A stretch of DNA of 44,507 nucleotides. Source: an uncultured Duodenibacillus sp. Its GTDB lineage: Bacteria; Pseudomonadota; Gammaproteobacteria; Burkholderiales; Burkholderiaceae_F. The stretch spans positions 1 to 44,507 of the forward strand of contig CALXKM010000022.1 in NCBI GenBank assembly GCA_944388865.1, given 5' to 3'. Below, piece by piece: positions 1-44,507 of the stretch. The position numbers and the translations under genes were made by a program. How positions within the stretch are numbered: the first letter of the stretch is position 1; each line of letters begins with the position of its first letter. The notes beneath the pieces were generated by a model. The model was given only the letters and a program-made list of their open reading frames with translations. It had not been told where the DNA came from and searched no databases.

Positions 1-127
1 TACAGCTGTAATACTTTTTGGCGCATAGACCGATTCACAAAATCGCGCATCTCTCGTATCAAAAACTAATTTCGGGGGTGTCAATTTTTAGCGCACTACC
101 TGTGTCAATCGATCGCGCTACCTGACA
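1..127 (-). mobile_element. Terminus of an IS21-like insertion sequence, cut by the window edge
   Basis: Read on the minus strand from position 127, the sequence starts TGTCAGGTAGCGCG and soon repeats a related unit (TGACACAGGTAGTGCGC), then TTGACACC. A TGT/TGTCA tip followed by spaced internal repeats of about 22 bp is typical of IS21-family ends, where the transposase binds repeated sites. An open frame starts at an ATG on the minus strand at position 50 (MRDFVNRSMRQKVLQL) and runs off the window. It could be the start of istA, but it is too short to identify. The WG-repeat gene begins in frame immediately beyond the tip, so the element appears to interrupt that gene. The family call rests only on terminus architecture, because no transposase domain is visible. 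Confidence 0.45.
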
Positions 128-716
128 AGAAATCCTGCCGCTTAAATATGAAGATCTCGTCGCAGTGAGAAACTGCACGACCGACGACGGTCTTTTTGAC
201 GGTAAAGCTCGTCTCTGGGCAAAGAAAAGCGGCAAATGGGGGTTCGTCGATTCCACCGGCAAAGTACTGCTTCCATACTGCTTTACCGAACCCTCCGACT
301 GCAGTGCCTACAACGATCTGACGCCTGTGGTTTTGTACAGATATCCGACGTCTCACAGAATCATTGAGGACATCATCGACGTCAAGACCGCTGCTTCCTT
401 CCTGGATCATTTCCATGGAAACAAAAATATCCGAAGCCTGACCGCGTTGAGTTTGATTCTGCATGGCCTGATCAAAAACGGCGATGAGCTCCTGAGGCAA
501 TTCGACACGCTCGACATCGGCAACGGCCCGCACCAAGCGGTTCTCAAACGAGAGAAGCTGACGGCTCGGGAATTAAGATTCCTGAGCCAGGTTTCGCCGC
601 AAGGAGGATTCGGGTTTTTCTCGATACTCCAGGTTTACTGGATGAATCGTCCACTGGGCTTTCTCAACATCGGCAGCGACACGAACTTGGTTCGACTGGA
701 GGTCGAGCGAAAATAA
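126..716 (+). pseudogene. 5'-truncated WG-repeat-containing protein
   Basis: The frame is open from the IS tip, and its first residues (EILPLKYEDL ... WAKKSGKWGFVDSTGKVLLP) match the WG repeat pattern, in which a GKWGF[IV]D.TGK core follows an L.YEDL segment. The only possible start inside is a GTG at 165, in the middle of the repeat, so the natural 5' end is missing. After one recognisable repeat the remaining 150 or so residues, ending GFLNIGSDTNLVRLEVERK, match no family I know. WG proteins are often surface or secreted beta-rich proteins of unknown role. A plausible history is insertion of the neighbouring IS into the gene. The reverse-strand frame over the same bases is judged to be a shadow. 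Confidence 0.5.
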
Positions 717-1135
717 CGGCTCTAGAGTTTGAGGGGAGGCGCCGCCTCCCCTCATCCGTCACGACATACAGGGCGCGCAATTCGCAAGGATGCAAGTAGC
801 CTCCGTGAGCAAATCTGATTGCGTGATCTTGACCTTTGATCAAGCGCTTTCGCGGCATATCCTACTTCGTTATTCCACGATTGCTAGACAGTGCCGAAAG
901 CTCGGCGGGTAGCTAACAAACCATACTCAGCATGTAACTCCGCACCCTTCAAAACTCTGCAGTACTTTTTGACGCCTCGGTTGCGGTATAAACTCATGCT
1001 AGTTGATGAGCTTTCAGATGCCCGATTTGCGGAAATTTTAACCAGCCCGACACGCTGAGTCCCTTGGGAACTACATATCAATTCTCAAACTTTGGTTTCT
1101 AAAAACATTTCTCCAATCAAATTCAAGCCTGCAGC
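717..1135. other. Gene-poor stretch, 419 bases
   Basis: No convincing gene is visible. Two short minus-strand frames (64 and 65 codons) occur, but neither has a recognisable domain or a clear ribosome-binding site. The stretch contains the strong palindrome listed separately. With the truncated gene and IS end to its left, it reads as decayed accessory DNA upstream of the MFS gene's 3' end. Confidence 0.5.
731..753. repeat. 23-bp perfect palindrome (11-bp arms, 1-base centre)
   Basis: The left arm GAGGGGAGGCG and right arm CGCCTCCCCTC are exact reverse complements around a single C. It sits 14 bases after the stop of the truncated WG gene. No T-run follows on either strand, so it is not a standard intrinsic terminator, although a hairpin stabilising the 3' end of the upstream transcript is possible. 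Confidence 0.6.
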
Positions 1136-2398
1136 TTAATCAAATACCCTCTGATTCCTTCGAATCAAAATCATTCCCACCAGCAACAGCACGCACTCCA
1201 TTACAAAAGCACCAGGAAGCGAAATCAAAGACGACACGGCACCGATGAGCGCTGGTCCCGCGAGCAAGCCCCCGTAGCCCACCGTCGTCACCACCGTAAT
1301 CGTTCTCACGCTGTCCATGCCGGATGTTCTCGAAGCCGCTGAAATCAAAATCGGCGCAACGTTGGCAATGCCAAGCCCCATCACGAAAAGTGCGGCAAAG
1401 GATGCATATGCATAGGGAGCAAGCACCAGGACCAAAAGTGAAGCAAGCATCATCCCTACCCCGCTCATGAGCATCGCAATGGGGCCAAAGCGCATTGTGA
1501 GCTTGTCTCCGGCCACGCGCGAGATCGCCATGGCAATCACAAAAAGCGTGTAGCCCGCAGCACTAGCTTCCTGCGGCACGCCCGCGTAGTCACGCAGGTA
1601 AATGGCGCTCCAATCGAGCATGCTTCCTTCGGTTAAGAAAATGACGGCGCAAAGCACTGAGAGAATGACGACGGGCTTTGAGATGCGAAAAGTCCCGTCA
1701 GATGCTTTTTCCTTTTTGGAGTCTAGCTTTGTGTTTTCGATTTTTCGCAAAAGCGCAACAAGCACAAAGGCAAGCACTGCCATCAAAAGGCCCACGGCTT
1801 CAACAGGCGCTGCTCCCATCACAAAAAGCGTCGTCAAGGCCGCGGCCGACACAACTTCTCCAATTGAATAGGCAGCATGAAGCCCGCTCATCAATCGACC
1901 TTTGTGCTTATTTTCAAGATGCGTTCCGTAGATGTTGACGCTCACCTCCAAACAGCCAAGCGATACGCCATAGGCCAATAAAAGCACGCACTCGGCTGCA
2001 AAGCCCGGAGCTACGGCCAGAAGAACCAAAAGCAGGCAAGAGATAAGTCCCGAGGCGCCGATGGCATTTCGAGCGCCCATTTTCTGCGTCAGAGCGCCGG
2101 CAAGCGGCATACCAAAAAAAGATCCCACGCCAAGACCGAGCAGCAAAAATCCAAGCACATACGGCTCAAGCTGCAGCTTTGACTGTACGAAAGGAATAAG
2201 AGGAGCCCAGGAGGCTACCGTAAAGCCGCCCGTAAAAAAGCCGATGCGTGCGGCCCAAAGTTCAAATTTGCCAACGCCCGTTTGTTCTAGAGAAGCCGAA
2301 GCTGCCAAACTGCCCGAGCAAGCTTCTCCCATCGGACGGCCAAGATCGAGCGCGCCGACGGCGCTCATTGGTTTTTGATTTTGTTTTTTTGGCGACAT
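1136..2398 (-). CDS. MFS transporter, YbjJ-like
   Basis: This 420-residue inner-membrane transporter has a cytoplasmic N-terminal tail of about 45 residues, then 12 predicted hydrophobic segments in two halves separated by a charged loop (RKIENTKLDSKKEKAS, about residue 220). The motif FLTEGSMLDWSAIYLRD at the start of the second half is characteristic of the YbjJ branch of the major facilitator superfamily, whose substrates are mostly unknown. It is transcribed divergently from a LysR regulator with a 97-base gap that holds a perfect palindrome. This makes it the probable target of that regulator. The substrate cannot be told from sequence. Confidence 0.85.
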   Translation of the reverse strand: MSPKKQNQKPMSAVGALDLGRPMGEACSGSLAASASLEQTGVGKFELWAARIGFFTGGFTVASWAPLIPFVQSKLQLEPYVLGFLLLGLGVGSFFGMPLAGALTQKMGARNAIGASGLISCLLLVLLAVAPGFAAECVLLLAYGVSLGCLEVSVNIYGTHLENKHKGRLMSGLHAAYSIGEVVSAAALTTLFVMGAAPVEAVGLLMAVLAFVLVALLRKIENTKLDSKKEKASDGTFRISKPVVILSVLCAVIFLTEGSMLDWSAIYLRDYAGVPQEASAAGYTLFVIAMAISRVAGDKLTMRFGPIAMLMSGVGMMLASLLVLVLAPYAYASFAALFVMGLGIANVAPILISAASRTSGMDSVRTITVVTTVGYGGLLAGPALIGAVSSLISLPGAFVMECVLLLVGMILIRRNQRVFD

Positions 2399-2466
2399 AA
2401 ATGCCTTTTAATGAGTTTCGCTGCTTTTATTTTGTCATCAACTATATGGATAAGCGAGTTAGAATC

Positions 2467-2482
2467 CATCAATATATTGATG
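2467..2482. promoter_or_regulatory. 16-bp palindrome, candidate LysR operator
   Basis: CATCAATATATTGATG is a perfect palindrome ending 13 bases before the LysR start codon, in the divergent gap between it and the MFS gene. It contains the AT-rich dyad with T-N11-A spacing that LysR-type regulators bind. The position fits autorepression of the regulator together with control of the transporter. Confidence 0.55.
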
Positions 2483-2495
2483 AATAGCGAAATCC

Positions 2496-3383
2496 ATGAA
2501 CTTGAGCATTGATGAACTGCGCTCCTTTGCGGCTGCAGCGCAAACGGGATCTTTTTCAGCCGCCGCCAGAAAACTCAAGCGCGCCCAGTCGGTTGTGTCG
2601 GTGCATATCGCTGGTCTCGAAGCTGAGCTCGGCTATAAGCTCTTTGAGAGAACGCCCAAGCCCGTCCTCACGCCGCGGGGACTGGAACTTCTTTCTGCTG
2701 TCAAGCGCGTGATCGCCGAAGCCGACCGTCTGCAGACGAGAGCGCTTGCGCTTGCTGCCAGCGAAACGCCCTCTTTATACATGGGCATTGACTCAGCGCT
2801 TGAAGCGCCCGTCATGATCGACTGGCTCAGACTCTTTGCCCAGCGCTTTCCCGCCGTAAGGCTTCAGGTCGAAAACATCACGGGCTCCGAAGCGCAGTGG
2901 TTTTTTGCCAAAGCCGGCATGAATCTTGCGCTTGTGTTTGACTCGGGCCCTACGTTGGAAAGCAGCGAGCGCGTGCTGGGGCGCTCGCCCTTGGCAATCG
3001 TCGCCGCTAAAACGCATCCTCTTGCGGCCATAGATCGACCTACGGTTGATGATCTGCGCCGGCATCGACAAATCGTCGTCTACGCCAGCGCTCCCGAGTC
3101 AGCCTCTGTTCAGACGGTCAGCACCGATCACTGGGAAGTCGACAGCGGCCTTTGGGCGCTGGGACTTGCAGCCAAAGGCATGGGCTGGGCCATTTTGCCC
3201 AAATTCCTGCTTTTGACGCACTCGCAGTACAAAAATTCCGTCGTCTCCATTGAGGCGCCCTTTGCTCTTGAATCGCAGCGCCTGGTGCTCAGATGCAAAG
3301 CCGGCGAAGTCGGCGACGACATTCTGGATTGGTGGACGCTCACCATCAATCGATTCAAAAACAAAATGGGACTTGAAAGCTGA
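2496..3383 (+). CDS. LysR-family transcriptional regulator
   Basis: The protein is 295 residues, the usual size for the family. An N-terminal winged helix-turn-helix (MNLSIDELRSFAAAAQTGSFSAAARKL ... VSVHIAGLEAELGYKLFER, residues 1-60) is followed by a periplasmic-binding-protein-like effector domain from about residue 88. In this family DNA binding is modulated by a small ligand held in the C-terminal domain. It is divergent from the MFS transporter and shares its promoter region, so control of that transporter is the simplest role. The effector is unknown. Confidence 0.9.
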   Translation: MNLSIDELRSFAAAAQTGSFSAAARKLKRAQSVVSVHIAGLEAELGYKLFERTPKPVLTPRGLELLSAVKRVIAEADRLQTRALALAASETPSLYMGIDSALEAPVMIDWLRLFAQRFPAVRLQVENITGSEAQWFFAKAGMNLALVFDSGPTLESSERVLGRSPLAIVAAKTHPLAAIDRPTVDDLRRHRQIVVYASAPESASVQTVSTDHWEVDSGLWALGLAAKGMGWAILPKFLLLTHSQYKNSVVSIEAPFALESQRLVLRCKAGEVGDDILDWWTLTINRFKNKMGLES

Positions 3384-3518
3384 TTGACTTGAAGCGTTGG
3401 CTGACTTCGCCATCGTTTGATTTTTTTGGAAAAAATTCGACATAGTGGAGCCAACGGTTATATTCTGCCCAATAGCTTTTCGTCATCACCACGTTTTTCA
3501 GACGTCTTCAGGATAGTC

Positions 3519-6500
3519 ATGCGCGCATCGCCAAAACTCTCGCTTCTTTCCGCGGCTCTTTTCTGCACCTTTGCCGCTTCGCCCGCAAGCAGCGCCTTGC
3601 CCAATGCCTTTGACGCCAGAGACTTAGGCATCGTCTCTGCGGTCGACGATCAAGGCCTCTATCCCGTCTGCTGGAGCTTTTCATTTTTTGACGCGTACGA
3701 AGCAAACTGGCGCAAGCAGTTTTTGGATGCAGGCCTAAAGGCGCCTGAGATCAACTTTTCTGAACGATATTTGGTGTGGCTTACAGCTGCCGTACCCACC
3801 CAAGAAGAAAAGCAGCACACGCCTTACGCGATTTTGCCCGACGGAGGCTCGCACGAAGAATGGATCAGCGACGATCTTTGGGAAACCTACGCACACCCGG
3901 GCAACTTCGTTTTTGCAACGTCAACTGCCCTTCAATCGGGCATCGTCAACGAAGTTCCCGGCACGCAGACCGCATACAACCCGGGCTATCCCTACAACGA
4001 CCCATCCGAGATGGGGCCAATTGAAAAGTATGAGGAAAAAGCAGGCGACATCCACGACGTCTTCTACTTTTACAGAACCCCGGACAACCGCCAAGAGTTC
4101 ATCAACAACATCAAAAAGCTTATTGTCGACAACGGCATCTCTTCCATTCACGTCAACGGCAGCGATGAGGTCGATCAGTGGATTTCGGAGTCTGCAGAGC
4201 TTTGCACTGACTCGACGGCCACTAATCACATCGTCACGCTCGTGGGCTGGGATGACGACTACGTTTTTGAAAGTTTGACCGACGAAAACGGCAATCCTCG
4301 CAAAGGGGCCTTCATTTTGCAAAACACCTGGGGAGAAGGCTACGGAAAAGACGGCTACTACTATTTGTCCTACGACAGCGCCGACTTCGATTTCGCCAAC
4401 TCAACCCGCGCCGAACTTGATGCGGGCCGCTACACGACGCTTCAGACGAATTCGCCTCTCATGTACAACGCCCAATACCATCCGCAGCGCTCAGAGGTGC
4501 TGACGGCTTCGGCTTATCGCTCAAACGCAAACCAAATGCTGCGAGCGGTCACCTTCTGGTCGCCAGAAACCAGCACCCGCTATGAAATCACCATTCGTGC
4601 TGCAGAGCGCCCGGGCGAAGGTCGCGTTCTTTATACTCAAAGCGGAGAATTCGGCAAGGACGGCTCGCTTGCCTACCCAGGCATTCGCACGGTGGATTTA
4701 AACGAATTCGTATTTCTGCCCGAAGGCGAGCCCTATACGGTCGAAATCAAAACCATTGCTTCTGAAGAAGAACAATTTGTCTCCTTCACCCATACGACCT
4801 TGTGGTCGACAACTCCCGTCGCTGCGGCCCCAAGCTGGGTTTTTGAAAATGGCCGCTGGGTGGATATGGCTACCCTTTCTGGCGATCCGACAGCCGTCAT
4901 TGAAATGTATGCGCGAGGCAAAAATTCCGACGAGCCGATGGGCATGGACTTTACCGTAACCTCGCTCAACGACAACGGGCTAGGAGGCAGCACCATCGAC
5001 CTCGGCAAAAAAGACGAAAACTACCAAACCGACGCCCTGCTCCCCGATCGAAAGACGCTCTCAAACATGACGGTCAACCTCGAGAGCGGCCGCACGGATT
5101 CAATCTATGGCGGCACGATCACAGGCGAAGGCAGCCTCACAAAGACCGGCACGGGTTTTTTGATTCTCACCGGCAGCAGCGACTACTCTGGCAGCACGCG
5201 CGTTGAAGCAGGCGAACTTTCCGTTGAAGGAAGTCTTGAAAACACAAGCAGTGTGGTGGTCGAAGAAAAAGGCACCCTTTCGGGCTCGGGCACAATCAAA
5301 AGCAATGTTTCCAACAGCGGCACCGTTCGTCCTGGGCAGCACGCTGCGGCAAGTCTCCTTGACCTCATCAATGAAGAAACTTCTGCTGCCTCAATGGCAA
5401 AAAGCTCAGCAAAGAGTGCGCCTTACCGTTTGCTCACGATTGATGGACCCTACTCGCAGTCGGCTCAGGGCACGCTTGAAATCAGCTTTGCCCAAGACGG
5501 CTCGCACGGCGTGCTTAAAGCCGACAGCATCAAAGAACTTGAGGGTTCGATCGTTTTCACGCCTGAGGCTGCGGGATTTTGGACAAGCGACTCCTCATTT
5601 GAGATCTCAAACTTTCTACTGGCAGGGGATACTGCAGTCGGCGAAGAAAACCTCTCAGCCGTTGCCTTTGCCGGCAACGCAAAGTCACCCTCGCTTACGG
5701 CTGGCGTTGAGTCTCAAAAAGGCGCCGCACTTGTCACAATTCATCGCAAGCAAAATGCCTATTCGCAGTACGCCGACGACAAAGGCGCAGCTTCTCTAGG
5801 CAAGGCTCTTGCTGCCATTTCCGAAGTTCTTCCCTCTCAAGGTGAAGAGGACTTCAAAGGGCTTTTCTCAGCGCTGGACTGGTCTGACATTGAAGGCCGC
5901 GACATCGCGCAGGCCCTGCACAGTCTTGGACCGGAAAACTATGACGAGGCCGCTCGCATGAGTCTGCGCCAGCAAAGCGAACTCAATGCCATGCTCGTAC
6001 ATCGTCAGCTTTTAGAAGCACCCGCTGGCAGCGCTTTGCGCGCATCTGACGGCAAAAGCATCTGGGCTGCTCCCTACGGCTCCGTTTCTCGCCAAGACGC
6101 CCACGATAGCTTTGATTCGGCCAAGAGCTACGGTTATGGCCTGATGGCAGGCATCAATGCGCACATAGGCAATGGACTGACCACCGGCGTGCATTTCGCG
6201 CTTGCCTCTCGCGACACACGCCTATCTGGGCCAAGCGGAGCTCAGGCCGAGACAGACTCAATCTATCTGGGGCTGCACGCCAAATACGCTCCCGACTCTT
6301 GGCTTGGCGGCTACCTGCTCGGACAGCTCTCCGTGGGCTATGAAGACGGAAAAATGACCCGTCGCATCCGAGCCGCAGATTATGCGCGCACAGCGCGCTC
6401 GGACTGGCACGGCTTGACTGGAAGCGTTCTTGCGGGCGGCGGTTGGGACTGGACGTTTGCAGCTGAGAATTCTTCGATTCACCTGGGTCCCGTGGGCTGG

Positions 6501-6911
6501 CTGGAACACATGTTTTTGAAGCGCTCGAGTCTGACGGAAGACAATGCAGGCGCAGCCAGCCTTCGCGTTGAGAACGAAACCTACAATGCACTTAGCCTTG
6601 CTCTCGGCGCTCATGCTGGCTTCAAGCACAAAATGCTCGACGGATCAGCTTTTGCTGCCGATGTACTTGCCGCCTACAAGCACGATCTCACCGACGGCGA
6701 CTTTGAGACGAAAGCAGCATTTAGGAAATTTGATAGCACCGGTTTTTCCTCGGACACAGAAACAACCGGGCGCGACGCCTTGCTCATTGAAGCCGGCTTT
6801 GGACTTGAGCAAAGCAAAGGACTCAACGCTAAGCTCTCTTTTGGAAGCGAACTCTTTAGAAACGGCTACTATTCGGCCAATTTCAACTTCAATCTGAGCT
6901 GGCGCTATTGA
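3519..6911 (+). CDS. Autotransporter with papain-like (C1A) cysteine peptidase passenger
   Basis: The protein is 1130 residues from the ATG that follows AGGATAGTC. An earlier in-frame ATG at 3417 would put 34 residues before a clear signal peptide (MRASPKLSLLSAALFCTFAASPASS). Residues 31 to about 300 are a C1A peptidase: Gln45 and Cys51 in QGLYPVCWSFS are six apart, as Gln19/Cys25 are in papain. His237 lies in TNHIVTLVGWDD and Asn269 in QNTWGEGYGKDGYYYLSY. A beta-rich region follows, with an autotransporter-associated strand repeat (SLTKTGTGFLILTG, about residue 540). Residues from about 845 to the end form the outer-membrane barrel, finishing FNFNLSWRY with a terminal aromatic residue. No propeptide is obvious. 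It is monocistronic. The likely role is a surface or released protease, substrate unknown. Known autotransporter proteases are mostly serine peptidases. Confidence 0.88.
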   Translation: MRASPKLSLLSAALFCTFAASPASSALPNAFDARDLGIVSAVDDQGLYPVCWSFSFFDAYEANWRKQFLDAGLKAPEINFSERYLVWLTAAVPTQEEKQHTPYAILPDGGSHEEWISDDLWETYAHPGNFVFATSTALQSGIVNEVPGTQTAYNPGYPYNDPSEMGPIEKYEEKAGDIHDVFYFYRTPDNRQEFINNIKKLIVDNGISSIHVNGSDEVDQWISESAELCTDSTATNHIVTLVGWDDDYVFESLTDENGNPRKGAFILQNTWGEGYGKDGYYYLSYDSADFDFANSTRAELDAGRYTTLQTNSPLMYNAQYHPQRSEVLTASAYRSNANQMLRAVTFWSPETSTRYEITIRAAERPGEGRVLYTQSGEFGKDGSLAYPGIRTVDLNEFVFLPEGEPYTVEIKTIASEEEQFVSFTHTTLWSTTPVAAAPSWVFENGRWVDMATLSGDPTAVIEMYARGKNSDEPMGMDFTVTSLNDNGLGGSTIDLGKKDENYQTDALLPDRKTLSNMTVNLESGRTDSIYGGTITGEGSLTKTGTGFLILTGSSDYSGSTRVEAGELSVEGSLENTSSVVVEEKGTLSGSGTIKSNVSNSGTVRPGQHAAASLLDLINEETSAASMAKSSAKSAPYRLLTIDGPYSQSAQGTLEISFAQDGSHGVLKADSIKELEGSIVFTPEAAGFWTSDSSFEISNFLLAGDTAVGEENLSAVAFAGNAKSPSLTAGVESQKGAALVTIHRKQNAYSQYADDKGAASLGKALAAISEVLPSQGEEDFKGLFSALDWSDIEGRDIAQALHSLGPENYDEAARMSLRQQSELNAMLVHRQLLEAPAGSALRASDGKSIWAAPYGSVSRQDAHDSFDSAKSYGYGLMAGINAHIGNGLTTGVHFALASRDTRLSGPSGAQAETDSIYLGLHAKYAPDSWLGGYLLGQLSVGYEDGKMTRRIRAADYARTARSDWHGLTGSVLAGGGWDWTFAAENSSIHLGPVGWLEHMFLKRSSLTEDNAGAASLRVENETYNALSLALGAHAGFKHKMLDGSAFAADVLAAYKHDLTDGDFETKAAFRKFDSTGFSSDTETTGRDALLIEAGFGLEQSKGLNAKLSFGSELFRNGYYSANFNFNLSWRY

Positions 6912-6936
6912 CGCAGCAGACCTCACGAAAGAATAA

Positions 6937-6972
6937 GCCGCACGAAAGTCCGCAAAAGACTCATCGTGCGGC
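6937..6972. terminator. Hairpin between convergent genes
   Basis: Arms GCCGCACGA and TCGTGCGGC pair exactly, and inside them AGTC pairs with GACT around an A-rich loop. It lies 25 bases after the autotransporter stop and 43 bases beyond the convergent macro-domain gene. No T-run follows on either strand, so termination would be weak or Rho-assisted. Confidence 0.45.
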
Positions 6973-7015
6973 CGCATAAAATCTCAAGCAAAAGTAGAAA
7001 TTGCCGAAGACAACT

Positions 7016-7585
7016 TTACGGGGTGCCTTGCGCCTCGCGGCAGCCCTCGGCAATCAGGTCTTGATATATCCTGAGATTTTCGTCGTCATAGACGCAGAAG
7101 ATGATCTTGTCGAATTCAGGATCAATCTCTAGGCACTGAACGGCAATCTGAATGGCCGCCTGAGCGGCGAGCCGCTTGGGATACTGATAAAAACCAGTGG
7201 AAATGGAAGAAAAGGCAATGGTCTTGAGGCCGTGCACGCGCGCAATTTCGAGCGACTTGGCATAGGCGCGAATCAAAAGCGCCTCTTCGCCCTCTTCTCC
7301 ACCGCACCACATCGGCCCCACTGCGTGAATGACGTACCGGCACGGGAGATTGAAGGCCGGCGTCATGCATGCGCCTCCTGCAAAGCAACGCCCTTCTCTT
7401 TTGACGTATTCAAAGCAGGCAGCGCGAAGCTGCGGACCAGCTGCGCGGTTGATGGCCTGATCAACAACGCCTCCCTCGGTCATATCTGCTCTGGCAGAGT
7501 TGACGATAGCGTCAACCTTGAGCGTGGTGATGTCGGCTTTGACGACTTCGAGTCGTGCACGGATGTTTTCTTTTATGGGAAGCAT
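7016..7585 (-). CDS. Macro-domain protein with altered catalytic loop
   Basis: At 189 residues it is a single macro domain, the fold that binds ADP-ribose and in some members removes it from proteins. Visible hallmarks are KADITTLKVDAIVNSA (residues 16-31), INRAAGP, VIHAVGP and SSISTGFYQYP. The usual NAAN and GGGGVD sequence of MacroD/YmdB-type hydrolases is here NSARADMTEGGVVD, so the second, catalytically important Asn is Arg32. Activity may be lost or changed. I chose the start at MLPIKEN, which carries GAGG upstream; the frame extends 45 codons further but that part overlaps murJ. It begins 14 bases after the murJ stop and is probably co-transcribed. Confidence 0.82.
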   Translation of the reverse strand: MLPIKENIRARLEVVKADITTLKVDAIVNSARADMTEGGVVDQAINRAAGPQLRAACFEYVKREGRCFAGGACMTPAFNLPCRYVIHAVGPMWCGGEEGEEALLIRAYAKSLEIARVHGLKTIAFSSISTGFYQYPKRLAAQAAIQIAVQCLEIDPEFDKIIFCVYDDENLRIYQDLIAEGCREAQGTP

Positions 7586-7599
7586 CGTGAAAATTTTCC

Positions 7600-9150
7600 T
7601 CAATCTCGGGCGGCGCTGCGAAGTTCCTGCGCGCGCCAGCCGCAGACAATCATCGCCGCAAAGTATGTCACAGCCGCGCCGACAATAACACCGGCCACAA
7701 GGAGTAATCGTTTCATCCAATCCTGCTGCATTTCACTCCAGCAAAGATCGGCCTGAATGTAAATCAAAAACCCAGCCATCACCGCCGTGCAGACAACCAC
7801 GCGCAGCATGTAGACAAGCCAGCCGCCTTCTGGCTTGTACCAGCCGCGGCGGCGCAAAATCACAAACAAAACCAAAGCATTAAAGCACGCCCCCACGGCC
7901 ACCGACAACGCAAGCCCGGCGTGCGCAAAAGCAGGCACCGTGATGAAGTTGCAGCTTTGCACAACAACAAGCGAAGCGATGGCCGACTTCACAGGCGTTT
8001 TGATGTCTTTTCTGGCGTAAAACGCGGGCGCGACGATCTTGACCGCAATGAGTCCCAAAAGACCCACGGCATAGCCCTGCATGGCAAGCGCAGTCTGCGC
8101 AACATCAGAAGCCAGAAAGTTCACGCCCTGATAGAGCACCGCAGTCAACGCCTCGCTTGCAAAGGCAAGCCCCGCCGAAGCCGGCAGCGCAATCAAAAAG
8201 ACGATTTTGAGGCTGCGGTCCAAAAGCGTGTTGTAGCGCTCCATCTGTCCCAGATTAAAAGCCGTTGAAAGCCCCGGCAGCAGCACCGTTCCCAACGCCA
8301 CGCCCAATAGCGCCGTCGGAAACTCCATCAGGCGGTCGGCGTAATTGAGCCACGTCACTGCGCCCTTGTCGAGATGCGAAGCGATGTTGGTGTTGATAAC
8401 GATTGACAAAGGCGCAACCGAGACGCCCACCACCGCTGGCACCATGAGCTTTAAAACCTGCCGCACGCCGTCGTGCCTAAAGGCCTTCAAAGGGTTTGTA
8501 AAGTGCGGCATCAAGCCCTTTTTCTTCAAAGCCCAAAACTGCATCGAAAGCTGCAGGACGCCGCCGACAATCACAGCCATCGCCAAAGCCTTCACCGGTT
8601 CTTCAAACCAGTCGATGCAAAAGAGCGTGCAGGCAATAAAGCTCACGTTCAAGAGCACGGGCGTAAAGGCCGGCACCGCAAAATGCTTCCAAGTATTGAG
8701 CACGGCCGCTCCCATGGCAACCATGCTCATGAAGATGATGTAGGGAAACATCCAGCGCGTGAGTTCGCTTGCAAGCGCAAAGGTCTGCGGCGCATCCGAA
8801 AAGCCGGAGGCAATGCAGTAGACAATGACCGGTGCAGCTGCAACGCCGGCAATTGTGGTGAGAAACACGGCCAGCGCCAGGGCCGAGAAGACGTTATCGA
8901 TGAAGTTGTGCTGACTTGCTTTCGATTCGGTTGCCTTTACCTGCGAGAGCATCGGCACAAAGGCTTGGCTGAAGGCCCCCTCGGCAAATAGGCGCCTTAG
9001 CATATTCGGGATGCGGAAGGCGACGTAAAAGGCATCGGTCGCAGCACCGGCGCCGAAATAGCGGGCAATGAGCATGTCGCGCACGAGCCCGGTGATGCGC
9101 GAGAGCATCGTAAGCGCCGAAATCGTGGCGGCCGAACGCAATAAGGACAT
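7600..9150 (-). CDS. murJ: Lipid II flippase MurJ
   Basis: This 516-residue multi-pass inner-membrane protein of the MOP superfamily flips lipid II for peptidoglycan synthesis. The N-terminus from MSLLRSAATISALTMLSRITGLVRDML, with GAGAATDAFYVAFRIPNMLRRLFAEGAFSQAFVP, is nearly diagnostic of MurJ and fixes the start. An upstream extension of 71 codons is open but unlike the family. About 14 hydrophobic segments are visible. It is divergent from rpsT, an arrangement common in betaproteobacteria, and is followed closely by the macro-domain gene. No strong Shine-Dalgarno sequence precedes the ATG. Confidence 0.95.
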   Translation of the reverse strand: MSLLRSAATISALTMLSRITGLVRDMLIARYFGAGAATDAFYVAFRIPNMLRRLFAEGAFSQAFVPMLSQVKATESKASQHNFIDNVFSALALAVFLTTIAGVAAAPVIVYCIASGFSDAPQTFALASELTRWMFPYIIFMSMVAMGAAVLNTWKHFAVPAFTPVLLNVSFIACTLFCIDWFEEPVKALAMAVIVGGVLQLSMQFWALKKKGLMPHFTNPLKAFRHDGVRQVLKLMVPAVVGVSVAPLSIVINTNIASHLDKGAVTWLNYADRLMEFPTALLGVALGTVLLPGLSTAFNLGQMERYNTLLDRSLKIVFLIALPASAGLAFASEALTAVLYQGVNFLASDVAQTALAMQGYAVGLLGLIAVKIVAPAFYARKDIKTPVKSAIASLVVVQSCNFITVPAFAHAGLALSVAVGACFNALVLFVILRRRGWYKPEGGWLVYMLRVVVCTAVMAGFLIYIQADLCWSEMQQDWMKRLLLVAGVIVGAAVTYFAAMIVCGWRAQELRSAARD

Positions 9151-9314
9151 GAAAATAAATAAAAAATCTTGCACGCAGACTATTGTCTGCATGCGTTTGT
9201 TTTGATAGAATTTTGCGCTTTCGTGGTCAGAGAGATTTTTCTCCGGCAGCGAAAGCGACATTTTAAACAAACCGGCCGAGCCCACGGCTGATCGATGCTG
9301 GGTCTCAAACCGGT

Positions 9315-9343
9315 CATGCACAAAGAACGACTTTTTGTGCATG
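9315..9343 (+). promoter_or_regulatory. Stem-loop in the rpsT 5' leader
   Basis: CATGCACAAA and TTTGTGCATG form exact 10-bp arms around a 9-base loop, ending 36 bases before the rpsT ATG. In E. coli, S20 represses its own translation, so a leader structure could serve autoregulation. That link is inferred and the hairpin itself is what is seen. Confidence 0.4.
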
Positions 9344-9379
9344 CATTTGCGTCCAAGCATCAATTTTTAGGAATACTAA

Positions 9380-9643
9380 ATGGCCAATACCAACCAAGCC
9401 CGCAAGCGCGCCCGTCAGGCCGTTGCTCGCAATCAGCACCTTTCGGCTCAGCGCAGCCAGTATCGCACCGCCATCAAGAGCGTGCGCAAGTTCATCGTTG
9501 CCGGCGACAAGGCCGGTGCCCGTGAAGCCTTCAAGAAGGCTCAGTGCGTGATCGACTCCATGTGCTCCAAGGGCGTCCTTCACAAGAACGCTGCTGCTCG
9601 TCATAAGAGCCGTCTGTCTGCCAGCATCAAGGCAATGGCCTAA
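9380..9643 (+). CDS. rpsT: 30S ribosomal protein S20
   Basis: This 87-residue, very basic protein of the small ribosomal subunit binds 16S r[23 protein letters not shown] and the internal ALRK/RQ-rich helices match S20 throughout. The start is preceded by AGGA seven bases upstream. It stands alone between the divergent murJ and a strong bidirectional terminator. Confidence 0.97.
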
Positions 9644-9720
9644 TCGCCTCGCTTTGCTGTCTGCGGACATCAGCTGAATCGTCCAAGTCCCTCAGCGCGG
9701 ATGGTTTTAGCCATATAAAT

Positions 9721-9758
9721 AAAAAAACGCACCGAAATTGCTCCTCGGTGCGTTTTTT
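9721..9758. terminator. Bidirectional intrinsic terminator
   Basis: The stem AAAAAACGCACCGA/TCGGTGCGTTTTTT has a 9-base loop, with a T-run on the plus strand and an A-run that acts as a T-run on the minus strand. It serves rpsT and the convergent HAD gene. Confidence 0.85.
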
Positions 9759-9820
9759 TCATCTTGTCTATGCTCGAGCTCTTTGAACGCCGCCTTCGAT
9801 TAGCTGCCTTGAGCTCAAAA

Positions 9821-10540
9821 TTAATCTCCAATCGCCTCGGCAAGCGCGACAAAATCTTCAAAATACCAATCCGCTTCGCGCATCAGCCACTGACGGTTCG
9901 ATTCGCTAAACGGCTCGCGTACGACCGCAGCATCGATTCCTGCTGCGTGAGCGGCCATCACGCCCACGCGTGAATCCTCGATCACAAGCGCTTCTTTTGC
10001 TTCAACGCCCAGTCTATCCAATGCCTTTTGATAGCACTCGGGATCCGGCTTGATTTGCGTGACGTCTTCCATGGAGATCACCACGCTAAAGAATTCGCGC
10101 AGATGAATCTTTTGCCGGATTAATTCGTTGACGTCGCTGTAGATGTCGATGTTGGCCCGCTTGGTCGTCGTGGCAATGGCTAGCTTCATGCCGAGATCGG
10201 CGCACTTTCGAATCACCTTGTCAACGCCGTCGCGAAGCCGCACGTCGCTTTTGAGCACTTTGCGGCTGATCTTAAAGCGAAGAGCGTGGACTTCTTCGGC
10301 CGAAAGCGAACTGCCGAAAAATTTGCCGAACTCTCCGCAAAAGCAGGTATAGGGCTGCGCGGCGCTTTTGTATCGCTCAAGAGCATCCTCTCGAAGTCGA
10401 TGCAGCGCCTCGGCATCAGGATTGCTGCAGCCGAGCTCTTTTGCGAGCAGCACGTCGACGCGGTTCCAAACGCCGAGCGAATCCACGATGGTGCCGTCAA
10501 GGTCAAAGATGACGGCCTTTTTATTCTGAAGAAGTCCCAT
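9821..10540 (-). CDS. HAD-superfamily phosphatase, beta-phosphoglucomutase-like
   Basis: The protein is 239 residues. Motif I is VIFDLDGTIVDSLG, with nucleophile and acid/base Asp near residue 13. Motif II is the Thr in IATTTKR. Motif III is the Lys in IKPDPECY, and motif IV is VIEDSRVGV. An all-alpha C1 cap lies between motifs I and II, as in phosphoglycolate phosphatase and beta-phosphoglucomutase relatives. Small sugar phosphates are usual substrates, but the exact one cannot be assigned. The start MGLLQNKK is chosen because it places motif I at the normal distance from the N-terminus. The gene is divergent from the HMA gene. Confidence 0.85.
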   Translation of the reverse strand: MGLLQNKKAVIFDLDGTIVDSLGVWNRVDVLLAKELGCSNPDAEALHRLREDALERYKSAAQPYTCFCGEFGKFFGSSLSAEEVHALRFKISRKVLKSDVRLRDGVDKVIRKCADLGMKLAIATTTKRANIDIYSDVNELIRQKIHLREFFSVVISMEDVTQIKPDPECYQKALDRLGVEAKEALVIEDSRVGVMAAHAAGIDAAVVREPFSESNRQWLMREADWYFEDFVALAEAIGD

Positions 10541-10626
10541 GAGTGACGAGTCAATGGATTGTTGAAAAGCCGCAAAATTGTACAGTGCTCTCGAAAAAGA
10601 CAAAACGATTGGAGATTGAAACTTAT

Positions 10627-10655
10627 TTGAGAATGGTTATCATTACAGAAATAAT
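10627..10655 (+). promoter_or_regulatory. Sigma70-like promoter overlapped by a Fur-box-like site
   Basis: A -35 element TTGAGA and a -10 element AATAAT are separated by 17 bases, each one mismatch from consensus. Overlapping the -35 and spacer, GAGAATGGTTATCATTACA (10629-10647) matches 14 of 19 positions of the Fur consensus GATAATGATAATCATTATC. The predicted start of transcription falls at the Shine-Dalgarno sequence AGAGGA, giving a very short leader. The arrangement predicts iron-dependent repression of the HMA gene. Confidence 0.6.
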
Positions 10656-10671
10656 TTCGTCAGAGGATATC

Positions 10672-10941
10672 ATGGTCCAGACCACAATCGGCATTGACGG
10701 CATGCAGTGCGAAATGTGCGAGGCGCACGTCAACGAAGCCATCCGCAAGGCTTTTCCTGAAATAAAAGAAGTGCGCTCGTCGCACCGAAAAAAGACAACC
10801 CGCATTCTTTCAAACGAGGTCATTGATGAAAATGCGCTGCGCTCGGTGATTGCCTCAACGGGCTACGAATTTTTATCTTGCAAAAGCGAGCCCTATCAAC
10901 CTAAAGGACTGTTTGCGGTACTTAAAGGATGGTTTTCTTAA
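10672..10941 (+). CDS. Small heavy-metal-associated (HMA) domain protein
   Basis: This 89-residue protein has one HMA fold, with the metal-binding loop GMQCEMCEAHV (Cys13 and Cys16) followed by an amphipathic helix. The C-terminal tail PKGLFAVLKGWFS is short and amphipathic. HMA proteins bind soft metal ions and pass them to partner proteins. No P-type ATPase or copper gene is nearby. The start is set by AGAGGA five bases before the ATG. A Fur-box-like site overlaps its promoter, which suggests a role linked to iron limitation rather than copper detoxification. This is inferred. Confidence 0.8.
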   Translation: MVQTTIGIDGMQCEMCEAHVNEAIRKAFPEIKEVRSSHRKKTTRILSNEVIDENALRSVIASTGYEFLSCKSEPYQPKGLFAVLKGWFS

Positions 10942-10952
10942 TACTGGGAAAA

Positions 10953-10983
10953 GTCGGCCGCAGACTTGCGCCATGCGGCCGAC
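10953..10983 (-). terminator. Hairpin terminator for the 85-residue gene
   Basis: GTCGGCCGCA and TGCGGCCGAC form perfect 10-bp arms with an 11-base loop. Read on the minus strand it is followed by TTTT. It lies between two convergent genes and may also stop transcription of the HMA gene. Confidence 0.5.
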
Positions 10984-11000
10984 ATTGCGAGAGTTTTTGA

Positions 11001-11258
11001 TCAGTGCGGGAAGACAAGATCGATCTTCTCGCCGTCGCCCGGGAGTTCATCCACGAGCGAGTTGACTTCGGTAAGCTTGCCGAAAGCGTTTTGTGCATCG
11101 CGCAGCGTATGGCACGGCAGATTGCACCACTCGAATTCCTTGCCGATGTCAACCTGTCCGAGCTCAATTCCTTCTGTTGCTGAAACGTGCTCGGCATACT
11201 TCTTGCAGACCTCGTCGACCGCGTAGTTGAGCGGCTCAGTGAGTTCCTGAGCACTCAA
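11001..11258 (-). CDS. Unknown small protein
   Basis: This is an 85-residue acidic soluble protein with no signal peptide. I do not recognise a family. It has a C-x3-C pair (FEWCNLPCHTLRDAQ) followed by an amphipathic helix. The only possible start is TTG, preceded at some distance by GAGAG. It lies 27 bases after the AraC gene in the same frame, separated only by that gene's TAA and nine sense codons. This suggests co-transcription. Even amino-acid composition and a terminator-like hairpin downstream argue that it is a real gene. Function is unknown. Confidence 0.55.
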   Translation of the reverse strand: MSAQELTEPLNYAVDEVCKKYAEHVSATEGIELGQVDIGKEFEWCNLPCHTLRDAQNAFGKLTEVNSLVDELPGDGEKIDLVFPH

Positions 11259-11285
11259 ACGACGATCACTCTCAAGACGGGCTGT

Positions 11286-12113
11286 TTAATCGAGCGGGTG
11301 CGATTCCGTTACGTAAGCCTCAGAACGATAACGTCCCGGCGTCATGCCAAAGACGCGCTTAAAGGCAGCTATGAAGGCCGAAGGTCTTTCGTAGCCGAGA
11401 GCATAAGCAACCTTTTCCGAAGTTTCGCCTTCAAGAATGCGCCGCGTTGCTGTAAGCATCAATAAACGCAGCCTCCATTGCCCGAAGCTCATGCCTGTTT
11501 CTCGAACAACAAGGCGCGAAAAATTTCTTTCGCTCATGTCGATGAACCCGGCCCATTGCGCTACCGTCCAGCCCAGCGCATAGTGTTCAACAATTTTTTC
11601 TGCAACATGAAAAAGCTGCGGATTTGATGGAAGCGGCGCAAAGTTTAGCGGCAGTTGCGGGGCAAGCTGGATTTCTTCAAGAAGAACTCGGGCGAGTCTA
11701 CCGGTATGGCTGTGAGCGGAAAAAGGCTTGCGTATCTGCGTAAAGTGCCGCACCATCGAAAGCATCATGGGCGTGAGCATGATTCGAAACGGCTCACTTG
11801 GAAGCTCTGCAGACCATTCCGGGCATATATGCAAAAAAAGCGATTTGGAATTAGGTCCGATGAAGCCCTCATGGGCAAGCCCGGGCGGCGCCCAAATGGC
11901 GCTTGCCGGCGGAAGCGCTATGCGCCAGCCTTCTGAAGCAAGGCCGACGACGCCGAGTACAGAGACGACAAGCTGTCCGGTACAGTGCCGGTGCAGCTTG
12001 GGCGGACGAAAAAGTTCGCCGAAGTGGTCAACTCTCGCGGCCTGCATGATGATGCCGGGATCGTCAGGATCGAATCCGTCAGGCCACTCGGTTGGATAAA
12101 AAGGCTGCGTCAT
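11286..12113 (-). CDS. AraC-family transcriptional regulator
   Basis: The protein is 275 residues. An N-terminal cupin-like sensor (HRHCTGQLVVSVLG ... PPASAIWAPPGLAHEG, residues 40-85) precedes a C-terminal double helix-turn-helix (about residues 165-265) with WTVAQWAGFIDMSERNFSRLV and the family signature SEKVAYALGYERPSAFIAAFKRVFGMTPGRYR. The cupin-plus-HTH layout resembles NimR/YeaM-type regulators, which often control adjacent transport or redox genes. It is 110 bases downstream of the cytochrome gene on the same strand, so it may regulate the flavoprotein-cytochrome unit. No terminator is visible between them. Confidence 0.9.
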   Translation of the reverse strand: MTQPFYPTEWPDGFDPDDPGIIMQAARVDHFGELFRPPKLHRHCTGQLVVSVLGVVGLASEGWRIALPPASAIWAPPGLAHEGFIGPNSKSLFLHICPEWSAELPSEPFRIMLTPMMLSMVRHFTQIRKPFSAHSHTGRLARVLLEEIQLAPQLPLNFAPLPSNPQLFHVAEKIVEHYALGWTVAQWAGFIDMSERNFSRLVVRETGMSFGQWRLRLLMLTATRRILEGETSEKVAYALGYERPSAFIAAFKRVFGMTPGRYRSEAYVTESHPLD

Positions 12114-12223
12114 GGCGATATAAAAATTCAGCGGACCTAAAGAAAAATCTTCTGGCCCGCCTTCTGTTTGGCTTGTCTGCCGCGAAGCCGAAGCTCAAAC
12201 GGCAGACTCGCGTTCAAAGCCGC

Positions 12224-12586
12224 TCAAGGAACGTTGTATTTGATGTTGTGGCAGCTCGCACACATATTGACGCTCTTTTGATGGCCGCGATGGCACTCTG
12301 TACAGTTGAGGCCGACCAAGTGATTGTAATGCGGGTTCGGATCAAGCTTAGCCGTGCGCTTGGCGACTTCGTCAAGCGACTTGTGACAGGAGTTGCACTG
12401 AGCCGTTTCTACAACTGCACCAGGCTTGGGAGTCTTGACGCCATGGCAGACGCTGCAGGCAACGCCGCGCTCAACGTGCCGATCTGCAAGAAAATGTGTG
12501 CCGCTCTTTGCTGCTTGAGCAGCCTGCGCACTAATCGAAAGCGCGATGGCGAGAACGCTCGCGCAGAAGAGATGACGAATTTGCAT
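12224..12586 (-). CDS. Periplasmic tetrahaem cytochrome c
   Basis: The protein is 120 residues with a signal peptide (MQIRHLFCASVLAIALSISAQAAQA). Four CxxCH haem c sites occur: Cys44-His48 (CSVCH), Cys64-His68 (CNSCH), Cys95-His99 (CTECH) and Cys109-His113 (CASCH). Extra histidines such as His31, His37, His86, His89 and His102 can supply distal ligands. Size and motif number match the small tetrahaem cytochromes and the haem domain of flavocytochrome c fumarate reductases. It starts 16 bases after the flavoprotein stop with AGGAG upstream, so the two are almost certainly co-translated partners. The cytochrome would feed electrons to the flavin. Confidence 0.92.
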   Translation of the reverse strand: MQIRHLFCASVLAIALSISAQAAQAAKSGTHFLADRHVERGVACSVCHGVKTPKPGAVVETAQCNSCHKSLDEVAKRTAKLDPNPHYNHLVGLNCTECHRGHQKSVNMCASCHNIKYNVP

Positions 12587-12602
12587 AGTGTTGCTCCTCA
12601 AT

Positions 12603-14090
12603 TTAAGCGTTCTTGCGGGACTTGGCGCGAATTGCAGCGTTGCGCGCAGCGACGCGTCCGAAGACCAAACCGCCGCCGAGCTGATTGCCGCCGATATCAT
12701 CCTGATACCAGACGCCGCCGGCTGCTGCACCCGCGGCATAAAGCCCAGGAATTGATTGACGCTCGAAATTCTGTACTTCAGCCTTGCCGTTGATCTTCGG
12801 GCCGCCGAATGTGCTCGCCATGCCGCCAGCAGCCGGAATCATGTAGAAGGGGCCTTTTTCGAGAGCGTGCGGTTCTTCGTATTCGTAAGGCGGGTCAAGT
12901 TCCCTAGCTTTGCCTGCCTTGACGGCGGCATTGAAATTCTTGACGGTTTCGACGAGATTCTTTACAGGAACGCCAGCAGACTTGGCAACTTCTTCAATCG
13001 TGTCGCCCTTGACGACTTCAAAGCCCAGACGCTCAAAGCGCTTGATCGTATTGGTCAAAATATTGGCGTTGGCATCAGCATCCTGCCCAATGAGCATAAA
13101 GCTGCGGTTGTCAGGAGTGCGTTCCGCAATAGCCTTGGCTTTAGGCACCTGAAGCCATGTCTCCGGCACGAAACGGCGACCCTGCGTATTGACCTGAATG
13201 CCGTAGCCGGCATGCATGAGCGGCGAAGGATTGCAGTGTCCGGTAGGAGTAATCGGACCTGCATAAAACTGGTCCATGTTGACAAGCTGCGCGTGGACCT
13301 GATTGGCCATCAGAATGTTTTCGCCAGTAATCCAAGGAGAGCCGCGAACGATGAGTCGAGAGGCCCAAGGACCGATATACTGGTCGACCATAGCCTGATT
13401 GGCGCCGTACCCGCCTGTAGTCAAAATAACGCCGCCCTTTGCGAGGAAGTCTTTACGGCCTTCCTTTGTAATGCAGGAAACGCCTTCAACGTTGAAGCAT
13501 TCGTCGGCAATAAGTTCGACGGCCTTCGTGTTGTAGCGAATAGGCACGCCCTTCTTGTCGAGCGCCTTCATAAGACAGCGAATCAGTTTCGAGCCGCCGG
13601 TAATGCCTTCGCCTGGGCTGATGAGACAACGCGAGAGTTCTGGCGGAGCCAAATTTTCCCAAAGATAAAACGGCGTGCCATGATCAGCAAGCCAGTCAAT
13701 GCCTTTGCCTGCCTCTTCGGCATAGACGCGAATGAGTTCCGGATCTGAGTGATAGCCCGAGAGCTTCATCATGTCGTTGAAGAATGCCTCCTTGTTGTCT
13801 TCCGGATGATTCTTCTGAAAGCGGCTTCCGACGGCAGCAATCCAGCCAGAAGAGTACATGGTGGCACCATCAGGGCGTCCCATCTTCTCGAGAAGCACTA
13901 CTTTTGCTCCCTGCTCTGCAGCTTCAAGTGCCGCACACATGCCGGCAAACCCGGCGCCGACGACAACAACGTCCCATTGCTCCTTTGCCCGCTTCTTGGT
14001 CGGAGCTGCTGCCGCCGTTTCGGCAATGCCTGCCGCAGCGACAGCGCCGACGCCTATGAGACTTTTCTTCATCATGTCGCGTCTTTGCAT
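12603..14090 (-). CDS. Tat-exported FAD-dependent reductase, flavocytochrome-c-like, substrate unknown
   Basis: The protein is 495 residues. The N-terminus MQRRDMMKKSLIGVGAVAAAG looks like a twin-arginine signal. A dinucleotide-binding motif VVVVGAGFAGMCAALEAAEQG (Gly45, Gly47, Gly50) is followed by the fumarate-reductase/succinate-dehydrogenase flavoprotein fold, with TGGYG, NTQGRRFVPE and a C-terminal FAD loop GLYAAGAAAGG. In Shewanella fumarate reductase a His in HHTMGG and an Arg in YNRLGGN hold the substrate. Here the equivalents are ASTFGG and YQDDIGGN, so both are missing, while the Arg of GRRFVPE is kept. The substrate is therefore probably not fumarate. GGAG precedes the ATG. It is the first gene of the unit with the tetrahaem cytochrome. 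Confidence 0.88.
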   Translation of the reverse strand: MQRRDMMKKSLIGVGAVAAAGIAETAAAAPTKKRAKEQWDVVVVGAGFAGMCAALEAAEQGAKVVLLEKMGRPDGATMYSSGWIAAVGSRFQKNHPEDNKEAFFNDMMKLSGYHSDPELIRVYAEEAGKGIDWLADHGTPFYLWENLAPPELSRCLISPGEGITGGSKLIRCLMKALDKKGVPIRYNTKAVELIADECFNVEGVSCITKEGRKDFLAKGGVILTTGGYGANQAMVDQYIGPWASRLIVRGSPWITGENILMANQVHAQLVNMDQFYAGPITPTGHCNPSPLMHAGYGIQVNTQGRRFVPETWLQVPKAKAIAERTPDNRSFMLIGQDADANANILTNTIKRFERLGFEVVKGDTIEEVAKSAGVPVKNLVETVKNFNAAVKAGKARELDPPYEYEEPHALEKGPFYMIPAAGGMASTFGGPKINGKAEVQNFERQSIPGLYAAGAAAGGVWYQDDIGGNQLGGGLVFGRVAARNAAIRAKSRKNA

Positions 14091-14692
14091 ATGATTCTCC
14101 TTTTGTTTGAGGTGATTTTTCGAACAAACCGATCAGAATCAGTTCATTTGCAGGAGAAATTCTGTGTTGAGCTTGTTTAAAAAACAATCCTCAGAACAGA
14201 CAGTTCATATCGCAATCCAGCCAACCTTGGATCATCCACATAGCGCACATGAACTCGCTTGAGCCTTCAGTTATGACGCATGCTGAACGATTGCTATTGC
14301 AAACCTGAGAACGCCTCGGCATTAATTGAAGACTGACGAAATCACTACCGGTGCACACAAAAAGATCCGCCCTGGCGCTGGCTTGTATTACAAAAAGGCT
14401 ACACGATGGGTATACCCAATTATTTCCACTTTAAGGGTTATTTACAGACTTTTAATTTATTTCCTGCTGTTCTTGCCGTTCCTAATATTACGTTTTTGAA
14501 AAATTCTCCTCTCCCTTTGTCCTTTTGTTTAAGGTTCTTTTACGATTCTTTAACATACTCTTTAATCATTTCACTTATTCCTGCCGCTCATCGTGAATCC
14601 GCAGCCTTTCCAGCTGCGACACAATCCGACGCACTGCGCTTTAGGATGCAGGTTAGTTAAAAGAACAAGAACAACACGAACACACTCAGCCA
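14091..14692. other. Long divergent intergenic region, 602 bases
   Basis: It separates the flavoprotein gene (minus) from the AAA+ gene (plus) and must hold both promoters. The part from about 14400 to 14590 is strikingly AT- and pyrimidine-rich compared with its surroundings and contains the 10-bp palindrome GGGTATACCC (14408-14417). An 84-codon frame there has unlikely composition and no ribosome-binding site. No tRNA, repeat array or clear FNR/NarL box was found by eye. Confidence 0.5.
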
Positions 14693-17119
14693 ATGAGACA
14701 ATTGCGCACTTCCTTTAAAAAGATTCAGTCGCGGCAGAAAGCAATTGAATTGTGGACGCTTCGTCTGTTCGTCAATGCCGAAATCTGGCAGGACTACCCA
14801 ACCCACAACTTCTTTGACTGCGACTCTCTGATGTGCTTTTCATGGATGAAGGACTTCAGACGAGAACTCAATCGTCTGGCGACCCTTTATCTCAATGAAA
14901 AGTTTTTCAAGTCGGGAAAGCTTGCCCACGCGCTTTTAAAGCTCAATGAGGATGAGCTCGAAGCCTTCGACGACATCGATGAGCTCCTTTCAAGCAGCAA
15001 ACGCAGCTTGCAGGCGCTGGCAAAAAAATTGGAGCTGAACAAAGACTCGAGCATTAAGGACATCGTCATCGATTGCAACGATCGCCTGCCTCTGGTACTT
15101 GAAAGCTTTAGCGACGAAGAACTCGACGAGATCGGCATGCTCATAGACATCGATACGAAGTCGCGCTCTTCTTGCACTGCAGGTGAATACTGGAAGCAGC
15201 TGCTTGAGTCTTCTGCCGTCAGAAAAAACGTCGGCAGCAACGGCACCTTTTCGCTTAAGGCTGCGCTTGAAAAAATGGCCAAAGTCCCCTATGACCTTCT
15301 TGCAAATGACGAAGGCGCCTTTGGGCAAAACTTAAGCAACATTCAAAATGTCTTCGGGCTCACCAGACTTGAGACCGAAACGCTGGGCTTTCTCATTGCA
15401 GCTTGCTTTAACGAATCGCTCAACAGCGTCGTCAACCAATTCGACTACAGCGTTGAAGGACGCGATCTGTTGGCAGACGTTGCCGCTGCCGCTCTCGAGG
15501 TTGATCGCAGCCTGATGACGCCCATCATCAGCACGGACTCCGTCTTGCACCACACCGGGCTTGTCTGCTTTCCTGACGTCAATGAAAATGAATTCGAGCC
15601 CTATGTGCGTTTCCTTGACCGCTCCAAGTTCTGCACTCTTCTTTCGAGCCGCATCTCGCTTAAGCACTTGTTCTCCTCGACCATTGCCGAAAGTCCGGCC
15701 GGAGAGCTCAAGCTTGAAGACTATGCGCACATCCCCGCCGTCGAGCGCGTGCTCATTCCCTATGTGAAAAAAGCGCTTGCCACCTCCCGGCGCGGCGTCA
15801 ACATTCTTCTTTACGGCATGCCCGGCACGGGCAAAACGCAGCTTGCGCGCCTTGTGGCCGCACACACCGGCGCAAAGCTCTACGACATCGTTCCTGAAAG
15901 CGACAGAAGACTGCAGCGCTGGAAGACGGCCAACGCCTTTTTGGAGCACAGCACCGGCACGATTCTTGCCATTGACGAGGCCGAAGACGTCTTCAACGAA
16001 GGCACCGACAGCGACGACGGCAAGGTGATTCGGCGCAACAAAGCCGAACTCAACGCGCTTTTGGAAAAAAGTTCCGTGCCGAGCTTTTGGATCACGAACT
16101 CGATCGGCGCCATCGACCCGGCCATGATCCGCCGCTTTGATCTTGTTTTCGAAATTCCGGCTCCGGACGCCAAAGGCCGTCGCAAAATCATCGACTCAGC
16201 CTTCGATGGCTCCATCACGAGCAACACGCGCGAGCGTCTGGTGCTGACGCCTCGGCTGGCGCCCGCCGTGGTGCGGCGCACGGCCTCTGTTGCTCAAGCC
16301 GTCGGCTTTGCGCAGGGCGCCATCAGCGAAGACGAAGTCGTCTCGATGATTGACGAAGTGCTGCGCGCGCAGGACTACGGACATGTTGCGGGCGCCGCAA
16401 GCGTGCTTCCTGCCTGCTACGATCCGCGCTTTGTCAACTGCGACCTTGATCTAGCCGCATTGCCCGCAGGCATCCGTCAGGCCTCCGGAGCCAAGCTTTG
16501 TCTCTACGGACCTCCCGGCACCGGCAAGTCTGCTTACTCCGCCTGGATTGCAAGAGAACTCAACCGGCCGCTGGTGCGCCGCACGGTTGCCGAAATGACA
16601 AGCTGCTACGTGGGCGAAACCGAAAAGCTCATCGCTGAAGCCTTCCGTGAAGCCAAGCGTCAGGGCGCCGTCCTCTTGATTGACGAAGCCGACTCTTTTT
16701 TGCGCGACCGCAAGCTCTCGCGCGCCTCGTGGGAAACCACACAGGTCAACGAAATGCTCGCGCAGCTTGAAAACTTTTCGGGCTTTTTCATCGCCACCAC
16801 GAATCTTCTCGATTCGCTTGATGCGGCCTCGCTCAGACGCTTTGACCTCAAGGCCAAATTCGACTTCTTAAAGCCCTCTCAGGCTCTTGGCCTTGCCCAA
16901 AAGCACCTCGAAGAGTTCGGGCTCTCTCTAGAGGAATCCGCACGCGATATCATCGCCCGCCAAACGCAGCTCACACCGGGCGACTTTGCCGCCGTCGTGC
17001 GTCAAAGCGCATTTCGTCCGCTTGCAGACAGCCTCGATTTTGCCCAGCGCCTGACCCTTGAAGCTGCCGTCAATGATCCTGATCAGCGAGCGCAGAAAAA
17101 TCCGATGGGCTTTGCCTGA
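14693..17119 (+). CDS. Tandem AAA+ ATPase, function unknown
   Basis: The protein is 808 residues. The N-terminal 340 or so residues are helical, acidic and unrecognised. Two AAA+ modules follow. The first has Walker A GMPGTGKT (375-382), Walker B ILAIDEAED (424-432) and an IDPAMIRRFD arginine region. The second has Walker A GPPGTGKS (606-613), Walker B VLLIDEAD (660-667) and LDAASLRRFD. Both sites look intact, unlike many two-ring AAA proteins with one dead site. The organisation is like SpoVK/CDC48-type remodelling ATPases, but no ClpP-binding, membrane or zinc segment is visible. It is a single-gene unit between a long AT-rich gap and a strong terminator. Role unknown. Confidence 0.8.
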   Translation: MRQLRTSFKKIQSRQKAIELWTLRLFVNAEIWQDYPTHNFFDCDSLMCFSWMKDFRRELNRLATLYLNEKFFKSGKLAHALLKLNEDELEAFDDIDELLSSSKRSLQALAKKLELNKDSSIKDIVIDCNDRLPLVLESFSDEELDEIGMLIDIDTKSRSSCTAGEYWKQLLESSAVRKNVGSNGTFSLKAALEKMAKVPYDLLANDEGAFGQNLSNIQNVFGLTRLETETLGFLIAACFNESLNSVVNQFDYSVEGRDLLADVAAAALEVDRSLMTPIISTDSVLHHTGLVCFPDVNENEFEPYVRFLDRSKFCTLLSSRISLKHLFSSTIAESPAGELKLEDYAHIPAVERVLIPYVKKALATSRRGVNILLYGMPGTGKTQLARLVAAHTGAKLYDIVPESDRRLQRWKTANAFLEHSTGTILAIDEAEDVFNEGTDSDDGKVIRRNKAELNALLEKSSVPSFWITNSIGAIDPAMIRRFDLVFEIPAPDAKGRRKIIDSAFDGSITSNTRERLVLTPRLAPAVVRRTASVAQAVGFAQGAISEDEVVSMIDEVLRAQDYGHVAGAASVLPACYDPRFVNCDLDLAALPAGIRQASGAKLCLYGPPGTGKSAYSAWIARELNRPLVRRTVAEMTSCYVGETEKLIAEAFREAKRQGAVLLIDEADSFLRDRKLSRASWETTQVNEMLAQLENFSGFFIATTNLLDSLDAASLRRFDLKAKFDFLKPSQALGLAQKHLEEFGLSLEESARDIIARQTQLTPGDFAAVVRQSAFRPLADSLDFAQRLTLEAAVNDPDQRAQKNPMGFA

Positions 17120-17143
17120 GCTCAAGCCTCAACGGCTTTCACG

Positions 17144-17187
17144 AAAAAAGTCCGCGCAGATGCCTGTTTGTCTGCTCGGACTTTTTT
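17144..17187. terminator. Bidirectional intrinsic terminator
   Basis: AAAAAAGTCCG pairs with CGGACTTTTTT, and the inner GCAGA pairs with TCTGC. T-runs occur on both strands. It separates the convergent AAA+ and PPK2 genes. Confidence 0.85.
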
Positions 17188-17243
17188 CGCTCGAATAAAG
17201 CCGCTCACGCGGGCGATTTGCATGCGGAGCGCTTTTTGTCGTC

Positions 17244-18335
17244 TTATCTGTACCTGCGCAAATATTCGTTGACGCTTTTCACAATGCGGCCGTCAATCTG
17301 GCCGATTGCTTCGACATCCTTACCTTCATAGTCAATGCCGCTTAAGACAATGCGCATGGCGTTGAGACGCGCTCGGCGCTTGTCGTCGCTTCGAATGATG
17401 GTCCAGGGAGCCGTGGGAGACTCAGTAAAGCGAAACATGTGGTCAATGGCTTCCGTGTAGTTGTCCCACAAATCAAGTGAAGCAATGTCCACGGGCGAGA
17501 GCTTCCAGCGGCGAATCGGATCAACGCGGCGCTGCTTGAAGCGTCGCTTTTGCTCCTTGCGGCTTACGTCAAGCCAGAGTTTGACAAGATAAATGCCGCT
17601 GTCGACGAGGCAGCGTTCAAAAAAGGGCACCTCGCCCAAAAACTGCTGAGTCTGCTCGGGCGTGCAGAAGCCCATCACTGGTTCGACCACAGCGCGGTTG
17701 TACCAGGAACGGTCAAAAAGCACGATTTCGCCAGGGCTTGGAAGGTGCGCGACATAGCGCTGAAAATACCACTGCCCCTTTTCCTGATCGGTGGGCTTAG
17801 GCAAAGCCACGGTGCGCGCGCTTCGAGGATTGAGATTTTCCGTGATGCGAGACAACGTGCCGCCTTTGCCTGCTGCATCGCGCCCTTCAAAAATGATCAC
17901 GACCTTCTGCTTGTTTTCAAGCACATGGCGCTGCAGCTTCAAAAGTTCCACTTGCAGATTAAAGAGCTCGTCTTCATAGAGCTTTTCATCGTATTCATGG
18001 ATGTACGGATAGCCGCCCTTGTCGGCATCCTCGGCAAGGTCGTTGATGTGCTCGAGATTGCGCCGCTTGGCGGCCTTGCTCTTGACGACTTCGCGCTCAA
18101 TGAAGTCGTGCAGCAGTTTGGTGCGCGACTCCTTGTGCAGAAACTCCATGAATTTGACTGTGAATTCTTCGCTGTCGGCAGCCTCAATGCCAAGCGAGGG
18201 CGCGCGCTTGAGAAGATCCTTGAGCGCGGCAATAGCGTCGCCCTTCGGGTCGACCAAGGCAACATCATCAAAGACGCTTTCGAGCTTATTCTCAGCGTTC
18301 TGGGCAGTCTTGGATTCTTTTGATTCCTTGGGCAT
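17244..18335 (-). CDS. ppk2: Polyphosphate kinase 2
   Basis: This 363-residue cytoplasmic enzyme transfers phosphate between polyphosphate and nucleotides. Walker A is GRDAAGKGG (151-159), and the Walker B-like DRSWYNRAVVEPVMGF starts near 208. The lid region has LWLDVSRKEQKRRFKQR and the family block DPIRRWKLSPVD. One kinase domain follows an N-terminal helical extension of about 100 residues. The start MPKESKESK is chosen for GGAG upstream. Class I members favour nucleoside diphosphates, but the class cannot be fixed here. No ppk1 or ppx is in the window. Confidence 0.93.
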   Translation of the reverse strand: MPKESKESKTAQNAENKLESVFDDVALVDPKGDAIAALKDLLKRAPSLGIEAADSEEFTVKFMEFLHKESRTKLLHDFIEREVVKSKAAKRRNLEHINDLAEDADKGGYPYIHEYDEKLYEDELFNLQVELLKLQRHVLENKQKVVIIFEGRDAAGKGGTLSRITENLNPRSARTVALPKPTDQEKGQWYFQRYVAHLPSPGEIVLFDRSWYNRAVVEPVMGFCTPEQTQQFLGEVPFFERCLVDSGIYLVKLWLDVSRKEQKRRFKQRRVDPIRRWKLSPVDIASLDLWDNYTEAIDHMFRFTESPTAPWTIIRSDDKRRARLNAMRIVLSGIDYEGKDVEAIGQIDGRIVKSVNEYLRRYR

Positions 18336-18610
18336 TGTGTCTGTTTCTCCGTATGGCTTGAGTGTATGCACGAGACTCTCTGTCCGAGTCCCGCTCCATG
18401 CGTTGGGTTTTGCTCTGTCTCGAGGCTCTCAAAAAGAACCGTCAGGCCGCTTTCGCAAGCGCTTCAGTTTTGCGCGCATATCGTTAGATGACATCATGCT
18501 TTGCGCTCGCTGTCAATACCCCGAATTGATATTTTTTCGCCTCAAAAACTTTTGCCGCCCTTCCCGTGAGATGCTGACTTTGGCCAAAACAAAACGAGCT
18601 CGAAAAAAGT

Positions 18611-19420
18611 TCAGTTGAAATAGTCCTGCACTTTGTCAGAAATCGTTGCCTTATCAGCAATTTTCTTGCCAAGCGGCCGATGACTGTTGTTGATCCTTAG
18701 CCACTTCTGTCGCGTAAACACAGGCCAATCAATGCGAATTGAGATTTGCCCGCTATCGCGCAGCTTGGCGATTTCTATGGATGGAATCGACTTGGTTGCC
18801 CACTTTGAGCTCATGTTGGGCGGAACATAGACAGCTATCGTATTTTTTGAAGTTTTTTTCTGATCAGTGTTGGGTTTGAGCTGAAAGTGCTCAAGAGGCA
18901 GATGCCTTTCGAGCTGGTGCTTTTCCCAAAGCTTGAGATTGGGCGAGTTGATCACCACGCCGCTGATGCGGCCGGACTCTTCGTCTATGCTCAAGCGCAC
19001 CTCGCCGGAAAGAGGAAAATTAATGTTGTCGGCAGGCTGCATTTTGCTTGTCGTCAGGTCAAGCTTGGGATATGCCAAGGCAGCCTCTTCCATGGTGGTT
19101 TTTCCCACCACGATTTTTCCGAGCTTAAAACCATTTAAAGCCTGACTGCGAAGCGCGCGAAGATTGTCAAGAATTTCTTTTCCCTGCAACGACAGCTGCA
19201 CGCTGCGAAGCGTCGGATCATCCGGATCAAGAAGTTCCGGCAAGGTTTTGGGAGCAGGCGCCGACAGAGCAGACGAATTAGTCTCCTTTTCCTTATTCTC
19301 GCCGCTCTCTAAGGCGCACTGCATCAGCAAGATGACGAGCACAATGCCGGCACCCAGAAACTTGGCGAACTTCCAGAACAACTCAAAAATGCTTCCGAGA
19401 ATATCTATTTTGACGGACAT
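18611..19420 (-). CDS. Membrane-anchored protein of unknown function
   Basis: The protein is 269 residues. A single hydrophobic segment near the N-terminus (FLGAGIVLVILLMQCAL, about residues 21-37) would anchor it with the rest outside the cytoplasm. A Ser/Pro/Glu-rich linker follows, then a domain with LGKIVVGKTTMEEAALAYPKLDL and a beta-rich stretch (EVRLSIDEESGRISGVVINSP). The latter pattern resembles small beta-fold periplasmic domains, but I cannot name a family. It lies between PPK2 and an exported MBL protein on the same strand, with gaps that suggest its own promoter. Confidence 0.65.
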   Translation of the reverse strand: MSVKIDILGSIFELFWKFAKFLGAGIVLVILLMQCALESGENKEKETNSSALSAPAPKTLPELLDPDDPTLRSVQLSLQGKEILDNLRALRSQALNGFKLGKIVVGKTTMEEAALAYPKLDLTTSKMQPADNINFPLSGEVRLSIDEESGRISGVVINSPNLKLWEKHQLERHLPLEHFQLKPNTDQKKTSKNTIAVYVPPNMSSKWATKSIPSIEIAKLRDSGQISIRIDWPVFTRQKWLRINNSHRPLGKKIADKATISDKVQDYFN

Positions 19421-19542
19421 TGCCTTGGCACTTGCACGCGTGGTTGAGCAGCGCGGCGCAAGCCGCAGCCGCGAGAGGATGCAGACAAGTTTAACGTGCC
19501 GCTGCTTCGAATCGAGAGCTTTTTGTCAGAACGCCGTTTGGC

Positions 19543-20475
19543 TTACTGTGAAAATTTATAGCCGCCATCGGCAGATTTGACGATTGTTCCCACTTGCTCA
19601 AAATGCATGCCGCCCACGATGCGCTTTGATTGGCTCATTTCCTTGAGCACAGCCTCGCGTGTTGCCGCCGCCTCCTGAGGATTGCCGTCATAGTTGTTGC
19701 TGTAGTCAGTCCAACGCATTTGTATCGGCGTCACGTGCATCAAATCGCCGACAATCGTCATGCCGACCCCGTCGGAATCAATGTCATAGAGCGTATGACC
19801 CGGAGTGTGGCCAAAAGCGGCTTTTGCCGTAATTCCTTTGAGCACCTCTTGTCCATATCTAAAGAGCTCAATTCTGCCTTCGTAAGCCTTAGCGACTCTG
19901 CGGGCAAGTTCATTTTTTTGCGTCTTTCGCTCTGCTCCCTTCATCCACGCATCAAATTCCTTCTTGGCCACGCGCAGCACAGCCCTGGGATAGGTCGCCA
20001 TGCCGTTGGTCAACAAGCCCGAGATGTGGTCAGAATCCATGTGCGTCAGAAAAATGTCAGTGACGGCATCGCGCTGCACGCCAAGCTTGGCAAGAAGCTC
20101 AAGCGTATTTCCGTTGCGGCCGGAACTTTTTCCCCAACCCGCATCAAACAGAATTTTGCGGTCTGCGCTTTGGAGAAAATACGTTTTGACAACGCCCGCA
20201 AATTCTCCCTCGGGCATCAGAGCCAGACATTGCGGCTTCTGATCAATGTTTTCAAACAAAGTCTTCGAAAAAATCTGCTTGCTGTCGATAAAGGAATAAA
20301 CGACGAGACTGCCAATTTTGATTTTCTGCATGAAAGAGTCCGCCTGCGCCGCAGTCTGTGCAGACTGCGGCAAAGTCTGCTGAGCCCAAGCCGCCTCTGC
20401 GCCCAATGCAGCAAAGGCGCAGCAGCAGCCGGAAACAAGCATTCGTAGGTTGAATTTACAAATTGCCTTCTTCAT
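19543..20475 (-). CDS. Exported metallo-beta-lactamase-fold hydrolase
   Basis: This 310-residue protein has a signal peptide ending around AEAAWA-QQ. The metal site is visible as LTHMDSDH (a variant of HxHxDH with Asp in the second position), GHTPGHT, the bridging Asp of IVGDLMHV and the late His of GGMHFEQVG. This layout is found in lactonase and organophosphate-hydrolase-like members. The Asp replacement may change the metal occupancy. The start MKKAICK is supported by GAGGGG five bases upstream; the TTG four codons earlier is not. The substrate is unknown, and the fold also includes beta-lactamases, so no resistance role is claimed. Confidence 0.85.
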   Translation of the reverse strand: MKKAICKFNLRMLVSGCCCAFAALGAEAAWAQQTLPQSAQTAAQADSFMQKIKIGSLVVYSFIDSKQIFSKTLFENIDQKPQCLALMPEGEFAGVVKTYFLQSADRKILFDAGWGKSSGRNGNTLELLAKLGVQRDAVTDIFLTHMDSDHISGLLTNGMATYPRAVLRVAKKEFDAWMKGAERKTQKNELARRVAKAYEGRIELFRYGQEVLKGITAKAAFGHTPGHTLYDIDSDGVGMTIVGDLMHVTPIQMRWTDYSNNYDGNPQEAAATREAVLKEMSQSKRIVGGMHFEQVGTIVKSADGGYKFSQ

Positions 20476-20815
20476 GATACCCCTCAATAAATGAGCAAGC
20501 TCGCTTGCCTCGTGTACATAAGATCAGCCGTGCATCCATGCACCTGGCCTACGCGAGTCAGACGCCAGTCATTTGCTTGAGTCTGAACAAGTTTTGCATC
20601 CCGAAGCACGTACGAATCGCAAAAACGACTGCTTCTGCCGTCAGCATGAATGCTGAAATAGATCTTCTGTTCCTGCGACAATGCGCAACGTTCTCAAAGA
20701 CGCTTTTGCTGGGCAAAGGTCCAAGAGAAACAAAAAATCTTTTGACGATTTGACAGCAGAAGACTTTTACCGGAAGATCAACTTGCCTGTTGCAAAACTT
20801 TTTTGAGGAAACATC
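20476..20815. other. Divergent intergenic region, 340 bases
   Basis: It separates the MBL gene (minus) from the first lipoprotein gene (plus). TTGAGGAAACATC just before the lipoprotein ATG is its ribosome-binding site. No other gene, repeat or convincing promoter pair is visible. Minus-strand frames here are extensions of the reverse frame of the lipoprotein gene. Confidence 0.45.
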
Positions 20816-21247
20816 ATGAGAATCACCACTGGCCTGACGCTGCTTGCCGCTTGTGCTGCTTTTCTGACCGGGTGCGCCAACGTCAGCTCCGGCCGCATCG
20901 TTACGGATTTGAACGAAAAGCCGACGCACATCTGCATCGTTAAAAATCCAAAGGTACGCATCAACGCTGCCTTGCCATCGCTTAAGGCCGCTTTGAATCG
21001 CCGCGGCATTCAATCGACGGTTGTTGACGATGCCTCTCAGTGTCCGTGCGAGTACCGCATGAACTACACCATGCGCAAGTCTTGGGACCTCACGACCTAT
21101 CTGGGATCCGTCGACTTGTCGCTTTATAAGGCTCAGACGCTTGTTTCTACTGCAAAATACGAAGCGGGCAGCATGACGCTTACCAAGTGGGGAAAAACCG
21201 AAGACAGAATTGACGAAACAGTGGGCAAACTGTTGGGAGAGCCTTAA
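20816..21247 (+). CDS. Sbal_3080-type lipoprotein, copy 1
   Basis: This 143-residue lipoprotein has signal peptide MRITTGLTLLAACAAFLTGC and Cys20 in the lipobox LTGC. The mature part has ICIVKNPKVRINAALPSLKAALNRRG, then a Cys-Pro-Cys pair (QCPCEYRMNYTMRKSWDLTTYLGSVDLSLY) and ends LTKWGKTEDRIDETVGKLLGE. This matches my memory of the Sbal_3080 lipoprotein family, whose function is not known. The next gene is a clear paralogue in the same orientation, so a tandem duplication occurred. GAGG precedes the ATG. Confidence 0.8.
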   Translation: MRITTGLTLLAACAAFLTGCANVSSGRIVTDLNEKPTHICIVKNPKVRINAALPSLKAALNRRGIQSTVVDDASQCPCEYRMNYTMRKSWDLTTYLGSVDLSLYKAQTLVSTAKYEAGSMTLTKWGKTEDRIDETVGKLLGEP

Positions 21248-21402
21248 GGATTTCAATCTGTGCAAGTCCTCTCAAAACAAATCAGCCTCCGTACTCGGAC
21301 TCTGGCTGAGTCATTGGGCTTGTCCGCATCTGCACAAACCGCGCCGCGCAAGCTGAGTCTTGGCTCTTGCGCGGCGACTCCAAGCATGCGGGGAGACTTT
21401 TC

Positions 21403-21831
21403 GTGCGAATTCTTTGCATGACGCTTTTTGCTGCATCGACTGCGCTTATAGCCGGCTGCGCCAATGTCACATCCGGCCATCGCGTCGTGCACATGAAGGA
21501 AAAACCCGCTCAAATTTGCATCGTAAAAAACCCGAAGGTGCGCATTTCAGCAGCACTGCCTGCGCTGAAGTCGGCTCTAAGCCGTCGAGGCATTCGACCG
21601 ATCGTGGCTGCCAATCCCGCCAAATGTCCCTGCGACTACCGCCTCAACTACACCATGCGTCGCTCCTGGAGCTACACGACCTATCTGGGTTCAATTGACC
21701 TTTCTCTATACAAAAAGCGCACGCTCATCTCGAGAGCCAAATACAGAGCCGGCAAACTCACCTTGACCAAATGGGGCCGTACTGCCGAGAGAATTGACAA
21801 GGCCGTGGGAAAGCTCCTTGGAGAATCTTAG
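21403..21831 (+). CDS. Sbal_3080-type lipoprotein, copy 2
   Basis: This 142-residue paralogue of the preceding gene shares ICIVKNPKVRI.AALP.LK.AL.RRGI, CPC.YR.NYTMR.SW, TYLGS.DLSLYK and LTKWG.T..RID..VGKLLGE. The lipobox is LIAGC. The GTG start is chosen because GGGGAG stands nine bases before it. The earlier TTG at 21367 would add 12 residues before the signal peptide. It is more basic than copy 1 (several Lys/Arg replacements), so the pair has diverged. Confidence 0.78.
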   Translation: MRILCMTLFAASTALIAGCANVTSGHRVVHMKEKPAQICIVKNPKVRISAALPALKSALSRRGIRPIVAANPAKCPCDYRLNYTMRRSWSYTTYLGSIDLSLYKKRTLISRAKYRAGKLTLTKWGRTAERIDKAVGKLLGES

Positions 21832-21916
21832 GCCTGAGGCCGTGCAAAATCAGCAAAGACTACCTTTAGCGAAAAAAGCACCTCACGCAGATCAAAACGC
21901 CTTACAGCCAAACGCC

Positions 21917-22381
21917 TCAGTCTTTGCCAAGTCCGTCGACGACATTGAGCCAATTTGCAAATGCTTCATTGGCTTGAGCTTGGCCGCGCAGATCATCAAG
22001 TCGGGCAAAATTTTCGTCGCCGCCAGGAAGCTTCAGCGTCTTTTCAATCTTCACGCTGAAAATCTCAGAAAAAGGTTCTGCCTGCACATACTTCACGCCG
22101 TCCTTTTGCACCAGACGAGCAGTCCTGCCGTCAGCAGTGATGTCGTCGTCAATCTCGACCATCGCGGGATCCTTGCGCGTCTTAAGCCACAGCCACAAAA
22201 AAGGCCACAGCGCAAAGGCAAGCCAAAACGGCGAAGTCAGAATGAAGGAAAAAACGCCGCTGCCGCCTTGCGAATCCTCAAACAAAAAAATAGATCCAAT
22301 GATGCCCCATGCAAGCCAAGCAAGCCACATCGTTTTTGACTTACCTGCGCTGAGACGCTGCTTTCTGCGAATTGTTTTCAT
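21917..22381 (-). CDS. Small membrane protein of unknown function
   Basis: The protein is 154 residues. Two hydrophobic segments (WLAWLAWGIIGSIFLF and SPFWLAFALWPFLWLWL, residues 20-70) form a hairpin, followed by a cytoplasmic tail (VEIDDDITADGRTARLVQKDGVKYVQ). No family is recognised. It starts three bases after the stop of the broken toxin gene, with only a weak GGGCAAAG upstream, so it may be read through from the antitoxin promoter. Its fusion to the toxin's 3' end looks like a deletion or recombination junction. Confidence 0.6.
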   Translation of the reverse strand: MKTIRRKQRLSAGKSKTMWLAWLAWGIIGSIFLFEDSQGGSGVFSFILTSPFWLAFALWPFLWLWLKTRKDPAMVEIDDDITADGRTARLVQKDGVKYVQAEPFSEIFSVKIEKTLKLPGGDENFARLDDLRGQAQANEAFANWLNVVDGLGKD

Positions 22382-22384
22382 TGT

Positions 22385-22567
22385 TTATCTTTGCCCTGCC
22401 GATGTCCCCGCATCAATAGATACGACGTATGTCCGGCTCGCGTTGCGGCGTTCGTTGCCGATGGCTTTTTGGCGCAGCCAACGATTCAAAGAACCCACGC
22501 CACAATCGAATGATTCGAGTTTTGGTTGATCGGCTTCTGTCAATGCCCGTGGAAACAAAAACGACAA
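22385..22567 (-). pseudogene. TacT-like GNAT toxin, truncated after 60 codons
   Basis: The residues FPRALTEADQPKLESFDCGVGSLNRWLRQKAIGNERRNASRTYVVSIDAG match the first third of TacT-type acetyltransferase toxins, which acetylate aminoacyl-tRNA (FxCG..xLdxWL...A..n...gaSRTyVv). Intact members are about 160-180 residues. This one ends at a TAA and the acetyl-CoA-binding R/Q-x-x-G-x-G segment and catalytic Tyr are absent. It follows the antitoxin gene by one base, as a normal TA pair would. The start is probably TTG. Confidence 0.75.
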
Positions 22568-22568
22568 G

Positions 22569-22835
22569 TTACTTCGCCCAAACCGGTTTCATAGACATCA
22601 GCCGTTCACGAGCAGCAATCACTTGTAGGTCGGTTTCCGGAGTTGAGATCTTTTCCAAAAAGGCGTCAAAAGAGTCCGGACCAAGCAGAGTGACTCCGCT
22701 TTCTTCTCGCAGCTCCAAATTAAGGTTTCGAATGGCTTGAATCACCAGTGAAGTTTTGGACTGTCCGGTAGTCTCCACCAACGATTTGAGTAACTGCGCA
22801 TCGAAATCGTTCAATCTGACATTTAGCGTAGACAT
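22569..22835 (-). CDS. DUF1778 (TacA-type) antitoxin
   Basis: This 88-residue protein has an N-terminal ribbon-helix-helix DNA-binding domain (STLNVRLNDFDAQLLKSLVETTGQSKTSLVIQAIRNL) and a C-terminal toxin-neutralising segment (LLGPDSFDAFLEKISTPE), both typical of antitoxins paired with GNAT toxins. The ATG preceded by AAGGAAAG is the start. An earlier ATG at 22859 lies inside the operator palindrome and is rejected. The partner toxin is truncated, so this is an orphan antitoxin that can still bind its operator. Confidence 0.85.
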   Translation of the reverse strand: MSTLNVRLNDFDAQLLKSLVETTGQSKTSLVIQAIRNLNLELREESGVTLLGPDSFDAFLEKISTPETDLQVIAARERLMSMKPVWAK

Positions 22836-22848
22836 ATCTTTCCTTAAT

Positions 22849-22871
22849 GCGTAATGCAAGTTGCATTACGC
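22849..22871. promoter_or_regulatory. Palindromic operator of the antitoxin gene
   Basis: Two exact 11-bp arms, GCGTAATGCAA and TTGCATTACGC, flank one central base and lie 13 bases upstream of the antitoxin start. Ribbon-helix-helix antitoxins repress their own operon by binding such repeats. Position and symmetry fit. Confidence 0.7.
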
Positions 22872-22907
22872 ACTTTAGCGAACATCATAGATCTTCGGCG
22901 CAGTAAT

Positions 22908-24502
22908 CAGGGCGCGTAAGGTTTATATGATGCCCTGAGACCAGGCGATGCAATTGAGAGCATTGTCAAAATTGTGGCAATGGCGCATTGCTGCCTTGAT
23001 AGAGAGGACATCACACGTTTTGCCGCACTCCCACAACCAGTAGCGGTAATTTTCCAGCATGGCCAGCGCCAGCTTGTTGAGGGCGACGCGGTTGGAAATA
23101 TAGTCGGGATCGACTGCCTGCATTCTGTCCTGATCAAAATGCATGTCAAGCACCCAATGCAGACGATTTTCCACAGACCAGTGCGCTCGCGAGATCTCGC
23201 CCAGTCTCTGGGCTGATCGTTCGTCTGCGGGCAGTGAACTGATGTAGAAGCGCTCATTGGTCTGGGTGTGTCCAGAGGATTTGAAGGTTCTTTGGGAACG
23301 TATGCGAACAATGCAGCCTTGCTCAAGTCCCTGCCATTTTTGACGCAAGGGAGCCGAAAGCAGATGCCCGTCAATCAATGAGACCGTGCGCTTCTCAATG
23401 CGCCCGTGATCAAGCTCAACTTCATCGCAATGCACTTCAATCTGGTCATCGTGGGTCGTCATGAACAGACTGCGCAGCTCTTTGAAGGATTTGTCCTGAT
23501 TGCCCTTTACTGCCAAACAGTAGTCTGCGCCGCCGGCCAGCACGCTGTTGACGAAGCTCATCTGGCAGCTCATGGCATCAGCGGTAATGATGCAGTCTCT
23601 GACATCCATTTCGTCAATCATTTTTGGCCCAACGGTGATCTCATTGGTCTTGTCGGCGATGATCATTTGGCTGAGGCAAACCCGACTGCTGGAGTCGTAG
23701 AAGTTCATCAGCATGTAGGCACCTCGCTTGTCCGAGGCTTCAGTATTTTTGCCGGTTGCGCGGCATGCCTGACCGTCACCGGCAAGCACCTTGCCCGAAC
23801 TCTTTCTGACGAGCCGTTCGATGAAGCGTTGATAAAACTGATCGAATTGCTCAGCTTTAATTTTTAAAAGAGAGCGGTAGGCAACGTCATGCGTAATCGG
23901 CTGCTTAGGCAAAGATGGATACAAGCCGCGGAAAAAATCGGCCTTTTCATTGAGGAGCTGACAGATGGCAACGCAATCAGTTTCGCCGGCAAGCGCGCTG
24001 ATCAAAGCGGCCAAAACTATCGGCTCAATGGGATAGATGACCTTCGCCTGCTGGCGCTGATCGAGTTTTGTTTCCTTGACGGCTTTATTGAGTTTTGCCG
24101 CCAGCTCCTTGCTTTTGTCGTGACGCTGCTGTGAGCCGCTGGTGAGCTTTTGTTCGAGCTCAGCATTCTTCTTGCGGGCCAGATACAGCTTGCTGTAGGT
24201 GACTTTGCCGTCTTTGATTTGCCCAATGGTCTCACGCTTGGTCACAGTCCTGCCCAAGCTCTCGTCAAAGACGCGGTAGTCGCGATAGACCTGATAGACG
24301 TTGCGGATCTTGTTGTAGTTGGTGGAGTATCCAGGAGGGATATCGGGAAATTTTGAGTAGTCGACCTTCATGGAAGCCGCAAATAAAATTTACCGACATT
24401 ATATGAATATTATTCGAAATGCCCAACATCACCCCTCGTAAACAATTGATCTATATTGATATTATGAAGATTTGTTGTGGCTATTATTTATCTCACGCGC
24501 TG
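22908..24502 (-). mobile_element. ISAs1-family insertion sequence, ends approximate
   Basis: The span encloses an intact ISAs1-type transposase. The right tip CAGGGCGCGTAAGGTTTAT lies just beyond its stop. A partly matching inverted sequence CAGCGCGTGAGATAAAT can be read on the minus strand from 24502. The two tips share CAG and GCGCGT.AG but need a two-base gap, and I found no matching target duplication beside them. The left boundary is therefore tentative. The element is inserted about 70 bases upstream of the antitoxin gene and points toward it. Confidence 0.45.
22923..24371 (-). CDS. ISAs1-family transposase
   Basis: This 482-residue DDE transposase has its catalytic region in LAGDGQACR (first Asp), CIITADAMSCQ (second Asp) and HWSVENRLHWVLDMHFDQDR (Glu), with YCLAVKGNQ between. 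These blocks are the signature of the ISAs1/H-repeat branch of IS4-like transposases. An N-terminal extension with RNVYQVYRDYRVFDE and coiled lysine-rich stretches makes it longer than the usual 370 or so residues. No internal stop or frameshift is visible, so it may be active. Confidence 0.9.
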   Translation of the reverse strand: MKVDYSKFPDIPPGYSTNYNKIRNVYQVYRDYRVFDESLGRTVTKRETIGQIKDGKVTYSKLYLARKKNAELEQKLTSGSQQRHDKSKELAAKLNKAVKETKLDQRQQAKVIYPIEPIVLAALISALAGETDCVAICQLLNEKADFFRGLYPSLPKQPITHDVAYRSLLKIKAEQFDQFYQRFIERLVRKSSGKVLAGDGQACRATGKNTEASDKRGAYMLMNFYDSSSRVCLSQMIIADKTNEITVGPKMIDEMDVRDCIITADAMSCQMSFVNSVLAGGADYCLAVKGNQDKSFKELRSLFMTTHDDQIEVHCDEVELDHGRIEKRTVSLIDGHLLSAPLRQKWQGLEQGCIVRIRSQRTFKSSGHTQTNERFYISSLPADERSAQRLGEISRAHWSVENRLHWVLDMHFDQDRMQAVDPDYISNRVALNKLALAMLENYRYWLWECGKTCDVLSIKAAMRHCHNFDNALNCIAWSQGII

Positions 24503-24625
24503 GCCGTGGCTCTGCTGCAATTGCGTTTGAGCTAAAATAACCGACCCGCGGCTATTGTTTTTGATAGCAGCTGCAGACTAAATTATCTTTGGATTGATTG
24601 TAAACGTTTGACAAGGATTGACGAC

Positions 24626-25801
24626 ATGAGTTCGCATCTGCTGCCGATTTTCTCTCCGTTGCCGATTTGCCTGGAAAAAGGCGAGGGTCTGTGGCTGACG
24701 GATACTGAGGGAAACCGTTATCTCGACGGATTTGCCGGCATTGCCGTCAATGGCGTCGGACACAATCACCCGCGCCTTGTCGCCGCGCTCAAGGATCAGG
24801 TCGAACATCTGATTCATTGTTCGAACTATTTCCGCATTGATCTGCAGGAGTCCGTGGCCGCAAAAATTTGCGAAAAAAGCGGCATGCGAGGGTGCTTCTT
24901 CTGCAATTCCGGTTTGGAAGCCAATGAGGCGGCTATTAAACTTGCACGCAAGTACGGGCATCTCAAGGGCTTTAAGCTGCCGCGCATTGTTGTTTTCGAT
25001 CATGCCTTTCACGGCCGCTCGATAGCTACTCTCTCGGCAACGGCCAATGCTCTTGTGCGTCGGGACTTCGGACCGTATGCGTCAGACTTCATTCGCGTGC
25101 CTGCAGGAGATGTTGCCGCCATTGAAAAGCTTGCTCAAACGACGCCGGGAATCTGCGCCGTGATGTTCGAGCCCGTGCAGGGCGAGGGCGGCATCAGCGT
25201 GATTGACGACGAGACGATGCGCGCCATCCGCGAGCTTTGCGACAAGCACGACTGGCTTATGATTCTTGACGAAGTACAGTGCGGCATGGGGCGTACGGGC
25301 AAGTGGTTTGCCTATCAGCACTCAGGAATTCTTCCGGATGTCATGACGCTTGCCAAGGCGCTGGGCTCAGGTGTTCCGGTGGGCGCTCTTGTCTGCAGCG
25401 AAAAGACCTACGGGGTCTTTACTCCCGGCAATCATGGTTCGACCTTCGGAGGAAATCCTCTGGCCATGCGCGCAGCGCTTACCACGATTTCCATTATGGA
25501 AGACGAGCGTCTTGTCGAAAACGCAGCCGTCATGGGCGAGTACCTGCAAAAGGAATTTAAAAAGGCGCTCAGAGACGTTGAGAGTTTCGTTGAAGTTCGC
25601 GGGCGCGGCCTTATGATCGGCATCGTGCTTGATCGCCCGGCGCATGAGTGCCTCAAGATTGGTCTGCGTCACGGCGTGCTCTTTTCCGTTACCGCGGGAA
25701 ATGTCATCCGCATCGTGCCGAGTCTGACGATTGCAAGGCGCGACGCCGACGAACTTGTCAAGCGCGTAACGGCCGTGGTGCGCGAATTTGCGGCCCATTA
25801 A
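24626..25801 (+). CDS. argD: Acetylornithine/succinyldiaminopimelate aminotransferase
   Basis: This 391-residue class III PLP-dependent transaminase works in arginine and possibly lysine biosynthesis. Landmarks are NSGLEANEAAIKLARKYG, FHGRSIATLSATAN, FEPVQGEGG, ILDEVQCGMGRTG and the PLP lysine in TLAKALGSGVPVGA. GNHGSTFGGNPLAMRAA completes the active site. The start is the ATG after AAGGATTGACGAC. A frame start 18 bases earlier lacks support. It is followed 22 bases later by a microprotein gene. Related ornithine or GABA transaminases are possible, but overall the sequence fits ArgD best. Confidence 0.9.
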   Translation: MSSHLLPIFSPLPICLEKGEGLWLTDTEGNRYLDGFAGIAVNGVGHNHPRLVAALKDQVEHLIHCSNYFRIDLQESVAAKICEKSGMRGCFFCNSGLEANEAAIKLARKYGHLKGFKLPRIVVFDHAFHGRSIATLSATANALVRRDFGPYASDFIRVPAGDVAAIEKLAQTTPGICAVMFEPVQGEGGISVIDDETMRAIRELCDKHDWLMILDEVQCGMGRTGKWFAYQHSGILPDVMTLAKALGSGVPVGALVCSEKTYGVFTPGNHGSTFGGNPLAMRAALTTISIMEDERLVENAAVMGEYLQKEFKKALRDVESFVEVRGRGLMIGIVLDRPAHECLKIGLRHGVLFSVTAGNVIRIVPSLTIARRDADELVKRVTAVVREFAAH

Positions 25802-25823
25802 GCCAAGCCGGAGTTTGGAAGCA

Positions 25824-25940
25824 ATGGACAACGACAAGATCAAGAAAATTTTCGAACTGATCCTGCGCATCATCTTTGCCGGGATTCTCTGCTACTTCGT
25901 CTACAACATCATCATTACTCAGCACAACTATTTCAGTTGA
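25824..25940 (+). CDS. 38-residue single-span membrane microprotein
   Basis: The frame reads MDNDKIKKIFELILRIIFAG and continues ILCYFVYNIIITQHNYFS before TGA. A charged N-terminus is followed by about 20 hydrophobic residues, giving one transmembrane helix with the N-terminus inside by the positive-inside rule. GGAG and GGAA stand upstream of the ATG, and the 22-base gap after argD suggests co-transcription. I do not recognise a family. It is short enough that chance cannot be excluded, but the hydrophobic pattern and position favour a real gene. Confidence 0.55.
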   Translation: MDNDKIKKIFELILRIIFAGILCYFVYNIIITQHNYFS

Positions 25941-26001
25941 TTGTTTGCTATTATTCCGGCCTTGCCGTGATGTCTGACATGGGCACGCAGTGAAGAATTT
26001 G

Positions 26002-26091
26002 GGAGGTGTGGCAGAGTGGTTGAATGCACCGGTCTTGAAAACCGGCGACGAATAAACCCGTCCGTGAGTTCGAATCTCACCGCCTCCGCCA
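26002..26091 (+). tRNA. tRNA-Ser (anticodon UGA)
   Basis: This 90-base class II tRNA has acceptor GGAGGTG pairing with CGCCTCC (one G-U), D-loop region AGAGTGGTTGAAT and anticodon stem CCGGT with loop CTTGAAA, giving anticodon TGA at 26036-26038. A long variable arm precedes the T-loop GTTCGAATC, and CCA is encoded. It reads UCN serine codons. Its 3' side carries a phage- or plasmid-associated gene remnant, consistent with use as an integration site. Confidence 0.96.
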
Positions 26092-26101
26092 AGACACAAA
26101 G

Positions 26102-26134
26102 CCGAGCGATTCAAAGTCGTTCGGTTTTTCTTTT
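26102..26134 (+). terminator. Intrinsic terminator of tRNA-Ser
   Basis: The stem CCGAGCGA/TCGTTCGG has one G-U pair and a 7-base loop, followed by TTTTTCTTTT. It lies 10 bases after the tRNA. Confidence 0.75.
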
Positions 26135-26172
26135 CGGGGACGTTTTTTTCGTTATGCAGACGAAATTCGAAA

Positions 26173-26370
26173 TCAGTCCTTCTCGTTTTCCGCTCTCTGG
26201 ATTTCCGCAAACAAGTTGTCAGCAGCCAGCAGCTCGTCCAAGTCGCTCACGAACAAACGATCTTGCTTCACCTGGAACTTTTCGTATTCGTTGAGTACGT
26301 GCTCCTTGGCCGCTTCAGCTGATACTTTGCCAAGCCTCGCCCTGCTCCCGGACAATGCGTCCGAATGCAC
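26173..26370 (-). pseudogene. C-terminal remnant of a RhuM-family protein
   Basis: Residues VSAEAAKEHVLNEYEKFQVKQDRLFVSDLDELL resemble the C-terminal end of RhuM proteins (..A..hA..EYE.YR..QDRLF.SDFD..), which normally run to over 300 residues and occur on islands and prophages. Only about 50 recognisable codons remain and the sequence upstream on the same strand shows no further homology. It lies about 80 bases from tRNA-Ser, suggesting a leftover of an integrated element. Confidence 0.5.
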
Positions 26371-26425
26371 TCAAATGCAAACCCGGGACTTGCCGTCTAG
26401 GCTTGACGGCTTGATGCGGGCCTTG

Positions 26426-26818
26426 TTATTGGAGCGCGGGCATCGGGCCGTGCTTTTCCTCATGCATGACCCGGTAAGAAAGATTATCGTCGCCGACCAA
26501 CACGACCTTGGGCTTTAAATCCTTAGCCTCTTCTGGCGAGACCTGGCAGTAGCTCATGATGATCACCTTGTCGCCTACGCTTACAAGGCGCGCGGCCGCA
26601 CCGTTTAGGCAAATCACGCCGCTGCCGCGCTCGCCGCAAATGGCATACGTCGTCAAACGCGATCCGTTGTCAATATCAACGACGTCAACCTTTTCATATT
26701 CGATGATGCCTGCGGCATCCATCAGATTTTCATCAATCGTAATTGAGCCCACATAGTGAAGCTCGGCCTGCGTTACATGCGCACGATGAATCTTGCTCTT
26801 TAAAAGTTCTATCTGCAT
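26426..26818 (-). CDS. panD: Aspartate 1-decarboxylase
   Basis: This 130-residue pyruvoyl enzyme makes beta-alanine for pantothenate. The proenzyme self-cleaves at Gly24-Ser25 in [45 protein letters not shown] is the conserved core. It is the last gene of a panB-panC-panD cluster, 37 bases after panC. Confidence 0.97.
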
Positions 26819-26855
26819 GGGACTAGCCTATTTTGAGCACCAAAAGCTCGTCAAA

Positions 26856-27704
26856 TTACCGTGCCTTGGCAATGAAATTGTCAATCAAGCGCGTCTTTCC
26901 GATGTAGACGGCCATGGCAAAAAGCACGTCGTGCTCAAAGGTGTTGACCGGTTCAATACTCTCGGCATCTACCGCTTCCACATAGTCAATGCGCGCGGCT
27001 GGCTCGGCCTCAATGATCTTTTTCATGGCCTCGACGACCGCAAGAGGAGTTGCCGCGCCTGCGCGCACAAGCTCTTCGCCCTTAAAGACCGCACGAGAAA
27101 GCACCAGAGCCGCTTCTCGCTCGGTGGGCGACAAATACGTGTTGCGGCTTGATTTGGCAAGACCGTCGGCTTCGCGCACAATCGGGCAGCCCACGACTTC
27201 AACATTCATATTGAGATCTCGCACCATGCGGCGGATCACTGCAAGCTGCTGCGCGTCCTTTTGCCCAAAAAAGGCTTTGTCCGGCATGACGATGTTCATA
27301 AGCTTGCTGACAACCGTGCAAACGCCTCTAAAGTGCGTCGGTCGCGTTTTGCCGCACAAGCCTGCCGTAAGCCCCTCAACCGTCACCCAAGTAGCCGCAT
27401 TCGGCGCATACATTTCATCAACGGCCGGATAAAAAAGAACGTCTGCTCCAAGACTTTCCAAAAGAGCTTCGTCGTGCGCCAGATCTCGAGGATAGCTTTG
27501 CAGATCCTCATTGGGGCCAAACTGGGTCGGATTGACGAAAACCGACACGACGACTCGATCGCAGTCGGCCTTGGCCGCCTTCACCAGACTTGCATGCCCT
27601 TCGTGAAGATACCCCATGGTCGGCACAAGCCCCACGGTAAGACCTTCTTTTCGCCAGGCGCGAACCGCTTCGCGCACCCCTGCCACAGTTGTAATGACTT
27701 GCAT
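26856..27704 (-). CDS. panC: Pantothenate synthetase
   Basis: This 282-residue enzyme joins pantoate and beta-alanine using ATP. The HIGH-like GYLHEGHASLVKAAK and the KMSKS-like SRNTYLSPTEREAAL mark the nucleotide site. VFVNPTQFGPNEDLQSYPRD and FGQKDAQQLAVIRRMVRDLN are family blocks. It is 96 bases downstream of panB and just before panD. Confidence 0.97.
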   Translation of the reverse strand: MQVITTVAGVREAVRAWRKEGLTVGLVPTMGYLHEGHASLVKAAKADCDRVVVSVFVNPTQFGPNEDLQSYPRDLAHDEALLESLGADVLFYPAVDEMYAPNAATWVTVEGLTAGLCGKTRPTHFRGVCTVVSKLMNIVMPDKAFFGQKDAQQLAVIRRMVRDLNMNVEVVGCPIVREADGLAKSSRNTYLSPTEREAALVLSRAVFKGEELVRAGAATPLAVVEAMKKIIEAEPAARIDYVEAVDAESIEPVNTFEHDVLFAMAVYIGKTRLIDNFIAKAR

Positions 27705-27800
27705 GATTGCTGCTCATCCTTTAAGCACTAAATGCAGCCTCAAGTCGCTAAGAACACCAAGACTTCTCGGGCTGCACGCAAAAACAAACAAAGCGAGGGC

Positions 27801-28628
27801 TCAGTATAGGCGCTTTACTTCCTGAGGCTCTCTGGCAAAGCTCTCCGAATCATTAGGAAAACCCCCGCCTTTGACTTCTCTGTCAAAGGCTTTGAACGCT
27901 TCCTGCATGAGCTTTCCTGCCTGCGCAAAGCGGCGCACAAACCTGGGCTTGAAATCGTCGAACATCCCGAGCATGTCCTGATTGACGAGCACCTGTCCGT
28001 CGCACCCCGATCCTGCCCCAATGCCGATCGTCGGAATGCAAAGCCTTTCGGTCGCCTCGCGGGCAACGTCAGCCGGCACGCATTCAAAGACGACGGCAAA
28101 GGCGCCAGCTTTTTCAACAGCGAGCGCATCGTCAATGATTTTCTGAGCGGCCTGCGTGCTTTTGCCCTGCACCTTAAAGCCGCCGTACTGATTGACATGC
28201 TGGGGCATCATGCCGACGTGCCCCATGACGGGAATGCCGGCAGCGACAATCGCGGCAATCGTCGGCGCGAGCTCCGAGCCGCCTTCGAGCTTGACGGCTG
28301 CGCACAGCGTCTGCTTCATGATTCGTCCGGCATTGCGCACGGCCTCCTCGATCGAAGCCTGATAGCTCATAAAGGGCATGTCGACAACGACGAGCGCATT
28401 TTTGGCGCCGCGCACCACAGCCGCGCCATGGTGGATCATGTCCTCGACCGTCACTGGAATCGTGCTCTCATAGCCAAGCATGGTGTTGCCTAAACTGTCG
28501 CCCACCAAAATGGCGTTGATGCCTGCGGCGTCCACAAGCCGCGCCATCGTGTAGTCGTAGGCCGTAAGCATTGAGATTTTTTCGCCGCGCGCCTTCATGG
28601 CCGCAAACGTTGCCGTGGTATTTTTCAT
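27801..28628 (-). CDS. panB: 3-methyl-2-oxobutanoate hydroxymethyltransferase
   Basis: This 275-residue TIM-barrel enzyme catalyses the first step of pantoate synthesis. ISMLTAYDYTMARLVDAAG, DSLGNTMLGYESTIPVT, VKLEGG, GHVGMMPQ and GIGAGSGCDGQVLVNQDMLG are conserved. Two ATGs lie six bases apart. I chose the second because AGAGG then stands eight bases before it. A stem-loop precedes the ribosome-binding site. Confidence 0.95.
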   Translation of the reverse strand: MKNTTATFAAMKARGEKISMLTAYDYTMARLVDAAGINAILVGDSLGNTMLGYESTIPVTVEDMIHHGAAVVRGAKNALVVVDMPFMSYQASIEEAVRNAGRIMKQTLCAAVKLEGGSELAPTIAAIVAAGIPVMGHVGMMPQHVNQYGGFKVQGKSTQAAQKIIDDALAVEKAGAFAVVFECVPADVAREATERLCIPTIGIGAGSGCDGQVLVNQDMLGMFDDFKPRFVRRFAQAGKLMQEAFKAFDREVKGGGFPNDSESFAREPQEVKRLY

Positions 28629-28645
28629 TGCCATCGCCTCTTGTC

Positions 28646-28675
28646 GGCCGCGAAAAGCAAGTGCTCCTCGCGGCC
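28646..28675 (-). promoter_or_regulatory. Stem-loop between holB and panB
   Basis: GGCCGCGA and TCGCGGCC form exact 8-bp arms with a 14-base loop that ends about 10 bases before the panB Shine-Dalgarno sequence. No T-run follows, so it could be either a weak holB terminator or a leader structure affecting panB translation. Confidence 0.35.
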
Positions 28676-28712
28676 TGACGTGCATTGCAAAAAAGTTCTG
28701 CTGGATACTTTA

Positions 28713-29744
28713 TTACTTTGCAAGACAGCGTGCATAGCTCAAAAGTACAGCCTCAATGATTGCTTTGGCATTAAGGGTGTGCTCGGCGGCGCGTCTGACG
28801 TCGCGCACGGAGTTGATCCACTGGTAGATTCCCTCGCTTGAAGCGGCCTGAGCAGCCTGTCTGAGGCTATCCTCATAGTCAGGAAAATACCGTGCGCTGC
28901 TGCCCGCCCTGACGCTGGCCAGATCCCACGCCCAGCGCGAAAAAATAAGCGCGGCGGCCGCAATCGTCATGTCCTTGTCGACAGCGCTGATGGCATCGGC
29001 TGGCGTTGCTTGAGTTCCTTTGGCAAGCACGGCAAGAATCTTTCTTTTTCCCTCCTCGCTCATCGCGTAGCGGGGATCTTGGGCCAAAGCCGAAAGCGGC
29101 ATGCCGGCGGCTTCCGTGAGCTTTTGCTCGGCGTTGTCCACCCCCTGAGTCTTGAGCCAGGCAAGCGCCTCTTCTCTGGAAGGCGCCTTGGCGCGAATCA
29201 AGCGGCAGCGCGAGCGAATCGTCGCAAGCACCCGGTCGATTTCGTCTGAGACGAGAATGAATATGGTGTTCTCGGGCGGCTCCTCAAGGTTTTTCAAAAG
29301 CGAAGCCGCAGCCTCCGAGCGGATCTTGTCGGCTGGATACACAATCACGACGCGCACGCCGCCCTCGTTGCTCTTTAGAGAAAAATACTCTCCGAGCTCG
29401 CGCGTCTGGCCAATCAAAATTTCTCGCGTGAGCGTCTTTTTTTCGGCATTGGTCTCGGGCATGGCAAATTCCATGCCATGCGCGGCGCACTCAAACTCGC
29501 TCACAATGTAGCGAACATCCGGGTGGGTGTCGGCGGCAAAAAGCCTGCAGCCCTTGCACTGCCCGCATGGCCGCCCGTCGGGGCCGGCAGACGTGCACAG
29601 CAGACTTGCTGCAAAGGCGCAGGCCGCCTCAAAGGTGCCGATGCCGCGCGGCCCGTAGAGCAAGATGCCGTTGGGCAGTCGATTGCGCAACGCATTAAGC
29701 GAAGCCAAAAGCTCTGTCTGCCAAGGATAGGTTTTTATATCCAC
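28713..29744 (-). CDS. holB: DNA polymerase III delta' subunit
   Basis: This 343-residue clamp-loader subunit is an AAA+ fold without ATPase activity. The phosphate loop is degenerate (GPRGIGTFEAAC) and is followed by the zinc-binding cysteines CTSAGPDGRPCGQCKGC. KNLEEPPENTIFILVSDE and TIRSRCRLIRAK are typical. It overlaps the 3' end of tmk by 10 bases, giving translational coupling. Confidence 0.93.
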   Translation of the reverse strand: MDIKTYPWQTELLASLNALRNRLPNGILLYGPRGIGTFEAACAFAASLLCTSAGPDGRPCGQCKGCRLFAADTHPDVRYIVSEFECAAHGMEFAMPETNAEKKTLTREILIGQTRELGEYFSLKSNEGGVRVVIVYPADKIRSEAAASLLKNLEEPPENTIFILVSDEIDRVLATIRSRCRLIRAKAPSREEALAWLKTQGVDNAEQKLTEAAGMPLSALAQDPRYAMSEEGKRKILAVLAKGTQATPADAISAVDKDMTIAAAALIFSRWAWDLASVRAGSSARYFPDYEDSLRQAAQAASSEGIYQWINSVRDVRRAAEHTLNAKAIIEAVLLSYARCLAK

Positions 29745-30346
29745 GATTGAGCCTCCGTTAAAAGCGCCTCGGTAATCGAGTGCGGCTCGCGCGAGGCGTC
29801 AACAATGAAAAAACGCTCGGCGCTGCGCTGTGCGCGATCAAGATAGGCCTCGCGCACGCGCCGGAAAAACTCTCGGCTTTCGGCCTCAAAACGATCGGCG
29901 GCACGAGCCCGCGCCAGGCGCTGCGCGGCGATCTCCGGCGAAATATCAAAAAGCACCGTCTTAAAAGGCTGCAAGGCGCCCTGCACAAGAGTTTCGAGCA
30001 TTTCGACCTTGGCCGGATCAAAATTCTTGCCGCCGACCTGATAGGCATAGGTTGCGTCAGTAAAGCGATCCGAAAGCACCCAGGCGCCGCGCTCGAGCGC
30101 GGGCACAATGACGCGCTCGATGTGCTCGGCGCGAGAAGCAAAAAACAACAACGTCTCGGCCGCAACGCACATATCATCGGCCAAAAGCATGGCGCGGATC
30201 TTTTCGCCCAGCGGCGTGCCGCCGGGCTCGCGCGTGCGCACGACCTCAAGGCCGCGCTCTCGAAGCCAAAATTCAAGCGCATCAATCTGCGTTGTTTTGC
30301 CGGCGCCGTCGATGCCCTCAAAAGTGATGAACTTTCCCTTCTGCAT
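29735..30346 (-). CDS. tmk: Thymidylate kinase
   Basis: This 203-residue enzyme phosphorylates dTMP to dTDP. The P-loop is FEGIDGAGKTTQIDAL, the substrate block is TREPGGTPLGEKIR, and DRFTDATYAYQVGG is the DRY/H-like motif. The sequence continues to the LID. It sits between mltG and holB in the common mltG-tmk-holB order, 38 bases after mltG. Confidence 0.96.
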   Translation of the reverse strand: MQKGKFITFEGIDGAGKTTQIDALEFWLRERGLEVVRTREPGGTPLGEKIRAMLLADDMCVAAETLLFFASRAEHIERVIVPALERGAWVLSDRFTDATYAYQVGGKNFDPAKVEMLETLVQGALQPFKTVLFDISPEIAAQRLARARAADRFEAESREFFRRVREAYLDRAQRSAERFFIVDASREPHSITEALLTEAQSWI

Positions 30347-30384
30347 AATTGTCTACTTCAAAGCTGAGTCTGCGGGCAAAAGAT

Positions 30385-31446
30385 CTACTTTTGCGCCTTG
30401 CGTCTTGGACTTTTCTGATACTTGTACACGGCCCGGTTGTGAGCGGCCAGGTGCCTAGAAAATTCCGTCGTGCCGTCGCCTCGCGCGACAAAGTAAAGAT
30501 ATTTGGTGTCGGCCGGATGCATCGCTGCGGCAATTGAGGCCGCGCTCGGCATCGAAATAGGCGTCGGCGGCAGCCCCTTGTTGAGGTACGTATTGTAGGG
30601 ACCGGGCGAGCGTAAATCCTTGCGGATCAAGTTGCCGTTGAAGGTCTCGCCGATCCCGTAGATGATCGTGGGATCGGTCTGAAGCGGCATGCCGCGCCGC
30701 AGTCTGTTGTGAAAAACCGAGCTCACCAGCGGCCTGTCATCGGCCCGGGCGGTTTCTTTTTCGATGATGCTTGCCAGAATCAGCGCTTCATAGGGCGTTT
30801 TGACGGCCACAAGCTTTTCGTCTCGGGCTTGCCAGGCTTCATTGAGAATTCTTTGCTGCTCGCGGTAAAGCGCCCGATAAACGTCAAGGTCGGTGAGCCC
30901 CGATCGAAAGCGGTAGGTTTCAGGGGCAAAAAGCCCTTCGAGGCTGACGACGCTAAAGCCCAGCTTTTCAAGAAGCTCAACGTCGCTTAAGCCTCGCGAC
31001 GTGACGGCGATGTCGGGCAGCGCCTCAACGTACCTGCGCACCTGCCAGATCGTGGCGCCGTCGGGAATGCGCATCGTAAATGACTCAACCTCGCCCGAAC
31101 TGAATTTCTCGACGATTTCTGCAAGCGTCATGCCGGCCTTGAAGCGATATCGCCCGGCATGAATGGCCGGCGCGTTGCCGTGCACGCGCAGCGCCGCAAA
31201 AAGCGTCGTTTCTGAGACATGAATGCCCGCCTCTTCGGCCAAAGCGGCAATGCTTCTGCCGGTGGCGCCGGCCGGCACGACGACGTCGATCGTCTTGGCG
31301 CCGCCTTCAAATTGAACAGGTCTTTGAAAGTACCACCACCAGGGCAGCCATGCAATGAGCGCCAAAACCACGCCGACGACGGCAACAACCGCCCAGACAT
31401 TAACTTTAAGAACGGGAATATTGAGGCTTTTAAAATCGAACTTCAC
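30385..31446 (-). CDS. mltG: Endolytic transglycosylase MltG
   Basis: The protein is about 353 residues from the GTG chosen here; a TTG seven codons earlier is an equally weak alternative and neither has a clear ribosome-binding site. One membrane anchor (VWAVVAVVGVVLALIAWLPWWW) is followed by a periplasmic LysM-like part and the YceG catalytic domain. The catalytic Glu is in LILASIIEKETARADDRPLVSSVFHNRL, followed by MPLQTDPTIIYGIG. It cuts nascent peptidoglycan strands and limits their length. Confidence 0.92.
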   Translation of the reverse strand: MKFDFKSLNIPVLKVNVWAVVAVVGVVLALIAWLPWWWYFQRPVQFEGGAKTIDVVVPAGATGRSIAALAEEAGIHVSETTLFAALRVHGNAPAIHAGRYRFKAGMTLAEIVEKFSSGEVESFTMRIPDGATIWQVRRYVEALPDIAVTSRGLSDVELLEKLGFSVVSLEGLFAPETYRFRSGLTDLDVYRALYREQQRILNEAWQARDEKLVAVKTPYEALILASIIEKETARADDRPLVSSVFHNRLRRGMPLQTDPTIIYGIGETFNGNLIRKDLRSPGPYNTYLNKGLPPTPISMPSAASIAAAMHPADTKYLYFVARGDGTTEFSRHLAAHNRAVYKYQKSPRRKAQK

Positions 31447-31563
31447 GCTGAAAACAAAGAGGAACAAACAAAACTTGACCCGACTGGACTTGCGCCATAA
31501 TAGCGGCAGCGGCCGGTCTGCGGCCTTAAGTTTTTTTAGCTATTGATTTCATTTCATCAAAAA

Positions 31564-32451
31564 ATGTCAACTCGAAATTGTACGGCACGGCGCGCCTGCG
31601 CTCTGCCCGAGCTTGCGCTTGTTCGCGTCTCAGGCCAAGATCGCGTCAAATTTCTTCAGGGCCAGCTCACAAACGACGTCACCAAACTTCAAAGCGGCAT
31701 GCTGATGACAGCCGGCTGGTGCTCGCCCAAAGGGCGGCTTTTGTCGACGCCGAGACTTTTTGTCGATGGAGAGGCCATCGGCATGCTCATTGATGCGGGC
31801 AACGCTCAAAAGCTCATTGAAAGACTTCGCATGTACGTTTTGCGCAGCAAAGTCGTCATCGAACTCGATTGCTCGCGCAAAGCCGCAGGCATTCTCGGTG
31901 AAGTACCCGAACTTCCTGAAGGGTCATTGGTCTTCAACCAATTGGGCATGGCGCAAAGCGTTCAGATTGGGCTTGCTGCCGCAAGCTCCCGGTCTCTGGC
32001 CATTGTTCCTGCTCAACTTGATCTCTCGAGCGATTCTTCTCAATACTGGTCAGCATCGGCGGCCGCGGGCGACCCATGGGTCTTTGGCCCCGCACTCGAG
32101 CAGTTCGTGCCTCAGGCAATCAACCTTGAACTAGTCGGCGGCGTGAGCTTTACCAAGGGCTGCTACACCGGTCAGGAGGTCGTCAGCCGCGTCGAGCACA
32201 TCGGCAAAACGCCGCGGCGCGGCGCGCTTGCCGTGGCCGAAGGCGAAGCAGTGCTCGCGCCGATGACGGAAATTGTCGACGAAAGCGGGGCTGCCGCAGG
32301 CGTCGTCGTTTATTCTGCGTCAATCAACGGCAAGACTGCGGCCTTCGTGCAGCTTCCTGTTGAGCTGCTGCAAGGCGCAAAGTCCCTTTCGGCTGCCGGC
32401 AGAGCGCTCACGCTGATGCCGCTACCCTACGGCTACGAACGGCATCACTAA
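31564..32451 (+). CDS. ygfZ: tRNA-modifying/Fe-S cluster repair protein YgfZ
   Basis: This 295-residue folate-binding relative of GcvT supports Fe-S enzymes such as MiaB. The family signature K-G-C-Y-x-G-Q-E is visible in FTKGCYTGQEVVSRVEHIGK, with FLQGQLTNDV near the N-terminus. The start MSTRNC is chosen, although the ATG lacks a Shine-Dalgarno sequence. It is divergent from mltG and upstream of map. Confidence 0.93.
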   Translation: MSTRNCTARRACALPELALVRVSGQDRVKFLQGQLTNDVTKLQSGMLMTAGWCSPKGRLLSTPRLFVDGEAIGMLIDAGNAQKLIERLRMYVLRSKVVIELDCSRKAAGILGEVPELPEGSLVFNQLGMAQSVQIGLAAASSRSLAIVPAQLDLSSDSSQYWSASAAAGDPWVFGPALEQFVPQAINLELVGGVSFTKGCYTGQEVVSRVEHIGKTPRRGALAVAEGEAVLAPMTEIVDESGAAAGVVVYSASINGKTAAFVQLPVELLQGAKSLSAAGRALTLMPLPYGYERHH

Positions 32452-32518
32452 AAGAAGAGCCTGCGGCCAAAATCAACCTTCATAGATACTTTGAATTGAT
32501 TTTTATTTTTTAAGCACC

Positions 32519-33352
32519 ATGTCCGACAAAAAGATCATCATCTACACGCCCGAAGAAATCGAAGCCATGCGCGATGTCTGCCGACGCGCGAGCGAGCTTC
32601 TTGACTTCATTACGCCCTACGTCAAGGTCGGCGTGAGCACTCTTAAGCTTGACGAACTCATGCTCGAGCACACCGAAAAGGTGCTTGAAGCCAAATCGGC
32701 CTGCCTCAACTACTGCCCTTCGGGCATGACTCCTTATCCGCGAGCAACCTGCATTTCGGTCAACAACGTCATCTGCCACGGCATTCCGAGCGAAAAGAAG
32801 ATTCTCAAAAACGGCGACATCGTCAACATCGACGTCACCATCGTCAAAGACGGCTTTTACGGCGACACGTCGCGCATGTTCATCGTCGGCAAGCCTACGA
32901 TTGCCGGCAAGCGTTTGGTCGAAGCAACTTGGGGGTGCATGTGGGCGGGCATTGAAGCGGTCAAGCCCGGCAACTGCTTCAACGACATCGGCATTGCCTG
33001 CCAGAAGTTCTGCGCCCCGCTCGGGCTGTCCATCGTGCACGAGTACGGCGGCCACGGCATCGGACGCGTTTTTCACGGCGAGCCGCATGTGAGCCATGTG
33101 CCGCTTTCCATTCCCACGGCCAAGTTTGAGCCCGGCATGGTCTTTACGGTAGAACCAATGGTCAATGCAGGCAAGCGCCACATCATGGATCTTAACGACG
33201 GCTGGACGGTGGTCACCAAGGACCGCTCGCTTTCGGCGCAGTGGGAGCTGCAGATTGCCGTCACCGAAACGGGCTACGATGTGCTCACCGCCTCGGCCGG
33301 AATGCGAGAAGCGCCCGAATGGGTTAAAGGTTGGAAAAAACCCGTCTTCTAG
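32519..33352 (+). CDS. map: Methionine aminopeptidase, type I
   Basis: This 277-residue dimetal hydrolase removes the initiator Met. The metal ligands lie in NIDVTIVKDGFYGDTSRMF (two Asp), YGGHGIGRVFHGEPH (His), FTVEPMVN (Glu) and WELQIAVTE (Glu). Map is next to glnD here instead of the rpsB operon, as in many proteobacteria. A hairpin terminator follows. Confidence 0.96.
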   Translation: MSDKKIIIYTPEEIEAMRDVCRRASELLDFITPYVKVGVSTLKLDELMLEHTEKVLEAKSACLNYCPSGMTPYPRATCISVNNVICHGIPSEKKILKNGDIVNIDVTIVKDGFYGDTSRMFIVGKPTIAGKRLVEATWGCMWAGIEAVKPGNCFNDIGIACQKFCAPLGLSIVHEYGGHGIGRVFHGEPHVSHVPLSIPTAKFEPGMVFTVEPMVNAGKRHIMDLNDGWTVVTKDRSLSAQWELQIAVTETGYDVLTASAGMREAPEWVKGWKKPVF

Positions 33353-33388
33353 CCGAATTCTCGCCTTGGCGTTAAGTTGAACTCATCG

Positions 33389-33427
33389 CGGGCACGAGCC
33401 GCTTTTTCTTAGGCTCGCGCCCGTTTT
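33389..33427 (+). terminator. Intrinsic terminator after map
   Basis: CGGGCACGAGCC pairs with GGCTCGCGCCCG over 12 positions with one mismatch. The loop is 11 bases and four Ts follow. It separates map from glnD. Confidence 0.65.
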
Positions 33428-33554
33428 GCGCAAATTGCTTTCGGGGCGCTTGCAAACCTTTGTTGCGCAAGACGACGCAGTTGCGCAAAATAGTTGTTCT
33501 GCAGTTCATTTTGAAGTCTTTTTTTCAGGTAAAGACGTTTTTTCGACCTTATCC

Positions 33555-36116
33555 ATGGCAAGCACATCCGCAGCACACTCCACTGAAGTCATTCGGCAAA
33601 GAATCGGCGAAGACTTTCTTCGCGTCGGCCGCGTCGGCGAATATCTCAAGCGCAACACGACCGCCGTCGACCGATTCGTACGCGAAACGGCGTACTCCTG
33701 CGGCCTTGAGGAATTGCCGTTGGCCGTTGCGGCCGTTGGCGGCTACGGGCGCTCGGAGATGTTTCCCTACTCGGACATCGACATTTTGGTGCTCGTGGGC
33801 GACTACAGCGACAAACTCAAGGTCGCAGTTGAAGCCTTCATCACCAACCTCTGGGAACTTGGCCTGACGGTGGGCAGCGCCGTGCGCACAAGCGACGAAA
33901 TGATTGCAGCCTGCAAAGAAGACATTTCCGTTGCCACAGCCTTTATGGAAGCGCGGTTTTTGCTTGGCCAAAGGTCCTTGTTCGATGAGACCTATGCGCG
34001 CTACCGCACGACGCTCGACAAGCGCGTTTTCTTTCGCAGCAAAATGCTCGAAATGCGCCAGCGCCATCAGCGCTACGATGAAACGCCCTACGCGCTTGAG
34101 CCTAATGTCAAGGAAAGTCCGGGAGGACTTCGCGACCTGCAGGTCTTTTTGTGGTGCGCACGCTGCGCCGGATTCGGCAGCAACTGGAAGGAATTGGCCA
34201 AAAGCGGGCTGATCACCGACACCGAAGCTTGGCATCTTGCCGAGTGTCATCACTTTCTGCGCGACATCCGCATCAGACTGCATCTATTGAGAAAACGCCA
34301 CGAGGATCGCTTGATTTTCGATGTGCAGACAGCGCTTGCCGAAAACGCCGGCTACAAAAAGATCGGTGCTCTGCGCCCGAGCGAAGCGCTCATGAAGCGC
34401 TACTACCTCAATGCCAAGAACATCATGCAGCTGCAGGAAATTTTGCTTGCGGCCATTTCTGAAAAAATTTTTGAAGAAAAGCTTCCCTCGCAAACCTCAC
34501 CCATTGAAGGCGTTTTCGTCGCCCGAGGCGATGCACTCGACATATCCGATCCGGATGTATTTACTGCGGATCACCGCAACATACTCAAGACCTTTTATCT
34601 GTTTGCCACGCACTTTGAACTCAAGCGCTGCTCAACGCGGCTATTGCGGCTTTTGTGGCACATGCGCGATCGCGTCACCGACGACTTCAGAAACGATGCC
34701 GACAACAAAGCTGTCTTTTTGTCAGCTTTAAAACTTAAGTACGGCACCTACCACTTTCTGAAAAATCTCAACGTCTGGGGCATTCTCGGGCGCTTTCTTC
34801 CCGTCTGGCGGCGCATCGTAGGCCAAATGCAGCACGATCTGTTTCATGCCTACACGGTCGATCAGCACACAATCCGCACGGTGAAGTTTCTGCGGCGCTT
34901 TACGCACTCTTCTTATGCTCATGAATATCCGCTGTGCTCGCAGATCATCAGCGAAATGAACGAACCCTGGAGACTGGTGCTTGCCGGCCTTTTTCACGAT
35001 ATTGCCAAAGGCCGCGGCGGCAGCCACGAAGAGCTCGGAGCCAAAGAGGTGCGGCTTTTCGGCGAGAACTTCGGCCTTCAAGAAAAAGACATCGCCTATG
35101 TGGAATTTCTTGTGCGCCACCACATTCTGATGAGCCACGTGGCGCAAAAAAAAGACATCACCAACCCGGAGGTCGTCGCAGAATTTGCGCGCACGGTCGA
35201 CACAAAAGAAAAATTGGACGGCCTGTATCTGCTCACCGTTGCCGACATCCGCGCCACGAGTCCCAAAGTTTGGAACGCCTGGAAAGAGCAGCTTCTCACA
35301 GAACTCTACAAAAGCACGCTGCAGATCCTGCAGGGCAAAGAGGGCGACTATACGCGCGGCAGCGTTTTTGCCATGCACCGCGAAAAAGCCATTGAGCTCG
35401 TGCGTGAAGCGGGCATTCCCGATACGGTGCGCGATGAATTCTGGCGTGAACTCAATATCGTCTATTTTCTGCGTCATTCGCCCGAAGACATCGCCTGGCA
35501 CACTCAGGAACTTGCCTGGGAGCCCAACATCGCCGTGCCTGTGGTTCGCGCCCGCGGCACAAATGTGACCGACACGGTCGAAGTTCTGGTCTACACCAAA
35601 GACCAAAAAGATCTTTTTGCCCGGGTGGTGGCTTTCTTTGAACGCTCAGGGCTTTCGGTGCTCGACGCCCGCATTCACACCACCACGCACGGCTGGGCGC
35701 TTGATACTTTTCTCGTTTCAGACCGCAGAAAAAACGATACGCAGGCTCTGCGCCCCATGATCGAAGAGCGGCTCTCGCGAGCAATCTCCGAGGGTAAACC
35801 CCTGCCCGATCCCAAACCCGGCAAGCTCTCGCGGCGCAGCCGCAGCTTTCCGACGCCGCCCCTGGTCGACATTGAACGCGACGAAAGCCAGCACAGCTGG
35901 GTGCTGCAGGTCACCTGCAATGACAGGCTCGGGCTTTTGTTTGCCATTGCCGTCGTGCTCGCGCGTCACGGCATTAATCTGGCCACGGCCAAAATCTCCA
36001 CCATGGACGAACGAGTCGAAGACGTCTTTTTGATCGAGGGCGCCGTGCTCGAAGATCCCGATCAGGTCGTGCAGATCGAAAACGAACTGCTCGATGCAGT
36101 CACAAACGCAAAATAA
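33555..36116 (+). CDS. glnD: PII uridylyltransferase/uridylyl-removing enzyme
   Basis: This 853-residue protein is the glutamine sensor that modifies PII to control nitrogen assimilation. The nucleotidyltransferase core is GGYGRSEMFPYSDIDILVL near residue 65. The HD domain is FHDIAKGRGGSHEELGA, and two ACT domains end the protein (EVLVYTKDQKDLFARVV and VTCNDRLGLLFAIAVVL). The start MASTSAAHS is chosen because upstream residues in frame do not match the family. Length is slightly below the E. coli 890. No glnB or amtB is nearby. Confidence 0.95.
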   Translation: MASTSAAHSTEVIRQRIGEDFLRVGRVGEYLKRNTTAVDRFVRETAYSCGLEELPLAVAAVGGYGRSEMFPYSDIDILVLVGDYSDKLKVAVEAFITNLWELGLTVGSAVRTSDEMIAACKEDISVATAFMEARFLLGQRSLFDETYARYRTTLDKRVFFRSKMLEMRQRHQRYDETPYALEPNVKESPGGLRDLQVFLWCARCAGFGSNWKELAKSGLITDTEAWHLAECHHFLRDIRIRLHLLRKRHEDRLIFDVQTALAENAGYKKIGALRPSEALMKRYYLNAKNIMQLQEILLAAISEKIFEEKLPSQTSPIEGVFVARGDALDISDPDVFTADHRNILKTFYLFATHFELKRCSTRLLRLLWHMRDRVTDDFRNDADNKAVFLSALKLKYGTYHFLKNLNVWGILGRFLPVWRRIVGQMQHDLFHAYTVDQHTIRTVKFLRRFTHSSYAHEYPLCSQIISEMNEPWRLVLAGLFHDIAKGRGGSHEELGAKEVRLFGENFGLQEKDIAYVEFLVRHHILMSHVAQKKDITNPEVVAEFARTVDTKEKLDGLYLLTVADIRATSPKVWNAWKEQLLTELYKSTLQILQGKEGDYTRGSVFAMHREKAIELVREAGIPDTVRDEFWRELNIVYFLRHSPEDIAWHTQELAWEPNIAVPVVRARGTNVTDTVEVLVYTKDQKDLFARVVAFFERSGLSVLDARIHTTTHGWALDTFLVSDRRKNDTQALRPMIEERLSRAISEGKPLPDPKPGKLSRRSRSFPTPPLVDIERDESQHSWVLQVTCNDRLGLLFAIAVVLARHGINLATAKISTMDERVEDVFLIEGAVLEDPDQVVQIENELLDAVTNAK

Positions 36117-36135
36117 GCGCTTTACAAACACGCTT

Positions 36136-36159
36136 CAGGCGGCTCAAATGAGCCGCCTG
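36136..36159. terminator. Hairpin between convergent glnD and the binding-protein gene
   Basis: CAGGCGGCTCA and TGAGCCGCCTG are exact arms around AA. It is very GC-rich with no T-run on either side, so it probably acts as a Rho-assisted or mRNA-protecting hairpin. Confidence 0.4.
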
Positions 36160-36172
36160 AGACGTTGGAGCG

Positions 36173-36952
36173 TTATTTCGCGAGCAGCTCCTTGGGAGGC
36201 TCTTCGCCGAACCACTTCACATAGATTTTGGTGAATTCGCCATTGGCGCGAGCCTTGTCGATGGCTGCATCGAGCTCCTTCATGAGCGCTGTGTTGTTTT
36301 TGGCCACAGGAAAGCCGAATGCCTCGCTGTTGAGCGTCTCGGGCAAGTGGTAGTAGTCACCTGCCGACTGCGGGCGCGAAGCCAGGAAATAGGCCGTCAC
36401 AGGTCTGTCTCCGATCACAGCCTGACAGCCCTTGTTGTTGAGCTCCAGATAGGCCTCGTTGATCGTATTGAAGTTGCGCACCCTGGCTCCGGGAACTTTA
36501 GCCGCGCGCATAGAGCCCGATGTGCCGATCTGCGCGCAGATCGTGCAGTTTTCGATGTCCTTGACGCTTTTGATTTTGTCCTTGTCTTCGGCGCGCACAA
36601 GAATCGAAAGACCCGACAAGTAGTAGGGCTTGGAAAAGAGCACGCGCTTGGCGCGCTCTGGCGTGATCGTAAAGGCCGAGGCGCCGACATCGGTGATGCC
36701 TGTCAAAATGGCCGGAATGATGGCATCAAAGCCCATGTTGGTCACTTCAAGCTTGCGGCCCATTTGCGAGGCTGCATACTCAAGCAGATCAATTTCAAAG
36801 CCCACGGGCTTTCGTGTATCGGTATCAAAGAACACGAACGGAGCATAAGTGCTCTCGCAGGCCATGCGAAGCAGCTTGCCGTCTTCGGCGTGAGCCTGTA
36901 CGCAGACTGCGGCAGCAGCGCAGGCTGCCGCAAGAATCTTCTTCTTTACCAT
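36173..36952 (-). CDS. Periplasmic amino-acid-type ABC substrate-binding protein
   Basis: This 259-residue protein has a signal peptide (MVKKKILAAACAAAAVCVQAHA). The family 3 solute-binding fold is seen in ESTYAPFVFFDTDTRKPVGFEIDLLEYAAS, GFDAIIPAILTG, VGASAFTITPERAKRVLFSKPYY and the C-terminal GEFTKIYVKWFGEEP. Polar amino acids are usual ligands. No permease or ATPase gene is adjacent, so it is an orphan and must work with a remote transporter. GGAG stands before the ATG. Confidence 0.9.
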   Translation of the reverse strand: MVKKKILAAACAAAAVCVQAHAEDGKLLRMACESTYAPFVFFDTDTRKPVGFEIDLLEYAASQMGRKLEVTNMGFDAIIPAILTGITDVGASAFTITPERAKRVLFSKPYYLSGLSILVRAEDKDKIKSVKDIENCTICAQIGTSGSMRAAKVPGARVRNFNTINEAYLELNNKGCQAVIGDRPVTAYFLASRPQSAGDYYHLPETLNSEAFGFPVAKNNTALMKELDAAIDKARANGEFTKIYVKWFGEEPPKELLAK

Positions 36953-37085
36953 TTGTTGTGTCTCCCTTTTGGTTGTATGAGTTGACGACTTCAAATCGTC
37001 CAAGACGCTCTTTTGCGCACCGTCAGCTTTCGGTTTTTGTTTCGCGGCGCGCCGCCTTCGAGCGAAGCAGACAATTTTCAATCTT

Positions 37086-38405
37086 TTACTTTCGATCTGC
37101 AAGATCGGGCACGTGGCGCAGCTCGTGTCCCGTAAAGAGCTGACGCGGCCGTCCAATGCGATAGTGCGGATCGTTGATGTGTTCGTTGAGCTGCGCAATC
37201 CAGCCCACCGTGCGGGCAAGCGCAAATATGGCCGTAAAAAGCGGCACGGGAATGCCGATTGCCTTTTGCACAATGCCTGAGTAGAAGTCCACGTTGGGAT
37301 AGAGATGGCGCGAGATGAAGTAATCGTCCTCAAGCGCAATCTGCTCGAGCTTCATGGCAAGCTTAAAGACGGGATCGTCGTGCAGCCCAAGCTCATCGAG
37401 CACTTCGTGGCAGGTTTCGCGCATGAGCTTGGCGCGCGGATCGTAGCTCTTGTAGACACGGTGGCCAAAGCCCATCAAGCGCTCGCCGCTCGTCTTGTCC
37501 TTGACGCGGGCGATGAATTTGCCCAGATTATCGATGCCGCCCTCGGCCTGCAGTCTGTAGAGCATGTTGAGCGCCGCCTCGTTGGCCCCGCCGTGCTGCG
37601 GCCCCCAAAGACAGGCAACGCCCGCGGCGATGGCCGCAAAGGGGCTTGTACCCGAGCTCACGCACAGCCGCACCGTTGAAGTCGAAGCATTCTGCTCATG
37701 ATCGGCATGAAGGATGAAAATGCGATCCAGAGCGCGGGCAATGACATCGTTGACGACATACTCCTCGCACGGAATGGCAAACATCATGCGCAGAAAGTTG
37801 GCGGCGTAGGAAAGGCCGTTTTTGGGCCAAATGAAGGGCTCGCCCACCGAATACTTGTGCGAAAAAGCCACCAGTGTGGGCATCTTGCCGATGAGCTGAA
37901 TGGCTGCCGCACGACGCTGCCCCGGATCGAGAATATTGGCGCTTTGCGGATAAAAGGCCGACATGGCCCCGACAAGTCCTGTGAGAATAGCCATCGGGTG
38001 CGCGTCGCGCCTAAAGCCTCTGAGGAAGAACTCGAGCTGCTCGTGAATCATCGTGTGATGCATCACTTCCCACTCAAAGGCACTCTTTTGCTCGGCATTG
38101 GGAAGCTCCCCATTTAAGAGCAGATAGCAAACCTCAAGGTAGTTGCACTTAGCGGCAATCTCCTCAATCGGATAGCCTCGGTACAAAAGCATTCCCTTGG
38201 CGCCGTCAACGTAGGTAATGGCGCTGCGGCAGGATGCCGTCGACATGAAGCCTGGATCATAGGTGAACTTGCCCGACTGCTTGTAGAGCGTCGTAATGTC
38301 AATCACATCAGGACCCATCGTGCCCGAATGCATCGGCAGCACAACATCGGGCGAACCGTCTGAAAAGACCAGTCTGACGGTCTTTTCCGTATTTTCAGCA
38401 GCCAT
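37086..38405 (-). CDS. gltA: Citrate synthase
   Basis: This 439-residue protein is a type II hexameric citrate synthase. Key residues are in [26 protein letters not shown] (His), [17 protein letters not shown] (His) and [28 protein letters not shown] holds the catalytic Asp region as usual. GGAGG precedes MAAENTEK, fixing the start. It is downstream of the odhAB-lpd operon on the same strand with a 163-base gap. Confidence 0.97.
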
Positions 38406-38568
38406 CTTCGTCAGCCTCCGTCGTTTGTATTTGGGTTCTCTTAGCCTCAAGACGCGCATTACGCACTATTTGCGCCAAGCGCCTGCACTTGTTCGAAAAA
38501 CGTCTTCGCACAGACAGTCGCGAAAATTTAACCGAAAAAACGTGCCTCGAATCTTAGGGCAAACCCGA

Positions 38569-40014
38569 TTAAAGATCCGTCGCCTCTTTTCTTGCCGCCA
38601 GAGCGGCTGTCGCAAGCGCTTCGCTTAGCGACGGATGCGGATGAATCACCATGCCGAGATCCTCTGCCGTAGCCCCGAAGGCAATGGCAGAAGTCGCCTC
38701 GGCAATTATGTCGGCTGCGCCTTCCCCAAAAATATGCACGCCGACAATGCGATCCGTTCGCGCATCAGCAAGAACTTTCACAAACCCGCGCGTATCTCCC
38801 TGAGCACGGGCGCGTCCGTTGGCCGCAAAGGGACAAGTGCCGGCGCGAAGTTCGATGCCTTTTTGCGCTGCGCTCTCTTGGCTCTCGCCCACCCAAGCAG
38901 CCTCGGGATCAATATAGACAACACTCGGCACGGGAGAGTGCCAAAAGCGCGGTGCTCCTGCCGCAATGCTTTGCGCGACCTGCACCCCCTGCTCGTGCGC
39001 GTAATGTGCAAGCTGAATGCCGCCCGTCACATCGCCCACGGCCCAGATGCCCGCAACATTGGTGCGGCAAAACTGATCAACTTTGATATAGCCTTTTTCG
39101 TCAAGAGCAAGTCCAACGGCCTGCGGATTTGTCGACTCTGCAAGCGAAGTGCGGCCCACGGCCACAAGAAGCTTGTCAAAGACAGCAGTCTGCTTTTGCG
39201 AATCCCTCTCGAAGTCGACTTCTATGCCCTCTTTTGTCTTTTGCACGCGCAAAATTCTGACGCCGAGCTCAAAGTCAAATCCTTCGTCTTGCAGCTGGCT
39301 TTTTACGGCGCTGCCAACCGCTGCATCAGCTATGGGAAGAATGGAGCTTGCCGCATCGAAAAGCTGCACGCGACTGCCAAGGCGCTTCCAGACGCTTGCA
39401 AGTTCCAGCCCCACAACGCCTGCACCGATGACGCCGAGCCTGGCCGGAGGCTCGTCAAACTTCAAAGCGCCGCAATGCGAGACAATGTCCTTTTCATCCA
39501 TTTCGATGCCTGGCAGGCATCTTGGCTTCGTGCCGCAGGCGACAACGACGTTTTTGCTTTGAATCATCATCGGGCCTTGCTCGGAGTCGATGCGCACAAG
39601 AAAGCCGCTGCCCAAATTCTTTTCAAAGCGTGCAAGCCCTGCGATGCTCTTTACGCCGTACTTGGCAAAAAGCCTAGTGAGCCCGGCATTGGAAGCCTTG
39701 ACGCACCTCGCTCGGTGCTGCTGCATCTGGGCATAATCAATGTGCACTGCAGCTGCATCAACAGTAATGCCCATCGACGCAAAACCCTTTTTGAGCTGCA
39801 AAAAACGCGCCGAGGCCGACAACAGAGCCTTGCTCGGAATGCAGCCGTGGTTGGCGCACACGCCTCCCCAGGCGCCAGAGGCTCCATCATCAGGATTGGT
39901 CATCGCATCGACCACAATCGTCGACAAGCCCTGCTGAGCGGCGCGAATCGCCGCAGGATATCCGCCGGGGCCGGCGCCGATTACTAGCACATCACAAGTC
40001 GTCGTTGTCTGCAT
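38569..40014 (-). CDS. lpd: Dihydrolipoamide dehydrogenase (E3)
   Basis: This 481-residue flavoprotein has an FAD motif VLVIGAGPGGYPAAIRAAQQG near the N-terminus and the redox disulfide in GGVCANHGCIPSK. The NAD motif is GVIGAGVVGLELASVW, and the C-terminal active-site HPHPSLSEAL contributes His-Glu from the partner subunit. It lies 28 bases after odhB, so it serves 2-oxoglutarate dehydrogenase. AAAGG precedes MQTTTTC. Confidence 0.95.
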   Translation of the reverse strand: MQTTTTCDVLVIGAGPGGYPAAIRAAQQGLSTIVVDAMTNPDDGASGAWGGVCANHGCIPSKALLSASARFLQLKKGFASMGITVDAAAVHIDYAQMQQHRARCVKASNAGLTRLFAKYGVKSIAGLARFEKNLGSGFLVRIDSEQGPMMIQSKNVVVACGTKPRCLPGIEMDEKDIVSHCGALKFDEPPARLGVIGAGVVGLELASVWKRLGSRVQLFDAASSILPIADAAVGSAVKSQLQDEGFDFELGVRILRVQKTKEGIEVDFERDSQKQTAVFDKLLVAVGRTSLAESTNPQAVGLALDEKGYIKVDQFCRTNVAGIWAVGDVTGGIQLAHYAHEQGVQVAQSIAAGAPRFWHSPVPSVVYIDPEAAWVGESQESAAQKGIELRAGTCPFAANGRARAQGDTRGFVKVLADARTDRIVGVHIFGEGAADIIAEATSAIAFGATAEDLGMVIHPHPSLSEALATAALAARKEATDL

Positions 40015-40042
40015 CGCAAAACCTTTACACGCGCTTATTGAG

Positions 40043-41281
<1,239 letters not shown>

Positions 41282-41341
41282 GGCTGCAAATTCTTTTTTG
41301 GCGTTGATGTTTGATTGTCGGTTTTGCGAAAGCCGCATCTT

Positions 41342-44188
41342 TTATGCGGACAATGGCGCAAATGCATCGGATAGAAGTTTTTTCTGCTGCTCGACGTGGC
41401 GGCGAACGTAGCCCACAGCCGGAGACGAACTCGCAGGTCTTCCTGCATAGCCAAGCTTCATGCCGCGAGATAAGAACGCATGCAGATGCATGGCCATGTA
41501 GTTCCATGCTCCTTGGTTTTGCGGCTCGTCTTGACACCAAACGAGTTCTTTGGCCGACGTGTAGCGGCCGAGTTCTTTTTCGAGCATTTGCGCGTTGAGC
41601 GGATAGAGCTCTTCGATGCGAACAAGCGCCGTCTTTTGTTCGAGACCAAGTTCGCGTCGTTTGGCCTCAAGGTCGTAGTAAACCTTGCCCGAGCAGCAGA
41701 TGATGCGCTCTACAGCGGCAGGATCAACGATGGAGTCATCGCCTATGATGGGCTCAAAACAGCCCTCTGAAAGCATCTGCAGCGTTGTTGCGGCAGCCTT
41801 GTTTCTCAAGAGCGACTTTGGCGTAAATACAATCAGGGGCTTTCTGAAGCTGCGAACCAGCTGGCGTCTGAGCAGATGAAAGATCTGTGCGGCATTGGTC
41901 GGCTGAACAATCTGCATGTTGTTGTCGGCTGCAAGCTGCAAAAAGCGCTCTACTCGCGCCGATGAATGCTCCGGTCCCTGCCCTTCGTAGCCATGGGGCA
42001 GCAAAACCACAAGCCCCGACAAACGCCCCCATTTGGCTTCGCCAGAGCTGATGAACTGATCAATGACGACCTGCGCGCCGTTGGCAAAGTCGCCAAACTG
42101 CGCCTCCCAAACCACAAGCGCATTGGGAGAGGCGGAGGCATAGCCGTATTCAAAGCCGAGCACCGCATTTTCTGAAAGCACTGAGTCAATCACCGTAAAG
42201 GGAGCTTGATCGCTTGCGACATGTTCAAGCGGAATGTAGACGCCCTTGTCCCACTGTTCGCGGTTTTGATCGTGAAGCACGGCATGACGATGGCTAAACG
42301 TGCCGCGGCCGCTGTCTTCTCCAGTGATGCGCACGCGGTAGTGCGCAGCCACAAGCGAGGCAAAGGCCAGATGCTCGGCCATGCCCCAGTCAAGAGGCAA
42401 TTCGCCATGGGCCATGCTGCGCCTGTCGGCGAGCACCTTTTGCACGAGCGGGTGCAGGGCAAAACCTTCGGGCACTTCGGTAATGGCTTGCCCCATCTTT
42501 TTGAGATCGTCAACGGCAACGCCTGTGGCCGCCTCATCGGTCCAAGGCTTGCCCTCAAAAGGAGTCCAGTCGATGGCGTGCCGGTTTTTGACGCTTGCCA
42601 GATTCACCGGCAGAGGCGAGAGCCCGTCGCGAAGCCGCTCTCGCGCGGCCTCAAGCATTTGGTCTGCGGCTTCCTGACTCAATACGCCCTGCAGCACTAG
42701 CTTTTTGGCAAAAAGAGCACGCGTGCCGGGGTGCTGGGCAATCTTTTTATACATCAAGGGCTGCGTCACAGCCGGAGTGTCCTGCTCATTGTGCCCCAAG
42801 CGCCTGAAGCAGACGATGTCGACGAATACGTCGCGCTTGAATTCACGGCGATAGTCCATGGCAAGCTCGGCGGCCATGACGACAGCCTCGGGATCATCGC
42901 CGTTGACATGAAGCACGGGCGCTTCGATGAGTTTGGCAGCGTCCGTGCAATAGGTCATGGAGCCCTTGTCTCGCGGATCAGAAGTCGTAAACCCAATTTG
43001 ATTGTTGACCACAATGTGCACAGTACCGCCCGTGCCGTAGCCTCGCGTATCGGCAAGGTTTAGCGTCTCCATGACGATGCCTTGCCCGGTGAGCGCAGCG
43101 TCGCCGTGGATCATGACGCCAAGCACGAAGTCGCCGGCAGCATCGCGCCGCTGATCCATGCGTGCACGTACGCTTCCGACCACAACGGGATCAACGATCT
43201 CTAGATGCGATGGATTCGATTCCATGCACAGATGAATGTAGCGCCCATTGACGGCAAGGTCGGAAGAAAAACCGTTGTGGTACTTGACGTCGCCCGCGGG
43301 GAGCTCTTCGGCAGCTGCATGACCTTCGAACTCAGCAAAGAGATCGCTTGGGCGCTTGCCCAAGGTGTTGACGAGCACATTCAGACGCCCCCGGTGGGCC
43401 ATACCGATGACGCATTCTTCAATGCCGTCGGCAACAGCTTTTTCGACAATGGCGTTCATGCAGGCAATAAGCGACTCGCCGCCTTCAAGGCTAAAGCGCT
43501 TTTGCCCGACGTATTTTGTGCCGAGATGGCGCTCGAGCGCCTCGGCAGCGGTCAAATTCTCAAGAATGCAGATGCGGCGATGCGCATCGAAATGAGAACG
43601 CGAGCGGCAGGATTCAAGTCTTTGCTGCCACCAGCGGCGCTTGACCGGATCGGTCACATGCATGTATTCGAGGGCAAGCGTGCCGCAGTAGGTTTCCTTC
43701 AGCGCGCTCAGCAACTCATGCAGCGGCATTGAGGCGGGACCGAAGTAGGTGTTGGCTGCAGAAAAAGTTGTATCAAGGTCTGCTGAAGTCAGACCATAAA
43801 ACGAAGGATTTAGTTCGGCAATCTCGGGCAGTTCCCTGCGGCGCAAAGGATCAAGATCAGCTCTGCGAGAGCCCAGGAAGCGGTACGAAGAAATGAGCTG
43901 CTGCACGCCGACTTGTTTTCGAGCAGCTTCAAGCTCTTTGACGGCAGCACTCGAAGTTTCGGCACGAGACTTGAAGTCGGTATAGGCAGCAACGATTTCC
44001 GAGTGAATCGGCTCGACACGGGCGGCCTGCCCGCTTGCGACATCGTCAGCATGCATCTGTTCAAAGCAGCGACGCCAGTTTTCATCTACGCTCGAAGGAT
44101 TTTTTAGCCAACTTTCATAAAGCGACTCAACATACGGAGCGTTTGAACCGAACAGCCAGCTGCTGCGTGCAAAAATTTCAGTCGTCAT
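41342..44188 (-). CDS. sucA: 2-oxoglutarate dehydrogenase E1
   Basis: This 948-residue thiamine-diphosphate enzyme is the first gene of the odh operon. GMAHRGRLNVLVNTLGK, GDVKYHNGFSSD, IHGDAALTGQGIVMETLNLAD and VVNNQIGFTTSD hold the cofactor, and LLPHGYEGQGPEHSSAR is conserved in the C-terminal half. The start MTTEIFARSS is preceded by GTGGAA. The gene lies directly downstream of the rRNA operon terminator, about 140 bases away, with a palindrome in its leader. Confidence 0.97.
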   Translation of the reverse strand: MTTEIFARSSWLFGSNAPYVESLYESWLKNPSSVDENWRRCFEQMHADDVASGQAARVEPIHSEIVAAYTDFKSRAETSSAAVKELEAARKQVGVQQLISSYRFLGSRRADLDPLRRRELPEIAELNPSFYGLTSADLDTTFSAANTYFGPASMPLHELLSALKETYCGTLALEYMHVTDPVKRRWWQQRLESCRSRSHFDAHRRICILENLTAAEALERHLGTKYVGQKRFSLEGGESLIACMNAIVEKAVADGIEECVIGMAHRGRLNVLVNTLGKRPSDLFAEFEGHAAAEELPAGDVKYHNGFSSDLAVNGRYIHLCMESNPSHLEIVDPVVVGSVRARMDQRRDAAGDFVLGVMIHGDAALTGQGIVMETLNLADTRGYGTGGTVHIVVNNQIGFTTSDPRDKGSMTYCTDAAKLIEAPVLHVNGDDPEAVVMAAELAMDYRREFKRDVFVDIVCFRRLGHNEQDTPAVTQPLMYKKIAQHPGTRALFAKKLVLQGVLSQEAADQMLEAARERLRDGLSPLPVNLASVKNRHAIDWTPFEGKPWTDEAATGVAVDDLKKMGQAITEVPEGFALHPLVQKVLADRRSMAHGELPLDWGMAEHLAFASLVAAHYRVRITGEDSGRGTFSHRHAVLHDQNREQWDKGVYIPLEHVASDQAPFTVIDSVLSENAVLGFEYGYASASPNALVVWEAQFGDFANGAQVVIDQFISSGEAKWGRLSGLVVLLPHGYEGQGPEHSSARVERFLQLAADNNMQIVQPTNAAQIFHLLRRQLVRSFRKPLIVFTPKSLLRNKAAATTLQMLSEGCFEPIIGDDSIVDPAAVERIICCSGKVYYDLEAKRRELGLEQKTALVRIEELYPLNAQMLEKELGRYTSAKELVWCQDEPQNQGAWNYMAMHLHAFLSRGMKLGYAGRPASSSPAVGYVRRHVEQQKKLLSDAFAPLSA

Positions 44189-44218
44189 CAGCAAAAATTC
44201 CACAAATGCACACTCTCT

Positions 44219-44238
44219 AGGCTGCCTCGAGGCAGCCT
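44219..44238. promoter_or_regulatory. 20-bp perfect palindrome upstream of sucA
   Basis: AGGCTGCCTCGAGGCAGCCT is perfectly self-complementary and lies 30 bases before the sucA ATG. It could be an operator for a dimeric repressor or form a leader hairpin. No T-run follows on the minus strand, so it is not a standard terminator. Confidence 0.55.
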
Positions 44239-44326
44239 CGGGGCAGGTCAGTCCAATTTAGAAGAATACACACTTGTAGAATTTTGTGCGGAGTTTTTGT
44301 GCGGCGTTTTTTTTTCAAGAAAGGCC

Positions 44327-44366
44327 AAAAAAATTAAACCCCCGGCTGAGCTAACAACCGAGGGTT
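44327..44366 (-). terminator. Intrinsic terminator of the rRNA operon
   Basis: Read on the minus strand, AACCCTCGG pairs with CCGGGGGTT over nine positions (one G-U), with a 12-base loop. A T-rich tract (TAATTTTTTT) follows. It begins 15 bases downstream of 5S rRNA. Confidence 0.88.
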
Positions 44367-44380
44367 CAGAAGGGAGAGCC

Positions 44381-44494
44381 TGGCAGTGACCTACTTTCAC
44401 TGGAAATACAACCAACTATCATCGGCCCAGAAGCGTTTCACTGTCCTGTTCGGAATGGGAAGGAGTGGGACCACTTCGGTATGGCCGCCAGGCA
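44381..44494 (-). rRNA. rrf: 5S ribosomal RNA
   Basis: On the minus strand the sequence runs TGCCTGGCGGCCATACCGAA ... CCCATTCCGAACAGGACAGTG ... ending GAAAGTAGGTCACTGCCA. TGCCTGGC at one end pairs with the last bases near CCA, and CCCATTCCGAAC is the conserved loop of helix III. About 114 bases, preceded by the end of the 23S region outside the window. The rest of the operon lies beyond the right edge. Confidence 0.94.
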
Positions 44495-44507
44495 AAGGCT
44501 TTGACTC

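Follow-up and report, generated by a model that had tools for sequence, protein, structure and literature searches.

Cysteine proteases carried by autotransporters are a kind already known from prior work in print. A 2018 autotransporter survey includes a C1 category, according to its accessible text (PMC5767081), and a cysteine protease autotransporter of Fusobacterium nucleatum is named in the accessible part of PMC12940168 and credited there to Desvaux 2005; like the protein described here, both place a cysteine peptidase on an autotransporter. Cwp84 of Clostridioides difficile (PDB 4ci7, 4d59, 4d5a) carries a propeptide and cell-wall-binding domains, and the ligands of a calcium site in its lectin-like domain are named, in the accessible portion of PMC4089489. 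The window (the whole 44,507-nucleotide stretch of DNA that was analyzed) encodes a protein whose head shares the C1A and Lectin_like domains with Cwp84. Unlike Cwp84, this protein lacks a propeptide and cell-wall-binding domains, and it adds a hinge, a strand repeat, and an outer-membrane barrel. It also differs from the S8 autotransporters, whose passenger enzyme is an S8 serine peptidase rather than C1A. NalP and SphB1 are surface autotransporters of this subtilisin type. The presence of a papain-like protease and a lectin-like domain on a self-exporting surface protein is an unusual pairing. The open-access literature searched contained no description of a head of the Cwp84 type, of the hinge, of the missing propeptide, or of a mosaic origin; in the accessible parts of three further papers, the cysteine proteases of PMC7312957 were not autotransporter passengers, PMC6555100 mentioned cysteine once, outside proteases, and the word autotransporter was absent from PMC10380794.

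The findings in this study suggested, at a probability of roughly 80% and judging from sequence, that the gene encodes a type Va autotransporter displaying a Cwp84-type papain-like cysteine protease at the cell surface. Pfam matched four families in the whole protein, all above the curated cut-offs, in the order (N to C terminus) Peptidase_C1 (E = 2.7e-11), Lectin_like (2.2e-11), one PATR (3.7e-9), and autotransporter barrel (1.6e-36). The features of the gene were as follows:

3437..3464, + strand: promoter-like site TCGACA-16-TATATT, 10/12, a consensus match only
3519..6911, + strand: autotransporter coding sequence, 1,130 aa, start codon ATG at 3519, last base of the stop codon at 6911
3519..3593, + strand: signal peptide, residues 1-25, cleavage site placed by eye (MRASPKLSLLSAALFCTFAASPASS-A)
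3597..4388, + strand: C1A papain-type protease domain, residues 27-290 (Pfam, structure searches, predicted fold)
3651..3653, + strand: Gln45, oxyanion-hole glutamine, invariant in 67/67 rows
3669..3671, + strand: Cys51, catalytic cysteine, invariant in 67/67 rows
4227..4229, + strand: His237, catalytic histidine, invariant in 67/67 rows
4323..4325, + strand: Asn269, catalytic asparagine, conserved in 64/67 rows
4473..4901, + strand: PF18560 (Lectin_like) domain of the Cwp84 kind, residues 319-461 (Pfam, predicted fold)
4905..5153, + strand: hinge from lectin-like domain to beta-rich stem, residues 463-545, conserved in the alignment
5136..5225, + strand: PATR autotransporter strand repeat, residues 540-569 (Pfam)
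5154..5768, + strand: rest of the beta-rich stem, residues 546-750, modeled at mixed to low confidence
6060..6842, + strand: autotransporter beta-barrel PF03797, residues 848-1108 (Pfam)

Promoter-like sites numbered two in 2800-7600 against a mean of 1.5 in shuffles, which is chance level. The core of the signal peptide, LLSAALFCTFA, was hydrophobic by eye and by hydropathy. The first-pass annotation had proposed a surface-type autotransporter carrying a papain protease, and this reading was well supported by the Pfam matches to C1A and the barrel and by the predicted papain fold. Its barrel with an aromatic end agreed with the PF03797 match and with the last residue, Tyr1130. Its beta-helix-like region with a strand repeat held in part, as the repeat was recovered as PATR while the beta-helix appeared only in a model of mixed confidence. 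The Lectin_like domain, the hinge, and the lack of a propeptide had not been noted at first pass. In the full-length model (pLDDT 62.5, pTM 0.51), stem and barrel were mostly of low confidence and the fold matches listed were all to proteases (50/50); the barrel assignment therefore rests on Pfam.

The four residues that the first-pass annotation had placed in a C1A context proved exact in position, and their columns were conserved across a 67-row head alignment in which the window's protein was joined by 66 of the best 80 relatives from a genome scan. The Gln...Cys stretch was also present, by motif search, in 11 of the 14 relatives left out of that alignment. Structure prediction, which had been proposed as a check, gave a papain fold for the head, and Cwp84 ranked first for the head in sequence searches against solved structures. 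PF18560 sits directly after C1A, as in Cwp84-type proteins. Cys51 and Cys229 are the only cysteines of the mature chain, which thus lacks the classical papain disulfides, which are not required of bacterial C1A members. Neither an S6 peptidase domain (Pfam and NCBIfam) nor Cwp84-type cell-wall-binding repeats (Pfam) gave a match at E 0.001.

The search for related autotransporters across the family, also suggested at first pass, found the head in 1 of 67 genomes, which was the window's own. Among 300 genomes of the order there were 11 matches, comprising the window's own and ten over the short papain motif only, in ORFs of 189-367 residues; 398 genomes of the phylum yielded two, the window's own and one weak. 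A scan of the species-genome collection was made with one peptide pattern, and the best 80 of at least 80 loci were kept, with many from Clostridia and with Methanosarcina and Synergistota also represented. When Pfam was run on 10 of these 80 loci, a barrel was found in one, L023 of bacterium ADurb.Bin157, which has the same four Pfam families in order, aligns with the window's protein end to end at 28%, and has no propeptide. A barrel model built here likewise recovered a barrel in 1 of the 80 loci, again L023, itself among the seeds of the model. In the phylum of ADurb.Bin157, 9 of 39 genomes had any match, and the same architecture occurred at four places in two genomes. In Negativicutes, the class of Selenomonas sp. 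ND2010, 38 of 300 genomes matched, mostly weakly, and two (G1036 and G977) had the head in ORFs of more than 1,000 residues. A hinge-centered profile matched 23 of the 189 genomes of G1036's family; the full hinge was found in 8 ORFs of 5 genomes, and all eight carried a papain head. The two longest partial hinge matches, from G1070 and G1021, look by eye like subtilase autotransporters. In total, the family with this architecture comprised 14 ORFs in 9 genomes; nine of the ORFs were run through Pfam, and five were assigned by motif and alignment. PF03797 was reached in 7 of the nine; L218 and L219 had no PF03797 at E 0.01, and their Lectin_like matches fell under the cut-off.

Several fragmentary or unusual relatives were also observed. 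The G977 protein (L224) has the same architecture with an interrupted head, its long frame beginning within the protease and its N-terminal piece lying in a separate short frame. On plasmid pSRC1 of Selenomonas ruminantium, two adjacent short ORFs (L019/L103), whose annotations read autotransporter domain-containing protein and C1 family peptidase, may be remnants of the C1A-autotransporter architecture. Three records labeled Bacteriophage sp. (MT837935, MT838937, and MT839909; L020-L022) contain, by eye, methyltransferase and C1A-lectin protease genes, L020 and L022 also an amidase gene, and look like pieces of bacterial chromosome. Among viral contigs, 14 pattern matches were considered for the head as a single protein and none was confirmed; the matches listed from a viral structure library were papain-type peptidases and minor tail proteins, which left the reading unchanged.

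In the hinge region, the longest conserved run of the alignment spanned residues 467-566, averaging 50-65% per 20-residue step with the six less similar rows, and the motif TLS(N/D)MT was present in the nine rows aligned. When the hinge profile was searched against 369 genomes of the class, 19 matched, and the window alone matched from the profile start. The 18 other matches began at position 49 or later, inside the general strand repeat, and the first half of the hinge therefore appears to be specific to the C1A-lectin autotransporter architecture. Among 185 Synergistota genomes, three matched the profile, none from its start, and when plasmids were searched with residues 461-547 (E cut-off 10), two weak matches resulted, one of them in an autotransporter. 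We would guess that the hinge is a cap joining head to stem. The organism's own 2.49-Mb draft genome has seventeen barrels above the Pfam cut-off (L104-L120), including that of the window, with three on contig C28. Among native proteins, the stem and barrel of the window's protein were matched best by L002 (G000:C42), a subtilase (S8) autotransporter that shares the strand repeat, stem, and barrel, is 33% identical to window residues 539-1130, and matches the hinge profile from position 79 only. Residues 537-608 also matched part of EprS (NCBIfam, S8), far under the model cut-off. Another native autotransporter, L003 (G000:C49), has an HExxH motif (TVTHELFHALGL) in its passenger, but in the portion read Pfam matched no metallopeptidase family at E 0.01.

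A propeptide commonly blocks papain-type enzymes until they arrive where they act; among C1A peptidases, an N-terminal inhibitory propeptide is common, not universal. The window's protein has none. Its papain core starts about one residue past the expected signal cleavage site, and 11 residues separate the signal core from FDAR. As a rough proxy, we determined how far the YD-R motif lies from the upstream 11-residue segment of highest hydrophobicity, a measure picked after several N-termini had been inspected. This distance was 10-14 in all 12 family ORFs whose N-terminus could be read (the window included, and with G1140 and G1141 near-identical), and at least 30 in 54 of the 62 other relatives measurable, 17 of the 79 other loci being unmeasurable. 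Of the eight relatives with short distances, L044, L045, and L066 look genuine, whereas some of the others are truncated or misassigned rows. L026 is also without an apparent propeptide, as LPDFYDMR follows its signal peptide and the automated measure used a later motif. These four proteins (L026, L044, L045, and L066) are free-standing, without a barrel, and also seem propeptide-less. In the head tree, L026, which comes from Selenomonas, branches as sister to the autotransporter heads as a whole; loss of the propeptide may therefore predate fusion to the barrel, and was perhaps not caused by it.

We infer the secretion route and activity as follows. The autotransporter would be exported by Sec, its C-terminal barrel would insert into the outer membrane, and the passenger would be threaded outward; the beta-rich stem would be the first part to fold and the N-terminal head the last. 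Folding of the head (C1A and lectin-like domain) would take place only outside the cell, and we propose that a propeptide would for this reason be unnecessary, extracellular folding standing in for it with presumably no zymogen stage. Cys51, His237, and Asn269, together with Gln45, would cleave peptide bonds of proteins near the cell, and the lectin-like domain would shape the substrate groove, as in Cwp84. The role is most likely peptide supply or processing of surface proteins. A rival possibility, which we regard as plausible but not favored, is that the enzyme is a surface maturase that trims neighboring surface proteins, such as the organism's own autotransporters, and not outside substrates. 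The accessible parts of PMC4089489 and PMC4356305 connect Cwp84 with the cleavage of SlpA, a surface-layer protein, and the seventeen barrels of the genome, its own included, offer candidate substrates. However, no cleavage site or partner gene was found for a maturase, and a sister genome that lacks the protease gene retains its neighbors lysR, MFS, macro, and murJ.

That sister genome (G017) has MFS, LysR, macro, and MurJ proteins 84-93% identical to those of the window and in the same gene order. From the lysR stop to the macro stop there are approximately 138 bases in G017, compared with 3,632 in the window; homology ends at the lysR stop codon and restarts at 6954. The site was marked by two features:

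3384..6953, no strand: stretch without counterpart in G017, 3,570 bases, no repeats at its edges
6937..6972, no strand: hairpin between the autotransporter gene and the convergent macro-domain gene, found by eye

The right arm of the hairpin is common to the sister genome, and the left arm differs and still pairs. As to signs of a mobile element, no terminal repeats were found at the insertion edges, and there was no step in G+C content (54.7% in the gene vs 54.2%). In three further genomes of the genus, macro was kept beside murJ, and lysR was not found in the stretches examined. The absence was seen in one sister genome, where the gene could instead have been lost; as the head is lacking in 9 other genomes of the genus, some of them incomplete, gain in the window's lineage is the simplest reading.

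The head and barrel trees conflict. In the head tree, built from 12 autotransporter heads and 25 free-standing heads hand-picked from 65, the autotransporter heads came together as a single branch (88/90, unstarred); within it, the head from the window had a long branch and grouped with the Negativicutes autotransporter heads (100/98, starred). In the barrel tree, from which 8 of 14 further native barrels were dropped at less than 20 bits against the seed model, the window grouped with two native barrels (90/90, unstarred) on long branches. There, the Negativicutes C1A barrels grouped with Negativicutes subtilase-type barrels (100/100), and the L023 barrel was placed elsewhere than that of the window. 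Identity along the protein put the change-over at residues ~540-610: identity to the Negativicutes relative G977 was 66-72% at 463-552 and fell to at most 26% from residue 613 onward, and identity to the native S8 autotransporter rose to 40-53% at 523-612 and was then 20-43%. It is unlikely that head and barrel came together as one gene, by inheritance or by transfer, with barrels diverging faster and no recombination between the two. The ADurb.Bin157 relative does align over its full length, barrels evolve fast, and long branches occur in the barrel tree. However, AU tests rejected one clade of all 14 C1A barrels (p-AU 2.3e-38) and a grouping of the window with the Negativicutes barrels (1.2e-117), and less strongly its grouping with ADurb.Bin157-type barrels (0.014), and the switch in identity also argues against a single unit. 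From these comparisons, the gene probably consists of a Negativicutes-type head plus hinge on a native-type barrel and was gained recently. We infer the direction of transfer, with a distant bacterial group as the possible source of the gene. More tentatively, a propeptide-free papain-lectin-hinge cassette could cross phyla and be spliced to native barrels inside the shared strand repeat, with surface folding as its safety catch.

The earlier suggestion of a mucosal or IgA substrate was not supported, as the Sutterella IgA protease found in print is a different protein, the S6 serine enzyme of strain KLE1602, according to the accessible text of PMC12785231. Glycoprotein substrates would be in keeping with surface display and a lectin-like domain, although relatives in the ADurb.Bin157 genome and, as remains, on the Selenomonas ruminantium plasmid show, by these names alone, no sign of a tie to human mucosa, and we consider a host-directed protease improbable. 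A catalytically dead or decaying passenger, as the degraded or interrupted relatives on pSRC1 and in G977 might suggest, is very improbable here, as the 1,130-codon frame is open and the four catalytic residues are all kept.

The protein of the window is a candidate cysteine protease at the surface of a gut-type bacterium, for which assay inhibitors already exist, and a candidate case of a passenger that crosses phyla and takes a local barrel. With a lineage of outer-membrane autotransporters that bear this type of enzyme but no propeptide, it could be tested directly whether a zymogen stage can be dispensed with when folding runs one way at the cell surface.
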